A stretch of 64,000 nucleotides of DNA. It comes from Cryomorphaceae bacterium. Lineage in GTDB: Bacteria > Bacteroidota > Bacteroidia > Flavobacteriales > ECT2AJA-044. A model generated the notes under the pieces. The model had not been told where the DNA came from and did not search any database. It saw only the letters and a list, made by a program, of their open reading frames with translations. This document shows positions 1-64,000 of the stretch, one piece after another (positions within the stretch are counted from its first letter, which is position 1; each line of letters begins with the position of its first letter). The stretch is from NCBI GenBank assembly GCA_017798125.1, contig CP059070.1, forward strand, positions 744,001 to 808,000. The letters are read 5' to 3'. The translations under genes were made by a program, and so were the position numbers.

Positions 1-718
1 AGCGGTACAACAAGACGTGTAGTGGAGCGCTCGGTAACCACTCTTCACCGCGGATGACATGACTCACCTGCATCAAGTGATCGTCCACAATGTTGGCTAG
101 GTGGTAGGTCGGCATTCCATCCGATTTGAAGAGCACCTTGTCGTCGAGATTGTTCGTATTCACGCTCACCCATCCTCGGATAATGTCTTCAAACTTCACC
201 TCCTCATTTCGAGGCATCTTAATGCGGATCACATAGGGTTCACCGGCTTCAATCCTCTTCGCAACCTCGCCGTGAGGAAGTGTCAAAGAGTTTTGCATGT
301 GCTCTCTGGTGATGTGATTGTACTGCGGGCTCGGTACACCTGCCGCTTTCATGCGCTCGCGCATGGCGTTCAGATCATCCGGCGTATCGAAGGCGTAGTA
401 GGCATGACCCGACTCAATGAGCTGATCCGCATACTGACGGTACATGGGCTTTCGCTCGGATTGACGGTAGGGTCCATTGGGGCCGTCTGCAGAAATTCCT
501 TCATCGATTTCCATCCCGCACCACTTCAGGCTTTCGACAATGTAGTCCTCCGCTCCGGGCACAAAACGTGTTTGGTCCGTATCCTCCAATCGAAGGATAA
601 AGGTTCCGCCGTGTTTACGGGCAAATAAGTAGTTGTACAAAGCCGTTCGAACTCCTCCCATGTGGAGTGGTCCGGTCGGGCTTGGGGCAAAACGAACGCG
701 AATCGCTTGATTTTCCAT
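1..718 (-). CDS. gltX: Glutamyl-tRNA synthetase, N-terminal part (cut by window start)
   Basis: This is the first 239 residues of a class I glutamate-tRNA ligase, which charges tRNA-Glu in the cytoplasm. The reverse strand reads from ATG at 718 as [18 protein letters not shown], followed by the HIGH-like motif HMGG at residues 19-22. Further on come the family strings RLEDTDQTR and [14 protein letters not shown]. The frame stays open to base 1, so the KMSKS loop and the anticodon-binding domain lie outside the window. A perfect TAACTTTG promoter element sits 24 bases upstream of the start. The divergent neighbour begins at 810. The identification is secure; only completeness is unknown. Confidence 0.95.
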
Positions 719-742
719 GGATTACCGAGCTTTTTGGGCGGG

Positions 743-750
743 CAAAGTTA
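743..750 (-). promoter_or_regulatory. Bacteroidota -7 promoter element for gltX
   Basis: On the minus strand this reads TAACTTTG, a full match to the Bacteroidota sigma-A -7 consensus TAnnTTTG. It lies 24 bases before the gltX ATG, which would give a short leader. I see no clear -33 TTG at the usual distance. A weaker element, TATATTTC at 765-772 on the plus strand (7 of 8), could serve the divergent gene at 810. Confidence 0.6.
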
Positions 751-809
751 GTGTTTTAAAACCGTATATTTCACGCACCAAAGCGGGTGATTTGGAGTTA
801 TAAGAAGAC

Positions 810-3800
810 ATGGACACGTACGATCTACTCATCAAAAAACTGGATGCGTTCATTCGCAAGTATTACCACAACCTTCTGGTCCGTGGAGCCATCTACAGTG
901 GAGCCCTGATTGGGTCTACCTTTTTAGCCGTTGTCCTGCTCGCCTACTTTGGCAAATGGGATACCGCCACCAGAGCCGTTTTGTTTTGGCTTTTCGTGGT
1001 TTCAGCTGCGCTTATCTTAGGCCGCTTCATCGTTTACCCGTTGTTGCAGCTCTTCAGCATTGGTGAGCGCATCAGCCACGATCGTGCGGCGCGAATCATC
1101 GGGAAGCATTTTCCCGAAGTCGACGACAAGCTGATCAACGTTCTTCAGCTGCATCGTGAATCGGGCGGAGGTAGTGCTTTAATCTTGGCTTCCATTGCGC
1201 AGAAGAGTGCACGATTGGAGCCGGTTCCTTTCACTAAAGCCATTGATCTCCGGAAGAATCGCAAATATCTACGCTACTTGATTGCGCCTGCTGCCGTGGT
1301 GGCGGTTTTGTGGATTTCCGGACAATCGAAAGTGCTTACACAGGGCTCTCAGCAGGTAATCAACTACAACAAGGATTTTGTCCCTGAGGCGCCTTTTCAG
1401 TTTCAGGTCGACGTGGAGGACTTAAGCGTCTTGAGGAATCGAGACTACGACCTTGAAGTGGTCATCGTTGGGGCCGAGCTTCCTGACAAGGTCTATCTCG
1501 AGCGCAACGGCAATCGCTTTCGTCTGGCTGAAGTAGGTCCGAACACGTATCGGTACACCTTCCAGAATGTCCAAAAAGACGTTGATTTCCGGCTTGAAGC
1601 CGCAGGGTTTGCTTCGGGATCCTACACGCTGAAAGCCTTGCCCGATCCTGCACTCTTGGGGTTTGAGGTTTCGCTTGTCTATCCCGCCTATACAGGCCGA
1701 TCAGCGGAAACCTTGAAGAATTCCGGCGACCTAGTGGTTCCTGCGGGTACAGAAGCTCGTTGGAATTTCACCACGCGGAACACCGAAGATATTCGCCTAT
1801 TCTTCGCTGACACTTCTCTATCTGCAGAACGTTTGGCTGAGGACAAATACAGCTATGAGCGACGCTTATTACAAGACTTAAGGTACGGACTCACTACGGC
1901 CAATGAATTTGTAGAAGGAGCGGATACCGTAAGCTACTACATCAAAGTGACTCCGGACGCTTATCCCGTTTTGAACGTGGAGGAGCAGGCGGACAGCGCG
2001 AATGATCGTTTGTTGTACTTCAGAGGTTTGGGGAAGGACGATTATGGGTTCAGTCGTCTGACTTTTCAATACCGCGTATTGAAGGAAGAAGGCCCACTTC
2101 CTGTTCAAGTGGAAGCCCTCGAAGTTCCTCGTTCTTCTACGGTTCACAGTTTCTTCCACAGCTTTGATATCGGCCCGCTAGGGCTAGAGCCCGGGGATCA
2201 AGTAGAGTATTTCTTTCAATTGAGCGATAACGATGGGGTGAGTGGCCCTAAGTCCGTTCGTTCTCAGACCCAAATGTACCAGGCTCCAACGCTGGAAGAG
2301 CTCAAGGCGCAAGATGAGGCGACCAAGGAAGAAGTCAAGGATAAACTGGAGGAGAGCATTGATTTGGCCAAGGATATTCAGAAGGACTTGGACGAGCTTC
2401 AAGAGCGCATGCTCGACAAAAAGAAACTGGATTTTAGCGACAAACAACGCCTTCAAAACCTGCTCGACAAACAGAAAAAGTTGGAGCAGAACATGGAGGA
2501 AATGAACAAGGAAAACGAGCGCAACAATCGGGAGCAGAAGGAGTACCGAGAGCAGGAGGAACGCATTCGCCAGAAACAGGAGCAGTTGGATAAAATGTTC
2601 AACGAGATCATGTCCGACGAGATGAAAGAGCTCATGGAGGAGATCGAGAAATTGATGGAAGAGCTCGACAAAGATGAGCTACAAAAACAAATCGAAGAGT
2701 TGAAGCTGAGCAACGAGGACCTGGAAAAAGAACTCGATCGAAACCTAGAGTTGTTCAAGCAATTGGAATTTGAGCAACAGCTTCAGGACAATATCGACAA
2801 GCTCGATGAATTAAAGCAAAAGCAAGAAGAACTTCAGGAAAAGACTGAGGATGGTTCTATGTCCGATGAAGAGCTAAAGGAAGAGCAGGAAAAGCTCAAA
2901 GAGGAGTTCGAGGAATTTCAGAAAGACATGGACGAGCTGGAGAAGAAGAACGAGGAGCTCGAGTTTAAGAATGAAATGCCGGATACCGAAGATCTCGAAA
3001 AGGAGATCGAACAGGAAATGCAGCAAAGTGCTGAAAAGCTAGAGCAAGGGGAGAAAAAAGAGTCCTCGAAAAAGCAAAAGAAGGCCCAGGAGAAGATGGA
3101 CGAAATGAGCGACTCTCTGAACAACATGATGCAAAGCATGGGTCAAGAGCAGCAAATGGAAGACATGGAGGCGCTTCGCCAACTCTTGGACAATTTGGTC
3201 CGCCTGAGTTTTGAGCAGGAAGAACTGTTGGAGACCACTGTGGAGCTCAACCGAAACGATCCGAAATTCGTCGATGTACTGCGAGAGCAAAACCGCTTGA
3301 AGGAAGACTCTAAAATGATTGAGGACTCTTTGTTTGCCTTGAGCAAGCGAGTAATTCAAATTGAAAGTGCGATCAATAAAGGCATGGGTGAGGTCAATCG
3401 CAATATGGACCTCGCCTTGGCAGACCTAGCTGAACGTCGTACGCAGCAGGCCTCTTCACGTCAACAATTTGTAATGACCGCCACCAATGATTTGGCCCTT
3501 CTTCTCAGCGAAGTTCTCAATCAAATGCAGAACTCCATGGCCTCTATGATGAAGGGATCACAGAGTTGCGAAAAGCCGAATAACGGGTCTCCAAGCATGT
3601 CTGAAATGATGAAGCAGCAGCAAAAGCTGGCGGAGCAGATGAAGCAGATGAAGGGGCAGATGGAACAAGGTCAAAAACCCGGAGACAAAAAGGGTCAAGG
3701 ACAAGGGCAAAAGATGAGCAAGGGTCTGGCCCAAATGGCAGCTCAACAAGAGGCTCTTCGCCAACAGCTTCGAAAGCTTTCTGACGAAATGGGCGAGGAC

Positions 3801-4145
3801 GGTGAAAATGGACAAGGGCCAGGTGGCCTTCAAGACGCCATGGAAAAAATGGAAGAAACGGAGCGCGACCTTGTCAACCGACAGATTACGGAAGAGACCA
3901 TTCGCCGGCAAGAAGAAATCTTGACCCGATTACTAGAGGCGGAAAAAGCCGAACGTGAGCGTGAATATGACAATAAGCGCGAATCGAAAGAGGCGCTTCA
4001 GACACCCGAACGAAATCCAAATGCCTTCCTAGAGTATCAAAAACTTAAAGAAGAGCAGGCGGAAATGTTGAAGACGGTACCCCCTCAACTAGCTCCATTC
4101 TACCGTAATTTGGTTAACGAATACTTTAACGGGATCGAGAACTAA
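810..4145 (+). CDS. DUF4175 family membrane protein with very long coiled coil
   Basis: This 1111-residue protein matches the DUF4175 family in overall character; its biochemical role is unknown. Two membrane segments lie near the N-terminus (about residues 26-48 and 54-78) and a third hydrophobic stretch near 153-170. A presumably periplasmic beta-rich portion follows to about residue 490. From there to about 850 the sequence is an almost unbroken Glu/Lys/Gln/Leu-rich coiled coil, then a Met/Gln/Gly/Lys-rich part (about 910-1010) and a charged helical C-terminus. The gene ends in TAATG shared with ybeY, so the two are probably translationally coupled. The order DUF4175-ybeY-mnmG is, as I recall it, a common Bacteroidota arrangement. 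A scaffolding or envelope role is only inference. Confidence 0.85.
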   Translation: MDTYDLLIKKLDAFIRKYYHNLLVRGAIYSGALIGSTFLAVVLLAYFGKWDTATRAVLFWLFVVSAALILGRFIVYPLLQLFSIGERISHDRAARIIGKHFPEVDDKLINVLQLHRESGGGSALILASIAQKSARLEPVPFTKAIDLRKNRKYLRYLIAPAAVVAVLWISGQSKVLTQGSQQVINYNKDFVPEAPFQFQVDVEDLSVLRNRDYDLEVVIVGAELPDKVYLERNGNRFRLAEVGPNTYRYTFQNVQKDVDFRLEAAGFASGSYTLKALPDPALLGFEVSLVYPAYTGRSAETLKNSGDLVVPAGTEARWNFTTRNTEDIRLFFADTSLSAERLAEDKYSYERRLLQDLRYGLTTANEFVEGADTVSYYIKVTPDAYPVLNVEEQADSANDRLLYFRGLGKDDYGFSRLTFQYRVLKEEGPLPVQVEALEVPRSSTVHSFFHSFDIGPLGLEPGDQVEYFFQLSDNDGVSGPKSVRSQTQMYQAPTLEELKAQDEATKEEVKDKLEESIDLAKDIQKDLDELQERMLDKKKLDFSDKQRLQNLLDKQKKLEQNMEEMNKENERNNREQKEYREQEERIRQKQEQLDKMFNEIMSDEMKELMEEIEKLMEELDKDELQKQIEELKLSNEDLEKELDRNLELFKQLEFEQQLQDNIDKLDELKQKQEELQEKTEDGSMSDEELKEEQEKLKEEFEEFQKDMDELEKKNEELEFKNEMPDTEDLEKEIEQEMQQSAEKLEQGEKKESSKKQKKAQEKMDEMSDSLNNMMQSMGQEQQMEDMEALRQLLDNLVRLSFEQEELLETTVELNRNDPKFVDVLREQNRLKEDSKMIEDSLFALSKRVIQIESAINKGMGEVNRNMDLALADLAERRTQQASSRQQFVMTATNDLALLLSEVLNQMQNSMASMMKGSQSCEKPNNGSPSMSEMMKQQQKLAEQMKQMKGQMEQGQKPGDKKGQGQGQKMSKGLAQMAAQQEALRQQLRKLSDEMGEDGENGQGPGGLQDAMEKMEETERDLVNRQITEETIRRQEEILTRLLEAEKAEREREYDNKRESKEALQTPERNPNAFLEYQKLKEEQAEMLKTVPPQLAPFYRNLVNEYFNGIEN

Positions 4146-4567
4146 TGGCCATTTACTATCAAAGTCAGAACGATTTTCAATTGAGTCCAGACGACGAGAA
4201 AAGACGTGGGGATTGGATCGTTTCGGTCATTGAAGAGGCGGAAAATCACTGTGGGGAAATCACCTACATCTTTTGTTCCGACGAGCAGTTGTTAGAAATC
4301 AATCAACAATACCTGAAACACGACACCTACACGGACATCATCACCTTTGATTACAGTCAAGACGATTTAATCAGCGGGGACATTTTCATTTCAACAGATC
4401 GGGTGCGGGAGAACGCAGAAGCCTTCGACGTATCTTTTGATATGGAGCTTTCTCGGGTAATGGTCCATGGGGTACTTCACCTCCTGGGGCATTCTGATCA
4501 CAGCGAAGAGGAAAAGAAAGCGATGCGCGCAGAGGAGGACCGACACTTGGCTGTTTTTCACGGTTGA
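4145..4567 (+). CDS. ybeY: Endoribonuclease YbeY (rRNA maturation factor)
   Basis: This 140-residue protein is a single-domain metal-dependent RNase of the UPF0054 family, which acts in 16S rRNA 3'-end maturation and ribosome quality control. The signature HGVLHLLGHSDHS begins at residue 108. H108 and H112 are the first two metal ligands. At the spacing of the third histidine of the E. coli enzyme (ten residues after the first) there is D118, with H119 next to it, so the third ligand is either Asp or shifted by one. The start ATG overlaps the previous stop codon by one base. Length is usual for the family. Confidence 0.93.
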   Translation: MAIYYQSQNDFQLSPDDEKRRGDWIVSVIEEAENHCGEITYIFCSDEQLLEINQQYLKHDTYTDIITFDYSQDDLISGDIFISTDRVRENAEAFDVSFDMELSRVMVHGVLHLLGHSDHSEEEKKAMRAEEDRHLAVFHG

Positions 4568-4587
4568 ACCAAGTCTTTTCTTCAGCG

Positions 4588-4618
4588 TTGTACAGCTTTG
4601 CCCTTTTTCTTATTTTTG
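4588..4618 (+). promoter_or_regulatory. Promoter for mnmG
   Basis: TTG at 4588-4590 is followed after 20 bases by TATTTTTG at 4611-4618, a full match to the Bacteroidota TAnnTTTG element at near-ideal spacing. This is the best-formed promoter in the window. Transcription would begin around 4624, leaving a leader of about 60 bases that contains the parS-like site at 4665-4680. Confidence 0.7.
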
Positions 4619-4664
4619 CAGCTAATTTTTTGAGGCACAACTAGTTAAGCCAAAGTACCTTGGT

Positions 4665-4680
4665 TGTTCCACGTGAAACA
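4665..4680 (+). promoter_or_regulatory. parS-type centromere site (left of mnmG)
   Basis: The 16-mer TGTTCCACGTGAAACA differs at one position from the chromosomal ParB-binding parS consensus TGTTTCACGTGAAACA, and that position is variable between species. It lies 7 bases before the mnmG start codon. Its exact reverse complement occurs right after the mnmG stop codon. ParB nucleates on such sites in origin-proximal DNA. Neither parA nor parB is in this window. Confidence 0.85.
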
Positions 4681-4687
4681 TTGACAC

Positions 4688-6556
4688 ATGTTTGCTAAAG
4701 AATACGATGTTATAGTAGTAGGCGCAGGGCATGCCGGCTCAGAGGCAGCGGCAGCTGCTGCAAACCTGGGCTCCTCTACCCTACTGATCACCATGAACCT
4801 TCAGACCATTGGGCAGATGAGCTGCAACCCCGCCATGGGCGGGATCGCCAAAGGGCAAATCGTTCGTGAAATCGATGCTTTGGGAGGCTACAGCGGGATC
4901 ATCTCTGATGAAACAGCCATTCAATTCCGAATGCTCAACCGCTCTAAGGGTCCAGCTATGTGGAGTCCTCGCGTTCAGAGCGACCGAATGAGATTTGCGG
5001 AAAAATGGCGCCTCATGCTGGAGCAAACGCCTAATCTTGATTTCTTTCAGGATATGGTGACCGGCATCATCGTCGAAGGAGATCGAGTGGTTGGTGTTCG
5101 CACAGGCCTAGGGCTGGAGGCTCGTGCCAAAAGTGTGGTCCTGACCAATGGGACCTTCCTCAATGGGCTCATCCACATCGGAGAAAAGAACTTTGGTGGA
5201 GGGCGCGCTGGGGAGCGTGCTGCTACAGGATTAACCGAAGATTTGATCAAATTGGGCTTTGATCATGGGCGTATGAAAACGGGGACTCCCCCACGGGTCG
5301 ATGGTCGTTCTCTGGACTACTCCAAGATGACTGAACAAGCCGGTGATGAAGCTCCTCAAAAGTTCAGTTTTACGGATACCCAGCCGCTCCAAACGCAGCG
5401 GTCCTGCTGGATTACCTATACCAGCGAAGAAGTTCATGATGTATTGAAGACGGGCTTCGACCGTTCTCCTATGTTCAACGGCCGCATTCAAAGTATCGGG
5501 CCGCGTTATTGCCCTTCCATAGAAGACAAAATTGATCGATTCGCAGATAAGAATCAGCACCAAATATTTGTTGAGCCAGAAGGTTGGGATACAGTTGAAA
5601 TCTATGTCAATGGTTTCAGCACCTCTCTTCCTGAAGAGGTCCAATACGAAGCCCTGCGCAAAGTAAAAGGCTTCGAGAACGTCAAGATTTTTCGTCCCGG
5701 ATACGCGATTGAATACGACTACTTTCCCCCCACTCAATTGAGCCATTCCCTGGAGACCAAGTTGGTCGAAGGTCTGTTTTTTGCAGGACAAATCAATGGT
5801 ACAACGGGGTATGAAGAAGCCGCAAGCCAGGGTCTGATGGCAGGTATTAATGCCCATCGAAAGGTACATGGTTTATCGTCCTTTACCCTGAAAAGATCGG
5901 ATGCCTACATAGGTGTGCTTATTGATGATTTAATCACAAAGGGCACAGATGAACCGTACAGAATGTTCACTTCACGAGCGGAGTATCGGATTCTCCTCCG
6001 TCAAGACAATGCGGATCTTCGACTTACGCCAATCGCATACGACATGGGCCTTGCTTCGGAAGAACGTATGGAGCGCGTACGAGAAAAGAGGGCAAATACA
6101 TCAGAATTGAAGAAGTTTTTGGAAGCTACAAGCGTAGAGCCCTCTGAGGTTAATCCAATTCTTGAGTCTCTTGAAACGGCTCCCATCGACCAGAAAAGGA
6201 AACTAGACACGCTACTGTCTCGCCCTCAAGTCCACATCAACGATTTGGCTCAGGTGGAATCGTTAAAGTCCTATATCAGTGAGCGAGGAATTGAAGAAGA
6301 AGACTTAGAACAGTGTGAGATTCAATTGAAGTACCACGGATACATAGAAAGAGAACGAGAGAATGCTGAAAAGCTTCATCGATTAGAGGATATTTCCATT
6401 CCCATCGACTTCAACTTCTCAAAACTTCAAGCGATAAGTTTGGAAGCTCGCGAAAAATTGAACGAAATTCGTCCTGCGAACATCGCTCAGGCCAGCCGAA
6501 TAAGTGGTGTCAACCCCGCTGATATCAATGTGCTCTTAGTGCATATGGGGCGATAA
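4688..6556 (+). CDS. mnmG: tRNA uridine-5-carboxymethylaminomethyl modification enzyme MnmG (GidA)
   Basis: This 622-residue FAD protein works with MnmE to place the carboxymethylaminomethyl group on U34 of several tRNAs. The FAD-binding GAGHAG motif is at residues 12-17, followed by the family strings MSCNPAMGGIAKG and RMKTGTPPR. The C-terminal helical domain contains the typical ASRISGVNPADI sequence. Length matches the family. The gene is bracketed by two inverted parS-like sites, one before the start and one directly after the stop. Its own promoter lies at 4588-4618. mnmE is not in the window. Confidence 0.97.
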   Translation: MFAKEYDVIVVGAGHAGSEAAAAAANLGSSTLLITMNLQTIGQMSCNPAMGGIAKGQIVREIDALGGYSGIISDETAIQFRMLNRSKGPAMWSPRVQSDRMRFAEKWRLMLEQTPNLDFFQDMVTGIIVEGDRVVGVRTGLGLEARAKSVVLTNGTFLNGLIHIGEKNFGGGRAGERAATGLTEDLIKLGFDHGRMKTGTPPRVDGRSLDYSKMTEQAGDEAPQKFSFTDTQPLQTQRSCWITYTSEEVHDVLKTGFDRSPMFNGRIQSIGPRYCPSIEDKIDRFADKNQHQIFVEPEGWDTVEIYVNGFSTSLPEEVQYEALRKVKGFENVKIFRPGYAIEYDYFPPTQLSHSLETKLVEGLFFAGQINGTTGYEEAASQGLMAGINAHRKVHGLSSFTLKRSDAYIGVLIDDLITKGTDEPYRMFTSRAEYRILLRQDNADLRLTPIAYDMGLASEERMERVREKRANTSELKKFLEATSVEPSEVNPILESLETAPIDQKRKLDTLLSRPQVHINDLAQVESLKSYISERGIEEEDLEQCEIQLKYHGYIERERENAEKLHRLEDISIPIDFNFSKLQAISLEAREKLNEIRPANIAQASRISGVNPADINVLLVHMGR

Positions 6557-6572
6557 TGTTTCACGTGGAACA
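6557..6572 (-). promoter_or_regulatory. parS-type centromere site (right of mnmG)
   Basis: TGTTTCACGTGGAACA starts on the base after the mnmG TAA and is the exact reverse complement of the site at 4665-4680. It ends 5 bases before the next start codon. The two copies are 1.9 kb apart in opposite orientation, both in non-coding DNA, as expected for sites kept by selection. Confidence 0.85.
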
Positions 6573-6577
6573 CTCTC

Positions 6578-7462
6578 ATGAAAAAATTTGATTCTTGTCC
6601 GGTTACCGGTACGACTTTGCACCCTTTTATTACCTGTGAGGACTACACGGTTTCCCACAATGCGTTCTCCGTAATGAGCAACGAAGACGGCGGAATTTTG
6701 GTGACCAACCCCCGGCCAGAACTTGAAGATCTAGGTCGCTACTATGAGTCTGAAGAATACATTTCGCATACAGATTCCGCCCAGACTTTAATGGATCGTG
6801 TTTATCAGTGGGTACGATCGTATTCGCTTAAAAAGAAGCGAAATCTGGTTGAGCAACTCACCACCCAGCGCACGCTTTTGGATATAGGCTGTGGAACAGG
6901 TGACTTCCTTAAGGAACTTCAAAACAATCATTGGAGCGTTCAGGGAATGGAGCCCAATGACGCCGCCAGAGAAAAAGCCGAATCAAAGCTTGGCATTACC
7001 CTCTCCCAAGACCAGTCGCTGATCTCTTTTGAAGATGGCTCAATGGACGTGGTCACCATGTGGCACGTACTCGAACATGTCCCTGATCCTGTAGACACGG
7101 TTGCCCATCTTCATCGAATCTTGCGACCTGGAGGTATTGCGGTGATTGCCGTTCCAAACTTCAAATCCAAAGACGCAGAAATTTACGGGCCTCATTGGGC
7201 TGCCTATGACGTACCTCGCCATCTTTTCCATTTTGCTCAAAATGGAATGAAAGGACTTTTCGAAGGTCGCGGCTTCTCGTTCAAAAAAACGGAGCCAATG
7301 ATTTTTGACGCCTACTACGTGAGTCTACTTAGTGAAAAATACAAATCCGGAGCCGCTCGTCCGATTCATGCATTTATCAATGGCCTGCGCTCGAATCTTG
7401 CAGCGCGAAGGAACAATGAATGGAGTAGTTTGATCTACATATTCCAAAAACCCTCAAACTAG
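6578..7462 (+). CDS. Class I SAM-dependent methyltransferase
   Basis: This 294-residue protein has a Rossmann-fold methyltransferase core. Motif I, LLDIGCGTGDF, is at about residues 99-109, and the acidic loop containing VVTMWHVLEHVPDP lies about 60 residues later. An N-terminal part of roughly 90 residues with Cys7 and Cys20 precedes the core; it resembles the N-terminal extension of sugar- or quinone-type methyltransferases but has too few cysteines for a full zinc ribbon. The substrate cannot be told from sequence. The gene starts 5 bases after the right parS-like site and probably shares the mnmG transcript. Confidence 0.85.
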   Translation: MKKFDSCPVTGTTLHPFITCEDYTVSHNAFSVMSNEDGGILVTNPRPELEDLGRYYESEEYISHTDSAQTLMDRVYQWVRSYSLKKKRNLVEQLTTQRTLLDIGCGTGDFLKELQNNHWSVQGMEPNDAAREKAESKLGITLSQDQSLISFEDGSMDVVTMWHVLEHVPDPVDTVAHLHRILRPGGIAVIAVPNFKSKDAEIYGPHWAAYDVPRHLFHFAQNGMKGLFEGRGFSFKKTEPMIFDAYYVSLLSEKYKSGAARPIHAFINGLRSNLAARRNNEWSSLIYIFQKPSN

Positions 7463-7650
7463 CCTGTTTTATCCGTTCTAAGCCGCTTTAAGCCAATTCT
7501 GGACTCACATGTCTCGGGGCGGCCGAAACTTCTGGAGAGCCGCGCTTATCAGTTCAGTTGCAAATTGCTGATTTTCTGTTCGTTAGGCCTTAAAAAGAGT
7601 GTTCAAACTAAAATTATCATTTCTCCGTTGATTTAGACGAACTTTGATCC

Positions 7651-9960
7651 ATGCGCCAACTACTCACCGGCATACTTTTTCTCTATGCGCTCTCGTCCAT
7701 TGCTCAACCCGATATTGCATTGGGGAGTTGGGGAAACGAACTTCCATATAACAAAGTCATAGACATTGTTGTCCGTCCTGATGAAGTGGTCGTCGCTGCA
7801 GAAAATGGTCTCTTCTATTACGGACGTCAATTCCGAAACCTTGAACGAGAAAGTAAAATCGACGGTTTAAGCGGTGTGGTCATAACTGCGATGACCGAAC
7901 ACGCAGAATCTGGGACACTCGTTGTTGCCTATGACAATCAAATCATCGACGTGATTCAAGGTGAACAACAGAGCACCTATTTCGATATTCAACGTTTCAC
8001 CATTTCTGGTGGAAAAACCATCAATGATATCCTTCCCGTCGGAGATCGCATGTTTTTCAGCTGCGACTTTGGAGTCGTGGAATTCAATATTCAGACCCGA
8101 GAGTTTGACGGCCCTTATTTCATTGGTGATGCCGGAACACAAGTAGTTGTAAACGAAATGAGTACCGATGGTCAATTTCTTTTTGCCGCGACAGAAGATG
8201 GTCTGTATACAGCGGACCTCAATGACCCTAATTTGAGAGATTTTAACGCATGGTCATTGGACCAAGTGCTCGGCGGGCCTATAAACACCCTAGCCTATTT
8301 TGACGGCGGCTTGTACGTCAACAAACCCGGCGAAGTATTCAACACCGATACCATTTACAGCAACAAAAGCGGCGGGTGGATTCCTTTTACGGACTTGGCC
8401 TTTTGGCGTCGAAACAGCTTGGCCGCAGATGACGACTACTTGATGGAGTGCACCACCTTTGGTTTTACCGCTTTGGACAAGAACTTTGAAAAAGCAGCGG
8501 GCGCCACACAAGGAGGCGTTGATTATCCCTTCTACATAACCACCATTGTACAAGGAGACCCTGAATTTGGTGAATTCTTTCTAGGGACTCGAGAGTCAGG
8601 TCTCGTTCGACACTGGAACGGGTTTCTCAATCCCAATTACTTTCCGGAAGGGCCTCAAGTGAGAGAAGTCTTTGACGTCGTTTCACGTGGAGACGAAGTT
8701 TGGGTTGCTCCCGGCGGGGTGGACGGTTCATTCTTGAATCTCTTCAATTCGAAACCTATTCAAATCAAACGAGAAGGAGAGTGGATTCCGAGTGACCAAA
8801 GCATCCAAGACTCTGCATTCGACATGATCGAAATTGCGTTCGACCCCATAGATCAAAACGTTATCTGGGGTGCTTCATACAGTCGAGGTTTGATGCGCTG
8901 GAATGCGGATGGCACCTTACACAGTCGCTACGACTACACGAATTCCATCCTTGAAGAAAAAAATGGCCAAGCCGGTTTTACCAATATTGGCGGTCTAGAT
9001 TTTGACAGTCAAAGCCGTCTTTGGATGACCAACTCCAGCACAGAAAACCCGTTGGTGGTTCGTACCCGAAATAATGAGTGGTTCAACTACGGTCTGGGGG
9101 GATTAGCTCCTTCAACGCTACCGATTAAAAGCGTTATGGTGGACAATTCCGATCAGGTTTGGGTTCAGCTTCGAAACGATGGAATTGTCGTATTCAACCA
9201 CAACAATACGTTGGCCAATCCAAACGACGATCAGCAACGTAAACTGGGAACGGCTACAGGTCAAGGCGCGCTTTCGTCTCGTTCCGTCTTAAGTATGGCC
9301 ACGGATAAGAATGGGGCTGTTTGGGTTGGAACCAACCAAGGAGTTGTCACCTTCTTTTCACCAGAGCGCATCTTTACTGGACAAAACTTCGACGCACAAC
9401 ATGTCTTGATTGAGCAAAACGGATCCCTTTCCAAACTTCTGGAAAATGAAGCGGTGACCTCCATTGCCATCGATGGTGGAAATCGAAAGTGGTTCGGAAC
9501 GGCAAGGAGCGGAGTATTCGTGATGTCTCCTGACGGAACGGAAGAGCTCTTGCATTTTACCGAAGAGAACTCTCCCCTTTTCAGCAACTCTATTCAGGCT
9601 ATTGGCATCAACCCTGATCACGGTGAGGTCTATATAAGTACGGATAGAGGAATGATCTCATACCGAGGTGGGGCCACAGAAGGTCAGGATACTTTCGGAG
9701 ATGTTATGGCCTTTCCCAATCCCGTCAAACCGGGTTTTTCCGGAGATATCGCGATTCGAGGTCTAGCGGAAAACGCCAATGTCAAGATTACGGACATTTC
9801 TGGCAATCTCGTCTTTGAAACCACCGCCCTAGGTGGACAAGCCTTATGGAACGGACAGTCGTTTAGCGGGCGTGATGTTGCTACCGGCGTGTACTTAGTC
9901 TTTTTGACCAATGATGACGGCAGTGAAACGGCTGTGACGAAGATTATGATTGTCCGCTAA
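7651..9960 (+). CDS. porZ: Type IX secretion system protein PorZ (beta-propeller, T9SS tail)
   Basis: This 769-residue exported protein has a signal peptide (about residues 1-18). The mature N-terminus has the PorZ-like pattern WGNELPYNKVIDI, then KIDGLSG and the propeller phrases FAATEDGLYTADL and GAVWVGTNQG. PorZ belongs to the cell-surface attachment complex of T9SS with PorU, PorV and PorQ, and is reported to bind A-LPS in Porphyromonas gingivalis. The last 80 or so residues are a T9SS sorting domain (AFPNPVKPG near its start). A generic label of two-component regulator propeller is less likely, since there is no kinase part. A near-consensus -7 element (GAACTTTG, 7639-7646) ends 4 bases before the ATG. 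recO follows immediately. Confidence 0.88.
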   Translation: MRQLLTGILFLYALSSIAQPDIALGSWGNELPYNKVIDIVVRPDEVVVAAENGLFYYGRQFRNLERESKIDGLSGVVITAMTEHAESGTLVVAYDNQIIDVIQGEQQSTYFDIQRFTISGGKTINDILPVGDRMFFSCDFGVVEFNIQTREFDGPYFIGDAGTQVVVNEMSTDGQFLFAATEDGLYTADLNDPNLRDFNAWSLDQVLGGPINTLAYFDGGLYVNKPGEVFNTDTIYSNKSGGWIPFTDLAFWRRNSLAADDDYLMECTTFGFTALDKNFEKAAGATQGGVDYPFYITTIVQGDPEFGEFFLGTRESGLVRHWNGFLNPNYFPEGPQVREVFDVVSRGDEVWVAPGGVDGSFLNLFNSKPIQIKREGEWIPSDQSIQDSAFDMIEIAFDPIDQNVIWGASYSRGLMRWNADGTLHSRYDYTNSILEEKNGQAGFTNIGGLDFDSQSRLWMTNSSTENPLVVRTRNNEWFNYGLGGLAPSTLPIKSVMVDNSDQVWVQLRNDGIVVFNHNNTLANPNDDQQRKLGTATGQGALSSRSVLSMATDKNGAVWVGTNQGVVTFFSPERIFTGQNFDAQHVLIEQNGSLSKLLENEAVTSIAIDGGNRKWFGTARSGVFVMSPDGTEELLHFTEENSPLFSNSIQAIGINPDHGEVYISTDRGMISYRGGATEGQDTFGDVMAFPNPVKPGFSGDIAIRGLAENANVKITDISGNLVFETTALGGQALWNGQSFSGRDVATGVYLVFLTNDDGSETAVTKIMIVR

Positions 9961-9961
9961 G

Positions 9962-10681
9962 ATGTTGGTCAAAACTCCGGCTCTGGTCCTTCACCATTTT
10001 CCTTACGGGGAGCGAAGCACCATTGTTCGGATGTATACCAAGGACTTTGGCCTTCAGTCCTACCTGATTCCCTCTCCTCGTAGTAAGAAAAGCCCGATTT
10101 CCATGGGCCACCTACTCCCATTGCAAGAACTCGGTCTGGTTGCCTACCATCATCGAGAAGAGCGCTTAGAGCGCATCAAAGAGGTGCAAAGGGTCAACAA
10201 AATTGAAACTGCGCATGAGCACCCAGTGAAGACGGCCATTGCCCAATTCATGGCAGAGGTTGTTTTACGCGTTTGCAAGGATCAGGAGCCGCACCCAGAA
10301 CTCTATGCGTTTATTTCCGCATCTGTTGGCCTTCTCGATTTACCTACCAACGAGCTGGGGAACCTTCCCTTATTCTTTGCACTTCGACTCACTGAATACC
10401 TAGGCTATTATCCTCACGGAATGGCCAATGGTAAAGTCTTCGATCTCCGAGAAGGCGTCTTTCAAGATCACCGCCCATCACACCCCGACTTTGCAGATTC
10501 ACAAGGCGTCGCCGCCGTCGGTGCACTTTTAAATAAATCCTGGGAAGAGGCTCAAGCCGTTCAGATGAGTTCAGACCTTCGATATCAAGGTCTTCAAGTT
10601 CTTGAATTGTACCATCGAAATCACTTGAATGAGCAAATACAATTCAAGAGCTTGGAAATTCTCCACGTGCTTCTTTCCTAG
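9962..10681 (+). CDS. recO: DNA repair protein RecO
   Basis: This 239-residue protein is the recombination mediator that helps load RecA onto SSB-coated single-stranded DNA in the RecFOR pathway. The N-terminal OB-fold is recognisable from KTPALVLHHFPYGERSTIV, and the helical region from RLTEYLGYYPHG. I chose ATG 9962, one base after the porZ stop, because the usual RecO N-terminus begins there; a TTG four codons upstream is possible but unlikely. The C-terminal half lacks the CxxC zinc-finger cysteines found in many RecO proteins. Confidence 0.92.
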   Translation: MLVKTPALVLHHFPYGERSTIVRMYTKDFGLQSYLIPSPRSKKSPISMGHLLPLQELGLVAYHHREERLERIKEVQRVNKIETAHEHPVKTAIAQFMAEVVLRVCKDQEPHPELYAFISASVGLLDLPTNELGNLPLFFALRLTEYLGYYPHGMANGKVFDLREGVFQDHRPSHPDFADSQGVAAVGALLNKSWEEAQAVQMSSDLRYQGLQVLELYHRNHLNEQIQFKSLEILHVLLS

Positions 10682-10712
10682 GCTATTAGGCCCCGATTCG
10701 ATTTGTTTTTCG

Positions 10713-10720
10713 TACCTTTG
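10713..10720 (+). promoter_or_regulatory. Bacteroidota -7 promoter element for the small ORF
   Basis: TACCTTTG is a full match to TAnnTTTG. Predicted transcription start is near 10727, which fits the ATG at 10765 (leader of about 38 bases) better than the GTG at 10735. No good -33 TTG is visible; TTAG at 10686-10689 is a weak candidate. Confidence 0.5.
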
Positions 10721-10764
10721 GAGGTGATGAATGAGTGCGCGTCACCTTGCACGAAAACATTGCT

Positions 10765-10947
10765 ATGTCCAACAACCCTAAAAACAACTATATGTTAATC
10801 CAAACATTCGAGGGAGTAGTCCTGCTCGAGGATCCGCACAAAGAAGTGCGCATTGCCGTGCAAGCGACCGACCGAGATACCGCGAAAAAAGTGGTGGAAA
10901 GCCAGTACCGCGGAAACCTGCTCGGTTGGAAAGAAGAATTGTCGTAA
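10765..10947 (+). CDS. Small protein of unknown function (60 aa)
   Basis: The 60-residue product begins MSNNPKNNYMLIQTFEGVV and has no signal peptide, membrane segment or cysteines. Its hydrophobic/charged alternation (VVLLEDPHKEVRIAVQA) followed by a helix-like DTAKKVVESQY suggests a small alpha/beta fold. I do not recognise a family. ATG 10765 is preferred over GTG 10735 because of the promoter element at 10713-10720. It has its own promoter and ends 18 bases from the convergent DUF4837 gene. An overlapping 16-codon reading frame from ATG 10731 might be a leader peptide or chance. Confidence 0.6.
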   Translation: MSNNPKNNYMLIQTFEGVVLLEDPHKEVRIAVQATDRDTAKKVVESQYRGNLLGWKEELS

Positions 10948-10965
10948 GGGTTTTACGGCCGCTCC

Positions 10966-11952
10966 TTAGTCATTTTGAACAAAGCGTAAGGACTGAATGA
11001 TGGCCTCGAGTTCCATCACGTAATTCCTTTTATCCTTACCTGGCGCATAGACGAACCCATCTACTACAACGGTGCGGTTTCGGTCCTCGTCCCATATGGT
11101 GTAATTCACAAATGGGCCACCCATAAAGTCATTTTCCATTTTCCAAAGGCCGCGGGTTTCCATGGCAAATCGACCCTGTGTTTCGGTGGCCCGAACAACT
11201 GGGGCGTACAACTGCTCCACACGCATGTACGTGCCTTCGACTTCCCCTTCGACCCGTAGGGTCATCGAATCACGCGCGGCAACAATGGCCTGTTCCATGC
11301 CCAGGTCGGGCAACGGATCGCCGATGTAAATCAAGATTCCTTGGGTTACTTCGCGCTTATCCCGGAAGAACCAAATAAAGTCGTCTTCCATCATGTTCAA
11401 TCGGAAGTCGTTCGGGACGGTGATTTCCAAGCCCATCGCCCGCAATTCGTTGTAGGCATCATTGGTTTTGACCAAGCGATGAGCCCGGTCAAGACGCTTG
11501 ATCTCCGCATTCGTAAACTGGTTGGCGGCATCGGCACCCTTCTCCTTGAGAAGCTTCGCGAATTCCATGGGGCTCGGCGCTTCAATGGCCATAACGAGCT
11601 GATCCGTGGCAAAACGATTGTATTCAAAGCCAAGGCCGGCAGAATCTTCCTCAACCAGAACGAGGTTTCGGTGGGTCTTGAAGAGCTTATTGTAAGCCGA
11701 TGGCGGGATTTGAACAACCGTAAATCGGGTTTCTCTTTGCGGCAATCCCGGGTATTCAGAACCGAAGTAGTGTCGGAAGGCTGCTCCGGCAGTGTCCTGC
11801 CACCAGCTCTCCGGCATCACAACCACCAATTCGCCGAGTTTACCGGTCGATGTCGGCTTCACCCCTCCACTTCTTCGTTTACCGTCTTTTTCGGGCTTAC
11901 AGGCGCTTAAAATGAATAGCGCGGATAGGAGGAGGAATGCGGCTTTCTTCAT
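10966..11952 (-). CDS. DUF4837 family lipoprotein
   Basis: This 328-residue protein has a lipoprotein signal peptide with lipobox LSAC and the lipidated cysteine at residue 18. The mature part matches the Bacteroidota DUF4837 family in style: GKLGELVVVMPESWW, then FTVVQIPPSAYNKLFKTHRN and a C-terminal TTIWDEDRN-like stretch (TIWDEDRNRTVVVDGFVYAP). Function is unknown; it is presumably anchored in the outer membrane facing the periplasm. Its start codon overlaps the stop of the upstream transglycosylase gene by 4 bases (ATGA), so the two are likely translated together and may act on the cell wall or envelope. Confidence 0.88.
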   Translation of the reverse strand: MKKAAFLLLSALFILSACKPEKDGKRRSGGVKPTSTGKLGELVVVMPESWWQDTAGAAFRHYFGSEYPGLPQRETRFTVVQIPPSAYNKLFKTHRNLVLVEEDSAGLGFEYNRFATDQLVMAIEAPSPMEFAKLLKEKGADAANQFTNAEIKRLDRAHRLVKTNDAYNELRAMGLEITVPNDFRLNMMEDDFIWFFRDKREVTQGILIYIGDPLPDLGMEQAIVAARDSMTLRVEGEVEGTYMRVEQLYAPVVRATETQGRFAMETRGLWKMENDFMGGPFVNYTIWDEDRNRTVVVDGFVYAPGKDKRNYVMELEAIIQSLRFVQND

Positions 11953-13490
11953 GAGGAGGTGTTGATCTTGAGTTTCATACCAGGCTTCAAATTTCGTGCC
12001 GAGCTAATGTTGTTCCACTTCTTGATCTCATCCGGGCTTACCCCTTCGTATTTCTTGGCGATATCCCAGAGCGTATCGCCCCGCTGAACAGTGTAGTAGA
12101 TTTCTTTCGCCTGCGGTACTGGAGCAGCCTCTGCGGCAGCTCCCGCCTCTTTTGACGCAGCCTCTTCCGCCTCCGCTTTTTTCTCCTCAAGAGCCTCCTT
12201 GGTCATTCCCGTGATTTCCTTCTCAGGAACCCCGCTGATGCGCGCAATAGACTCTACATTCCGGACGTAAACAGTGAGTCGCTGACCCACCCGAATGTTG
12301 GTACCTTTCATGTTATTCCAACGCTGAATATCACGAACCGAACAACCGTACTTGATGGCGATTTTGCCGAGGTAATCCCCTGACTTGACCCGATAGCGCA
12401 CCCGATCATTCATCTCCACATACTTTGGCAAGCTAAGGCCCGGCATCGCCGCCTCGGCATAGCGATAAAGGCTGTCCTCATGCGTGACGAATAGACCTAC
12501 TTTCTCACGAGGAAGAGTCACCGTGTAACTCTTTCCTTTTATGATGGGCACGATGTTGAGCTTGTATTGGGGGTTCAGCAATTCCAAGTCCCCTACAGGT
12601 ACCTGAACCAATAGGCTTAACTGGTCAAAAGTCATCAGACGTTTGAGTACAATGGTGTCCACATCGTAGCGGCTAACACTCACTTCCTGAGCGTAAATCT
12701 CATGCTCCTCTGCATAATTCATGATGTAGTTCGCCGCGATAAAAGCGGGGACATACCCCCGGGTCTCCCGAGGGAGCCATGGGCGAATCTCCCAATAGGT
12801 ACGTTTGCCTCCTGATCGGCGAATGGCCTTACTCACATTACCCGGGCCTGAATTATACGCGGCCAAGACGAGGTTCCAATCCCCGAAACTCTCGTAGAGC
12901 TTCATCATGAAGCGGGCCGCGGCATCCGTACTGGCCATCGGATCACTGCGCTCATCCACATAACTACTGACTTCAAGGCCGTAAATCTTTCCCGTACTGT
13001 ACATGAACTGCCACAGTCCGGTGGCTCCCACGCGGGACTTGGCTCGAGGGTTCAATGCGCTCTCCACAATGGCCAAATACTTCAACTCCAAAGGCATGTT
13101 GTACTTGTCCAAGACCTCTTCAAACAAGGGGAAGTAGAGTTGACCCAAGCCCATCATGCGCGACACCTGTTGACGGCGGTTGTTCGCGTAAACATTGATG
13201 AAGCGAGCCACGTGCTCGTTGTAGTCGAGCTCCAGGGGAGTCTGCTCATCCAACAGAGTCAAGCGGTACTGAATGACGCTGTCGCTCACCTCGGGGCCAG
13301 CTCCGATGACGTTGGGGTCCTCTACGGTGCTGTCCGGCCCAGCCAGAAAGTAATCCGCGAATAGAAGACTGTCCAATTGAATCAAGAACGGATCATCCGC
13401 CAAGCCCTTAACCGTGTCCGTGTCCGTTGTGGGTGCCGCCACCAATGAAGCACCAAGGAGCATTGCCCCTAAAAAGAGTTTTCCTTTCAT
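11949..13490 (-). CDS. LysM-containing lytic transglycosylase (MltD-like)
   Basis: This is a secreted peptidoglycan lytic transglycosylase of 513 residues. The start chosen is ATG 13490, where a signal peptide begins (MKGKLFLGAMLLGASLVAA); a longer in-frame form from 13538 would bury it. The SLT domain holds the catalytic Glu in AIVESALNP (about residue 143) and the GATGLWQFM motif. A linker rich in Glu/Ala/Lys separates two LysM peptidoglycan-binding modules, the first beginning YRVKSGDYLGKIA and the second YYTVQRGDTLWDIA near the C-terminus. It overlaps the DUF4837 gene by 4 bases. Confidence 0.92.
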   Translation of the reverse strand: MKGKLFLGAMLLGASLVAAPTTDTDTVKGLADDPFLIQLDSLLFADYFLAGPDSTVEDPNVIGAGPEVSDSVIQYRLTLLDEQTPLELDYNEHVARFINVYANNRRQQVSRMMGLGQLYFPLFEEVLDKYNMPLELKYLAIVESALNPRAKSRVGATGLWQFMYSTGKIYGLEVSSYVDERSDPMASTDAAARFMMKLYESFGDWNLVLAAYNSGPGNVSKAIRRSGGKRTYWEIRPWLPRETRGYVPAFIAANYIMNYAEEHEIYAQEVSVSRYDVDTIVLKRLMTFDQLSLLVQVPVGDLELLNPQYKLNIVPIIKGKSYTVTLPREKVGLFVTHEDSLYRYAEAAMPGLSLPKYVEMNDRVRYRVKSGDYLGKIAIKYGCSVRDIQRWNNMKGTNIRVGQRLTVYVRNVESIARISGVPEKEITGMTKEALEEKKAEAEEAASKEAGAAAEAAPVPQAKEIYYTVQRGDTLWDIAKKYEGVSPDEIKKWNNISSARNLKPGMKLKINTSS

Positions 13491-13545
13491 ACCACTAAGT
13501 AAACGTTCCTTTGAAGACCGCAGTACCCGACCGGGCACTACTTAT

Positions 13546-14985
13546 TCACGCCCGCTTGTTCATTAGCTCTGCACTGAACGCCAATAGACTAGCGTCTTCC
13601 TTTCGGCCCCCGGTAAAGTGCAGGCCAAAAGGCAATCCTTCCGAGGTGTGACCCAAGGGTAGGCTAACGGCAGGGTTGCCTCCCAAGTTCGCTTGAACCG
13701 TGAAGATATCCTCCAAATACATGGTGGTTGGATCATCGTAGGTCTTGCCAATCTCGAACGCCGCATGCGGTGTTGTTGGAGACATCAAGAGATCATAGTC
13801 CTTCAGAAGTGCATCGGTCTGTTCGCGAATCAAGCGACGCACCTTTTGCGCTTTACCGTAGTAGGCATCGTAAAAGCCTGAGCTAAGCACAAAGGTTCCG
13901 AGCATGATTCGGCGCTTCACTTCCTCGCCAAAGCCCTCGGTACGTGAACGCTTATAGGTCGGCTCCAATCCCTCCGCTTCGGCGTTTCGATAGCCAAAAT
14001 GAACGCCATCGTACCGGGCCAAATTACTCGAAGCTTCCGCCGTTGTGAGGATGTAATAGGTCGGCACCAAGTAGCTCAAAAGCGGAAAGTTTACTTCTTC
14101 CACAACATGACCTTCCGAGCGCAATCGCTCAATTTCGGCTTCTGTTGCTGCCTTGACTTCGGGGTCTAATCCTTCGGCATTCAAAGCTTCCGCGATATAG
14201 CCGATTTTCTTTTGGCCCTCACGGGCCGATGCGCCCTCAGCCACAGCTTCAGAAAAAGCCGGTACCGGCTCTTGTGAGGCCGTGCTGTCGTAGGCGTCAG
14301 GGCCACCCATGATTTCTAGAATCAAGGCTGCGTCCTCAACGCTCTTGGTCATAGGCCCAATTTGATCAAAGCTGGACGCGTAGGCGATAAGTCCGTGGCG
14401 CGATACGGTTCCATAGGTCGGTTTATACCCCACGATTCCCGTAAAGGAAGCCGGTTGTCGAATGGACCCTCCCGTATCACTCCCAAGTGCGGCGTGACAG
14501 AGGTCCGCAGCTACAGCCGCAGCTGAACCACCAGAAGATCCTCCCGGTACGCAATTTGTATCCTTGGGGTTGCGCACAGCCCCGTAGGCGCTGTTCTCGT
14601 TGGACGATCCCATGGCAAATTCATCGCAGTTCAATCGGCCAATAATGATGGCATCTTCAGCGAGCAATCGATCGACGACCGTTGCGCTGAACAGGCTCTC
14701 AAATCCATCTAATATTTTGGATGCTGCACCGACTCGGTGGCCCTTGTAGACGATGTTGTCTTTGAGTCCAAGAATGAGTCCGGCTAAACGACCCGCACTG
14801 CCGTCCTGCATTCGGCGTTGAACCTCATCGGCCCGTTGGAGGGCCTCCTCACCATACACCTCCAAAAAGGCGTTCAACTCGGCATGATGTTCAATGCGAG
14901 CGAGGTAGGCATTCACTAAATCAGGGAGGGTCAGGACCCCTTTTCCAAGGTCTGACTGGATCTGCGCGAGCGTGCTATAAGCCAT
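13546..14985 (-). CDS. gatA: Asp-tRNA(Asn)/Glu-tRNA(Gln) amidotransferase subunit A
   Basis: This 479-residue protein is the glutaminase subunit of GatCAB, which converts misacylated Glu-tRNA(Gln) or Asp-tRNA(Asn) to the correct amide. The amidase triad is intact: Lys75 in GLKDN, the cis-Ser at about 150 in PGGSSGGSAAA, and the nucleophile Ser at about 174 in GSDTGGSIRQP. Length and the C-terminal GLPFGLHFTGG fit GatA rather than a general amidase. gatB and gatC are not here, as is common when the subunits are scattered. It starts 3 bases after the tatA stop, in the same operon. Confidence 0.93.
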   Translation of the reverse strand: MAYSTLAQIQSDLGKGVLTLPDLVNAYLARIEHHAELNAFLEVYGEEALQRADEVQRRMQDGSAGRLAGLILGLKDNIVYKGHRVGAASKILDGFESLFSATVVDRLLAEDAIIIGRLNCDEFAMGSSNENSAYGAVRNPKDTNCVPGGSSGGSAAAVAADLCHAALGSDTGGSIRQPASFTGIVGYKPTYGTVSRHGLIAYASSFDQIGPMTKSVEDAALILEIMGGPDAYDSTASQEPVPAFSEAVAEGASAREGQKKIGYIAEALNAEGLDPEVKAATEAEIERLRSEGHVVEEVNFPLLSYLVPTYYILTTAEASSNLARYDGVHFGYRNAEAEGLEPTYKRSRTEGFGEEVKRRIMLGTFVLSSGFYDAYYGKAQKVRRLIREQTDALLKDYDLLMSPTTPHAAFEIGKTYDDPTTMYLEDIFTVQANLGGNPAVSLPLGHTSEGLPFGLHFTGGRKEDASLLAFSAELMNKRA

Positions 14986-14988
14986 CGA

Positions 14989-15180
14989 TCAGTCTTTGAT
15001 CTCTTTCTTGTCGTTGTCGTCGTCTTCTTTTGTGGCGTCTTTGAATTCCTTGATACCACTTCCCAGTCCGCGCATCAATTCCGGGATCTTACGACCACCA
15101 AAAAGAAGCACCACTACGATCACGATCAAGGCAATTTGCCAAGGGCCTACAAAGCCCGCTAATACCGTCAAACTTGACAT
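14989..15180 (-). CDS. tatA: Twin-arginine translocase subunit TatA/TatE
   Basis: This 63-residue protein has one N-terminal membrane helix (about residues 10-26, [20 protein letters not shown]). The hinge [14 protein letters not shown] and an amphipathic helix follow, and the tail is acidic. That is the full TatA/E architecture. The product forms the pore-like assembly that exports folded proteins with twin-arginine signals. tatC is not in the window. A full -7 promoter element lies 22 bases upstream. Confidence 0.93.
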
Positions 15181-15202
15181 AAGGTCTTACTTTAAAGTAT
15201 CA

Positions 15203-15210
15203 CAAAGGTA
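15203..15210 (-). promoter_or_regulatory. Bacteroidota -7 promoter element for tatA-gatA
   Basis: On the minus strand this reads TACCTTTG (TAnnTTTG). It lies 22 bases before the tatA ATG. It is embedded in an imperfect dyad, CACAA at 15201-15205 and TTGTG at 15216-15220, which might be an operator, though five-base arms are weak evidence. Confidence 0.6.
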
Positions 15211-15226
15211 CAAAGTTGTGCCGTAC

Positions 15227-16195
15227 TCACGACGCTCCTGCTGCTGCCCGTTTGAGTCGGTCATTCATGGCCCGTCCTAGCCAGGAATCCGGCATGGGCT
15301 CGGCAATGATGAGCTCTACTCCCGCCTCATCCATGGCCCTAAGAGCCGCAAAAAGGCCTTGGGCGGCCTTGTTCAGGTTTCCGTCCGGAGCCAATTCCGC
15401 GACTTGAAGGTGATCTGGTGTCCCTGAGGGCCGCTTGAGACAGATCAAACCCGCCGACTTGGCCTTAAGGGCCAAATCCTGGCCTTCGGACCACGGCATC
15501 AAATGCACCGGCATTCCGGGAGCATAGTGTGCACTCAACATGCCCGGAGCCTCGGGGCGCGAACTGCTGGTTCGTACAGCCTTAACCTTCTCGCCCAAGG
15601 CCTCTTCAAGTTCTTCCAAGGCCAAGCCTCCCAGGCGCAACACCACGGGTTGATCCCCTTCAAAGCTCACAATGGTCGACTCCAAGCCAATGGCACATGG
15701 CCCTCCATCCAGGATGTAGGGGATGCGTTCGCCGAGTTGATTTTCTACGTGTTCAGCCGTTGTCGGGCTCACATAGCCAAAAGGGTTCGCTGAAGGCGCC
15801 GCCAATGGGAAATCCAGGGCTTGGAGAAGATCTTGAGCCATCGGGTGGCGAGGAATGCGAATCCCCACGGTCGGGTGGCCGCTGGTTACCAAATCTGGCA
15901 CATTCGGGCGCTTTGGTAAGATCATGGTCAAAGGCCCCGGCGTAAATGCTTTTGCTAGTTCCAAAGCCGCGCGCGGAACCTGGTCCACATAGGCGCTGGC
16001 TCTATCGAAATCGGCGCAGTGCACAATCAAAGGGTCAAAGCTGGGTCGTTGTTTGGCCTCGAAAATGCGAAGTACTGCATCTTCATCCAGCGCATTTCCA
16101 GCCAGGCCATAAACCGTCTCAGTGGGCATGGCCACGAGCTCGCCCTTATTTAGGTGCTCAGCGGCTTTTAGAATGTCCGTTCCTATTGTGGCCAT
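15227..16195 (-). CDS. sua5: L-threonylcarbamoyladenylate synthase, two-domain Sua5 type
   Basis: This 322-residue enzyme makes threonylcarbamoyl-AMP from threonine, bicarbonate and ATP for the t6A modification of ANN-decoding tRNAs. The YrdC domain occupies about residues 10-200, with KGELVAMPTETVYGLAGNA near its start and GPLTMILP and PLAAPSANPFG further on. A C-terminal Sua5 domain follows, marked by PGMLSAHYAPGMPV. The in-frame extension to 16390 is rejected: ATG 16195 gives the normal N-terminus and overlaps the upstream gene's TAA by one base. Confidence 0.92.
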   Translation of the reverse strand: MATIGTDILKAAEHLNKGELVAMPTETVYGLAGNALDEDAVLRIFEAKQRPSFDPLIVHCADFDRASAYVDQVPRAALELAKAFTPGPLTMILPKRPNVPDLVTSGHPTVGIRIPRHPMAQDLLQALDFPLAAPSANPFGYVSPTTAEHVENQLGERIPYILDGGPCAIGLESTIVSFEGDQPVVLRLGGLALEELEEALGEKVKAVRTSSSRPEAPGMLSAHYAPGMPVHLMPWSEGQDLALKAKSAGLICLKRPSGTPDHLQVAELAPDGNLNKAAQGLFAALRAMDEAGVELIIAEPMPDSWLGRAMNDRLKRAAAGAS

Positions 16196-16668
16196 TACAG
16201 TTCTTTCATCATCCAGACATCGCACCCTCCGTGTCCTGTATCGCCAAAGGGTTGCGTCCTGGGAGACCATCCGTAATCCCGGTAAAGGTGTTTGGCGGCG
16301 TCCATAGTCTCCAAGGTTTCCAGGTAGCAATAGCGGTATCCAAAGGCCCGGGCATCTACTAAGCATTGCTCGATCATACGTCTGCCCCATCCCCGACCTC
16401 GGGCCGCTTCAGCAAAGTACATTTTCTTGAGCTCGCAGTACTCTGAAGGTGCCCCTTCCAGAGGGCCAATTCCACCGCCTCCAACGATTGCGCCATCCAG
16501 CTCCAGAACGTAGTACCGGCTTCCTTTAGACGAATACGCTTCGTGCATATCATCGAGCTCGGGGTCCACATAGGCAAAGCCTTCTCGATTGGCCCCAAAT
16601 GATTCGAGCACCTCGCGTACAACGGCGCGAAGTGCTCGATTATCTTTGGATTGGATCGGGCGAATCAA
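16195..16668 (-). CDS. GNAT family N-acetyltransferase
   Basis: This 157-residue protein has the GNAT fold. The acetyl-CoA pyrophosphate loop appears as ARGRGWGRRMI (R/Q-x-x-G-x-G/A), and the C-terminal strand-helix as YLETLETMDAAKHLYRDYGW. The acceptor substrate is not predictable. Its stop codon overlaps the start of the Sua5-type gene by one base, so the two are co-transcribed and probably co-translated. Confidence 0.88.
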   Translation of the reverse strand: MIRPIQSKDNRALRAVVREVLESFGANREGFAYVDPELDDMHEAYSSKGSRYYVLELDGAIVGGGGIGPLEGAPSEYCELKKMYFAEAARGRGWGRRMIEQCLVDARAFGYRYCYLETLETMDAAKHLYRDYGWSPRTQPFGDTGHGGCDVWMMKEL

Positions 16669-16681
16669 GGTACCCTTACTT

Positions 16682-18268
16682 TTACAGGTCGAATTTGATG
16701 CCCTGTGCTAAAGGCAATTCCGTGCTGTAGTTGATGGTATTGGTCTGACGGCGCATGTATACTTTCCATGCGTCAGATCCAGACTCGCGACCGCCTCCGG
16801 TTTCTTTTTCTCCACCGAATGCTCCTCCGATTTCAGCACCAGAAGTACCGATGTTGACGTTGGCGATTCCACAATCAGATCCCGCCACACTCAAGAAACG
16901 CTCAGCCTCGCGAATATTCGTAGTCATGATGGCCGATGAAAGCCCTTGAACAACACCGTTCTGAAGAGCAATCGCGTCTTCTACATCTCCGCTGTACTTA
17001 ATCAAATACAGGATTGGAGCAAAGGTCTCGTGTTGTACAATTTGATAGTGATTTTCCACTTCGGCAATGACCGGCTTCACATAGCATCCGCTTTCGTAGC
17101 CTTCTCCTTGCATCACTCCACCTTCAACCAAGATACTTCCGCCTTCTTGTTTCACTTGTTGAACCGCGTTCAAGTATTGCTCCACGGCGCCGGTGTCAAT
17201 GAGTGGTCCCATGTGGAATTTCTCGTCCAATGGGTTTCCGATTTTCACTTGCCCATAGGCCTTGGTCAATTTCTCTTTCACCTCATCGTACACGTCCTCG
17301 TGGATGATCAAACGGCGTGTACTGGTACAGCGCTGTCCTGCGGTACCCACGGCTCCAAACAAGGCGCCGATAATGGTCATGTCCAAGTCGGCATTTGGCG
17401 TAATGATGATGGCGTTGTTACCTCCAAGCTCCAATAAGGAGCGACCCAAACGAGCAGCTACGGCTTGAGCAACAATCTTACCCATGCGGATAGATCCCGT
17501 CGCGCTCACCAACGGAACACGTTTATCGGCGGTCATCATCTCTCCTACTTTGTAGTCTCCGTTGACCAAGCAGCTAATGCCTTCTGGTAGATCATTTTCC
17601 CGGGCGACCTCCTCCCAAATCTTTTGACAGGCTACACCGCAAAGAGGTGCTTTTTCAGAAGGTTTCCAGACGCAAACGTCTCCACAAACCCAAGCCAAAG
17701 CCGTGTTCCAGCACCAAACGGCAACAGGGAAGTTGAATGCGGAAATAATGCCAACAATTCCAAGGGCGTGGTACTGCTCATACATGCGGTGTCCTGGACG
17801 CTCACTGTGCATCGTGAGTCCGTGCAATTGACGAGAAAGACCTACGGCAAAATCGCAGATGTCAATCATCTCCTGAACCTCTCCCAAACCTTCTTGGTAG
17901 GATTTACCCATCTCATAGCTGACGAGCTTTCCCAATGCGCTCTTCTTCTCGCGAAGCTTCTCACCGAACTGACGTACAATTTCACCGCGTTTAGGGGCGG
18001 GCATGTGACGCCACGATTTAAACGCTTCTTCTGCCGAGACAATCACTCGATTGTAATCCGCTTCTGAAGTTGTAGAAACGCGGGCGATCAAGGCTCCATC
18101 TACAGGAGAAAAGCTCTCGATAGACGGGCCACTTCCGAAGTACTCGGATCCTGTTGACACGCCGTGGTTGTCCGCGTCAAGGCCTAATTCACGAAGGGCC
18201 ATTTGAATGCCAAATTCACGCTGAATGTTGTTGGCGATATCTTTGATTTTGTCGGTCAATTCTGACAT
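16682..18268 (-). CDS. Aldehyde dehydrogenase, ALDH7 (antiquitin)-like
   Basis: This 528-residue protein is an NAD(P)-dependent aldehyde dehydrogenase. The catalytic Cys lies in GTAGQRCTSTRR and the general-base Glu in LLELGGNNA. AFNFPVAVWCWN, WKPSEKAPL and the GGNN (rather than GGKN) signature point to the ALDH7 / piperideine-6-carboxylate dehydrogenase group. Those enzymes oxidise alpha-aminoadipate semialdehyde in lysine catabolism. No other lysine-degradation gene is nearby, so the substrate is inferred from family only. It appears to be a single-gene unit with a promoter at 18297-18304. Confidence 0.88.
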   Translation of the reverse strand: MSELTDKIKDIANNIQREFGIQMALRELGLDADNHGVSTGSEYFGSGPSIESFSPVDGALIARVSTTSEADYNRVIVSAEEAFKSWRHMPAPKRGEIVRQFGEKLREKKSALGKLVSYEMGKSYQEGLGEVQEMIDICDFAVGLSRQLHGLTMHSERPGHRMYEQYHALGIVGIISAFNFPVAVWCWNTALAWVCGDVCVWKPSEKAPLCGVACQKIWEEVARENDLPEGISCLVNGDYKVGEMMTADKRVPLVSATGSIRMGKIVAQAVAARLGRSLLELGGNNAIIITPNADLDMTIIGALFGAVGTAGQRCTSTRRLIIHEDVYDEVKEKLTKAYGQVKIGNPLDEKFHMGPLIDTGAVEQYLNAVQQVKQEGGSILVEGGVMQGEGYESGCYVKPVIAEVENHYQIVQHETFAPILYLIKYSGDVEDAIALQNGVVQGLSSAIMTTNIREAERFLSVAGSDCGIANVNIGTSGAEIGGAFGGEKETGGGRESGSDAWKVYMRRQTNTINYSTELPLAQGIKFDL

Positions 18269-18296
18269 GATGTAGATACTTAATGTAGTGAGAGTG

Positions 18297-18304
18297 CAAA
18301 GTTA
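18297..18304 (-). promoter_or_regulatory. Bacteroidota -7 promoter element for the ALDH gene
   Basis: On the minus strand this reads TAACTTTG (TAnnTTTG), 28 bases before the ATG at 18268. No clear -33 TTG is seen upstream. Upstream of the spacer the element would run into the stop region of the preceding gene (18306). Confidence 0.55.
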
Positions 18305-18305
18305 A

Positions 18306-19127
18306 TCAATCCGTGGGCGTTCGGGCAGGAACTTTAGATACAAATCCATCGGTCAACCCTCCGAAATAGCCTCGGGTAATTTGGTTAACGTCATTCACGC
18401 TGCTGGGAAAGGTGGTGGTGAGCACACCTCCATCCAATCGCTTTCCGTCCGCGCGAATCAAATCGTAATGCACCCGTATTTCACGGTTATAAATCTTGTT
18501 TTGAAAATCAATACAATCATCGAAGCGCGTGTCGATTTCAAATTGATTCAGAAAGAGAAAGACCTCTATTCCATAGGCCTCGGCCAATTCCTGAAGCTCC
18601 GTGGAGTCCCTAAAGGTCACTTTCATATACGTTCCTTCCTCATCAGCGGCAGGCATTGCTCTCTGCTCTTCGGAGCCAAAAAGACCCTGTTCTATTTCCG
18701 GTTCTTCGGATTTTTCCTTCTTCTTTTTGAAGGGGTTCTTGATCTTCTTTTGCTCTTCTTCCTCTGCTTCTTCTAGCGCCCTCAGATGCGCAGGGGTAAA
18801 AGCATAAGAATAGCGCGTATTCCGATAAAGTTGCTGCAAATCTCCCTCGGCACGGTCCGAAGTGTCGCGCAATAAACTGTGATCCCCATATTGCTCTTGC
18901 AGACGAACGGCGAAGCTGATGTCCAAGCCCAAGCGGAATCGGCTGCGAATGGCATCGTAGTTCATTTCACTCGCTTCGGCGATCTCCCGGTCGCTATCGC
19001 TTAAGTACATGGTCGGTGGAAAAGGAACGATCATCAGCCCAGAATAGAGGCTGTCGTTTTGATTCTCTTGGCCTACGGCCCGATGCGTCAGCACCGCCAA
19101 CAAAAGCAGTGGAAGGATATGCTTCAT
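18306..19127 (-). CDS. Secreted protein of unknown function with a charged insert
   Basis: This 273-residue protein has a signal peptide (MKHILPLLLLAVLTHRAVG); ATG 19127 is preferred over an in-frame start at 19151. The body looks alpha/beta. In the middle (about residues 118-145) is a low-complexity stretch of alternating Glu and Lys runs, around KNPFKKKKEKSEE, that looks like a flexible spacer between an N-terminal half and a C-terminal half with FRDSTELQELAEAYGIEVF. I do not recognise a family. It lies 25 bases downstream of rseP on the same strand and is probably co-transcribed, so an envelope role is plausible. Confidence 0.75.
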   Translation of the reverse strand: MKHILPLLLLAVLTHRAVGQENQNDSLYSGLMIVPFPPTMYLSDSDREIAEASEMNYDAIRSRFRLGLDISFAVRLQEQYGDHSLLRDTSDRAEGDLQQLYRNTRYSYAFTPAHLRALEEAEEEEQKKIKNPFKKKKEKSEEPEIEQGLFGSEEQRAMPAADEEGTYMKVTFRDSTELQELAEAYGIEVFLFLNQFEIDTRFDDCIDFQNKIYNREIRVHYDLIRADGKRLDGGVLTTTFPSSVNDVNQITRGYFGGLTDGFVSKVPARTPTD

Positions 19128-19152
19128 GAGGTCTCGATTTACGAAGACCAAA

Positions 19153-20478
19153 TTAGCGGAATAACTTCAGAATATCGTTCCCGTTGGCGAAGATCAGTAA
19201 GGCGAGAAGAATCACAAAACCAACCATTTGCGCATACTCGAGCACCTTCTCTGACGGCTTACGCCCCGTCAGCATCTCCCACAAGACAAAGACCACGTGG
19301 CCACCGTCTAGTGCTGGAATCGGCAGGATGTTCAAGAAGGCCAACATGATGCTCAAAAAGGCCGTGAAGTTCCAGAAGTACTGCCAATCCCAAGTGCTTG
19401 GGAATTGGTTACCAATCGTCAAGAATCCGCCGACAGATTTGTAGGCTTCTGTCTCTGTGTCAAAGATGATTTTGAACTGGCGAATGTAGTTCGACAGGGT
19501 AGAGGCAGCTCGGTTGTATCCGGCAGGAATGGACTCGAAAAATCCGTATTTCTTGGTTTCCACCTCAAAGAAGTCGGCATATGCTCCACCAGGGTAAACC
19601 CCAATTTTTCCGTGTTCCGGGACATCGATATCCACCAACACACGTTCCCCATCGCGCTCCGCCATCAAGCTGATGGTCTGCCCGGCATAGGTAGGGATGC
19701 TGTCGATGTACTCATCGAAGAACGACAATGGGCGACCGTTTAGTCCAATCAGTCGGTCTCCCTCTTTCAAGCCTGCTTCAGCGGCTACACTGGTGTCTGT
19801 AAAGGCACCTACTACATATGGAATGCGGGGCGAAATAAAGCCCGGATCATTGATGAGGTTTTTGACATCCGTGGACGAAACGGTGAGATCGATTCGCTGT
19901 CCGTTGCGGTCCACGGTAATTCCCTCTGCGCCCAAAACCAGTTCCATGGCAATGTGGTTGAAGTTCTCAACTTCATTGCCGTTGACCAAGAGGACTTGAT
20001 CGCCGTTCTGTAAACCGATGGCCTCACCAGTCGAGTCCACTGCAATACCATTTGTGACGTTTTTGGTCGGCAAATACTGCTCTCCCCAATACGCCAAAAC
20101 TCCTGCATAGATGACGATTCCGAGAATTACATTGACGGTAACCCCGCCAATCATGATGATCAGTCGCTGCCAAGCCGGCTTAGATCGAAACTCCCAAGGT
20201 TGTGGGGGCTGCTTCATTTGTTCCTTGTCCATGCTCTCGTCGATCATCCCCGAGATCTTGACGTAACCGCCAAGGGGGAGCCAACCGATACCGTATTCGG
20301 TATCTCCAACCTTCTTCTTGAAGATCGAGAACCAAGGGTCGAAAAAGAGGTAGAACTTTTCTACACGTGTCTTAAAGAGTTTGGCGGGGATAAAGTGACC
20401 GAGCTCATGCAGTACAATGAGCAGGGAGAGGCTCAAAAAGAACTGAGCCGCTTTGACCAATATATCGGTGATTTCCAT
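19153..20478 (-). CDS. rseP: RIP metalloprotease RseP (site-2 protease)
   Basis: This 441-residue membrane-embedded zinc protease cleaves transmembrane substrates such as anti-sigma factors. The HELGH zinc motif is at residues 24-28 in the first membrane helix, and the third ligand lies in the late motif NILPIPALDGGH. Four membrane segments are expected. Two PDZ-like regions fill the periplasmic middle (around GDQVLLVNGNEVE and GLKEGDRLIGLNGRPL). It has its own promoter in the 30-base gap after dxr, and it follows dxr as in many bacteria. Confidence 0.93.
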   Translation of the reverse strand: MEITDILVKAAQFFLSLSLLIVLHELGHFIPAKLFKTRVEKFYLFFDPWFSIFKKKVGDTEYGIGWLPLGGYVKISGMIDESMDKEQMKQPPQPWEFRSKPAWQRLIIMIGGVTVNVILGIVIYAGVLAYWGEQYLPTKNVTNGIAVDSTGEAIGLQNGDQVLLVNGNEVENFNHIAMELVLGAEGITVDRNGQRIDLTVSSTDVKNLINDPGFISPRIPYVVGAFTDTSVAAEAGLKEGDRLIGLNGRPLSFFDEYIDSIPTYAGQTISLMAERDGERVLVDIDVPEHGKIGVYPGGAYADFFEVETKKYGFFESIPAGYNRAASTLSNYIRQFKIIFDTETEAYKSVGGFLTIGNQFPSTWDWQYFWNFTAFLSIMLAFLNILPIPALDGGHVVFVLWEMLTGRKPSEKVLEYAQMVGFVILLALLIFANGNDILKLFR

Positions 20479-20500
20479 GTTTCGTGTTCCTGAAGGGTGA

Positions 20501-20508
20501 CAAAGGTA
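20501..20508 (-). promoter_or_regulatory. Bacteroidota -7 promoter element for rseP
   Basis: On the minus strand this reads TACCTTTG (TAnnTTTG), 22 bases before the rseP ATG. It sits directly after the dxr stop codon, in the only non-coding gap between dxr and rseP. This suggests rseP can be transcribed independently of the M23-GH3-dxr unit. Confidence 0.6.
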
Positions 20509-21663
20509 CTAGTTTATGAGTTCCGCAGCGATGCGCCGTGCTTCGGCGTCTGAGGCCACGTAATCCTCATAATTTGGCTTTTCCTTAAACGTCGCTTTGG
20601 CCATTGTAGTTTCAATGACATCCGACATTTGCAAAAAGCCCACGCGGTCTTCCAAGAAGGCCGCCACAGCAATTTCATTGGCGGCGTTCAAAATACAGGG
20701 CATGTTTCCTCCGCGATCCAAGCTGGCAAAGGCCAATCCTAGGTTCCTGAAGGTCTCCATGTCCGGTTTTTCAAAAGTGAGGTTCGGGTAGTCGAGAAAA
20801 TCGAACCGCGGAAAGCTGTTTTGCAAACGGTTCGGATAGCCCATGGCGTATTGGATGGGCAACTTCATGTCGGGAAGCCCCAGTTGGGCCTTCATACTTC
20901 CGTCTTCGAATTGCACGAGGGAATGTACAATGCTCTGGGCGTGAACGATGACGTCAATTTGATCGGGCCGTAGGCCAAAAAGCCATTTGGCTTCCATCAC
21001 CTCTAGGCCTTTATTCATCAAACTCGCGCTGTCAATGGTCACCTTGGCACCCATGTCCCAGTTCGGGTGCTTCAAGGCTTGGGCCTTGGTGACGTGCAAC
21101 AATTCATCCCGGCTTTTTCCGCGGAAAGGCCCGCCCGAAGCCGTCAATACAATCTTCTCAATAGGGTTGTGAAACTCGCCGACCAAGCATTGGAAAATGG
21201 CGCTGTGTTCGGAATCCACAGGCAATAGGGGAACGCGTTTGCGCGCGGCCGCTTCCGTGACCAGTTCTCCTGCAACAACCAGAGTCTCTTTATTGGCCAA
21301 GGCGATGGGTTTCCCAGCTTCTATGGCGCTGAGGGTCGGGGCTAAACCACTGTAGCCCACAAGAGCCGTCAACACGAGGTCAACCGTTTCCATTTGAACC
21401 ACATCGCGCAGAGCCTCCTTGCCACCATAAACCTTGATGCCCAGGTCAAATAGGGCGTCATTCACCTTCTCGTACCGGGTCTCATCGGCGATAACGACCG
21501 CATTGGGGCGATACTTTTGAGCCTGCTCAATCAGCAGCGCATCATTGGCATTTGCCGTGAGCACTTCCACCTCGAATTGATCGGGCTGTTCGCTGACCAC
21601 TTCTAATGCTTGGGTCCCGATAGATCCAGTAGACCCAAGAATGGCCAATCTCTTCTTTTCCAT
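20509..21663 (-). CDS. dxr: 1-deoxy-D-xylulose-5-phosphate reductoisomerase
   Basis: This 384-residue enzyme is the NADPH-dependent second step of the MEP isoprenoid pathway. The NADPH-binding ILGSTGSIGTQAL is at the N-terminus. Metal and substrate motifs follow: LPVDSEHSAIFQC, LTASGGPFRG and KVTIDSASLMNKGLEVMEA. I chose ATG 21663, which overlaps the TAA of the upstream GH3-like gene by one base; an ATG two codons earlier (21669) is the alternative. Length is normal. Confidence 0.95.
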   Translation of the reverse strand: MEKKRLAILGSTGSIGTQALEVVSEQPDQFEVEVLTANANDALLIEQAQKYRPNAVVIADETRYEKVNDALFDLGIKVYGGKEALRDVVQMETVDLVLTALVGYSGLAPTLSAIEAGKPIALANKETLVVAGELVTEAAARKRVPLLPVDSEHSAIFQCLVGEFHNPIEKIVLTASGGPFRGKSRDELLHVTKAQALKHPNWDMGAKVTIDSASLMNKGLEVMEAKWLFGLRPDQIDVIVHAQSIVHSLVQFEDGSMKAQLGLPDMKLPIQYAMGYPNRLQNSFPRFDFLDYPNLTFEKPDMETFRNLGLAFASLDRGGNMPCILNAANEIAVAAFLEDRVGFLQMSDVIETTMAKATFKEKPNYEDYVASDAEARRIAAELIN

Positions 21664-23156
21664 TACCATGAAAATTCGCTGAGCTTATCCGCAATTTTGC
21701 GGTCATTACTCAAGCGTGAAACTTTGTTTTGTCCGCCCAATCGTCCTACCGATTTCATGTAGGCTTTGAATCCGCCCGGCTTTATAGGCGTGATGACGAG
21801 TGGTCGGAGCACTTTACCCTTAATCAAGTCGGCGTAGTAAATGTTCTTCTCTTGCATGACCCGGTCGATGATGGCGGCCATCTCGTCCAAGTTCGTCGGG
21901 ACCTCATCCATTTCCATGAGCCATTCATGGTAAGGTAGGCCCTCTTCAGGATTGACCTGTGGTGCTACCGTGAACTCGTTGATTTGAATGCCCGTGTCTG
22001 CGGTGGCCACTTTCAAGGCCGCTTCGACTTCGCTGGCAATTACGTGCTCCCCAAAGGCCGAGGTGTAATGCTTGATGCGGCCGCTGACAATGATTCGATA
22101 AGGATCTGTGCTGACGAATTGAACAGTGTCCCCAATGTTGTACCCCCAAAGACCCGCATTGGTCGACATGATCAGGGCGTAATTGACCCCAACCTCGACT
22201 TCTTCAATCGACAAGCGGGGAGGATCGTCGTCATAGAATCGATCGGCCGGAATAAACTCATAGAAAATGCCCTGCTTCAGTAGCAACAAAAGGCCAGGTT
22301 CGGTCTGTGAGTCTTGATAAGCGATGAACCCTTCCGAAGCGGGATATAATTCGACGGTATCAATCGAAGCACCGATCATCTCTTCAAACTTCGCGCGATA
22401 CGGTTCATAAGCCACGCCTCCATTCACGAAAAGTGAAAAGTTGGGCCAGATATCCTTGATCTTCTTACCTGTGCGTTCCTGAACTTTTTCGAAGTACATC
22501 AGCATCCAACTAGGGATTCCGCTGATGAGCCGCATGTCTTCGGGAAGAGTCTCGTCCACAATGGCGCTCACCTTGGTTTCCCAGTCTTCAATACAATTGG
22601 TTTCCCAACTTGGCATTCGATTGCGCTGAAGGTATTTTGGAACGTAATGCGCGACAATTCCACTCAATCGGCCCAGCTTGATGCCGCTGTCTTCATCCAA
22701 GACCGGCGAGCCTTGAAGAAAAATCATCTTGCCGTCGATGAAGGTGGTGTTCCCCGATTCATGCACATAGTGAAGAAGCGCATTCCTCGCCGCTTCGACG
22801 TGGAAGGGCATGCTTTCTTTGGAAATGGGAATGTATTTAGCACCGCTGGTGGTCCCTGAGGTTTTGGCGAAATAGAGTGGCAATCCCCGCCACAAAACGT
22901 CTTGTTCGCCTTGTCGAATTCGTTCGACGTAGGGCTTTAGGTCTTCGTAATCACGAACCGGTACACGTTCCTTGAAGTCTTGGTACGTCTGGATGTTGCC
23001 AAAATCATGGTCCTGACCAAAGGCCGTATTTTCCGCTCCTTTGATGAGCTGCTCAAAGACGGCGCGCTGACTTGCAAAGGGCGCCTTCGCCCACCGATTG
23101 GTTTGCTTGACGGCGTAGGCCGCAAATGGCTTGGCAAGTAGGGCTTTTAAACTCAT
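21663..23156 (-). CDS. GH3 auxin-responsive promoter-like acyl-adenylating enzyme
   Basis: This 497-residue protein belongs to the GH3 family of ANL-type adenylating enzymes, whose plant members join amino acids to jasmonate or auxin. The ATP-binding P-loop equivalent is YFAKTSGTTSGAKYIP near residue 100. VNGGVAYEPYRAKFEEM, ELYPASEGFIAYQD and the hinge GLWGYNIGDTVQFVS also fit. Bacterial members are widespread in Bacteroidota but their substrates are unknown to me. The gene begins on the base after the M23 stop and overlaps dxr by one base, so the three form one operon. Confidence 0.85.
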   Translation of the reverse strand: MSLKALLAKPFAAYAVKQTNRWAKAPFASQRAVFEQLIKGAENTAFGQDHDFGNIQTYQDFKERVPVRDYEDLKPYVERIRQGEQDVLWRGLPLYFAKTSGTTSGAKYIPISKESMPFHVEAARNALLHYVHESGNTTFIDGKMIFLQGSPVLDEDSGIKLGRLSGIVAHYVPKYLQRNRMPSWETNCIEDWETKVSAIVDETLPEDMRLISGIPSWMLMYFEKVQERTGKKIKDIWPNFSLFVNGGVAYEPYRAKFEEMIGASIDTVELYPASEGFIAYQDSQTEPGLLLLLKQGIFYEFIPADRFYDDDPPRLSIEEVEVGVNYALIMSTNAGLWGYNIGDTVQFVSTDPYRIIVSGRIKHYTSAFGEHVIASEVEAALKVATADTGIQINEFTVAPQVNPEEGLPYHEWLMEMDEVPTNLDEMAAIIDRVMQEKNIYYADLIKGKVLRPLVITPIKPGGFKAYMKSVGRLGGQNKVSRLSNDRKIADKLSEFSW

Positions 23157-24032
23157 TTAGAATACAATATAGCTTTCTGGATCGACGGCTATTCCATTGT
23201 TCCAAAGTTCAAAGTGAAGATGGGGTCCTGTTGATAAGTGCCCAGAGTTACCGATGATGGCCACGGCTTCGCCAGCCTGAACAACTTCACCCTGTCCTTT
23301 GAGCAATACACTGTTGTGCTTGTAGACAGAGATCAATCCACCGACGTGCTGAATAGCCATGACATAACCCTCGTCGCTGGACCAGGTCGCCAACAAGACC
23401 GTTCCTTCCAGAACGGCTAAAATGGGTTCGTTTTCCGCGGCTACAATATCGATTGCGAAGTGATCTGTGGATGGGTCGAAACGACCAGAAACCACCCCTT
23501 TGATGGGTGAAAAGAAGGTCAAGTTGGTCAAGTCCCCACTTTCCCGAACGCCGTCTTCAAAGATGTTGTACCGTTCTTCCTGAGCAACGCGCTCACGCAG
23601 CGCGCTGTCTTCAGGAGACGGGGGCATTTCAATACTGTCGTTTCCACTGGCTTCAACAACTTCCGCTGTATCGTATTCCGGAAGGTTTCCGCTGATCACC
23701 CCGTTAATAATGTCCACGTATCGCTCTTGATTGGCAATCACTCGCCTCAAAGAATCAGTCAAGACCGCATTGTCCATGGCTTGTCTTCTCAGGGAGGTGG
23801 AGCTATAACCAGGAATGTATTCGCGAAGCGGGGTAAAAGCAATCAGGATAATGGTCAGAGCAATCAGGGTAATAACGCTGAGACCCGTTGCCACAAAGAC
23901 ATTCAACCGCGACAATCTAAAGGACAACTTCTCTTCAAAAGTGTCATCGTTCAGGATAACCAAGCGGTACTTGTTCTTGAGTCGCTCGATCCAAGGCCGG
24001 ATTTCTTCATTCTTATCCTTGCTCTTTGCCAT
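23157..24032 (-). CDS. M23 family peptidoglycan endopeptidase
   Basis: This 291-residue protein has a short cytoplasmic N-terminus, one membrane segment (about residues 48-70, VFVATGLSVITLIALTIILI), a linker, and a C-terminal LytM domain. The zinc site looks intact: H and D in STDHFAIDIVA and the HLH motif in STGPHLHFELWN. It probably cleaves peptide cross-links in the periplasm. A near-consensus -7 element on the minus strand (GATATTTG, 24037-24044) ends only 4 bases before the start. It heads the M23-GH3-dxr operon. Confidence 0.92.
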   Translation of the reverse strand: MAKSKDKNEEIRPWIERLKNKYRLVILNDDTFEEKLSFRLSRLNVFVATGLSVITLIALTIILIAFTPLREYIPGYSSTSLRRQAMDNAVLTDSLRRVIANQERYVDIINGVISGNLPEYDTAEVVEASGNDSIEMPPSPEDSALRERVAQEERYNIFEDGVRESGDLTNLTFFSPIKGVVSGRFDPSTDHFAIDIVAAENEPILAVLEGTVLLATWSSDEGYVMAIQHVGGLISVYKHNSVLLKGQGEVVQAGEAVAIIGNSGHLSTGPHLHFELWNNGIAVDPESYIVF

Positions 24033-24085
24033 TTGGCAAATATCGCAATCTGTGCAGAAGAGCGGCGGATCTCGTTGAATAATAA

Positions 24086-24093
24086 TAAATTTG
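24086..24093 (+). promoter_or_regulatory. Bacteroidota -7 promoter element for porW
   Basis: TAAATTTG matches TAnnTTTG in full and lies 39 bases before the TTG start of porW, in the 100-base divergent gap. Upstream sequence shows no TTG at the ideal distance (a TTG at 24075-24077 is too close). Confidence 0.5.
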
Positions 24094-24132
24094 CGGCCCC
24101 GCAGTTAAGTAAAGGAAATTGACCCTGCTGAC

Positions 24133-26769
24133 TTGAAGATCAAGCACCACATAAAATTCATTGCACCCCTTGTTTTCGCCCTTGTTCTCGTGGCCTGCTC
24201 CACGGAAAAGGACAAGTTCGTGAATCGCGAGTACCACAAGTTGACCGCTCACTACAACGGATACTTCAACGGAAATGAAAGTTTTCGGGAGGGAGTGGAG
24301 AAGTTGGAGAACTCCGTCATCGACGATTACGAAAACGTACTTCCGGTATATGTTCTCGGAGCGCCTGAAGATGCCAAGATGATCTATTCCCAAATGGATC
24401 GGGCCATTGAAAAGGCCACAGTGGTGATTCGTCGTCACTCCATGGTGATCAAAGGGGAAGAGAAGAACCAATGGATTGATGACAATTACTTACTCATTGG
24501 TAAAGCCCGGTTCTACAAGCAGGATTATTTAGCTGCTCTTGAGGCCTTCAATTATGTGGCGCTTCAATTTCCAGGTGGATCCTTATACCACGAATCCATG
24601 TGGTGGGCAGCTCGTAGCTACTTGGCCATGGGCAACTACTCTCAGGCCATTTACACCTTGGAGGTTTTGGAGACGACTGGAAAAGTGCCGAATGACTTAA
24701 AGTCGGAGGTCCACGCCATCTACGCCCAGATCCATGCGGAGCAGGAAGAATACGAATACGCCATTGAACAGCTCACGCGGGCCATCAGTCAAAGCAAAAG
24801 CAAAGAGCGTAAATCGCGGTACACATTCATACTCGGTCAACTCTACGAGAAAAACGGTCAGTGCAACAGGGCAATTCAGTACTATGCTGAAGTCCTTCGC
24901 ATGAAAGCGCCGTACGTTATGGAGTTTCAATCGCAAATTCGGCGCGCTTTGTGCATCAGTGGTTATCGAAGAAATGCCGCTCCATTAATCGAGGCTCTAG
25001 AAGAGCTCGCTCAGGACGAAAAGAACCTGGAATACTTAGATCAAATCTATTTTGCTCTCGCTGAAATTGCGTGGGAAATGGGAGAGGATGAAAAGGCCAA
25101 GGAGAATTACAGTCTTTCTGCCTACTACAGCACGTCCAACAACACCCAAAAGGCGAAGAGTTACTTGCGGCTGGCAGAAATCACCTTTGACGAGGGCAAT
25201 TATCGTGTAGCACAAGCCTACTACGACAGTACGATGACGGTTTTACCGACGACTTTCGATCGATACGAGGAGGTAAAACAGCTTGCAGAAAACCTAGATG
25301 AATTGGTCGGCTACGTTTTGACCATTGAGGAGAATGACAGCCTCTTGCGTTTGGGACGTATGAAGCCAGGTGACCGAGAGGCGGCCATTGATAAGTACTT
25401 GGCCAAACTCAAGGAGGAAGACCGGAAAAGAGAGCAAGAAGCAAGACAGGGGTTCAATGCTTCTATGCGGATGCAGCAGGACAACTTCAACCGAAATGAG
25501 GGGTCCACGACCAAAGGGAACTGGTACTTCTACAATCCTTCAACCGTAAGCCTTGGGCGGACAGAGTTTCAGCGTATTTGGGGTAGACGCCGTTTAGAAG
25601 ACAATTGGCGGCGCTCCAACAAGCAGTCGTTCAGTTCAGATGAATTTGAAGAAGAGTTTGGCGACACCATAACGGTGACTATTGGAGACAGCACCTTTAG
25701 AGCATATAAGTACGACCGCAGCATCTACGTGGCTCAACTTCCGACGACCCAAGAGGAGCAAGACTCACTCGACGCCCTGAATATCGAGGCGTTCTTCGGT
25801 CTATCGCTACTTTACAAGGAGAAACTCTTCGATTATCCAAAGGCGGCCGAGACCTTTGAACGCCTGCTCGATCGTTACCCGGAAAACAAATACCGCATTC
25901 AGGAATACTTCTACTTATTCCGATTGTACACGGATCTTGAAGAGCCGGAAAAGGCGGCCAAGTACAAACAGTTGCTCATTGAACTGGATCCCAACAGCGA
26001 CTTTGCAAAGATCCTCCAAGACCCGTCCTATGCAGACCGTCTAGAGGAGGAAAGAAACCGATCGACAGCGGCGTACGCTTCTTGTTATGCTGAATTCGAA
26101 AAAGGGCGTTTTACCACCTGCGCTAAAAAATGTGAGGCAAACCTCAAGTTGTTTGAAGGAGATCCACTTGAGCCTAAGTTTGCCTTTTTGAGGGCTATGG
26201 CCAACGGAAAGCGCAGCGAAGCCAAGCTGGTAGAAGAAATGAAAACGGTTTACGAGAAGTATCCCTTTTCTGAGGAGGGTCAAGAAGCACAGAGGATTGT
26301 GGCCTTCTATACCGGCGAAACCGAAGAGGTCGTTGCTCAGAAGGAAGAGTCCGATTCCGTTGCGAATTACCTCGCAGAAGAAGCTAAGAAGTTCACTTCT
26401 TCCAAAGACGATAGTCACTTCTACATCATCGTCTTTCCGGCAGAAAGCAACAAGGCTAATGAGCTTTCTACCTTCTTGAGTAATTTCAACCAGCAGTACT
26501 TCAGTTTGGAAAACCTGAATGTTCGAGGGCTCTTCTTGGATCAAGAGTATCAAATGGTATCTGTTCGCTCCATGAAAGGGGGGGAGAAGGCCATGTCTTA
26601 TTTCAACGCCATCGAAAAGGAGCCGGATCTCGAGCGCATCCTCACCGGTAGAGAATGGATGCATTTTGTCATCTCTCAGCCTAACTTTGCCATCCTCTTT
26701 CAGAACAAAGTCCCCGAAGCTTATGAACTCTTCTTCATGGAGGAATACGGCTTGAAGTCAGGGTTATAA
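24133..26769 (+). CDS. porW: T9SS/gliding lipoprotein PorW (SprE)
   Basis: This 878-residue TPR lipoprotein is needed for type IX secretion and, in gliders, motility; PorW is reported to link periplasmic and outer-membrane T9SS parts. Its lipobox is LVAC with Cys22. The family hallmark follows: NREYHKLTAHYNGYFNGNE, MDRAIEKA and KGEEKNQWIDDNYLLIGKA. TPR-like helices fill roughly residues 110-330 and 540-640. The start is a TTG: an in-frame TAA lies 27 bases upstream with no ATG or GTG at a better place, and a later start would lose the signal peptide. Bactofilin and the ATP synthase genes follow. Confidence 0.92.
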   Translation: MKIKHHIKFIAPLVFALVLVACSTEKDKFVNREYHKLTAHYNGYFNGNESFREGVEKLENSVIDDYENVLPVYVLGAPEDAKMIYSQMDRAIEKATVVIRRHSMVIKGEEKNQWIDDNYLLIGKARFYKQDYLAALEAFNYVALQFPGGSLYHESMWWAARSYLAMGNYSQAIYTLEVLETTGKVPNDLKSEVHAIYAQIHAEQEEYEYAIEQLTRAISQSKSKERKSRYTFILGQLYEKNGQCNRAIQYYAEVLRMKAPYVMEFQSQIRRALCISGYRRNAAPLIEALEELAQDEKNLEYLDQIYFALAEIAWEMGEDEKAKENYSLSAYYSTSNNTQKAKSYLRLAEITFDEGNYRVAQAYYDSTMTVLPTTFDRYEEVKQLAENLDELVGYVLTIEENDSLLRLGRMKPGDREAAIDKYLAKLKEEDRKREQEARQGFNASMRMQQDNFNRNEGSTTKGNWYFYNPSTVSLGRTEFQRIWGRRRLEDNWRRSNKQSFSSDEFEEEFGDTITVTIGDSTFRAYKYDRSIYVAQLPTTQEEQDSLDALNIEAFFGLSLLYKEKLFDYPKAAETFERLLDRYPENKYRIQEYFYLFRLYTDLEEPEKAAKYKQLLIELDPNSDFAKILQDPSYADRLEEERNRSTAAYASCYAEFEKGRFTTCAKKCEANLKLFEGDPLEPKFAFLRAMANGKRSEAKLVEEMKTVYEKYPFSEEGQEAQRIVAFYTGETEEVVAQKEESDSVANYLAEEAKKFTSSKDDSHFYIIVFPAESNKANELSTFLSNFNQQYFSLENLNVRGLFLDQEYQMVSVRSMKGGEKAMSYFNAIEKEPDLERILTGREWMHFVISQPNFAILFQNKVPEAYELFFMEEYGLKSGL

Positions 26770-26784
26770 AACCTTGATTTTCCG
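26761..26784 (+). terminator. Weak hairpin after porW
   Basis: AGGGTT pairs with AACCTT around an ATAA loop (6 pairs, one G-T) and is followed by a T-rich TGATTTT. The left arm overlaps the porW stop codon. It is short and may only attenuate read-through into the bactofilin gene, which has its own promoter. Confidence 0.3.
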
Positions 26785-26816
26785 ACGATTCTATGGTCAT
26801 TATGCCTTAAATACCT

Positions 26817-26824
26817 ACATTTGA
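26817..26824 (+). promoter_or_regulatory. Bacteroidota -7 promoter element for bactofilin
   Basis: TACATTTG matches TAnnTTTG in full, 31 bases before the ATG at 26856. No convincing -33 element is seen. Confidence 0.55.
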
Positions 26825-26855
26825 GGCCCTTTTTTCGCAAATTATTCGCACTCTA

Positions 26856-27272
26856 ATGTTCGCAAAAGGAAAAGACATGGCTAAAAATCTAGACCCGCAG
26901 GCTCCAGCCCGGAACCGAATCGGACCTGAAACCACTATCAAAGGAGATATCATCTCTGACGGAAACTTTCGTATTGACGGAACCCTGGAAGGAAGCATCA
27001 ATACTAAAGGAAAGGTCGTTGTAGGTGAAAAAGGTTTAATCACCGGGGAAGTCTTCTGCCAAAATGCAGATGTTGAAGGCACCATCAAAGGAAAACTTCA
27101 AGTCACCCAATTGCTCGCACTTAAAGCAACAGCAAACATTCACGGAGATATTCTCGTGGATAAATTGAGCATTGAGCCCGGCGCCAACTTTACAGGTACT
27201 TGTAAAATGGGAGCTGTGGTAAAAGACTTGAAAGATGCCGAGCGCAAAGAAGCCGCAGAACAATCGGCTTAA
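26856..27272 (+). CDS. Bactofilin (polymer-forming cytoskeletal protein)
   Basis: This 138-residue protein has the bactofilin (DUF583) beta-helix core at about residues 25-115. The repeating pattern is visible in GDIISDGNFRIDGTLEGSI, GKVVVGEKGLITGEVFC and ATANIHGDILVDKLSIEPGA. The flanks are short and disordered, with a Lys/Glu/Ala-rich tail. Bactofilins self-assemble into filaments at the membrane and help set cell shape or anchor wall enzymes. The last 38 bases overlap the start of the AtpZ gene in another frame, so the two are co-transcribed. Confidence 0.93.
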   Translation: MFAKGKDMAKNLDPQAPARNRIGPETTIKGDIISDGNFRIDGTLEGSINTKGKVVVGEKGLITGEVFCQNADVEGTIKGKLQVTQLLALKATANIHGDILVDKLSIEPGANFTGTCKMGAVVKDLKDAERKEAAEQSA

Positions 27273-27471
27273 GAAATGGGCAAGGTACAGCGGCATGGCC
27301 ATCGAAATGATGAGCGTAATTGCCGTAGGTAGTTTTGCCGGATACAAAATAGATGAGCGTCGTGGAGCGGAATTCCCGCTTTGGACGCTCATTTTGTCTT
27401 TAACCAGTGTCCTTGCTGCCCTTTACTTAATCATTAGAAACGTGATGCGCGATAGCCAAGATGAAGAATAG
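27235..27471 (+). CDS. AtpZ/AtpI family membrane protein
   Basis: This 78-residue protein has two predicted membrane helices (about residues 21-36 and 47-66) after a basic N-terminus. The first carries MAIEMMSVIAVGSFAGYKIDE, the pattern of AtpZ-type small proteins that head ATP synthase operons and are linked to magnesium handling or c-ring assembly. It starts inside the bactofilin gene (38-base overlap) and overlaps the next gene by 11 bases. Confidence 0.85.
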   Translation: MPSAKKPQNNRLKKWARYSGMAIEMMSVIAVGSFAGYKIDERRGAEFPLWTLILSLTSVLAALYLIIRNVMRDSQDEE

Positions 27472-27844
27472 TTGGAAACCCGCCCTGATCTTTGTGGTCG
27501 CGGTCCCTTTGATTTATTTAATACAGTCCCTAACCATGGACCTTTTCCCTGAGGCATGGCAAATGAAGCCACTGTGGCCAACCTACGCCTTTTTGGTCAT
27601 CTTGTATGAGGTTGTGTTTGTATTCCTCGTCTGGTTGGAACGAAAACACCCACAGCAACTGGGTTTTGGCTTCCTCGGTGGTGGAGTGGTCAAAATGATG
27701 GCAGTGGTTATTTACCTGCTTCCGGGACTCTTAAATGACGCTCCCGACATCAAGGCTCGAGTGGTCCACACCATGATTCCTTATTTCCTGTTTTTGACGC
27801 TGGAAACGACCCTGATCTTCCGTCGAATTCGCAGCGTTGTTTGA
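27461..27844 (+). CDS. AtpI-like four-helix membrane protein of the ATP synthase cluster
   Basis: This 127-residue protein has four hydrophobic segments (about residues 7-24, 40-60, 69-90 and 103-120) with short loops. It sits between AtpZ and atpB, where Bacteroidota carry a small protein of this layout. Sequence similarity to AtpI is not evident by eye, so the name is positional. A role in ATP synthase assembly is inference. It overlaps the AtpZ gene by 11 bases. Confidence 0.65.
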   Translation: MKNSWKPALIFVVAVPLIYLIQSLTMDLFPEAWQMKPLWPTYAFLVILYEVVFVFLVWLERKHPQQLGFGFLGGGVVKMMAVVIYLLPGLLNDAPDIKARVVHTMIPYFLFLTLETTLIFRRIRSVV

Positions 27845-27904
27845 TTCGCTTTCAACAGGTGTTAATAAGTTCGAATATTGGCTTTCATATTCGACTTTTA
27901 TACC

Positions 27905-27912
27905 TATTTTTG
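27905..27912 (+). promoter_or_regulatory. Bacteroidota -7 promoter element for atpB
   Basis: TATTTTTG matches TAnnTTTG, 39 bases before the atpB ATG. A TTG at 27878-27880 (24-base spacing, slightly long) or TTTC at 27883-27886 (18 bases) may act as the -33 element. This would let atpB-E-F-H-A-G be transcribed apart from the upstream bactofilin-atpZ unit. Confidence 0.6.
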
Positions 27913-27951
27913 CAGCGATTTTTGAAGCAGGTATTTACTGAGTTCACGACG

Positions 27952-29193
27952 ATGCGAAATCATTCATTTCGAGCCTTTTTACTGATTACTGCGGCACTTC
28001 TATTCTCCGTCAATATTGCCGCGGCCCAAGATCACCACGATGCTGATTCTTCAGCACACACTGAAGCACACGCAACTTCACATGACGGCGAGCACTCTGA
28101 AGAGCATTCAGAAAGCCATGACGGAGACCACAGTGATGCTCACTCTGAGGAGCATGAAGCCGGACACGGAGAAAGTCACAGTGAGGATCACGGCGAAGAG
28201 AAGGAATTCAATGCCACAGAGGTAATCATGCACCACATTGCGGATGCCCACGGTTTTCATATCATTGATTACAACGGACATCCCATCAGCATGCCGTTGC
28301 CGGTCATTCTCTGGACGGATAACGGACTCATGATTTTCTCCTCGAGCGAATTTCATCACGACACAGAAGGGCATCACGTCGTTGAATTTGCGGGACAACG
28401 TTTTGTCAACCTCCACGAAAAAATCTACTACGCCAGCGAAGAGCCTAATGCTCACGGTCAGTACGTAGATATGGATGCCGATCACAATGTTGCGAATGCC
28501 GCTCCATTAGATTTCTCCATTACTAAGAATGTATTCAGCATGATGCTCTCTATGGTAATCATCTTCTGGTTATTCTTGGGTACGGCTAAATTCTACAAGA
28601 AAAACGGCGCTGCTGCACCGAAGGGAATGGCCAAATTCTTAGAGCCCTTAATCGTGTTTGTGCGCGACGACATTGCCCGACCCAACATCGGTGAAAAAGA
28701 CTACAAGCGCTACATGCCTTATTTGTTGACCCTGTTCTTCTTTATCTGGATCAACAACCTCATCGGGCTCATTCCGTTCTTCCCGTTTAGCGCGAACTAC
28801 ACGGGAAACATCGCCCTCACGATGACCTTGGCGGTCTTCACTTTGCTGATCACCAACTTCAGCGGTAAAAAATATTACTGGAAACACATTTTGACTCCAC
28901 CGGTACCTGTTGCCTTGTGGCCTATTATGATTCCAGTGGAACTGATTGGAATTCTATCGAAGCCTTTCGCGTTGATGGTTCGTCTCTTTGCCAACATTAC
29001 GGCAGGGCACATCATCATTCTGAGCTTGGTTTCATTGATTTTCATTTTTGACACGGTGTTGATTTCTCCTGTCTCCGTAGCGTTCGTGTTGTTCATGAAT
29101 GTATTGGAGCTGTTGGTTGCTGCGTTGCAGGCGTACATCTTCACCTTGCTCTCTGCACTGTTCATTGGAATGGCCGTAGAAGAGCACCATTGA
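27952..29193 (+). CDS. atpB: ATP synthase F0 subunit a, with signal peptide and His-rich extension
   Basis: This 413-residue protein is the stator half-channel subunit of the proton-translocating F0 motor. The core has the essential Arg in KPFALMVRLFANITAGHI and the late ELLVAALQAYIFTLLSALF helix. The N-terminus is unusual. From ATG 27952 a signal peptide ends at AAAQ, then about 60 residues contain 14 His among Asp, Glu and Ser (for example EHSEEHSESHDGDHS). A further soluble segment runs to the first core helix near residue 190. The in-frame reading upstream to 27841 has no sensible start and is left out. Confidence 0.93.
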   Translation: MRNHSFRAFLLITAALLFSVNIAAAQDHHDADSSAHTEAHATSHDGEHSEEHSESHDGDHSDAHSEEHEAGHGESHSEDHGEEKEFNATEVIMHHIADAHGFHIIDYNGHPISMPLPVILWTDNGLMIFSSSEFHHDTEGHHVVEFAGQRFVNLHEKIYYASEEPNAHGQYVDMDADHNVANAAPLDFSITKNVFSMMLSMVIIFWLFLGTAKFYKKNGAAAPKGMAKFLEPLIVFVRDDIARPNIGEKDYKRYMPYLLTLFFFIWINNLIGLIPFFPFSANYTGNIALTMTLAVFTLLITNFSGKKYYWKHILTPPVPVALWPIMIPVELIGILSKPFALMVRLFANITAGHIIILSLVSLIFIFDTVLISPVSVAFVLFMNVLELLVAALQAYIFTLLSALFIGMAVEEHH

Positions 29194-29230
29194 TAGAGGA
29201 ACGATTTACTAACTATAATTTAAGTTCATT

Positions 29231-29434
29231 ATGACTGGATTAGCTGCATTAGGTGCTGGATTGGCCGTTATCGGAGCCGGTTTGGGTATCGGACGTGTAG
29301 GTGGACAAGCGATGGATGCTATCGCTCGTCAACCAGAAGCTACCTCAAAGATTCAAACTGCGATGATTATTGCTGCTGCACTTGTTGAAGGTGTTGCTCT
29401 TTTCGCGGTGGTTGTTTCCTTGTTGGTTGCCTAA
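29231..29434 (+). CDS. atpE: ATP synthase F0 subunit c
   Basis: This 67-residue hairpin protein forms the rotor ring. Helix 1 has the glycine-rich GAGLAVIGAGLGIGR, the polar loop is RQPEA, and helix 2 carries the ion-binding Glu in AALVEGVALF. The residue after the Glu is Gly rather than the Ser seen in sodium-type c subunits, so proton coupling is expected. A strong hairpin lies just downstream. Confidence 0.96.
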   Translation: MTGLAALGAGLAVIGAGLGIGRVGGQAMDAIARQPEATSKIQTAMIIAAALVEGVALFAVVVSLLVA

Positions 29435-29448
29435 TCACATTAGCACAG

Positions 29449-29487
29449 GATCATCGGTTGAACAGGGATTGCCTGCAGCCGATGATC
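29449..29487 (+). ncRNA. Stable hairpin between atpE and atpF (processing or attenuation element)
   Basis: Bases 29449-29460 pair with 29476-29487 (12 pairs, one G-T); the outer nine, GATCATCGG and CCGATGATC, are perfect. After a two-base AA bulge, CAGG (29463-29466) pairs with CCTG (29472-29475) around a five-base loop. Only TTT then CC follows, so full termination is unlikely. A 3' hairpin behind atpE could stabilise the c-subunit message or attenuate transcription, giving more c than the genes downstream. Confidence 0.65.
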
Positions 29488-29526
29488 TTTCCTCAAAAAA
29501 GAACGCATAGTTAATTACACACGAGC

Positions 29527-30021
29527 ATGGATTTAGTAACCCCAGGATTTGGATTAGTTTTTTGGACGACACTTTCGTTCCTAATCCTCTTATTCCTTCT
29601 CCGCAAGTTTGCTTGGAAACCTATTTTGACCGCGGTTAACGATCGCGAACAGTCTATTGAAGAGGCCTTGACCGAAGCGCAAAAAGCGCGCGAGGAAATG
29701 GCGAACCTGAAAGCAGACAACGAACGTATTTTGAAAGAAGCGCGTGCTGAGCGCGACCAAATGTTGAAAGAGGCGAGAGAAATTCGCGACAACATGGTTG
29801 AGGAGTCTAAGCAAAAAGCAAAAGACGAAGCCGAGAAGATCTTGGTTCAAGCACGTGAAACCATTGAGAACGAGAAAAAAGCTGCTCTTCACGATTTGCG
29901 TAACACTGTAGGTACGCTCGCTATTGAAGTTGCTGAGAAGGTTCTTCGTTCTGAATTGACCAATACAGATAAGTCGAAGGAGTTGGTGGACGACTACCTG
30001 AACGACATTTCTTTTAACTAA
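29527..30021 (+). CDS. atpF: ATP synthase F0 subunit b
   Basis: This 164-residue protein has one N-terminal membrane helix (about residues 6-26, FGLVFWTTLSFLILLFLL). A long Ala/Glu/Lys/Arg-rich helix follows, with FAWKPILTAVNDREQSIEEAL at its start, which is the usual peripheral-stalk layout. It lies 92 bases after atpE, the largest gap in the operon, and that gap holds the hairpin. Two copies per complex are expected. Confidence 0.95.
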   Translation: MDLVTPGFGLVFWTTLSFLILLFLLRKFAWKPILTAVNDREQSIEEALTEAQKAREEMANLKADNERILKEARAERDQMLKEAREIRDNMVEESKQKAKDEAEKILVQARETIENEKKAALHDLRNTVGTLAIEVAEKVLRSELTNTDKSKELVDDYLNDISFN

Positions 30022-30029
30022 GCCGTGAA

Positions 30030-30587
30030 ATGAAGCATTCACTGGTAAAACAGCGCTACGCCAAGTCCTTGTTGGACCTCGCTCTCGACCTGAATCAGGT
30101 TGAAGAGGTGCATGCAGATATGAAGCACTTGCTCGAGTCTGCATCAGAGAGTCGCGACTTGACCTTGATGTTGCGTAGCCCGATCATCAAGCCAGACGAC
30201 AAAATCGCTGTCTTGACCAAGGTCTTCGAGAACAAGATGAGCAATTTGTCCATTCAGTTCTTGACCCTTTTGGCCAAGAAGAAACGCGAAGAGTTGTTGC
30301 TGGAGATCGCCGACAAATTCCTGAGCCTTTACAAAGAGCACAAGGGAATCAAAACTGCGTACTTGAGTACCGCGCGTCCGTTGAATGACGATGTTCGCGA
30401 GCGAGTCATTACTCGTCTGTCCGCAGAAACAGGTGCAGAAGTTGAGCTTAACGAGCTCATCGACGATAGCCTCATTGGAGGTTTTGTCCTACGTATGGAC
30501 GACAAACAAATTGATGCTAGTATGCGCGGGGCATTGAACAAAATCGCGCGCGAATTCGAAGAAAATCTTTACATAAAAGCGTATTAA
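30030..30587 (+). CDS. atpH: ATP synthase F1 subunit delta
   Basis: This 185-residue OSCP/delta protein joins the b stalk to the top of F1. The N-terminal helical domain (residues about 1-105) begins with [15 protein letters not shown]. The C-terminal part has the conserved pattern ending in [26 protein letters not shown]. It starts 8 bases after atpF and ends one base before the atpA start region. Confidence 0.95.
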
Positions 30588-30588
30588 G

Positions 30589-32169
30589 ATGGCAGAAATC
30601 AATCCTGCTGAAGTATCAGCAATCCTCCGCGAACAACTCGCTGGCCACAAATCAGAGAGCGAGCTGCAAGAAGTGGGAACCGTTCTCCAAGTTGGAGATG
30701 GTATTGCCCGTATTTACGGATTGAACCAAGTTCAGTCTGGTGAGCTCGTCGAGTTCGAAAACGGATTGCAGGGAATCGTATTGAACCTGGAAGAAGACAA
30801 CGTTGGGGTTGTATTGCTCGGACCTTCTACTGACATCCGTGAAGGTAGTGTTGCCAAGCGTACCGGACGTATTGCTTCTGTAAACGTAGGTGAAGGTTTG
30901 TTGGGCCGCGTAGTAGACGGTTTGGGTAACCCAATTGACGGTAAAGGGCCTGTTGAAGGTGACCTTTACGAGATGCCGATTGAGCGAAAAGCTCCTGGTG
31001 TAATCTATCGTCAACCGGTAAACGAACCTCTTCAAACTGGTGTGAAAGCGATTGACTCCATGATTCCTATTGGACGTGGACAGCGTGAGTTGATTATTGG
31101 TGACCGTCAAACCGGTAAGACTACCGTGGCCATCGATACCATCATCAACCAGAAAGAATTCTACGATCGCGGTGAGCCTGTATTCTGTATCTACGTCGCT
31201 GTAGGTCAGAAAGGATCAACAGTTGCTGGTATCGCAAAAACCTTGGAAGAAAAAGGAGCGTTGGATTACACCGTAATTGTTGCGGCGAACGCATCTGACC
31301 CTGCTCCAATGCAGTTCTTTGCTCCATTCTCTGGAGCGGCGATTGGAGAGTACTTCCGCGATACAGGACGTCCAGCATTGATCGTATTTGATGACCTTTC
31401 AAAACAAGCGGTTGCTTACCGTGAGGTATCCCTCTTGTTGCGTCGTCCTCCAGGTCGTGAGGCCTACCCTGGAGATGTATTCTACTTGCACTCGCGCCTT
31501 TTGGAGCGTGCAGCGAAAGTCATCAACGACGACACCATCGCAGCTCAAATGAACGACCTTCCTGAAGTCTTGAAAGACAAAGTAAAAGGTGGCGGTTCCT
31601 TGACCGCACTTCCAATTATCGAAACACAAGAAGGAGACGTTTCCGCGTACATTCCAACCAACGTAATTTCCATTACGGACGGTCAGATCTTCTTGGAGAG
31701 TAACTTGTTCCTTTCCGGAGTTCGTCCAGCGATTAACGTAGGTATCTCTGTATCTCGTGTAGGAGGTTCTGCTCAGATCAAGGCGATGAAGAAAGTAGCG
31801 GGTACCTTGAAATTGGATCAAGCACAGTACCGCGAATTGGAAGCCTTTGCGAAGTTCGGTTCGGACTTGGATGCGGCGACCATGAACGTTATTGAGAAAG
31901 GAAAGCGTAACGTAGAGATCTTGAAGCAACCACAGGGGTCGCCTGTTTCTGTAGAGGAGCAGATCGCGATCATCTTCGTGGGAACGAAAGGATTGTTGCG
32001 CGATGTACCGGTTGACCAGGTTCGTGAATTCGAAGCTGAGTACACCAGCTTCCTTCGTCAAAAACACCAAGACACTTTGGATCAACTTCGCACGGGAACT
32101 TGGAACGATGAGATCCAAGACGTGTTGAAATCAGCTTGTGCTGAATTGACTTCGAAGTACCAATCGTAA
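30589..32169 (+). CDS. atpA: ATP synthase F1 subunit alpha
   Basis: This 526-residue protein is the non-catalytic nucleotide-binding subunit. The Walker A motif is GDRQTGKT, with [24 protein letters not shown] around the Walker B strand and the alpha-subunit signature in [14 protein letters not shown]- and C-terminal domains are complete. The codon use is more biased than in neighbouring regulatory genes, as expected for a highly expressed subunit. Confidence 0.98.
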
Positions 32170-32181
32170 AAGTTAACCCCA

Positions 32182-33039
32182 ATGGCTAACCTTAAGGAAA
32201 TTCGGAATCGCATTGGCTCGGTGAACAGCACCAAGCAGATTACCAGTGCGATGAAGATGGTTTCAGCCGCCAAATTGAAACGCGCTCAGGACGCCATCAC
32301 ACAGATGCGTCCGTACGCCGAAAAGCTCACTGAGATTCTCGGAAACTTGAGCGCCAGTTTGGACACCTCGGAGAACGTATACGCTTCAAAGCGCGACGTC
32401 AAAAAGGTGTTGTTGATTCCGGTCAGCTCAAACCGTGGTCTTTGTGGTGCCTTTAACTCAAACGTGTTCAAAGCCGCTCGCGAGTTGGCTGATGAAAAGT
32501 ACGCCAGTGCACACGTAGAAGTAATGGCCCTCGGAAAGAAAGCCGGTGAGTTGATGCAAAAGCGCGAGTACCGCGTGAACGAAATCAACGTGGCGATCTT
32601 TGATAACTTGACCTACGAAGATGCTGGCTCAATCGCGAATCGATTGATGGAAGCCTACGCTTCTGGAGAATACGATGAAATCGTACTTGTATACAACAGC
32701 TTCAAGAACGCAGCTTCTCAGATTCTCAAGAAAGAGACCTTCTTGCCCATCGAAATCAATGAAGACGCTTCTTCAACGGCGGACTACATTTTTGAGCCCA
32801 ACAAAGAGCAAATTGTTGAGCAGTTGATTCCTCAGAGTTTGAGAACTCAACTCTTCAAAGCTCTATTGGATTCGAATGCTTCAGAGCACGGAGCGCGAAT
32901 GACGGCCATGCACAAAGCAACCGACAACGCAACCGAGCTCAGCAAAGAGCTGAAGTTGACCTACAACAAGTTGCGTCAAGCTTCGATCACCAACGAGATC
33001 TTGGAGATTGTGGGTGGTGCGGAAGCATTGAACGGATAA
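32182..33039 (+). CDS. atpG: ATP synthase F1 subunit gamma
   Basis: This 285-residue central-shaft protein begins with the conserved ANLKEIRNRIGSVNSTKQIT. It has SSNRGLCGAFN in the middle, and its C-terminal helix contains MTAMHKATDNATELSKEL and RQASITNEILEIVGGAEAL. It is the last gene of the cluster: atpD and atpC are absent, and a terminator follows. Confidence 0.97.
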   Translation: MANLKEIRNRIGSVNSTKQITSAMKMVSAAKLKRAQDAITQMRPYAEKLTEILGNLSASLDTSENVYASKRDVKKVLLIPVSSNRGLCGAFNSNVFKAARELADEKYASAHVEVMALGKKAGELMQKREYRVNEINVAIFDNLTYEDAGSIANRLMEAYASGEYDEIVLVYNSFKNAASQILKKETFLPIEINEDASSTADYIFEPNKEQIVEQLIPQSLRTQLFKALLDSNASEHGARMTAMHKATDNATELSKELKLTYNKLRQASITNEILEIVGGAEALNG

Positions 33040-33045
33040 AAACAT

Positions 33046-33107
33046 CGCGCCGTAGGCGCAATACCCAATCTATACTGGAAAGCCTCGCCTTGTGCGGGGC
33101 TTTTTTT
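33046..33107 (+). terminator. Terminator of the ATP synthase operon
   Basis: AAGCCTCGC (33080-33088) pairs with GCGGGGCTT (33094-33102), nine pairs including one T-G, around the loop CTTGT. It is followed by seven T (33101-33107), giving a classical rho-independent terminator. A smaller perfect hairpin, GCGCC-GTA-GGCGC at 33047-33059, stands just before it and may protect the 3' end. Confidence 0.88.
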
Positions 33108-33173
33108 ATGCACGGACGGGGCGCTCGTGGCCCAGTCTTTGATACTTCAAGGAGAAATGATCAAATTAGCCGT

Positions 33174-34619
33174 ATGACCTTACGCGCACGGATTTTCCTT
33201 TCCATGATTGCCATTATTCTGCTTTCGAGCATCTTGATGGCTTCCATTACGGTCTACCACTTCAAACGGGAGAATGAGCAATACCATTTGGAGCGCTTGC
33301 AGCGCAAAGAGGACGCGATCCACACCAGCATCGACTACTTTTTACAGCAGGATGTGAGCGCTCAGCGCACGGACAGCATCACACCCCTGTTCGACAACAA
33401 GATCTGCGAGGTGGCCGATGTGAATAAGTTGGACATCAACATCTTTGACCTCGAGGGCCAGTTACTGATCGCCTCCAACACCAAGCTCTTCGACATGGAG
33501 ATCCTTCAGGACTCCCTGGACCCGCTGGTTATTCAACGTTTGCGGAATGGCGAAACTCGGGTGGTGATGCAGCAGGACTTAGACACCACGAAATTTCTTT
33601 CCACCTACGAGTACCTCAACAGTTCTATGGGTGAGCCCTTGGCCGTGATTAACGTACCGTACTTCCAGACCGACAGCTTTCACAAGCGGGAGCTCAAAGA
33701 GTTCCTGGAGTCTTTGGCACAGATCTACGTTTTGCTCCTCATTGGCGCCGGACTCTTGGCCTACTTCCTTTCCAACTACATCACTTCATCGTTGACCGCG
33801 GTACAGGCGCGCATTAAAGGAGTACGAATCGACGGTCAAAACGAACGCATTGAATGGGAGCACGACGACGAAATAGGCGCTCTGGTGAACGAATACAACC
33901 GAATGCTGGGTGAGCTTGCTAAAAGCGCTGATCTGCTGGCAAAAAGCGAAAGAGAGGGTGCGTGGAAGAAGATGGCGCGACAAGTGGCTCATGAAATCAA
34001 GAACCCGCTCACACCCATGAAGCTGACCGTGCAGCAACTGGAGCGACGGCTGAAACCCGATGATCCGGAATTCGAGAGCAAGATGAAAAGCTTCACGAAC
34101 ACCTTGGTGGAGCAGATTGACACCTTATCGAGCATTGCCTCCTCGTTCTCTGCCTTCGCCCAAATGCCGGTTCAAAACCACCAAGAGCTCGAACTCAACC
34201 GAACGCTGAAAAGCTGTACGGAACTCTTCACGCATCAGACCGTGACCTTTACGTCCGAGCACGCTGACGAAGTGTGCATCACCGCCGACAAAGAGTACTT
34301 TATTCGGGTGATGAACAACCTGCTCACCAACGCCATGCAGTCCATTCCCGAGGATCGCGAGGCCAAAATTTCAGTGGCCCTACGGGCCGATGCCACCCAT
34401 GCCTTTATCGAGGTCCGCGACAACGGATGCGGTATACCGCAGGAGCAATTGGAGCAAATTTTTGAGCCAAATTTCACCACCAAGAGCAGTGGAACAGGCT
34501 TGGGATTGGCTATGGTACGCAACATCGTGCAGACCTTTGAGGGCACCATTCAGGTTTCCTCCGAAGTCGAAGTGGGGTCCACATTTACCCTCACGCTGCC
34601 TCGAGCTTCCGGGGCGTAA
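33174..34619 (+). CDS. Sensor histidine kinase, NtrY-like, with HAMP domain
   Basis: This 481-residue membrane kinase has one N-terminal membrane helix (about residues 8-31), a periplasmic sensor part of about 150 residues, a second helix (about 181-203) and a HAMP region. The phospho-acceptor His is near residue 271 in [16 protein letters not shown]. The ATP-binding domain has [18 protein letters not shown] and GTGLGLAM. The H-box context resembles NtrY. No response regulator is adjacent. ATG 33174 is chosen; it overlaps the stop of a tiny frame (33157-33177). Reading on from 33090 would extend into the terminator. Confidence 0.9.
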
Positions 34620-34623
34620 ATTC

Positions 34624-34631
34624 TATCTTTG
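34624..34631 (+). promoter_or_regulatory. Bacteroidota -7 promoter element for the enoyl-CoA hydratase gene
   Basis: TATCTTTG matches TAnnTTTG, beginning 4 bases after the kinase stop codon and ending 24 bases before ATG 34656. No clear -33 TTG is seen. Confidence 0.55.
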
Positions 34632-34655
34632 CTGGAAACGCACAAAAAAGAACCC

Positions 34656-35435
34656 ATGACTTTTGAAACCCTGTTGACCGATCTGGAAAACGGAATTTTG
34701 ACCGTTACCTTGAATCGGCCCGATAACCTCAATGCGCTCAACACGCGCGTCTTCACCGAATTGCGTGCCGTTTTTGAAGATGTGTACGAAAACAAAGCCA
34801 TTAAAAGCGTCATCATCACTGGGATGGGCGAAAAGGCCTTCGCCGCAGGGGCAGACATCAAAGAGTTCAGCGAATACGATGTAGAGCAGGGAAAACATTT
34901 GGCCGCCAATGGTCACGACGTGTTTTTTATGATCGAGCGTTGCCCAAAACCGGTGGTTGCCGCCGTTAATGGTTTCGCTCTAGGTGGAGGGTGTGAATTA
35001 GCTATGTCCTGTCATATGCGGGTCGCTTCAGAAAATGCTCGCTTCGGGCAGCCAGAAGTCAACTTGGGCCTTACTCCCGGGTATGCGGGAACTCAGCGCT
35101 TGGTTCAATTGATTGGAAAAGGAAAGGCTTTGGAGCTCTTGATGACTGCAGACATGATCAAAGCCGATCAAGCTCTGAGTCTCGGTTTAGCGAACCATGT
35201 AGTTCCTCAGACAGAACTTCACGGATTCTGCTATGATCTCTTAGAAAAAATAGGCACCAAATCGCCGACAGCGGTGGCAGGTGTGATCGAATGCGTCAAC
35301 GCATACTTTGAAGAGGGTGTTGACGGTTTTAAAAAGGAAGTCGAAGTCTTCGGAAACTGCTTTGGTACCGAAGATTTCAAAGAAGGAACAGCCGCCTTTA
35401 TGGAAAAGCGAAAGGCGGACTTTCCTGGAAAATAA
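34656..35435 (+). CDS. Enoyl-CoA hydratase/isomerase family protein
   Basis: This 259-residue crotonase-fold enzyme adds water to enoyl-CoA thioesters, or does a related reaction, in fatty-acid or amino-acid breakdown. The oxyanion-hole loops are AFAAGADIKEF and FALGGGCELAM. Both catalytic glutamates of true hydratases are present, in GGGCELAM and FGQPEVNLG, before TPGYAGTQRL. That favours hydratase activity over a side reaction. ATG 34656 is preferred over an upstream in-frame start at 34629, which would overlap the promoter element. The flippase gene follows after 3 bases. Confidence 0.92.
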   Translation: MTFETLLTDLENGILTVTLNRPDNLNALNTRVFTELRAVFEDVYENKAIKSVIITGMGEKAFAAGADIKEFSEYDVEQGKHLAANGHDVFFMIERCPKPVVAAVNGFALGGGCELAMSCHMRVASENARFGQPEVNLGLTPGYAGTQRLVQLIGKGKALELLMTADMIKADQALSLGLANHVVPQTELHGFCYDLLEKIGTKSPTAVAGVIECVNAYFEEGVDGFKKEVEVFGNCFGTEDFKEGTAAFMEKRKADFPGK

Positions 35436-35438
35436 TGG

Positions 35439-36878
35439 ATGAATCCAATTCGTAAATTTCTCGGCCAAACGGCCATCTACGGTCTGAGCACCATCATTGG
35501 GCGTCTGCTCAATTTCCTGCTCGTTCCCCTTTACGTCAGCCTTTTTGACTCTACGGAGTACGGAAAGGTCAGCTATCTCTATGCGCTGGTTGTCTTCCTT
35601 ATTGTCATCCTGACTTATGGGATGGAAACCACCTTCTTTAGGTTTCGGGAAAAGGAATACGACCCAAAGGAAGTCTTCAGCACAGGCGCTTGGTCTTTGG
35701 TGATTACCAGCTCTTTGTTTCTGGGACTCGCGCTCCTTTTTCGACAACCTCTAGCCGCTGCCGTGCACATGCCGGACCACCCCGAGTATATCACGTGGTT
35801 CGCGGCGATTCTGGCCCTTGATGCGGTAGTTGCCCTCCCTTTTGCTCGTTTGCGCGCTGAAGGCAAGGCCTTTCGTTTTGCCGTGGTCAAGCTGACCAAT
35901 ATTGGCTTGAACATTGGCTTTAACCTGCTCTTCTTACTGGCCAAGGTCGGCTATGACCCCTCCATCGGAATTGGATACATCTTCATTTCCAACCTCATCG
36001 CTTCTGCCATCACCTTCGCTTTGTTGCTTCCCGAAGCACGCGGATTGGCCGCTGGCTTCTCCATGGATTTGTGGAAGAATATGATTGCCTACAGTTGGCC
36101 GCTTATGATTGCCGGCTTGGCCAGCGCAATCAACGAAGTCGCGGACCGTCAAATCATGAACTTTGTACTCCCAAAAGAGGAGGCTTTCAGTCAAATTGGT
36201 ATCTACAGTGCCTGTTATAAATTGAGCATCTTCATGACGCTCTTCATCCAAGCCTATCGCTACGGTGCCGAACCCTTCTTTTTTGCCAAAGCCAAAGATT
36301 TGGACGCCCGCGCAACCTATGCGGAGCTGATGAACCTGTTCATCATTGCAACCAGCTTGATCTTCGTTGGACTCAACCTCTTTATTGATCCTTTGTCTCG
36401 AGTGTTTATCCCCAATCCCGAGTACTACGAAGGGCTGCACGTAGTCCCTATTCTTCTCTTGGCCAACCTGTTTTTGGGTGTGTACATCAACTTGTCTATT
36501 TGGTACAAGCTCTCGGATAAGACCATCAACGGAGCCATCATCAGCACCGTGGGAGCCATCATTACCATCACGCTCAACTTCGCGGCCATTCCGCTGTACG
36601 GATATACCGCTGCAGCGTGGGTTACTTTAGCGGCCTACGCCGTCATGATGATCATCTCGTTGATTTGGGGTCAGCGTGTCTACCCCATTCCCTACGATTT
36701 CAAACGCATGTTCGGCTACCTCGCATTGTCGATTTTAGTCGTTGTTTTGGCGCAACGTGTGCTTAACAATACCTTGCGGCTTAACATAGGCCTATTCCTT
36801 ATATTTGGGGCGATATTAGCGGCCTTCGAGCATCGCTATATTCGCCGATGGACGAAAAAGAGTGGAGATGAAAGTTAA
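35439..36878 (+). CDS. Polysaccharide flippase (Wzx/MATE-like)
   Basis: This 479-residue protein has 12 to 14 membrane helices and the N-terminal MNPIRKFLGQTAIYGLSTIIGRLLN pattern of lipid-linked oligosaccharide flippases (MOP superfamily). VPLYVSLFDSTEYGKVSYLYA and MEYGMETTFFRF-like sequence (YGMETTFFRFRE) fit this group. It would move an undecaprenyl-linked sugar across the inner membrane; the substrate is unknown. A MATE-type drug exporter is less likely. It overlaps dut by 11 bases. Confidence 0.88.
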   Translation: MNPIRKFLGQTAIYGLSTIIGRLLNFLLVPLYVSLFDSTEYGKVSYLYALVVFLIVILTYGMETTFFRFREKEYDPKEVFSTGAWSLVITSSLFLGLALLFRQPLAAAVHMPDHPEYITWFAAILALDAVVALPFARLRAEGKAFRFAVVKLTNIGLNIGFNLLFLLAKVGYDPSIGIGYIFISNLIASAITFALLLPEARGLAAGFSMDLWKNMIAYSWPLMIAGLASAINEVADRQIMNFVLPKEEAFSQIGIYSACYKLSIFMTLFIQAYRYGAEPFFFAKAKDLDARATYAELMNLFIIATSLIFVGLNLFIDPLSRVFIPNPEYYEGLHVVPILLLANLFLGVYINLSIWYKLSDKTINGAIISTVGAIITITLNFAAIPLYGYTAAAWVTLAAYAVMMIISLIWGQRVYPIPYDFKRMFGYLALSILVVVLAQRVLNNTLRLNIGLFLIFGAILAAFEHRYIRRWTKKSGDES

Positions 36879-37299
36879 AGTGATCAATCGTTCGGGAAAC
36901 CCCCTTCCTCAATTCAAGACGGAGGCTTCTGCGGGCATGGACCTTTCAGCAAATCTCGAGCGTCCTGTAGAACTTCAACCCGGACAGCGACAGCTCGTGG
37001 GCACGGGTTTGTACATGGAGCTCCCCATCGGATACGAAGCACAGGTGCGGCCACGAAGCGGATGGGCCCTCAAAGAAGGGGTTACCGTTCTGAATGCACC
37101 GGGTACCATCGATGCAGACTACCGCGGAGAAATTGGGGTGATTTTGATCAATTTGGGTCAGTCACCAGTTACCGTCCAGCACGGTGACCGCATCGCACAG
37201 CTGGTCATCGCGAAGTACGAGCAAATCGAATGGTCGGTCAGCGAAACTTTACAATCAAGTGAACGAGGAGCCGGAGGATTCGGTTCCACAGGAAAATAA
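36868..37299 (+). CDS. dut: dUTP diphosphatase
   Basis: This 143-residue homotrimeric dUTPase hydrolyses dUTP to dUMP, keeping uracil out of DNA and feeding dTMP synthesis. Five motifs are visible: AGMDLSAN, RPRSGWALK, APGTIDADYRGEIGV, GDRIAQLVI and the C-terminal ERGAGGFGSTGK that closes over the active site. ATG 36868 is chosen; GTG 36862 is possible. It starts inside the end of the flippase gene. Confidence 0.97.
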   Translation: MKVKVINRSGNPLPQFKTEASAGMDLSANLERPVELQPGQRQLVGTGLYMELPIGYEAQVRPRSGWALKEGVTVLNAPGTIDADYRGEIGVILINLGQSPVTVQHGDRIAQLVIAKYEQIEWSVSETLQSSERGAGGFGSTGK

Positions 37300-37311
37300 A
37301 AACCACCCACT

Positions 37312-38319
37312 ATGAAAATCATTATTCCCATGGCCGGCCGAGGATCGCGAATGCGTCCACACACCTTGACCGTTCCCAAACCTCTGATCCCGATCGCTGG
37401 AAAGCCGATCGTACAGCGCTTGGTGCAAGACATTGCCAAGGTCGCCGGTGACGATGTGGATGAAGTGGCTTTCATCATCGGTGATTTCGGTAAAGCAGTT
37501 GAAGAACAGCTCATCGGAATTGCTGAAGGCGTTGGAGCCAAAGGAAGCATCTATTACCAAGATGAAGCTTTAGGAACCGCTCACGCCATCTTGTGTGCCA
37601 AGGACAGCTTGGAAGGAAATGTGGTAGTGGCCTTTGCCGACACTTTGTTCCGCACCGACTTCCGCATTGACCGCGAGAGCGACGGTGTCATTTGGGTAAA
37701 GCAAGTTGAAGATCCACGCGCTTTTGGTGTGGTCAAAATCTCTGATGAAGGGAACATCACCGATTTCGTGGAAAAGCCAGAGGAATTTGTCAGCGACCTC
37801 GCCATTATCGGTATCTACTATTTCAAAGACGGTAATTGGCTCAAGGACGAGCTCCAATACCTCATCGACAACGATATCAAGGACAAGGGTGAATACCAAT
37901 TGACCAATGCCTTGGAGAACATGAAACAAAAAGGCGCGAAGTACCTGCCTGGAGAGGTCAACGATTGGATGGACTGCGGAAACAAAGATGTGACCGTCGA
38001 AACCAACGGAAAGATTCTCGGCTATCTTAAAGAAGAGGGGCAGGGCTTGATCGATCCTTCGGCGACCGCTGAAAACTCGGAGATCATTCCTCCTTGCTTC
38101 ATCGGGAAAGACGTGGTGATCGTAAATTCGACCATCGGTCCAAACGTTAGTCTGGGCAATGGAACGCGCGTCGAGAATTCCACCATCAGCAATACCTTGG
38201 TGCAGGAAAACACCGTTATTGAAGATGCGGAACTCGACAACTCCATGCTGGGGAACAAGGTCCACTACAAAGGTGGGTCGAAGTCCGTCAGCATTGGTGA
38301 TTACAGTACTTTACTTTGA
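37312..38319 (+). CDS. Sugar-phosphate nucleotidyltransferase
   Basis: This 335-residue enzyme joins an NTP and a sugar 1-phosphate to a nucleotide sugar. The N-terminal signature MAGRGSRMRPHTLTVPKPL with IPIAGKPIV is the NTP-transferase loop. ADTLFRTDF takes the place of the usual metal-binding Asp region, and VNDWMDCGN is near the end of the catalytic domain. A C-terminal left-handed beta-helix part of about 80 residues (IPPCFIGKDVVIVNSTIGPN) follows. Glucose-1-phosphate thymidylyl- or mannose-1-phosphate guanylyltransferase are both possible. It overlaps the next gene by 4 bases. Confidence 0.9.
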   Translation: MKIIIPMAGRGSRMRPHTLTVPKPLIPIAGKPIVQRLVQDIAKVAGDDVDEVAFIIGDFGKAVEEQLIGIAEGVGAKGSIYYQDEALGTAHAILCAKDSLEGNVVVAFADTLFRTDFRIDRESDGVIWVKQVEDPRAFGVVKISDEGNITDFVEKPEEFVSDLAIIGIYYFKDGNWLKDELQYLIDNDIKDKGEYQLTNALENMKQKGAKYLPGEVNDWMDCGNKDVTVETNGKILGYLKEEGQGLIDPSATAENSEIIPPCFIGKDVVIVNSTIGPNVSLGNGTRVENSTISNTLVQENTVIEDAELDNSMLGNKVHYKGGSKSVSIGDYSTLL

Positions 38320-40073
38320 TTAGACTCAGACTTAAATACGTCCTATATATTGCCCTCCTTCCGTTCCTTTCCGCCTGCGGCGGGATGAAGGAGGCGCAAA
38401 GACCACCCGCTGATGCCAGCGTTCAAAACGAGGTAGACCCTCTGGCTGAACGGGATCGGATGCAGTTCGATCGCGCCTTCTTTGCCGGCCAAAAGGAAAA
38501 GGCTTTGGGCAACTACGACCGCTCCCTGGAGTACTTCCTCGAAGCGCTTCGCATTGACGGAGGGAATGGGGCGGTGATGTACGAACTGTCTCTGCTTTAT
38601 TTAGAGTTCCAAAACGTCGGTCAATCCCAGTTTTTCTGTGAAGGAGCGGTGGAAGTTGATCCGGGCAATCGGTGGTACCGCATGGTGCTTGCCGATATTT
38701 ACGGCTTGCAACGGGACTATGAAGCCCAAGCAGCCCAGTACCGAGAACTTCAAGTCATAGAGCCCAACAACCCGGAACACCACTTCAATTTGGCCGTAAC
38801 CCTTCTTCAGCAAAACGACTTGAAAGGTGCACTTAAGGTCTATGACGGCATTGAAAAGCGCTGGGGTGTCATGGAAGAAGTTTCCCTCCAGAAAGAACTC
38901 ATCTATGTGAAGATGGGGAATATCGACAAGGCTGCTGCCGAGCTCGAGGCCCTGATTGAAGCCTATCCCGGAAACGTTCAGTACTACGTTCTGCTGGCAG
39001 AATTGTACAAGGCTAATGACCGCTCGGAAGATGCGCGAAAGCAGTTTGATAGAGCCTTGGAAGCCTTTCCCGGAGCTCCCGAAGTTCACCTCGCACTTGC
39101 CGGCTATTACGAGCAAGAAGGTCAATTTGATCTGGCCCTTAAGTCCTATGTGATCGCCTTTCAGGATCCCGACTTGAACATCGACGCCAAGATGCAGGTC
39201 ATCTTGAACTACTACGAGCGCTCTGGACGAGACACAAGCTTACGAGAAGACGCCCTTATGCTCGTTCAGACCGTGATCGATGCACACCCGAATAGCCCCA
39301 AAGGTTATGCGGTAAAGGGTGATTTTTACCTGCGTGAAGAAAAGCCTGAAAAGGCGCGCGCTGCTTTTCGTCAATCGATTGAGGCAGGTGCCACTCAGTT
39401 TCCCATCTGGCAGCAGGTTCTGCTCTTAGACGCCGATTTAGCTGACATGGACGCTTTGCTGACCGAGAGCACTGCCGCATTGGAACTGTTCCCGGCTCAG
39501 CCCATTGTCTATTTGCTCAACGGCGTAGCCCTCATGCAAGACGAGCAGTACGAGGAAGCTGTTGAAATTCTAGAAGCTGGCCGTGAATTCGCCTTGGGAA
39601 ATAGACCCCTACAAGCCCAGTTTGACTCCTACCTCGGAGATGCGCATCATCAAGCCGGAAACGATAAAGAATCCGACGAATTCTACGACAAAGCACTGGC
39701 CTACGACCCCAACAATGAAGTCGTGCTGAACAACTATGCCTACTATCTATCGGTCCGGGGTGAAAAGCTCGAATTGGCGGAGGCTTATTCGAAAAAAAGC
39801 AATGAACTGTCCCCCAACAACGGCACCTACCAAGATACCTATGCTTGGGTGCTATACAAGTTAGCGCGCTATGACGAGGCCTTGAGTTGGATCCAAAAAG
39901 CCATCGCCAATGGTGGAGGAAACAGCGGTGAGGTTCGCGAGCACTACGGCGATATCTTGTTCCAACTCGGTCAAATCGATGAGGCGGTGGAGCAGTGGGA
40001 AAAGGCGGCTGAATACGGTGGAGCAAGTGAATGGATCGATCAAAAAATCCGGGAACAACAGCTTTATGAGTAA
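38316..40073 (+). CDS. TPR-repeat lipoprotein
   Basis: This 585-residue protein is a run of about ten or more TPR units (for example GNYDRSLEYFLEALRIDGGNG and the late NEVVLNNYAYYLSVRGEKLELA) behind a lipoprotein signal with lipobox LSAC and Cys21. The start is TTG 38316, overlapping the previous TGA by 4 bases; there is no ATG before the lipobox, so the signal peptide forces this start. TPR lipoproteins usually act as assembly scaffolds; this one sits with DUF4292 and EnvC-like genes in an envelope set. Confidence 0.88.
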   Translation: MIRLRLKYVLYIALLPFLSACGGMKEAQRPPADASVQNEVDPLAERDRMQFDRAFFAGQKEKALGNYDRSLEYFLEALRIDGGNGAVMYELSLLYLEFQNVGQSQFFCEGAVEVDPGNRWYRMVLADIYGLQRDYEAQAAQYRELQVIEPNNPEHHFNLAVTLLQQNDLKGALKVYDGIEKRWGVMEEVSLQKELIYVKMGNIDKAAAELEALIEAYPGNVQYYVLLAELYKANDRSEDARKQFDRALEAFPGAPEVHLALAGYYEQEGQFDLALKSYVIAFQDPDLNIDAKMQVILNYYERSGRDTSLREDALMLVQTVIDAHPNSPKGYAVKGDFYLREEKPEKARAAFRQSIEAGATQFPIWQQVLLLDADLADMDALLTESTAALELFPAQPIVYLLNGVALMQDEQYEEAVEILEAGREFALGNRPLQAQFDSYLGDAHHQAGNDKESDEFYDKALAYDPNNEVVLNNYAYYLSVRGEKLELAEAYSKKSNELSPNNGTYQDTYAWVLYKLARYDEALSWIQKAIANGGGNSGEVREHYGDILFQLGQIDEAVEQWEKAAEYGGASEWIDQKIREQQLYE

Positions 40074-40869
40074 GCGTCAGCTCCTTGTCGGACTCATGGG
40101 CTTGCTCGTGTTCGGGGCGTGCCAGTCTCGGAAACTCATTACCCCAGAAACAACGTACGCGGAAATGAAACCATCCAAGGTGCTCAAAGCACTGGATGAA
40201 CAGCGCGATACATGGGACACCTACAGCGCCCGTGTGACCTCCCGATATGAAGATAAATTCACGAAGCTCTCTTTCACGGCCAAAGTCCGGATGAAGCGAG
40301 ATAGTGTTTTTTGGGTCACCATTACCGCTGCCTTGGGTATTGAGGTCGGCCGCGCCAAAATCACTCCAGATCGCGTGTTGTTCTTCAACCGCCTGAACAA
40401 GACTTATCTCGACAGCGATTTTGAAGCACTGAGCCAGGAAATTGGGGCGCCGATTACCTTTGAAACGCTTCAGAGCATCTTCAGTGGAAGTCCTCTTTTT
40501 GACTGGAAACGCAGTGAACTGAACAGCTCCGTCGATTCAAATGGATACGTGCTCAGCAATCATCCGCCCGTAGGGCGATTGGATACCGCCAACATTGTAG
40601 GGTTTATTGAGAAGATGTTCGTTTCCAAAGAAAAACTCGAAATCACTGAGCAAGTGGTAATTGATCCGGCCAAAGATCGCTACCTGGAAGTATTCAACAG
40701 CGACTACACATGGGTGGGTGATCGAGCATGGCCAACGCGGTTTACAGCCGAGGCGCGAGACTCTTCACTTTCTACAAAAGTGCAAATGCGGGCCAATAAA
40801 GTAGAAACGGATATTGTTCTATCTTACCCGTTCGAGATTCCCGACAACTATGCACCCCTTCCTCAATAG
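40066..40869 (+). CDS. DUF4292 family lipoprotein
   Basis: This 267-residue protein has a lipobox FGAC with Cys19 and a mature part that starts with an SRYEDKFTKLSFTAKVRMKRD strand region. This is typical of DUF4292, a family with a LolA/LolB-like lipid-binding fold as I recall it. It may handle lipids or lipoproteins in the periplasm; that is inference. ATG 40066 is chosen (8-base overlap with the TPR gene); the in-frame reading from 39910 is a shadow. It overlaps the next gene by 20 bases. Confidence 0.85.
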   Translation: MSKRQLLVGLMGLLVFGACQSRKLITPETTYAEMKPSKVLKALDEQRDTWDTYSARVTSRYEDKFTKLSFTAKVRMKRDSVFWVTITAALGIEVGRAKITPDRVLFFNRLNKTYLDSDFEALSQEIGAPITFETLQSIFSGSPLFDWKRSELNSSVDSNGYVLSNHPPVGRLDTANIVGFIEKMFVSKEKLEITEQVVIDPAKDRYLEVFNSDYTWVGDRAWPTRFTAEARDSSLSTKVQMRANKVETDIVLSYPFEIPDNYAPLPQ

Positions 40870-42073
40870 GCCTTTTTTCATCCTTCTCTTCGTGCTCGTC
40901 GGCACGCAGTTGCTGGGTCAAAACAAGGAAGAACTTCAGCGTCAAAAGAAGAATCTTCAGGAAGAAATCAGCTATACCAACAAGCTGATCAATGAAACGC
41001 AGGCGTCCAAGCGCGTTTCCCTAAATCAACTCAATACCCTGGATCAAAAGATTCGCATCCGCGAGGAATTGATGCAGACCATTGATCGAGAAATCCGACT
41101 CATTGATTCCGAAATCGAACGGCAAAACGCCCAAATCGACTCTTTGGAGAACGAATTGGATCACCTTCGAGATCAATATGCCGAGATGATTCGTCAGGCG
41201 TATCGAAGCCGCAGTTCTTATACGCGCTTGATGTTTCTGCTCTCCGCCCAGGACTTCAACCAAGCCTATAAAAGACTTCAGTTTCTCAAGCAGTACAACG
41301 ACTTTAGACGCCGCCAGGCCGAGCGTTTAATTCAAATGGAAGAGGTGTTGGAAGAACGCATCGCTGCACTGGAATTAGAAAGAGAAGAAAAAGAGGCCCT
41401 ACGGGCCGATAAAGCTCGCGAGCGCGAACTCCTCGACGGGGAAAAGCAACAGCAACGACTCACTGTAGATGCGCTATCCGACAAGGAGCGTCAACTCAAG
41501 AAGGAGCTGCGCCAAAAAGAAAAGGACGCCAAAAAACTGGAAAGTGCCATTCAGCGAATCATCGAAGAAGAGATTAGAAAGGCGCGCGAAGCTGCTCGTG
41601 CCAAAGATCCTGAAGGCAAGTTTGAAGCTTTCGCGATGACCCCTGAAGCGAAAGCGCTCTCGGCCAACTTTACCTCGAACCGTGGAAAACTACCCTGGCC
41701 TGTGGAACGCGGTATTATCGTCAGTCCCTATGGGGAGCAACCTCATCCCGTTCTGCGCGGAATCACCATCAAAAACGATGGAATCGACATCGCCACAGAA
41801 AAAGGGTCCATCGCTCGAGCTTGTTTCGAAGGTACCGTCAGCGCGGTTATTCGCATTCCGGGAGCCGGTAGGGCAGTGGTCCTCCGTCACGGTGAGTACT
41901 TAACGGTTTACGGTAACTTGAATGAAGTGTACGTGACCCAAGGTCAAACGGTGGCCACTAAAGAAATGATTGGAACCGTCCGAACCGATGGAACGGATGA
42001 TCAAACCGTGCTTCAATTTCAATTGTGGAAAGGGTCAACCAAGCAGAATCCTGAGCCTTGGTTGTTCAAATAA
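40850..42073 (+). CDS. EnvC-like murein hydrolase activator (degenerate LytM)
   Basis: This 407-residue protein has a signal peptide (residues 1-23), a long coiled coil (about 25-260) and a C-terminal M23/LytM domain starting near LPWPVERGIIVSPYGEQ. The zinc ligands are lost. The usual HxGIDI is NDGIDI, and the usual LHFEIW is LQFQLW, with Gln in place of His. Such domains, as in E. coli EnvC, do not cut peptidoglycan but switch on amidases during cell separation. ATG 40850 is chosen over TTG 40814. It converges on the YkuK-type gene with a gap of 3 bases. Confidence 0.9.
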   Translation: MHPFLNRPFFILLFVLVGTQLLGQNKEELQRQKKNLQEEISYTNKLINETQASKRVSLNQLNTLDQKIRIREELMQTIDREIRLIDSEIERQNAQIDSLENELDHLRDQYAEMIRQAYRSRSSYTRLMFLLSAQDFNQAYKRLQFLKQYNDFRRRQAERLIQMEEVLEERIAALELEREEKEALRADKARERELLDGEKQQQRLTVDALSDKERQLKKELRQKEKDAKKLESAIQRIIEEEIRKAREAARAKDPEGKFEAFAMTPEAKALSANFTSNRGKLPWPVERGIIVSPYGEQPHPVLRGITIKNDGIDIATEKGSIARACFEGTVSAVIRIPGAGRAVVLRHGEYLTVYGNLNEVYVTQGQTVATKEMIGTVRTDGTDDQTVLQFQLWKGSTKQNPEPWLFK

Positions 42074-42076
42074 GTC

Positions 42077-42550
42077 TTACTGACAAAGAGCATTCGCCGC
42101 CCAGGTAGCCATGAGAATATTGGGTTTTGCCATGGCTTTAAAACCCATAGATTCAATAAAGCCTTGTGCTGCTTTCAGAACCTTGTTTGATGGGTATTTC
42201 GGATCTTCATTGAGATCCATATCAATCTGCTGCACCTTGACTCCGCAATTAGCTTCAATGAACTGCGCCAGTTCTACGCTTCGTTCCATCTCGTGCCAGA
42301 GTCTGGACCACATATCATTGACCCGCTTCTTTTTACTCTTGGAATAAATTACGTGAGCCCCATTGTTGGGAAAACGAAAAACAACCGTGGTTACATAGAC
42401 GGTAACATCACTGTAGTTTTGGCTGTCTGTGCCTACAAATAGCTCCGCCTCAGGATACTTTTCCCGCATAGCACAAACATGTTCGGAAAGCTCTACGGGC
42501 TTTCGTTCAAACATGGTATAAAATGTAGTTCCGAAGTTTTGAAGCATCAT
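42077..42550 (-). CDS. YkuK-family ribonuclease H-like protein (DUF458)
   Basis: This 157-residue protein has the RNase H-like fold of the YkuK/DUF458 family. The early strand carries the acidic pair ELFVGTDSQNYSD, and a later acidic motif is QQIDMDLNEDPKYPSNK. KSKKKRVNDMWSRLWHEME is also typical. Activity has not been settled to my knowledge. The start is one of two tandem ATGs (42550, 42547). Directly upstream is a perfect 20-base palindrome. Confidence 0.88.
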   Translation of the reverse strand: MMLQNFGTTFYTMFERKPVELSEHVCAMREKYPEAELFVGTDSQNYSDVTVYVTTVVFRFPNNGAHVIYSKSKKKRVNDMWSRLWHEMERSVELAQFIEANCGVKVQQIDMDLNEDPKYPSNKVLKAAQGFIESMGFKAMAKPNILMATWAANALCQ

Positions 42551-42551
42551 T

Positions 42552-42589
42552 GCCTGATCAACACTTATTAAATTTAATAAGTTTCAGGC
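42552..42589. repeat. Perfect 20-base AT-rich palindrome inside a longer dyad
   Basis: Bases 42563-42582 are self-complementary: ACTTATTAAA followed by TTTAATAAGT. An outer pair, GCCTGA (42552-42557) and TCAGGC (42584-42589), is also complementary, with unequal spacers (5 and 1 bases). It lies between the rpiB end and the YkuK gene start, just before the latter. It could be a regulator binding site, a cruciform or a terminator for rpiB (on the minus strand rpiB is upstream). There is no T tract right after it on the minus strand. Confidence 0.75.
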
Positions 42590-42620
42590 GTGATCGGAAA
42601 TTAAGAAATCAACAACTCCC

Positions 42621-43052
42621 TCAAGCACAAGCTATTTTGTCCACTCGTCGTTGGTGACGACCACCTTCGAATTCAGCGGTTAGAAATCGCTGAACAATGC
42701 GCTTGGCCATTTCATCCGTGATAAATCGTGCGGGAAGAGCTACAACATTGGCATCGTTGTGTTGACGAGCTAGATCTGCAAGCTCTTCATTCCAACACAG
42801 CGCACTTCGAATACCCTCATGCTTATTCAAAGTCATGTTGATTCCGTTTCCACTTCCACAAATAGCAATACCCAGCTCATTTCTACCTTCTTCAATAGAA
42901 GTAGCGAGCGGATGTGCATGATCTGGATAATCTACTGAATCAGGTCCGTCGGTGCCGAAGTTCTCTACTTCATGCCCTAGAGATTCCAACAATTCAGTCA
43001 ATTGGGGTTTCAATTCGTAAGCGGCGTGGTCACCAGCGATACCTATCTTCAT
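42621..43052 (-). CDS. rpiB: Ribose-5-phosphate isomerase B
   Basis: This 143-residue enzyme interconverts ribose 5-phosphate and ribulose 5-phosphate in the pentose phosphate pathway. It starts MKIGIAGDHAAYELK, has the phosphate/ring-opening region SVDYPDHAHPLA, the catalytic Cys in AICGSGNGINM, and the NDANVVALPARF helix. ATG 43052 is preferred to an in-frame start at 43073, which would overlap the promoter. It borders the candidate origin region. Confidence 0.95.
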   Translation of the reverse strand: MKIGIAGDHAAYELKPQLTELLESLGHEVENFGTDGPDSVDYPDHAHPLATSIEEGRNELGIAICGSGNGINMTLNKHEGIRSALCWNEELADLARQHNDANVVALPARFITDEMAKRIVQRFLTAEFEGGRHQRRVDKIACA

Positions 43053-43070
43053 AAAGCCTTGATTTGCAGG

Positions 43071-43078
43071 CAAAGATA
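43071..43078 (-). promoter_or_regulatory. Bacteroidota -7 promoter element for rpiB
   Basis: On the minus strand this reads TATCTTTG (TAnnTTTG), 18 bases before the rpiB ATG. No clear -33 element is visible. Confidence 0.6.
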
Positions 43079-43099
43079 AAGCCTTTTCACCGAGGTATC

Positions 43100-43512
43100 C
43101 GACTGTTCACAAAGCCTTGTGAATAGATGTTAATAACTGTAGATAAGCTCTGGACAAAAAAGAATGAAACCAATGCTTTTTTTACCTACTGAACCTTTCT
43201 TTCGCCTTTTCCAAGTCGACTTTTTACTTCTTTCTCCCTTCTTTTTGGGCATTAATTCACATTCAAAGTCGACCTTTACCCAAGAGAGAAATACAATTTG
43301 AGCGGGTTCCACGTTTATTCACAGATGTGTATAAATTAGCTAAGTCGCTCAGCTGTAACGAACTTTAATGAACAGATGGCCGTTTTGGCGGTGAACAACA
43401 TTTAACAAGGGAAGTACACAAGAAAAGTCCTTTTAAGTTATCCCTGCTGTTAACCGACTATTACTATCATATTAAATTCTTTAAAAGAATAAGAAGATAA
43501 ATAAGAGGTGTT
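43100..43512. other. Candidate chromosomal replication origin (DnaA-box cluster, AT-rich end)
   Basis: This is the only gene-free stretch over 300 bases. It has two perfect DnaA boxes (TTATNCACA): TTATTCACA at 43315-43323 (plus) and TTATACACA at 43326-43334 (minus), facing each other 2 bases apart. One-mismatch boxes lie at 43118-43126 (minus) and 43253-43261 (plus), and a two-mismatch box at 43103-43111. The inverted repeat TTCACAA-4-TTGTGAA is at 43107-43124. AAGTCGAC occurs twice (43213, 43267). A pyrimidine-rich stretch spans about 43175-43248, and the last 75 bases are AT-rich with a 15-base palindrome (43476-43490). A half parS (GTTCCACGT) at 43306-43314 abuts a DnaA box. dnaA is not adjacent, so this remains a candidate. 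Confidence 0.55.
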
Positions 43513-43513
43513 A

Positions 43514-45037
43514 ATGAGAACTTGGAGTATTTGGATTCTTCTTTTGGCTCTATCGAGTACAGCTTTTGCTCAAACCGATACGACCGGAGAATATACCGTT
43601 CTGTACTTCCGGGATGGCACTACTGTTTCGAGTGAGGGCTATATGGTCGATGGGCAACCCAACGGCTATTGGAAGACGTATCATCCCAATGGCAATCTCA
43701 AGTCCGAAGGAAATCGAGTGAACTTCAAGCTCGATGGCGAATGGATCTTTTACGGAAACGAGCAAGACACTATGCTCAAGGTGACCTACGATCAAGGGAT
43801 CAAAGACGGATTGCGTACAACATTCAAGGAGGGAATAAAGCAGAAAACCGAGACCTATGTTCAGGATGAGCGCCAGGGTCCCACGAAGTGGTTTTATCCC
43901 GAAGCTGGCGTTCAGCGCATGGTTCCTTTTGTGGACAACCTCGAACAAGGCAACGGTTTTGAATACGGTGAGGATGGAAGACTGATTACGCTGTATACGT
44001 ACAAGAAAGGAGTCCTTGTCAAGCAGCAAAAGATCAATCGTTTTAGTGAAGCAGGCGATACCGTTGGATTCTGGATGTGGTTTTGGCCCGATGATGTGAT
44101 TCGCCAAGAAGGTAGTTATTCCAAGGGGCTGCGTCATGGCTACTTCAAGTACTACGACGAGAAGGGAAATCTCCGCCGTACGGAGAAGTACATTGATGGC
44201 GTGCTACAACCCGATGCCCCAGAAACGGCAAAAATGCGCGTACGTAGAACAGTATATGCAGATGGATCCATTAAAACCCTCGGTGGTTATCGCAATGGTG
44301 TGAAAGATGGAGTGCACCGTTCGTACGACGAAGATGGAAATGTAATTTCAGGAGCGAAGTACAGTTTAGGAACCTTATTGGCCGAGGGTATTTTAGACGA
44401 TCAGGGACGTGAACAGGGTCCTTGGGTGTTCTACTACTCAACAGGCGAGAAAAAGGCTGAGGGGGAATATAAAGACGGAAAGAAGATCAAAGAATGGAAG
44501 TACTACCACCGCAATGGTAAAATGGAACAAACAGGTCGATATCAAAACGATTTACCTGTTGGTTTTTGGCGCTGGTATTTCGATGATGGAACCGTGCGTC
44601 GAGAAGAAGAGTATTTCAGAGGTTTAATGGAAGGCCCTTCGGTTGAATACAATGAGTTTGGCGAAGTGGTTGCCGAAGGCGAGTACCTCGATGGTTTCAA
44701 AGAAGGTCCATGGAACTACAAAGTGGGCGATCATACCGAGTTGGGTAGCTACGTCGAAGGGGAGCGTCAAGGCGTATGGAAGTATTATTGGGCGGATACG
44801 GAAGACCTACAATTTCAAGGAGGTTACATTGACGGAGAACCTGATGGCAAACACAAGTACTATTGGCCTAACGGTAAGGTTCGAATGGAAGGAAAGTACA
44901 TTGTAGGCGCTAAGAATGGCGATTGGATTTACTACAATGAACTGGGTGAAATTCAATTGTACATCACCTACGAAGATGGGGTAGAAGTGAAGTACGACGG
45001 CATCCCAGTCGATGATCTCTTAGGTCCAGAGCAATAG
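43514..45037 (+). CDS. Secreted MORN-repeat (YwqK-like) protein
   Basis: This 507-residue protein has a signal peptide ending near AFAQ. It is built of about 16 imperfect repeats of 20-24 residues of the form G-x-W-x-x-Y-x-x-x-G-x-x-x-x-x-G-x-Y-x-x-G, for example GYWKTYHPNGNLKSEG, GPWVFYYSTGEKKAEGEY and GKHKYYWPNGKVRMEGKY. MORN repeats form an open beta-sheet often used for lipid or protein contact. Automated naming as a YwqK antitoxin is not supported: there is no toxin gene and the protein is exported. ATG 43514 is taken; GTG 43508 is possible. Confidence 0.88.
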   Translation: MRTWSIWILLLALSSTAFAQTDTTGEYTVLYFRDGTTVSSEGYMVDGQPNGYWKTYHPNGNLKSEGNRVNFKLDGEWIFYGNEQDTMLKVTYDQGIKDGLRTTFKEGIKQKTETYVQDERQGPTKWFYPEAGVQRMVPFVDNLEQGNGFEYGEDGRLITLYTYKKGVLVKQQKINRFSEAGDTVGFWMWFWPDDVIRQEGSYSKGLRHGYFKYYDEKGNLRRTEKYIDGVLQPDAPETAKMRVRRTVYADGSIKTLGGYRNGVKDGVHRSYDEDGNVISGAKYSLGTLLAEGILDDQGREQGPWVFYYSTGEKKAEGEYKDGKKIKEWKYYHRNGKMEQTGRYQNDLPVGFWRWYFDDGTVRREEEYFRGLMEGPSVEYNEFGEVVAEGEYLDGFKEGPWNYKVGDHTELGSYVEGERQGVWKYYWADTEDLQFQGGYIDGEPDGKHKYYWPNGKVRMEGKYIVGAKNGDWIYYNELGEIQLYITYEDGVEVKYDGIPVDDLLGPEQ

Positions 45038-45040
45038 GCC

Positions 45041-45048
45041 TATCTTTG
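45041..45048 (+). promoter_or_regulatory. Bacteroidota -7 promoter element directly before a start codon
   Basis: TATCTTTG matches TAnnTTTG and ends only 4 bases before ATG 45053. If used, transcription would begin at or next to the A of the start codon, giving a leaderless message. TTA at 45020-45022 (18 bases upstream) is the only -33-like trace. Confidence 0.5.
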
Positions 45049-45052
45049 CTGC

Positions 45053-46093
45053 ATGCGTTGGCTCCTTATATCTTTGGCGGTATTCTTTTCTCTGTCTGTT
45101 CTCGGTCAGGAAAATGAGCGCGACACGACTTACTACAAGAAGTATCCTAAAAAACTGAGTGCGGGTAGCTTTATAGCTATTCGGAACTACGCTTTGTTGA
45201 TTGCTCCTGAATACAATAACGTGGGGGTCGATAGCCTTCGTTCTAACTACCAACCCAACGCGAGTCGAATTGTAGGAATCAGTTTGAATTTGGACCGAAT
45301 TGGCGCTAACCTAAGCGTGAGTATTCCCGATGATTTCAAGAGTCAAGAGCTCTATGGAACATCGCGACGTATTGAAGCGAATCTGGGTTTTTACCAGAAA
45401 AAAGGAATCGTTGGGGGTCAGTTTATCGCTACTCAAGGGTTTGCGGATAAGAACTCCACTAATTACTTGGATAATGTCCTCGATGAAGATCAGTTTTATG
45501 TTCGCGAAGATCTTCGGGTATGGAACGTTATGACGTCCTACCTTCATTTTTGGAATTGGAAAAAATTCTCGGCCCGATCGGCCATTTCTTTTTCTGAGCG
45601 TCAGCTGAAATCAGCGGGAACGTTGGTTACCTCTTTTCAAGTTCGACACTTCCGTGTCGCTGGAGATAGTTCAATCATTCCTTATCCCACGCGCCCCTTT
45701 TATCTTAATCTTCAAAACCTCCAAGAAGTACGATTCAATGAGCTTACAACAGGTATGGGATATGCCTACACCTTTGTACCCGCGGAGTATTGGTTCATCC
45801 ACGGAGCAGCTCAGGTTGAAGCCACTTTTCAGTTTCAGCGCTATAGAGAAACGGGCATGAATTTCGACGATCGATTCGTGGTGAATCCGGCTCTAGACTA
45901 TCGGATATCTGCAGGATATTCACATGATTATTTCTGGCTGGCCGTGCTCTTTGCAGGCTATGCAGATCTTTACAACCTCCCTGATGTGGTGATGGCCTGG
46001 AGCTATTTCAACGTCAGTTTTCACTTTGGAATACGCATTCCAACACCCCGGACCATCAACAAGGTCTATCGAAGTGCTATTCCTGAACAATAG
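45053..46093 (+). CDS. Probable outer-membrane beta-barrel, DUF4421-like
   Basis: This 346-residue protein has a signal peptide (about residues 1-18) and alternating aromatic and polar strands through to the C-terminus. NYQPNASRIVGISLNLDRIGANLS resembles the start of DUF4421 barrels, where a Y-x-P-N motif precedes the first strands. Function is unknown. The start is fixed by the signal peptide. The last 17 bases overlap the end of the convergent DUF4249 gene. The family name is tentative; the exported barrel nature is more certain. Confidence 0.65.
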   Translation: MRWLLISLAVFFSLSVLGQENERDTTYYKKYPKKLSAGSFIAIRNYALLIAPEYNNVGVDSLRSNYQPNASRIVGISLNLDRIGANLSVSIPDDFKSQELYGTSRRIEANLGFYQKKGIVGGQFIATQGFADKNSTNYLDNVLDEDQFYVREDLRVWNVMTSYLHFWNWKKFSARSAISFSERQLKSAGTLVTSFQVRHFRVAGDSSIIPYPTRPFYLNLQNLQEVRFNELTTGMGYAYTFVPAEYWFIHGAAQVEATFQFQRYRETGMNFDDRFVVNPALDYRISAGYSHDYFWLAVLFAGYADLYNLPDVVMAWSYFNVSFHFGIRIPTPRTINKVYRSAIPEQ

Positions 46094-46901
46094 TCTGTCC
46101 AGTAGCCAATCCGTGTGCTGAGAAATATCCCAAGACCACTTCATCAGTACTGCTCAAACTCATCATATTTCCAATAACAGGTGCGGGAGGTGGATCAAAA
46201 GGACCTCCAACTTGAGCTGTTTGAGTGGCAATGAGGTTCCAATAATCAAAGTAAGCACGTGAAGTACTGTACTGTTCTACAACCACGGTATCGCCGACCA
46301 AGAAGGGGTCAAAACTCACAGCGAATTCAGAGATGTAGTTTCCATCTACGAAGTCATCATTGGCCAACTGAATATCAAAAGGGGTATTCTGATAGACGTC
46401 GTTGAAGTAGAATTTCCATCGGTAAAACTCAGGTTGACCGGGGAGTTCTTGCGTGGCGAAATACACGTAGTATCCGTCATCCAAGAACTGCAGGTCCGTT
46501 TCGAAACGGTAGTATACCGAGTCAATGGGGGGAACGCGAGGAAGCAATTCAGATTCACTGCTGTAGCGGCGTCCATCGGGAAGTTCTACCTCGATTCGGT
46601 AGCTTTTTTCAGTGGTTCCAACATAGCTGGACAAATAGAAACCAGGCTCGGGCTCAATAAATGTTGAGACCAAGGCGTCATCCTCAAACAAAGTAATGGT
46701 TGCACCAGGGACTGGAGGGTTACCTTCTTCGTCAAAGTAGGGGACAGTCTCACTGAGATAGACAAAAGTCTCACCAGGTTGATCGGTAATTTGACCGTCG
46801 ATCACAAGAAGTACATCTCCTTCTGGAAGATCGAGTTCAACAACGTCTTGACAACTCCAAAAAGCCAAAACCGGTAGAATAAGAATCAGTAGCTTTTTCA
46901 T
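46077..46901 (-). CDS. DUF4249 family lipoprotein
   Basis: This 274-residue protein has a lipobox FWSC with Cys17. The mature part starts CQDVVELDLPEGDVLLVIDGQITDQPG, the hallmark of DUF4249, followed by Ig-like beta strands (FVYLSETVPYFD, VPGATITLFEDD). In Bacteroidota these lipoproteins are encoded next to a TonB-dependent receptor, probably as a surface partner in uptake, as here. It overlaps the receptor gene by one base. Confidence 0.92.
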   Translation of the reverse strand: MKKLLILILPVLAFWSCQDVVELDLPEGDVLLVIDGQITDQPGETFVYLSETVPYFDEEGNPPVPGATITLFEDDALVSTFIEPEPGFYLSSYVGTTEKSYRIEVELPDGRRYSSESELLPRVPPIDSVYYRFETDLQFLDDGYYVYFATQELPGQPEFYRWKFYFNDVYQNTPFDIQLANDDFVDGNYISEFAVSFDPFLVGDTVVVEQYSTSRAYFDYWNLIATQTAQVGGPFDPPPAPVIGNMMSLSSTDEVVLGYFSAHGLATGQTIVQE

Positions 46902-49258
46902 TAGAAGGAGAAATTATAGGTGACAAAAGGAACGATGCTTCCGAAGATGCTGAGGCGCACTGCTTCGGTCTGGGTGGGATTGTCTTCTTGCTGTCGGAAG
47001 AATATGCTGTAGGCATTTCGGCGTCCGTAGGCGTTGTATACCCCAAAAGCCCAAGAGCCTTTCCATCCTTTTTTCTTTTCGGGGTTAGGCGTGTAATTCG
47101 CGCTCAGATCCAGTCGGTGATAAGCCGGGATGCGCGCTCCATTTCGGTTGTTGTAAACGGGAATGACGATTCCGTCTTGAACGAATCGACCATCTGGATA
47201 GGTGATGGGTCGTCCTGTTTGAAACGCAAAAGTGGCTGAAACATCCCATCGTTTGTTGATGGCATAGGTAGTTACTACGGAAATATCGTGGGTTTTGTCC
47301 CAATTGCTGGAATACCAATCTCCATTATTGATGGTTTCTTCTGGCGTAGGTCCGGCGACCTGGAGTTCCGATCGCGAAAGCGTGTAGGAAATCCAACCGG
47401 TTAAGCGACCGGTGCGTTTGCGAACGAAGAACTCTAGCCCATATGCTCGGCCGTCTCCAGAGAGTAATTCTGTTTCCAGCACCGGGTTCAAGACCAACTG
47501 CGCTCCATTCTTGTAATCGAGGAGGTTGCGCATAGACTTGTAGTACACTTCCACGGAAGCTTCGTAGGTGTTGTTGTTGAAGTTCTGGAAATAGCCTAGG
47601 GCAAACTGATCTGCGGTGGCTGGATCAACATAGGGTCCAGATGGAGTCCAGATGTCGACAGGCGTTGCCGCAGTGGTATTGGAGACTAGATGAATGTACT
47701 GGCGTGTTCGGTTGTAAGAAGCTTTTACCGAAACCTCATCATTGACCAGATAATTGACTGCAAAGCGGGGCTCAAATCCATCGAAGGTGACGATGTTTTC
47801 TCCATCGCCGTAAGAGACCGTATCGATGATGGTTTCAACTTCTTTGGGTTGACCATCTTCGTAGATGCGAATATCTTCTGCTCCTTGTCTCAAGAACATG
47901 CTGTAGCGCGCACCGTACTGGAATTTCCAACGACTTCCTACTTTGATCTCGTGGGAAATATACGCTGCCGGTTCAATGGCGTACTGGTTAGGGATGGTGA
48001 ACTCGTTGAAGATATTTTCGTCACTGGCTGGTTTCACCAAACCGGGTTCAAATCGGTAGGTCAAATAGCTGGCTCCAAAAGAGAGCGTGTTGTCGGCATT
48101 GATGTAGTACTTCAAGTCCGCCTTTAAATTGTAATTAACGATACGCGAGTCCCAATCAAAAGCCTGCGCACCTTCAGGAATACCCAAGTTGTAGCGGTAA
48201 TCCGAAACGAGTCCCGTGAAATTAGCAAAGAGCTTTTCACTAAAGAGGTGGTTCCAACGGAGCGTGAAGGTCTGATTACCCCAAGCGAAGCGGAACAAGT
48301 CTCCGAAACCGAAAACATCGCGACCGAAATATGCCGAGGCGAAAATGCGGTCCTTTTCACCAATTCGGTAGTTGAGTTTGGCGTTTAGATCGTAGAAGTA
48401 GGCGGTATTGTCGCGAATATCTGGGTCGGGGGACAAGGCGAGAAAAAGATCTGCGTAGGAGCGACGGCCGGCCACCATAAAGCTCGACACATCCTTTTGA
48501 ATAGGACCTTCCAAGGTGAGTCGAGAACTTAAAATTCCTAAGCCACCAGTTCCTGCGAAGCGCTTGGAATTTCCTTCTTTCTGGCGTACGTCCAAAACAG
48601 AACTGAGTCGACCTCCGTACTCTGCAGGGATACCCCCTTTGTACAGTTTAGCGTCTTTAACAGCGTCGGAATTGAAGACGGAAAAGAAGCCGAAAAGGTG
48701 ACTGGAGTTGTACACAGGGGCTTCGTCCAGTAAGATGAGGTTTTGGTCGATGTTTCCCCCACGGACATTAAAACCGGTTGCCCCTTCACCCACAGTGCTC
48801 ACACCGGGCATGAGTTGAAGGGTACGAATGATGTCCGCTTCACCTAAGAGGGCAGGCACCTTCTTCACTTCTTTCATGCTGAGGTCGGTGACGGACATTT
48901 CCACAGAGGTGACATTCTCCACAGATCGCTCTTCAGTCAAGACGACTTCTTCAAGCTCTTCGGAATCAAAGCTGAGCTCGAGGTCGCGGCGTACATCGGA
49001 CCGTAGGTCCACTTCTTCAATCACCGTTTGGTATCCGATGAACAAGAACTGCACTTCGTACCTACCAGGAGGAACAGAGATGCTGTAGAACCCATACGCG
49101 TTTGTGGTCACTCCTTTTTGGAGGGAAGGGAAGTAGATGTTGGCGCCAATCATCTCTTCACCGTTTGCGGCATCGCGGATGTATCCGCTCAAGGTTGCCG
49201 TTTGCGCCGAGGTCACGAGGGTGAAAAAAACCGCGGACAGCAGGAGGAAGTGTTTCAT
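46901..49258 (-). CDS. TonB-dependent outer-membrane receptor
   Basis: This 785-residue protein has a signal peptide (about residues 1-18) and a carboxypeptidase-regulatory-like domain (about 20-100, ATLSGYIRDAANGEEMIGANIYF). The plug follows, with ATGFNVRGGNIDQNLILLDEAPVYN and PAEYGGRLSSVLDV. A 22-strand barrel ends in the aromatic VPFVTYNFSF. It would import a ligand with energy from TonB-ExbBD. The ligand is unknown; SusC-type glycan receptors are usually about 1000 residues with a SusD partner, so this is another class, paired with DUF4249. Two promoter elements lie upstream. Confidence 0.93.
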   Translation of the reverse strand: MKHFLLLSAVFFTLVTSAQTATLSGYIRDAANGEEMIGANIYFPSLQKGVTTNAYGFYSISVPPGRYEVQFLFIGYQTVIEEVDLRSDVRRDLELSFDSEELEEVVLTEERSVENVTSVEMSVTDLSMKEVKKVPALLGEADIIRTLQLMPGVSTVGEGATGFNVRGGNIDQNLILLDEAPVYNSSHLFGFFSVFNSDAVKDAKLYKGGIPAEYGGRLSSVLDVRQKEGNSKRFAGTGGLGILSSRLTLEGPIQKDVSSFMVAGRRSYADLFLALSPDPDIRDNTAYFYDLNAKLNYRIGEKDRIFASAYFGRDVFGFGDLFRFAWGNQTFTLRWNHLFSEKLFANFTGLVSDYRYNLGIPEGAQAFDWDSRIVNYNLKADLKYYINADNTLSFGASYLTYRFEPGLVKPASDENIFNEFTIPNQYAIEPAAYISHEIKVGSRWKFQYGARYSMFLRQGAEDIRIYEDGQPKEVETIIDTVSYGDGENIVTFDGFEPRFAVNYLVNDEVSVKASYNRTRQYIHLVSNTTAATPVDIWTPSGPYVDPATADQFALGYFQNFNNNTYEASVEVYYKSMRNLLDYKNGAQLVLNPVLETELLSGDGRAYGLEFFVRKRTGRLTGWISYTLSRSELQVAGPTPEETINNGDWYSSNWDKTHDISVVTTYAINKRWDVSATFAFQTGRPITYPDGRFVQDGIVIPVYNNRNGARIPAYHRLDLSANYTPNPEKKKGWKGSWAFGVYNAYGRRNAYSIFFRQQEDNPTQTEAVRLSIFGSIVPFVTYNFSF

Positions 49259-49272
49259 TATGTGAGGTTTGA

Positions 49273-49291
49273 CAAAGGTAGAGCAAAGGTA
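49273..49291 (-). promoter_or_regulatory. Tandem -7 promoter elements before the TonB receptor
   Basis: On the minus strand TACCTTTG occurs twice, at 49284-49291 and 49273-49280, 11 bases apart. The distal copy has a TTG 22 bases upstream, at the usual -33 distance. The proximal copy leaves only 14 bases to the ATG at 49258. Two start points about one helical turn apart are possible. Confidence 0.6.
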
Positions 49292-49367
49292 TAGAGTGAG
49301 CTGCGAACAATCACAAGCGAGCGGAATTATTAGACTAACTTAGCAAGCGCGCAACTCTGAGTTCATA

Positions 49368-49928
49368 GTGACGACGAATAACCCCTGGAAAACATTACAC
49401 ACGGAGGTCAAATATGACAATCCGTGGATCACGGTCACCAAGAGTGATGTCATCACACCTGGCGGTTCACCGGGGGAATATGGCATTGTTCATTTCAAAA
49501 ACCTCGCCATAGGGGTGGTTCCCATCGATAACGAAGGAAATACCTGGCTTATTGGTCAATACCGATTGCCTTTGGAACGCTATACCTGGGAAATAGTTGA
49601 AGGTGGTGGGCCTTTGGGTGTTGATCCGCTCGAGAGCGCTAAAAGAGAACTTCGGGAAGAAGCAGGACTAGAGGCTGCGGAGTGGGCCCTGATTCAGGAA
49701 ATGGACTTGAGCAATAGTGCTACGGATGAACGAGCGCTGTTGTACGTGGCCACGCAACTTACCGAACACGAACCGGAGCCCGATGAAAACGAAGAGCTCG
49801 CGATGGTCAAAGTTCCTTTTGAAGAGGTGTACCAGCGCGTGAAATCCGGAGAACTCAAGGACAGTTTAACCGTTGCAGCAGTTTTGAAAATCAAGCTGAT
49901 GCAACTCGAAGGAACCTTATCGATATGA
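49368..49928 (+). CDS. Nudix hydrolase (ADP-sugar pyrophosphatase type)
   Basis: This 186-residue protein has an intact Nudix box, G-x5-E-x7-REUxEExGU, in GPLGVDPLESAKRELREEAGL (about residues 84-104). IGQYRLPLERYTWEIVEGG upstream of it is typical of ADP-ribose pyrophosphatases. The start is GTG 49368, the first possible start in a frame with no ATG near. It overlaps the efflux adaptor gene by 4 bases, so it heads the efflux operon. Why a Nudix enzyme is coupled to an efflux pump is unclear. Confidence 0.9.
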   Translation: MTTNNPWKTLHTEVKYDNPWITVTKSDVITPGGSPGEYGIVHFKNLAIGVVPIDNEGNTWLIGQYRLPLERYTWEIVEGGGPLGVDPLESAKRELREEAGLEAAEWALIQEMDLSNSATDERALLYVATQLTEHEPEPDENEELAMVKVPFEEVYQRVKSGELKDSLTVAAVLKIKLMQLEGTLSI

Positions 49929-51037
49929 ACAGAGGTCGGTTGAGCATTATAGCGGCCGTATTGGTTTTGGTGGGTGCGTTTGCCGCCCGAAACTTCTTGG
50001 CTGCACAGAAAAAAACACCACCGCGGAATTCAAAGCAACGCATTGTCGGCGTGGTTCCGGACACGGTTCATCTAGGACCGGTTGGCGTTATGATTCCGGT
50101 GACTGGAACGCTAAAAGCGCGGAATCGGATTGAGCTGTACGCAGAGGTGAGCGGTCGTTTGCTTAGAGCATCGGACCGTTTTCGAGAAGGCAATACGTTT
50201 GAGCGCGGATCGGTTTTGATTCAGATCGATGAGACGGAGGCGCAAGCGAATCTGGTGGCTCAGAAGAGCAGCTTCTTGAACACCTTGAGTGGAGTGATGT
50301 CTGATATTCGGATAGATTATCCGGACCAGTTTGACAAATGGACCAAGTACCTCTCTTCATTTTCGGTCGACGCGCCCATCGAGGAACTACCGGAAGTGAC
50401 CAGCGAAAAGGAAAAACTCTTCATCACGGCACGGGGAATTTACACCGGCTACTACAACATCAAGAGTGCAGAAGCACGTCTTGATAAATACACCTTAAAA
50501 GCACCGTTTCACGGAGTAGTAACTCAAGCCAATATTGAACCGGGCACCTTGGTACGGGGAGGCCAAAAACTCGGGGAGTTCATCAGCGATGAGGTTTTTG
50601 AGTTGGAAGTGTCCCTGAAAGCATCAGACCTTCAATTTGTCCAAAACGGCGACCAAGTGAATTTGCGATCGAATGACGTGACGGGAAACTGGACAGGGAC
50701 CATTCGCCGAATCAATAACCGCATTGACCCGATGACCCAAAGCGTGAACCTCTTCATTGAGGTTCGCGGTTCAGACCTACGCGAAGGAATGTTCCTCAAT
50801 GCCGATATTCAAGTGGAGGAAATCGAAAACGCCTTTGCCATTAACCGAAAAATGGTGAACGACCGAGGAGAACTCTACGTATTGGCGGACTCAACCTTGG
50901 TTTTCCGACAAGTTGATGTGGTTCGGTTCACGGAAGAAACGGCCATCATTCGCGGATTGAGCGAGGGAGCATTGATTCCTGCACAACCCGTTCCGGGTGC
51001 CTATCCAGGAATGCCGATACAAGTAACGCAGCCCTAA
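49925..51037 (+). CDS. RND efflux periplasmic adaptor (membrane-fusion protein)
   Basis: This 370-residue protein has an N-terminal anchor helix (about residues 7-22). A lipoyl half-motif around ARNRIELYAEVSGRLLRA and its partner LKAPFHGVVTQANIEPGTLV flank a short helical hairpin. Beta-barrel and membrane-proximal parts follow (VNLRSNDVTGNWTGTIRRI). It links the pump and the outer-membrane channel. It is followed by the RND pump after one base. Confidence 0.93.
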   Translation: MNRGRLSIIAAVLVLVGAFAARNFLAAQKKTPPRNSKQRIVGVVPDTVHLGPVGVMIPVTGTLKARNRIELYAEVSGRLLRASDRFREGNTFERGSVLIQIDETEAQANLVAQKSSFLNTLSGVMSDIRIDYPDQFDKWTKYLSSFSVDAPIEELPEVTSEKEKLFITARGIYTGYYNIKSAEARLDKYTLKAPFHGVVTQANIEPGTLVRGGQKLGEFISDEVFELEVSLKASDLQFVQNGDQVNLRSNDVTGNWTGTIRRINNRIDPMTQSVNLFIEVRGSDLREGMFLNADIQVEEIENAFAINRKMVNDRGELYVLADSTLVFRQVDVVRFTEETAIIRGLSEGALIPAQPVPGAYPGMPIQVTQP

Positions 51038-51038
51038 G

Positions 51039-54000
51039 ATGCGCGCACTCGTAGCCTATTTCATCAAGTATCCTGTCGCCGTGAACATCATCATGGCGAT
51101 CTTCTTCATTTTCGGCTATTTCGCCTATACCGGGTTGAACTCGACCTTCTTTCCCGTGACCGAAAGCCGCACGATTGCCATTCAGGTAGTTTACCCTGGG
51201 GCCAGCCCAGAGGAAATAGAGGAAGGGGTGGTCATCAAGATCGAAGACAACCTGAAAGGTTTGGAAGGTGTTGAACGGGTGACTTCCGTTTCGCGAGAAA
51301 ACGCCGCGAGCATTACCGTTGAGGTCCTCAAAGAATACGATGCCAACTTGGTGGTGGACGACGTGCGCAATGCGGTGGATCAGATTCCATCCTACCCGGA
51401 CGGCATGGAGCCGGTTGTGGCTTATGTGCAGCAGTTCAACAACTTCACCATCAGCTTTGGGCTGAGCGGCGAAAACGTAGATCTCCAGACGTTGAAGCGC
51501 TTTGCTCGAAAGGTGGAAGAGGATATGCGCGGTATGGAAGGGGTTTCGCAGATCGCCATCTCGGGGTATCCGGAAGAGGAAATTGAAATAGCGGTGGACG
51601 AAAACTCCATGCGGGCTTATCGGCTCACTTTTGATCAGATTGCCGGGGCTGTGCGCGGGAGTAATTTGCGCTCAACGGGTGGAACCATCAAAGGAAATGA
51701 AGAAGAGCTGCTCATTCGGGTCAACGAGAAAGTCTACACGGCCGATGAGATGAACATGATGGTGGTGAAAACCACCGAGGACGGAGCCATTGTTAGACTC
51801 AGAGACGTGGCATCGGTCCGAGACCGATGGGCAGACAACCCCAACCGCACCCTAATCAACGGAAACCCAGGGGTAGAAATCACCGTTTCCAACACCAATT
51901 CGGAGGACATTCTCCAGACCGCGGACTTGGTCAACGCGTACCTGGCTGACTTCAACGTGGACAATGACGTGATTGAAGCCACGGTTATTCGAGACCAGGC
52001 CGTGACCCTGAACGAACGTCGAGACCTTCTGGTGGAAAACGGCCTGATCGGAATTGCCCTTGTACTCGTTTTGTTGAGTCTATTCCTTCATCCCAGCCTA
52101 GCGCTCTGGGTAGCGGCTTCCCTGCCGGTGAGCTTCTTTGGGATGTTCATTCTGGCCAACTACTTCGACGTCACCATCAACGTCATTTCCCTTTTCGGAA
52201 TGATCGTCGTGATCGGAATCCTGGTGGACGACGGGATCGTTGTTGGCGAAAACATCTACTACCAATACGAGAAGGGAAAGAACCCCATACAAGCCGCCAT
52301 TGACGGGATCATGGAAGTGTTACCTGCGGTGACCAGCGCCTTGTTAACGACCATCATCGCCTTTAGCTCCTTCTTTTTCCTGGACGGGCGGTCCGGTGAT
52401 TTCTTCTCCGAAATGTCCATTGTGGTGGTGGGCACCCTGGTCATTTCCCTCATTGAGGTCATCATCATATTGCCCTCGCACATTGCACACAGCAGCGCCT
52501 TGAAGGTGTCCAAAAAGGGCAAATCCGCCCTCGAACGCTTTGGCGACGGGGTCATCGGATTCCTGCGCGAACGCCTTTACCAACCCTCACTGCGTTTTGC
52601 CTTGCGGAACAAATGGCTGACCCTCGCCATCATGGTGGGATTGTTGATGATTACGATGGGCGCCTTCTCGGGCGGCTTCATCCGCGCCACCTATTTCCCT
52701 AACATCGAGCGCGAAAACGTGGAAGTGCAGCTGAAAATGCCTTCGGGAACCTCCGAGCGCATCACCATGGAAAAGCTGGATTACATCGAATCGAAGGTGT
52801 GGCAGGTGAGTGAGGAGATGCGCCTACGGCGCGATGATTCCCTTAACCCAGTAAAGACCATCGTGAAGAAGCTGGGCCCGACCATCGATCAAGGCTCCCT
52901 CAACATCATCCTCATCAGTTCCGAACTGCGCGAGATGTCCAGCTTTGAATTGACCAACGTCTTTAGGGAAGCGGTAGGGCCCATTTACACTGCGGAGAAC
53001 CTGAGCTTTGGAACAGCATCTCCTTTCGGAAAACCCGTTTCGGTATCCTTGCTTGGGAACGATTTGGACGAGCTGGTTGCCGCCAAAGACGAACTGAAGG
53101 CCCAGCTTAACGACCTTTCTGACGTCCGAGATGTCATCGACACCGATCAGCAAGGTTTTAAAGAAGTTAACCTGCGCCTCAAAGACAAAGCACATCTGCT
53201 GGGGCTAAATCTTCGTGAAGTCACCCGACAGGTGCGCCAAGGGTTCTACGGAGAAGAAGTTCAACGCCTTCAAAGAGGACTCGATGAGGTTAAGGTTTGG
53301 GTGCGCTATGACGAGAACTATAGAAGCTCTCTTTCCCGATTGGAAGACATGCGCATCCGCACTTCTTCAGGGGCATCCTATCCCTTGAGCGAAATCGCCG
53401 ACTACAACATTGCGCGGGGAACCATCGAAATCAACCACCTCAACGCCCAACGGGAAATTCGCGTGGAAGCGGATTTAGCTGGTGCCGACGTTTCTGCCAC
53501 GGACATCAACACAAATATTCAAGAAGCGATTCTTCCACCCATTTTACAGCGCTACCCATCGGTCAGCGCCAGTTTTGAGGGACAGAATAGAGAAGCTCAA
53601 AAAACACAAAAATCAGCCGGAAAAGTAATGCCGGTCATCCTCATCCTCATCTTGGCTATTGTGACCTTCACCTTCCGAAGCCTCGGACAAACACTGGTCA
53701 TTTTCCTATTGATTCCCTTCAGTTTTATTGGTGTGAGTTGGGGACACTTCCTCCACGGAATGCCTTTGTCCATCTTTAGCTACTTGGGAATTATAGCCTT
53801 GATTGGAATCATAGTCAACGACTCCCTAGTCCTGGTCAGCAAGATGAACAACTTCTTGAAAGAAGGACTCTCTTTTGAGGAGGCGGTTTACGAGGCGGGC
53901 ATGGTTCGATTCCGAGCCATCTTCTTGACCTCCTTGACGACCATCGCGGGTCTAGCTCCTTTGATGCTGGAGAAGAGCTTCCAAGCGCAATTCTTGATTC

Positions 54001-54227
54001 CGATGGCGGTGGCCGTTTCCTATGGAATCGCCATTGCTACGGTGATTACACTCATTATGTTGCCGGTGATGTTGGTCCTCAAGAACGAACTCAAAAGGCG
54101 TTTCCATTGGGCGTGGAACTGGGGACCCGGTCGCCCGCTTCCCACCCCAGAAAGCATGGAATCAGCCGTGAAGGAGCAGTATTGGGAGCAATTGCAGAAC
54201 GAAAATAGATCGACTGATGAAGCATAA
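51039..54227 (+). CDS. RND efflux transporter permease
   Basis: This 1062-residue inner-membrane pump has two repeats of six membrane helices with large periplasmic loops. The proton-relay aspartate pair is present in helix 4 (GMIVVIGILVDDGIVVGEN), and the second-half helix reads LIGIIVNDSLVLVSKM. The N-terminal helix has NIIMAIFFIFGYFAYTGLN. It is closer to the branch with PGASPEEIEEGVVIKIED loops than to metal exporters; substrates are unknown. It overlaps the TolC-like gene by 11 bases. The three parts make a complete tripartite system. Confidence 0.95.
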   Translation: MRALVAYFIKYPVAVNIIMAIFFIFGYFAYTGLNSTFFPVTESRTIAIQVVYPGASPEEIEEGVVIKIEDNLKGLEGVERVTSVSRENAASITVEVLKEYDANLVVDDVRNAVDQIPSYPDGMEPVVAYVQQFNNFTISFGLSGENVDLQTLKRFARKVEEDMRGMEGVSQIAISGYPEEEIEIAVDENSMRAYRLTFDQIAGAVRGSNLRSTGGTIKGNEEELLIRVNEKVYTADEMNMMVVKTTEDGAIVRLRDVASVRDRWADNPNRTLINGNPGVEITVSNTNSEDILQTADLVNAYLADFNVDNDVIEATVIRDQAVTLNERRDLLVENGLIGIALVLVLLSLFLHPSLALWVAASLPVSFFGMFILANYFDVTINVISLFGMIVVIGILVDDGIVVGENIYYQYEKGKNPIQAAIDGIMEVLPAVTSALLTTIIAFSSFFFLDGRSGDFFSEMSIVVVGTLVISLIEVIIILPSHIAHSSALKVSKKGKSALERFGDGVIGFLRERLYQPSLRFALRNKWLTLAIMVGLLMITMGAFSGGFIRATYFPNIERENVEVQLKMPSGTSERITMEKLDYIESKVWQVSEEMRLRRDDSLNPVKTIVKKLGPTIDQGSLNIILISSELREMSSFELTNVFREAVGPIYTAENLSFGTASPFGKPVSVSLLGNDLDELVAAKDELKAQLNDLSDVRDVIDTDQQGFKEVNLRLKDKAHLLGLNLREVTRQVRQGFYGEEVQRLQRGLDEVKVWVRYDENYRSSLSRLEDMRIRTSSGASYPLSEIADYNIARGTIEINHLNAQREIRVEADLAGADVSATDINTNIQEAILPPILQRYPSVSASFEGQNREAQKTQKSAGKVMPVILILILAIVTFTFRSLGQTLVIFLLIPFSFIGVSWGHFLHGMPLSIFSYLGIIALIGIIVNDSLVLVSKMNNFLKEGLSFEEAVYEAGMVRFRAIFLTSLTTIAGLAPLMLEKSFQAQFLIPMAVAVSYGIAIATVITLIMLPVMLVLKNELKRRFHWAWNWGPGRPLPTPESMESAVKEQYWEQLQNENRSTDEA

Positions 54228-55518
54228 ACTCGTTCTTCTGTTTTTGCTGGTTACCGGTCCCTTGTGGGCTCAAAACCAATTGGACTTGAGCCAGGTCATT
54301 CAGATTTGCTTGGAGCGAAACTACGACGTTGTTGTGGCTCGTAATACAGCGGAATCAGCCGAGAACGCCGCCGTTCCAGGTAACGCCGGATTGACACCCA
54401 CCATAGCGATCAACGGATCCGGAACCTACAGCGTCAACAACACCGACCTCGAGTTTGCTGGAGATATTCCACCCACCACCATCGATGGCGCCCAATCGAC
54501 GGGCTACGGGGCCAACATCGGCCTCACCTATGCGCTCTTTGACGGTCTGGGTACGGTCTACAGCTATAAGCAACTCAAGAACTCAGCGACCATTGCCGAC
54601 CTCGAGGCGCGCTATACGATTGAAAACACGCTCCTTGTTTCTGTAGTGACCTACTACAACGTAGCACGTTTAAAGCAACAACTCGACATCAGCCAGAGCA
54701 ACCTCGACATCAGTCGCGACCGACTTCGCCGTCAAGAGGTGGGCTATGACTTTGGCTCGGCCACTAAACTGAACGTCTTGAACGCGGAGGTGGACTACAA
54801 CGCCGATTCCGTCTCGGTTCTACAGGCTCGTCAGAGTTGGTTAAACGAGCGTCGAATCCTCAACCAATTGCTCGGCTTCGAAATAGATACCGAATATGAG
54901 GTCGACACCAATGTCACCTATGCCGGTGGAATAGAGCTCGACAGTATGCTCAACAGCGCCATGCAAAACAACGCACTCTTGCTGGCTGCTGCCTACCGAG
55001 AGCAAGGCGCGGATTTCGATATCAAAAGAGCGCAGGGTCAGCGATATCCACGGCTCGATTTGAACGCCCAGTACGGATATACCAACAATCAGAACGAAGC
55101 GGGAATCTTACTGCAACAAGAGAATCAAGGGTTTTCTGGAGGAATTACGCTTCGCTGGATTCTCTTCGACGGAGAGCGGATTTCAGCACAGGTCAAGAAC
55201 GCGAAGCTGGCTTATGAAAGCTCTCAAGAGCTCCGCGATAAAACCGCAACTGGGGTGGAGCGCGATGTCAAGAATGCGTGGGGAAACTACCAGAACGACT
55301 TGACCGTTTTGGAAATCGAACGCATCAATGTGGCGACGAACATCTTGAACTTTGAACGGAGCCAAGAACAGTTTTCCCGAGGACAAATCACCAGCACACA
55401 ATTTCGCGAGGCCCAGAGAAACCTGGCCCTTGCTCGGATCAATTTGAATAATGCCCGATATACTCTGAAGTTGAGCGAACTGGAACTCGTTCGTCTCTCG
55501 GGCCGACTTTTGCAATAA
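54217..55518 (+). CDS. TolC-family outer-membrane efflux channel
   Basis: This 433-residue protein has a signal peptide (about residues 1-18) followed by LDLSQVIQICLERNYDVVVA, the start of the first TolC helix. Two OEP repeats are visible: TYYNVARLKQQLDISQSNLDIS and, in the second half, SQEQFSRGQITSTQFREAQRNLALARINLNNA. It would form the trimeric exit duct for the adaptor and pump upstream. Confidence 0.93.
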   Translation: MKHKLVLLFLLVTGPLWAQNQLDLSQVIQICLERNYDVVVARNTAESAENAAVPGNAGLTPTIAINGSGTYSVNNTDLEFAGDIPPTTIDGAQSTGYGANIGLTYALFDGLGTVYSYKQLKNSATIADLEARYTIENTLLVSVVTYYNVARLKQQLDISQSNLDISRDRLRRQEVGYDFGSATKLNVLNAEVDYNADSVSVLQARQSWLNERRILNQLLGFEIDTEYEVDTNVTYAGGIELDSMLNSAMQNNALLLAAAYREQGADFDIKRAQGQRYPRLDLNAQYGYTNNQNEAGILLQQENQGFSGGITLRWILFDGERISAQVKNAKLAYESSQELRDKTATGVERDVKNAWGNYQNDLTVLEIERINVATNILNFERSQEQFSRGQITSTQFREAQRNLALARINLNNARYTLKLSELELVRLSGRLLQ

Positions 55519-55525
55519 TCACCCC

Positions 55526-57355
55526 ATGAATCAGTACCGCTCAGGATTACTCCTGCTTCTTCTCTTTTTAGGCACCACAACGTCTTCCTTTGCACAAGAC
55601 TATTGGCAACAACAGGCCGATTATGAAATGGACATCCGCATGAATGTGGAAAACCATCAATTTGAGGGCACCCAAAAACTGGTCTACACCAACAATTCGA
55701 ACGAGACCTTAGATAAGGTGTTTTACCACCTCTTTTTCAATGCTTTTCAGCCGGGCAGCATGATGGATATTCGCTCGCGAACCATCGACGACCCAGATCG
55801 ACGCATCCAGGATCGAATTTTCAACTTGGAGACGACCGAAACAGGATTTCACATCGTACAGTCTCTGACTCAAAACGGAAAAAAAGCGCCCTTCACCGTC
55901 TCTGGAAGCATCTTAGAAGTTCAACTTCCTGAGCCGATTAAACCAGGAAAAAGAGCCACTTTCGAGATGAGCTTCAAAAGCCAAGTTCCCGTTCAGATTC
56001 GTCGCAGCGGGCGCGACAACAAGGAAGGAATCGACTACTCCATGGCGCAATGGTACCCGAAAATGTGTGAATTTGACCACGAAGGCTGGCACGCGAACCC
56101 GTATATCGGAAGAGAGTTTCACGGTGTTTGGGGGTCTTTTGACGTGAAGATTCAAATTGATTCCAGCTATGTCGTTGGAGGTACCGGATATCTTCAAGGA
56201 GCCCCCAAACTGGAGGGTGATCAGAAAACATGGCACTTCAAAGCACCAGACGTACACGACTTTGTTTGGGCGGCGGATCCTGATTATCGCCACACCACTT
56301 TCAAAGGTCCGAATGACGTGGACATGCACTTCTATTATCAAACGACAGACTCTGCAACCATCGCAAATTGGGAAGCTCTTCCAGAGAAGGCCATTCAATG
56401 CATGGAGATCATGAACCGCGATTTTGGGGTATACCCGTATAAGCAGTTCAGCACCATTCAAGGAGGGGATGGAGGTATGGAATACCCCATGGCCACCTTG
56501 ATTACGGGCGAAATATCCTTCCCCGCTTTGGTGAGCGTCACCGTGCACGAAATGCTGCACAACTGGTACCAAGGAGTATTGGCAACAAACGAAACACTCT
56601 ACCCATGGATGGACGAAGGCTTTACCTCCTATGCTCAGAATCGGGTCCTCAATGAAATCTGGGAGCGAGGAGAAGACAACCCCCACCTCGATGATTTTAA
56701 CCGCTACCTGCGCGCCCGCGACTTGGACTTTGTGGAGCCGCTGACGACCCACTCAGACCACTACACCAGAAACGGAAGTTATGGGGTGGCGGCCTATACG
56801 CAAGGAGCTTTGGTTTGCGCTCAACTCGAGTACATCATGGGCGAAGAGACCTTTTTGAAAGGGATGCGGACGTACTTCGAAGAGTGGGGGTTTAAACACC
56901 CTACGCCCACGGACTTCAAGCGGGTGATGGAGCGCACCTCGGACCTCGAGCTGGACTGGTTCTTCCAGTACTGGACTCAGCTCAACCGCGATTTGGATTA
57001 CGCCGTAAGCAGAGTGGAGGCCCCAGGAGACACCGCAACGGTATTTCTGCAAAACCTCGGAACTACGCCCATGCCTTTGGACCTGCTTGTCGAATTCAAC
57101 GACAGCAGTAAAGAAGAGCATTACGTGCCTATTCAGATGATGTGGGGAGAGCGGTCCCTACGGGACGATGAGTCCGCCCACACGCCATGGCCCTGGACCT
57201 TCCCAAGTTATGCCTTTCAGGTTCCGTTGAATGGAAGAGAAATCGTAAAGGTGACCATTGACCCACGTCAGTTTACCGTGGACCAAGACCGGAGCAACAA
57301 TACGTATCCGAGAGAGGCGAAATTACCGGAAGAGGAAATCCTTTTCGGCCGTTAA
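55526..57355 (+). CDS. M1 family zinc metallopeptidase (exported)
   Basis: This 609-residue protein has a signal peptide (to about residue 23, SFAQ) and an N-terminal beta-saddle domain. In the catalytic domain HEMLH lies at residues 341-345 with the third zinc ligand Glu364 in WMDEGFTSYA, and the substrate-binding GGMEYP is upstream near residue 318. These are the gluzincin hallmarks of aminopeptidases. The substrate is unknown. The gene begins 7 bases after the TolC-like gene and could share its transcript. It converges with the next gene, with a small AAAGTC-TTAG-GACTTT hairpin at the junction (57360-57375). Confidence 0.92.
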   Translation: MNQYRSGLLLLLLFLGTTTSSFAQDYWQQQADYEMDIRMNVENHQFEGTQKLVYTNNSNETLDKVFYHLFFNAFQPGSMMDIRSRTIDDPDRRIQDRIFNLETTETGFHIVQSLTQNGKKAPFTVSGSILEVQLPEPIKPGKRATFEMSFKSQVPVQIRRSGRDNKEGIDYSMAQWYPKMCEFDHEGWHANPYIGREFHGVWGSFDVKIQIDSSYVVGGTGYLQGAPKLEGDQKTWHFKAPDVHDFVWAADPDYRHTTFKGPNDVDMHFYYQTTDSATIANWEALPEKAIQCMEIMNRDFGVYPYKQFSTIQGGDGGMEYPMATLITGEISFPALVSVTVHEMLHNWYQGVLATNETLYPWMDEGFTSYAQNRVLNEIWERGEDNPHLDDFNRYLRARDLDFVEPLTTHSDHYTRNGSYGVAAYTQGALVCAQLEYIMGEETFLKGMRTYFEEWGFKHPTPTDFKRVMERTSDLELDWFFQYWTQLNRDLDYAVSRVEAPGDTATVFLQNLGTTPMPLDLLVEFNDSSKEEHYVPIQMMWGERSLRDDESAHTPWPWTFPSYAFQVPLNGREIVKVTIDPRQFTVDQDRSNNTYPREAKLPEEEILFGR

Positions 57356-57365
57356 GAGTAAAGTC

Positions 57366-58280
57366 TTAGGACTTTGCCCACTTCTTAATTTTGTCGTGCT
57401 CGGCACGAAGGCGAACGAGCTCATTTTGTTCGCTGTTTAAGATCATGGATGCGTCGGGAACCTCGACATCGATATCTGCAATGCGCTGTTCGGAGTGGCT
57501 TATGGCTTCGTTCAAATCCAGGATTTGATTGTTCCGCTTGGCTTGCTGTTTGCGTGCTTTGTCTCGTTTCTTGTTCATTTCCTTTTCCCGCGCTTTGCTG
57601 GCCTTGATGTCCTCTTTTTCTGTCATAGCCACTCGCTCCGATCTGATCTTGGCAATGCCGGTATTCAGCGCTTCGAGCTCTGAGTCGTAGTCGTGGATTT
57701 CCGTCTCCAGGTTCTTGATGTGGTTCTTGTTGTTTTCGATGCTCTTGACGGCCCTAGATCGCTCGTTTTCCAGACCCTTGATGACCTTTTCACGATCCTT
57801 TACCCGCTTTTCTTGGGCTTCAACTTCTTGTTCAAAAGCGCGGTCATACACTTGGTAGGCGAAGTTTTTGGCCATGCGATTCATGTCCTGCCAAGCCTTG
57901 GCATCATTGGGCTGAATAAAGCGATCGCGGCACTCCACCGCAGAGATCCAAACAAGGCCGTACGGGGAATCTTCAAAATGTCCGAAGTAGGTAGCTCCAG
58001 AATCGCAGATCTGAGGCCAATTCATGGGCTCTACTCGATACGTTCCGGCATTGTGTTCAACTTTGGACTTGGTGTAGTCATCAATATGCTTCTTAAAATA
58101 GCGCTCGATGGATTCGAAGGTCGCTAGGGGGATGACCACCTTCAAAGCCAGCTCTTCCTTCCCGTCAAACTGCGCGTTCTGAGTAACAAAGGAAAGCTCA
58201 CGAGCGACAAGGGTATCGCTCTCCTGCGCGTGCAGAAGGCTTCCGATGGCCAATGTTAAAAGACAGAGATATGTTTTCAT
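57366..58280 (-). CDS. Exported coiled-coil protein of unknown function
   Basis: This 304-residue protein has a signal peptide (about residues 1-18, ending LLHAQ). Residues about 20-140 are a compact alpha/beta part (ALKVVIPLATFESIERYFKKH), with Cys in QICDSG and VECRD. From about 145 to the end it is a charged Lys/Glu/Arg coiled coil (for example EVEAQEKRVKDREKVIKGLE). I do not recognise a family. It is the last gene of a three-gene set coupled by 4-base overlaps, after the AlkD-like gene. Confidence 0.75.
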   Translation of the reverse strand: MKTYLCLLTLAIGSLLHAQESDTLVARELSFVTQNAQFDGKEELALKVVIPLATFESIERYFKKHIDDYTKSKVEHNAGTYRVEPMNWPQICDSGATYFGHFEDSPYGLVWISAVECRDRFIQPNDAKAWQDMNRMAKNFAYQVYDRAFEQEVEAQEKRVKDREKVIKGLENERSRAVKSIENNKNHIKNLETEIHDYDSELEALNTGIAKIRSERVAMTEKEDIKASKAREKEMNKKRDKARKQQAKRNNQILDLNEAISHSEQRIADIDVEVPDASMILNSEQNELVRLRAEHDKIKKWAKS

Positions 58281-58948
58281 GCGCCAATATGTTTGAGGGC
58301 TTCACGCCGGGCAATACCATCCAGATTCTGTTGAGTGACCTCGCGGCGCACCCACTCCGCATCGATTCGGGCATATTGCCTTAAGGCCCAGCCAATGGCT
58401 TTCTGGATAAAGAAGTCTTTGTTGCCTTTAAGTTCGGAAATCGATTGATGTAACCACTCGATATCTGTATCGGATTTATACTTCAGTTGAAAAATGAGGG
58501 TGCTTCGCTGCAACCAAAGATTTCCACTGTACAGCCAATCTTCCATCGTCGGCCTGAAATCCTCTGCTTTTTTCATTTCTCGTCCAACGGCATTCGAGGC
58601 CACACTGTCTACCGTATCCCACCAGGGCTTGCTGATGATCATAAAGCGAAAGAGCTCCATGGGCACCTCGAGCATCTTCTTACGATGGGCACGATCCGCG
58701 AGCTCGAGCCCTATGTATTGCCATTCGCGTTCGTCGCGTTCCCAGCACTCTTCAACCACAGATTCTACGTTTTCGGGAAAGCCCGCTGTTTGCAAATATT
58801 CCTTTAGAAGGTCTGCCCTAGGTTTCGCCTGGATGCCGTAATAGGGGTACAGGTCGCGCATATAGGCCTGCATTTGGGCGCCCCGTTCCGGGTTTCCCAT
58901 TTTGCGCAAGGCTTCTTCAAGAGGTGCGAGGTATTCTGATGGGTTCAT
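58277..58948 (-). CDS. DNA alkylation repair protein (AlkD-like HEAT repeats)
   Basis: This 223-residue all-helical protein matches the AlkD/AlkC HEAT-repeat glycosylase family: GIQAKPRADLLKEYL, WERDEREWQYIGLELA, KPWWDTVDSVASNAVG and a late FFIQKAIGWALRQYARID. AlkD removes bulky or cationic N3/N7-alkylpurines without base flipping. The conserved Trp and Asp of the active cleft are present in WWDTVD. ATG 58948 is chosen over 58990; it gives a 4-base overlap with the upstream gene's stop. Confidence 0.92.
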   Translation of the reverse strand: MNPSEYLAPLEEALRKMGNPERGAQMQAYMRDLYPYYGIQAKPRADLLKEYLQTAGFPENVESVVEECWERDEREWQYIGLELADRAHRKKMLEVPMELFRFMIISKPWWDTVDSVASNAVGREMKKAEDFRPTMEDWLYSGNLWLQRSTLIFQLKYKSDTDIEWLHQSISELKGNKDFFIQKAIGWALRQYARIDAEWVRREVTQQNLDGIARREALKHIGA

Positions 58949-59949
58949 GGCTTGATTTCTAGAGTTCGCACTTCGAGCTTTTCTTGCCATACCTCATGAT
59001 CCAGTGGTGCTCCGTCTTGATCGAAGTAGGGCCATGGTGAATTCGCGATGAAGTAGAACTTCGGGCCGACAAAGACTCCATTGGTTGGTTCGCCGATGGG
59101 AAATGAATCTTCATCGATGATGCCGAAATGGGTGAAGTCTCGACCATCGGGCCGTAGGCCCACTCCAATCAGCCGCTTCGGCTGCGTGCCGTTCTGAACT
59201 GCATAGAGGTTACGGCGGCCATCGGGAGCCACATAGAGGGCCAGCCCGTCAATGCCGCGAAGGGAAAATTCGCCGAAGCTCGCGGTGTCGGCCAGGATCT
59301 CGCCCGTAAAGATGTCAATGGCAAATAGGCCCTTACTGTAGTCCGCGGCGTAGAGGATTCCCGTAGAATCGTCGAGCGCGAGGCCTTGGAGGCTTCGGAA
59401 AAGGTCGGGCCGAAATAGAAACTCTTCGAGCTGGTTATCCGGCGTTCGCTTCAGTATGGCGGGGTAGTAGCTGTCGCTGATGAAGAGCGTTCCGTCTCCG
59501 TAGCGTTCCATATCGCCCAGTAAGCGCCGCTCGTCCGGGTCGTAGAAATCATTGCGCTGGAGCAGAACGCCCGTCCGCAAGTGGTATTCATATATGGTGC
59601 ACGGGCGGGGGCCGTCACCGTGAAAGGCGGGAATCGGGCTGGAAAGCACATATAGGACTCGGCGCTCTGCATCAATTTCCAGGGAAAAAACACCGGCCCG
59701 GCGGTCCTGATCCTCCCCGAGGAAAACACTCTTCTTTCCGGTAGCGGGGTTGTAGCGGTACACCCTTCCCGTTTTAACCATGCCGAAGTACCAAAGGGAG
59801 TCCACCGGATCAAAGGCCAAAGCTTCAGGGAGCTCATCGATGAGGTCTACAGAAAAGGCCGTTTTGGTCGTTTGAATAGGCGTCTGCCCATGTGCGAACA
59901 GGCCAATCGAAACGAACAATACGAGCACGATTTGCTTAAATTGACACAT
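58945..59949 (-). CDS. Exported SMP-30/NHL-like beta-propeller protein
   Basis: This 334-residue protein has a signal peptide (VLVLFVSIGLFAHG) and six-bladed propeller character: LPEALAFDPVDSLWYFGMVKTG, LQGLALDDSTGILYAADYSKGLFAI and IDGLALYVAPDGRRNLYAVQNG. This fits the SMP-30/gluconolactonase or strictosidine-synthase-like group, but catalytic ligands cannot be assigned by eye. ATG 59949 is chosen because the signal peptide begins there. It overlaps the AlkD-like gene by 4 bases and is divergent from the DUF2461 gene, whose start is only 15 bases away. Confidence 0.75.
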   Translation of the reverse strand: MCQFKQIVLVLFVSIGLFAHGQTPIQTTKTAFSVDLIDELPEALAFDPVDSLWYFGMVKTGRVYRYNPATGKKSVFLGEDQDRRAGVFSLEIDAERRVLYVLSSPIPAFHGDGPRPCTIYEYHLRTGVLLQRNDFYDPDERRLLGDMERYGDGTLFISDSYYPAILKRTPDNQLEEFLFRPDLFRSLQGLALDDSTGILYAADYSKGLFAIDIFTGEILADTASFGEFSLRGIDGLALYVAPDGRRNLYAVQNGTQPKRLIGVGLRPDGRDFTHFGIIDEDSFPIGEPTNGVFVGPKFYFIANSPWPYFDQDGAPLDHEVWQEKLEVRTLEIKP

Positions 59950-59964
59950 GTAATTGAAACGGCT

Positions 59965-60630
59965 ATGGCTCATCTCTCGTCTGACTTCCTCGATTTTTTC
60001 CGCGAACTGGCCAACAACAACCACAAGGAGTGGTTTGATGCGAACCGCAAACGTTACGAAAATAACGTAAAGAAACCGTTTGAAAACTTCATTGCTGAGG
60101 TGATTGAACGCGGTCGAAAGTACGATGATGCCCTAGGGCTGGAGCCTAAAGACGCGATATTTCGGATCAATAGGGACATCCGATTCAGCAAGGATAAGAC
60201 GCCGTACAAAATGAATCGGACCGCGATCATATCTCCCTATGGTCGGAAGGACCGGACTTCCCCCGGGTTTTACATTTATCTCGGCCCGGATAAGGTCATG
60301 ATGGGAGGAGGCGCGTATGACATTCCAAATGCAGAGCTGGCTAATCTTCGAAATGCATTGCTTCACAACTACGAGCACTTCAACCGGATCATAACTGAGC
60401 CTTCGTTTTCTAAACGCTTTGGAGAGCCGCAGGGCGCTGAGCACAAACGCCTTCCCAAAGAATTGGGCATTGCGGCGGACAATGGAAAGCCCTTGCTGTA
60501 CAAGAAGCAGCTCTATTTTATGGGGGAGCTACCTGCCGAATCCTGCATTCAAGACGACTTTATGGACGTGGTGGAGCAGTACTTCGAAACCATGATGCCG
60601 GTGACAAGTTTCCTTCGGGAAGCGATGTAA
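59965..60630 (+). CDS. DUF2461 family protein
   Basis: This 221-residue protein has the full DUF2461 pattern: DFFRELANNNHKEWFDANRKRYE near the start, then DAIFRINRDIRFSKDKTPYK, and FYIYLGPDKVMMGGGAYD. No activity is known to me. ATG 59965 is the usual start of the family; the in-frame stretch upstream to 59872 lies inside the divergent gene's signal-peptide region and is left out. Confidence 0.9.
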   Translation: MAHLSSDFLDFFRELANNNHKEWFDANRKRYENNVKKPFENFIAEVIERGRKYDDALGLEPKDAIFRINRDIRFSKDKTPYKMNRTAIISPYGRKDRTSPGFYIYLGPDKVMMGGGAYDIPNAELANLRNALLHNYEHFNRIITEPSFSKRFGEPQGAEHKRLPKELGIAADNGKPLLYKKQLYFMGELPAESCIQDDFMDVVEQYFETMMPVTSFLREAM

Positions 60631-60729
60631 TGATTTCTTAATAATTTTTACAAAGGGTTAATCGAAGGCCAAAAGGGAGTTAACTTCTTTGCGGTTCACG
60701 TTGGGGAATTTTGTTCAAAATTTCTTGAC

Positions 60730-63123
60730 ATGAAAAACTTCTACACTTTTTTAACTGCAATGATCATGGGTTCTGCGGCCATCGGCCAGAACCTCGTTGA
60801 TCTATCTCTTCTCTCTACGTACGAATCGGGAACCTTTGACGAAGGAGCCATGGAAATTCTAGCCCATGACCCCGTAACTCAGCAGATCTTCTGCATCAAT
60901 GCGGACGTAGACGGAATCGACGTATTTGATATTTCAAATGCCACCAACATTACCAAGACCAGCACTATTGACGTGTCTCAATGGGGTGCCGGAGCCAACT
61001 CTGTTTCTTATTACGGAGGCTACATTGTTGCCGCCGTTGAAGCAGACGATGTTGACGTCCGCGGTCATGCCGTCTTTTTCGACGTGAACGGAAACTACGT
61101 GGCGGACGTCGAAGTGGGGTACTTACCTGACATGGTCACCTTCACACCAGACGGGCAAAAGGTGCTGGTTGCCAACGAAGGGGAACCCAATGACGAATAC
61201 ACCATTGACCCACGTGGATCCATTAGCATCATCGACGTTAGTGGAGGGGTAATGGGCGTCTCACAAGCAGATGTTACTGAGTTGGACTTTACTCAATGGG
61301 ACGGCCAAGAAGACCAATTACGCACACAAGGTGTCCGCATCTTCGGTGAGGGCCCAGCGATGGCCGGAGATCTTTTCTTCTCTGAGTATGGAGAAGGCTC
61401 TAGCCAAAACAAGTACCTCGAGATCTACAACGGTACCGGAGCGGATGTTGACTTGAGTCAGTACGTTGTTCGCGAGAACTTCAACGGAAACTTCCCGTGG
61501 ACGGGAGAATTCTTCTTCCCAGCAGGAACCATGTTGGACGCGGGAGACGTGTACATTTTGGCGCATGAAGACGCCGACAGCATGATCACCATGCACGCGG
61601 ATACCTTGGTTGTGAATCCATTCTCGGGCGGCTCTTCATTTGTCTGTTCTTTTAACGGAGACGACGTTCGTGGCTTGTTTAAGATTGATGCCACAACAGG
61701 GGACACCAACTGCATCGACCTCATCGGTTACTACGACCTCGCCAACGACTCTACCTTTGATCCGGGTTCTGGATTCGACGTTGCGGGAGTTTCGAACGGA
61801 ACGCAAAACCACACCTTGGTGCGTAAATCAGAAGTAAACATGGGGAATACCGACTGGTATGCTGCTGCGGGAACCGACTCCCTTACCTCTGAGTTCTTGG
61901 TCCTTCCTTCCAATGACTGGAATGACGTGGGACAGCACAGCTTCAACAGCGGGTCAAACCCCTCTTCGGCTTCTCAAGATCTCGAACCAGAATACATTGC
62001 CGTATCTCCAGACAACACGACGGCTTGGGCGGTTTGCCAAGAGAACAACGCTGTGATTAAGATCGATTTGACCAACAACAGTATTACAGCCATAGTGGCC
62101 CTAGGCTTTAAAGATTGGATGGATCCAAACAATGTTATGGACGCTTCGAACCGTTCCAGCGCAGTGGAATTCAAGAACTGGCCTATTTACGGTATGTATC
62201 AGCCAGATGCTATGGACGCTTTTGAGCACAACGGAAGCAACTACATTGTAACTGCTAACGAAGGCGACGCTCGTGATTACGACGGATTCTCTGAGGAGGA
62301 GCGCGTCGAAGATTTGACCTTAGACGCAACTGCTTTTCCGAATGCGGCAGACCTTCAAAACGAAGACAGCCTAGGCCGCATGAACATCACCACCACCTTA
62401 GGCGACTTGGACGGAGACGGTGACTTCGATGAATTGTACTGCTACGGAGCGCGTTCCTGGTCTGTTTGGGATGAGAACGGTGTACTCGTTTGGGACAGCG
62501 GAAGTGAAATTGGACAGCAGACCTTTGCCGCATACCCGAACAACTTCAACTCCACCAACGACGACAACGATTCATTCAAGAACCGTTCAGACGATAAAGG
62601 AGCTGAGCCCGAAGCCATCGAAGTAGCGGACTTGAACGGAAGCCGTTTCTGCTTTGTAGGATTGGAGCGTATGGGTGGCGTCATGGTGTACGACATCAGC
62701 AACCCTATGGCCCCATCGTTTGTAAGCTATTTCAACAACCGTGACTTCACCGTGGATGCTGATCAAAGCGGCGCAGGAGATCTCGGACCAGAAGATGTAA
62801 AATTCATTTCCGCTGCGAACAGCCCTACCAACAGCCCTCTCTTAGCGGTGGCCAGTGAAGTAAGCGGAACCCTTTCCCTTTATTCCATTGGTGGAACCAT
62901 CGGACTGGACGATAAGGCACGCGAAAACGCTTTGACTGCCTTCCCGAACCCAGTTGTTGACGTAGTGAACTTCAACCGTGAGGTTACGGGTGGAGTTCTG
63001 TACAACATGAACGGTCAGGCTGTGATGGAAGTAAATGGAGAAAGTGCCGACATGAGCTCATTGGCGCGCGGACTCTACACCTTGTCTGTAGGAGACATCA
63101 CCCTTCAGATTTTGAAGCAGTAA
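60730..63123 (+). CDS. Choice-of-anchor-I protein with inserted lamin-tail-like domain and T9SS tail
   Basis: This 797-residue secreted protein has a signal peptide to about residue 19. A beta-propeller of the choice-of-anchor-I / alkaline-phosphatase-like type follows: LVANEGEPNDEYTIDPRGSI early and NYIVTANEGDARDYDGFSEE late. It is interrupted at about residues 210-412 by a separate domain starting AGDLFFSEYGEGSSQNKYLE and EIYNGTGADVDLS, which looks like a lamin-tail domain. A calcium-type loop LGDLDGDGDFDE follows, and the last 70 residues are a T9SS sorting domain (AFPNPVVDVV). Substrate unknown. A terminator follows. Confidence 0.88.
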   Translation: MKNFYTFLTAMIMGSAAIGQNLVDLSLLSTYESGTFDEGAMEILAHDPVTQQIFCINADVDGIDVFDISNATNITKTSTIDVSQWGAGANSVSYYGGYIVAAVEADDVDVRGHAVFFDVNGNYVADVEVGYLPDMVTFTPDGQKVLVANEGEPNDEYTIDPRGSISIIDVSGGVMGVSQADVTELDFTQWDGQEDQLRTQGVRIFGEGPAMAGDLFFSEYGEGSSQNKYLEIYNGTGADVDLSQYVVRENFNGNFPWTGEFFFPAGTMLDAGDVYILAHEDADSMITMHADTLVVNPFSGGSSFVCSFNGDDVRGLFKIDATTGDTNCIDLIGYYDLANDSTFDPGSGFDVAGVSNGTQNHTLVRKSEVNMGNTDWYAAAGTDSLTSEFLVLPSNDWNDVGQHSFNSGSNPSSASQDLEPEYIAVSPDNTTAWAVCQENNAVIKIDLTNNSITAIVALGFKDWMDPNNVMDASNRSSAVEFKNWPIYGMYQPDAMDAFEHNGSNYIVTANEGDARDYDGFSEEERVEDLTLDATAFPNAADLQNEDSLGRMNITTTLGDLDGDGDFDELYCYGARSWSVWDENGVLVWDSGSEIGQQTFAAYPNNFNSTNDDNDSFKNRSDDKGAEPEAIEVADLNGSRFCFVGLERMGGVMVYDISNPMAPSFVSYFNNRDFTVDADQSGAGDLGPEDVKFISAANSPTNSPLLAVASEVSGTLSLYSIGGTIGLDDKARENALTAFPNPVVDVVNFNREVTGGVLYNMNGQAVMEVNGESADMSSLARGLYTLSVGDITLQILKQ

Positions 63124-63146
63124 GCTCCCTCTAACCCTTATACTCC

Positions 63147-63183
63147 AGGCCCCTTGTGCATGTCGCAAGGGGCTTTTTTATTT
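63147..63183 (+). terminator. Rho-independent terminator after the choice-of-anchor-I gene
   Basis: GCCCCTTG (63149-63156) pairs with CAAGGGGC (63166-63173), eight perfect pairs extended outward by a G-T and an A-T pair, around a nine-base loop. Six T, A, then TTT follow. Confidence 0.88.
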
Positions 63184-63212
63184 CGTAAATTCCGCGTCCT
63201 AAACACTACTAC

Positions 63213-64000
63213 ATGAAAAGGAACATTTTTTTCTCTGCCTTCACGGCAGGATGCGTCCTCGCTTCCTGCTCTTCCCCACAAACAAGCGAAACAGCTATGA
63301 CCATCGAAACTCCGGACTATCCGGAAACCGCAACCGTGGATACGGTTCATACCTACTTCGGAAATGAAGTAGCTGACCCCTACAACTGGCTCGAAAACGA
63401 TACGAGCGCGGAAACCGAAGCTTGGGTTCGCGCTCAAAATGAAGTGACCCGCGGCTATTTAGACCAAATCCCATACCGCGATTCCTTGGTTTCACGGATG
63501 ACCGAGCTGATCAATTATCCGCGCATTGGCGCTCCTCGTAAGGTGGGCGATTACGTGTTCTTGACCAAGAACGACGGCCTTCAAGATCAAAGCGTCATCT
63601 ACTACAAGAAAGGAGACGACGGTGAAGAGATGGTCTTCATGGACCCCAACGCCATGAGCGAAAACGGTACGGTCAGCGTAGGGCTTCTCGGAGCTAGCGA
63701 TGACGACAAGTACATGGCCTATAGCGTCAGTGAAGCGGGAAGCGACTGGAGCTCTATTCACATTCGGGATATTGAAACAAACACCGAGCTCGAAGACGTA
63801 TTGGAATGGTGTAAGTTCAGCGGCGCTAGCTGGTACGGAAACGGATTCTTCTACTCGCGCTATCCTGCCCCAGCAGAAGGAACAGAGCTTTCAGCATCCA
63901 GTGATTTCCACATGATTTACTATCATGAGATCGGAACTCCGCAAAGCGAGGACAAACTCATCTACAAGAACGAAGACAACCCGCGCTTGTACCACTATGG
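63213..64000 (+). CDS. Prolyl oligopeptidase (S9A) lipoprotein, N-terminal part (cut by window end)
   Basis: The frame from ATG 63213 stays open to the last base, giving about 262 residues. A lipobox LASC with Cys19 is followed by the S9A N-terminus: DTVHTYFGNEVADPYNWLEND, then AWVRAQNEVTRGYLDQIPYR and the first propeller blades (DDKYMAYSVSEAGSDWSSIHIRD). The catalytic Ser-Asp-His domain lies beyond the window. It would cut after proline in peptides, at the outer membrane or in the periplasm. It is separated from the previous gene by a strong terminator. Confidence 0.93.
   Translation, partial: MKRNIFFSAFTAGCVLASCSSPQTSETAMTIETPDYPETATVDTVHTYFGNEVADPYNWLENDTSAETEAWVRAQNEVTRGYLDQIPYRDSLVSRMTELINYPRIGAPRKVGDYVFLTKNDGLQDQSVIYYKKGDDGEEMVFMDPNAMSENGTVSVGLLGASDDDKYMAYSVSEAGSDWSSIHIRDIETNTELEDVLEWCKFSGASWYGNGFFYSRYPAPAEGTELSASSDFHMIYYHEIGTPQSEDKLIYKNEDNPRLYHY

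Follow-up and report, generated by a model that had tools for sequence, protein, structure and literature searches.

In the present study, the non-coding gap between rpiB and a MORN-repeat protein gene was recognised as the predicted replication origin of the chromosome of this Cryomorphaceae bacterium. We put the probability that this gap is its single bidirectional origin (oriC) at about 0.93. The window, that is, the whole 64-kb stretch of DNA that was analysed, covers positions 744001-808000 of a single 2,844,510-base contig, and the site lies at 787.3 kb on this contig. The DnaA boxes and their uniqueness, the skew switch, the conservation and the positions of parS and dif were all computed, and from these we infer replication activity. 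The initial annotation had proposed a candidate oriC in the gap, and the proposal is now supported by the skew, the box cluster, the relatives and parS. The predicted oriC has several mutually independent lines of support; it is ordinary in kind and useful in place. The features are collected in Table 1.

Table 1. Features of the proposed origin and its surroundings (positions in the window)
Feature	Position	Strand	Remark
Proposed oriC, non-coding gap	43053-43507		between the divergent rpiB and MORN-repeat gene
Perfect DnaA box TTATTCACA	43315-43323	+	left half of the head-to-head core
Perfect DnaA box TTATACACA	43326-43334	-	right half of the head-to-head core
One-mismatch DnaA box TAATTCACA	43253-43261	+	conserved; sister genome counterpart TTAATTCACATTCA
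Three one-mismatch DnaA boxes CTATTCACA, TTATTAACA, TTATCTACA	43118-43146	-	
Inverted repeat TTCACAA-N4-TTGTGAA	43106-43123		near rpiB start
Most conserved segment of the gap	43310-43339		97% identity to sister species vs 62.5% for 43074-43289
Candidate DNA unwinding element	43456-43506		lowest nearest-neighbour stability
rpiB, ribose-5-phosphate isomerase B	42621-43073	-	likely start ATG 43052-43050
MORN-repeat protein gene, right flank	43508-45037	+	start GTG 43508 or ATG 43514
parS-like site TGTTCCACGTGAAACA	4665-4680		before mnmG
mnmG (gidA)	4688-6556	+	parS-like sites on both sides, also in four relatives
parS-like site TGTTTCACGTGGAACA	6557-6572		after mnmG

One criterion for a bacterial oriC is that DnaA boxes are clustered outside genes, and in the gap they are. 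Two perfect boxes face each other 2 bp apart at 43315-43334, just as the initial annotation had described, and four one-mismatch boxes are located upstream of this core pair (at 43118, 43128, 43138 and 43253). These six boxes (≤1 mismatch) within 300 bp form the top cluster in the 884 kb examined; a search for a better cluster, with perfect boxes counted chromosome-wide and clusters scored in 884 kb, found none. The usual box-binding domain-IV signature GNKDHATVLHAC is present in the DnaA encoded by this genome, and TTATNCACA is therefore the sequence that it should recognise. Three perfect boxes in the 64-kb window are an unremarkable number (shuffle mean 1.28, with at least three in 13 of 100 shuffles); it is the pairing that is remarkable. 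On the chromosome, perfect boxes number 64, a density of about one per 44 kb, and the earlier estimate of one per 30 kb had to be corrected to about one per 44-50 kb. Only 0.028 pairs of perfect boxes within 20 bp were expected in the whole chromosome and two were observed, of which 43315-43334 is the sole convergent pair (gap up to 12 bases) in the closed 2.84-Mb sequence and the other, at 2347087-2347107, is in direct orientation. Against the origin, we counted that the core pair supplies the only two perfect boxes in the proposed oriC. As three perfect boxes are no rarity in a window of this size, a chance cluster in an AT-rich gap might be suspected; this explanation is made exceedingly improbable by the small number of close pairs expected genome-wide and by the identity of the pair segment in the sister species, which is far higher than that of the gap's left part. 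The 64-kb window gave no matches when scanned for Rfam families and tRNAs. The gap had been called the only large non-coding one in the 64 kb; the final 0.9 kb of the window is another part without a clear gene.

AT-rich, thermodynamically unstable DNA next to the boxes, a further criterion, was also present. The candidate unwinding element, about 120 bases from the core, is the least stable of all 50-bp segments in the 64-kb window, where the stability is computed and the melting a prediction; the AT-rich tail reported earlier beside the boxes is real. A DnaA-trio next to a DnaA box constitutes the basal unwinding system (PMC8287927). In a search for a trio at the gap, the best score was matched by 36% of shuffles and was not significant, which we set against the origin.

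The boxes and their position are conserved in relatives. In the sister species, the sole other genome of the family that was compared, TTATTCACAGATGTGCATAA lies between the same genes, and the pair, its 2-bp spacing, the synteny and the distance to the parS pair are all kept. The left core box TTATTCACA is identical in the sister genome, and the right one reads TTATGCACA there at an unchanged distance of 2 bp. The order rpiB-gap-MORN is retained in a more distant relative (L055), with RpiB 71% and MORN 46% identical; the gap of L055 contains two perfect boxes, one of which (TTATGCACA) is aligned with 43315, and parS is 26-28 kb away. The scan for boxes beside rpiB that had been recommended as a check found them kept in the sister, in L055 and in many flavobacteria.

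The inverted repeat TTCACAA/TTGTGAA near rpiB, which had been read as a pair of upstream DnaA boxes, is present at 43106-43123. In the sister species it is changed in a paired manner to TTAACA/TGTTAA, so the repeat is kept and the match to the DnaA box is lost; within 43118-43146 the first one-mismatch box is lost there and the TTAATAACTGT segment is retained. Because conservation extends to the repeat and not to its DnaA-box character, a weak point of the proposal, we have left it out of the core: these upstream boxes probably lie outside it, and the repeat is perhaps an operator of rpiB or a hairpin. A repeat conserved in this form, in a gap that is a divergent promoter region, would also suit the view that DnaA uses the boxes of the gap to control rpiB and/or the MORN gene, as a promoter or operator, and that the true origin is elsewhere nearby. 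We consider this very improbable, given the skew switch, parS and dif, and the enrichment of boxes beside rpiB in flavobacteria with differing right-hand neighbours.

The reading of the gap as oriC was also compared with GC skew. The skew was sampled in the window and in 40 stretches of 20 kb, which together make up about 30% of the chromosome; it was taken at fourfold degenerate sites and averaged across genes on both strands to remove coding bias. This strand-controlled skew switches from minus to plus at 760-790 kb and from plus to minus at 2.17-2.28 Mb, both ranges being those of two log-likelihood units; 2209.6 kb is the position diametrically opposite to the gap. The skew minimum by which the initial annotation wished the origin to be judged was found at the locus of the gap by the fourfold skew of the sampled 30% or so. 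The change-point of whole-sequence skew was ill-defined, with a best fit at 300 kb and a range including 730-910 kb, as noise and one extreme stretch prevented it from placing the switch. The stretch 2414001-2434000 has an extreme GC skew of -0.225, far from that of its neighbours.

Among the other landmarks, a parS search (≤2 mismatches) gave no sites other than 748665 and 750557 on the contig, 37-39 kb from the gap. The parS pair 37 kb away, earlier taken as a sign of origin-proximal DNA, is the only pair of the chromosome and is nearby. mnmG was flanked on both sides by parS-like sites in all five genomes examined (the window, L051, L052, L151 and L206). A dif-type pattern had one exact match, at 2133774, and nearly identical sites (ATAATNNANATTATGTTAA) were found in five of the eight other genomes searched, which argues that this match is the true dif. 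The arms from the gap to the dif-like site measure 1346 and 1498 kb; parS is near the gap and the dif-like site opposite to it. dnaA, whose adjacency to oriC is common and not defining, is located at 2155501-2156895, near the skew maximum and 1.4 Mb from the gap. It is 22 kb from the dif-like site, which puts the initiator gene in the terminus region. The earlier remark that dnaA is not adjacent is true and describes the normal state in Bacteroidetes: according to the authors of the Prevotella intermedia study, oriC in this group is commonly far from dnaA (PMC4755523), and a distant dnaA is hence no serious objection.

If the origin is in the gap, the ATP synthase operon is head-on to the fork, and this was counted against it. 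The objection, raised earlier, stands and is weak, since neither arm showed a gene strand bias in the sampled stretches. The sole 16S gene (1418520, + strand), marking the single rRNA operon, is on the leading strand, transcribed in the direction in which a fork from 787 kb would move. That operon would be head-on if replication instead started in the opposite half of the chromosome, close to dnaA (2155 kb) or to the direct pair (2347 kb), with an inverse sign of the skew. The position of dnaA near the skew maximum, and the conservation of the 2347-kb pair with identical spacing, would agree with such a placement; we nevertheless regard it as extremely unlikely, with parS by the skew minimum, the dif-like site by the maximum, no minus-to-plus fourfold switch within 2.27-2.70 Mb, and the same skew polarity at rpiB in Flavobacterium. 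The 2347-kb pair (L042:9087-9107), whose boxes are 3 bp apart, lies immediately after the stop codon ending a fused pyruvate-dehydrogenase-type E1 gene; the sister species has an identical 24-bp block that includes both boxes. The existence of this second conserved pair was set against the gap. By skew the pair is not an origin, and it is perhaps a DnaA-titrating or reactivating site, similar to datA or DARS.

Support for the gap beside rpiB was also obtained from the wider lineage. Over 77 Bacteroidota loci, the DnaA-box score of the 550 bases upstream of rpiB was 3.06, and the controls at the same loci were 0.98 (dinucleotide shuffles) and 1.55 (reversed DnaA motif). Enrichment at p≤0.05 was seen at 24 of 39 flavobacterial loci vs 5 of 38 others, the two groups being sorted by record titles and L055 being counted among the flavobacteria. 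At rpiB, the fourfold skew goes from minus to plus in contigs of F. algicola and Flavobacterium sp. TAB 87, and parS is about 16-20 kb from the gene. Polaribacter sp. Hel1_85 gave no clean skew switch at rpiB, although boxes are present there; this is a weak point of the proposal. The rpiB-side position appears to be common to many related bacteria. rpiB as a neighbour of oriC was not found in the literature searched, a search that lay apart from the DoriC and Ori-Finder indicator-gene tables.

The exact head-to-head pair occurs in four of 396 genomes of the order, hence it is not universal, and the idea that it might be a motif common to the whole order was rejected. In G014, a genome of another family of the same order, a convergent pair TTATTCACA-2 bp-TGTGGATAA is placed in a cluster of eight boxes in a different gap, 3.6-5.5 kb from the parS sites flanking mnmG; judged by the reading frames, the adjacent genes seem to encode an OxyR-like regulator and an M16-type peptidase. 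This setting makes it probable that the pair marks the origin there too, with other neighbours. A pair in G196 was also set aside; its boxes are separated by 3 bp, the boxes there are few, and no parS is close to them. We lean slightly towards the view that flavobacteria ancestrally had their origin in the gap upstream of rpiB, with mnmG-flanking parS as a second fixed landmark, that the convergent pair with the 2-bp gap is the core in some lineages and moves with the origin as neighbours change, and that dnaA has moved away, in the extreme case into the terminus.

The events at the gap can be proposed from known oriC biology. ATP-bound DnaA would bind the head-to-head boxes as a nucleation core, would then fill the weaker boxes to the left and would melt the AT-rich segment, after which the replicative helicase would be loaded. 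Two forks would depart, one via rpiB and the ATP synthase operon and the other via the MORN gene, and would come together again close to the dif-like site at 2.134 Mb. Segregation of the new origins would fall to ParB, bound at the parS-like sites on either side of mnmG, 37-39 kb from the gap.

The proposed oriC resembles the E. coli and B. subtilis type in its cluster of TTATNCACA boxes with neighbouring least-stable DNA, in the skew minimum, in parS nearby and in dif opposite. It differs from this type in having dnaA 1.4 Mb away near the terminus, and a convergent core pair with a 2-bp gap and no detectable DnaA-trio. With the predicted oriC of Prevotella intermedia OMA14 (PMC4755523; DoriC) it shares a skew transition and multiple DnaA boxes far from dnaA; the neighbour here is rpiB, and the likeness rests on skew and boxes, not on neighbouring genes. 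The G014 locus (L052) has the same 2-bp-gap pair in a gap, with parS flanking mnmG 4-6 kb away, but eight boxes vs six here and neighbours other than rpiB.

Bacteroidota origins cannot be located by looking beside dnaA. The association with rpiB across flavobacteria is the more interesting part of the result. The rpiB marker, together with mnmG-flanking parS and the conserved dif, would place origins in draft flavobacterial genomes, and such placement would support growth-rate estimates from read depth.
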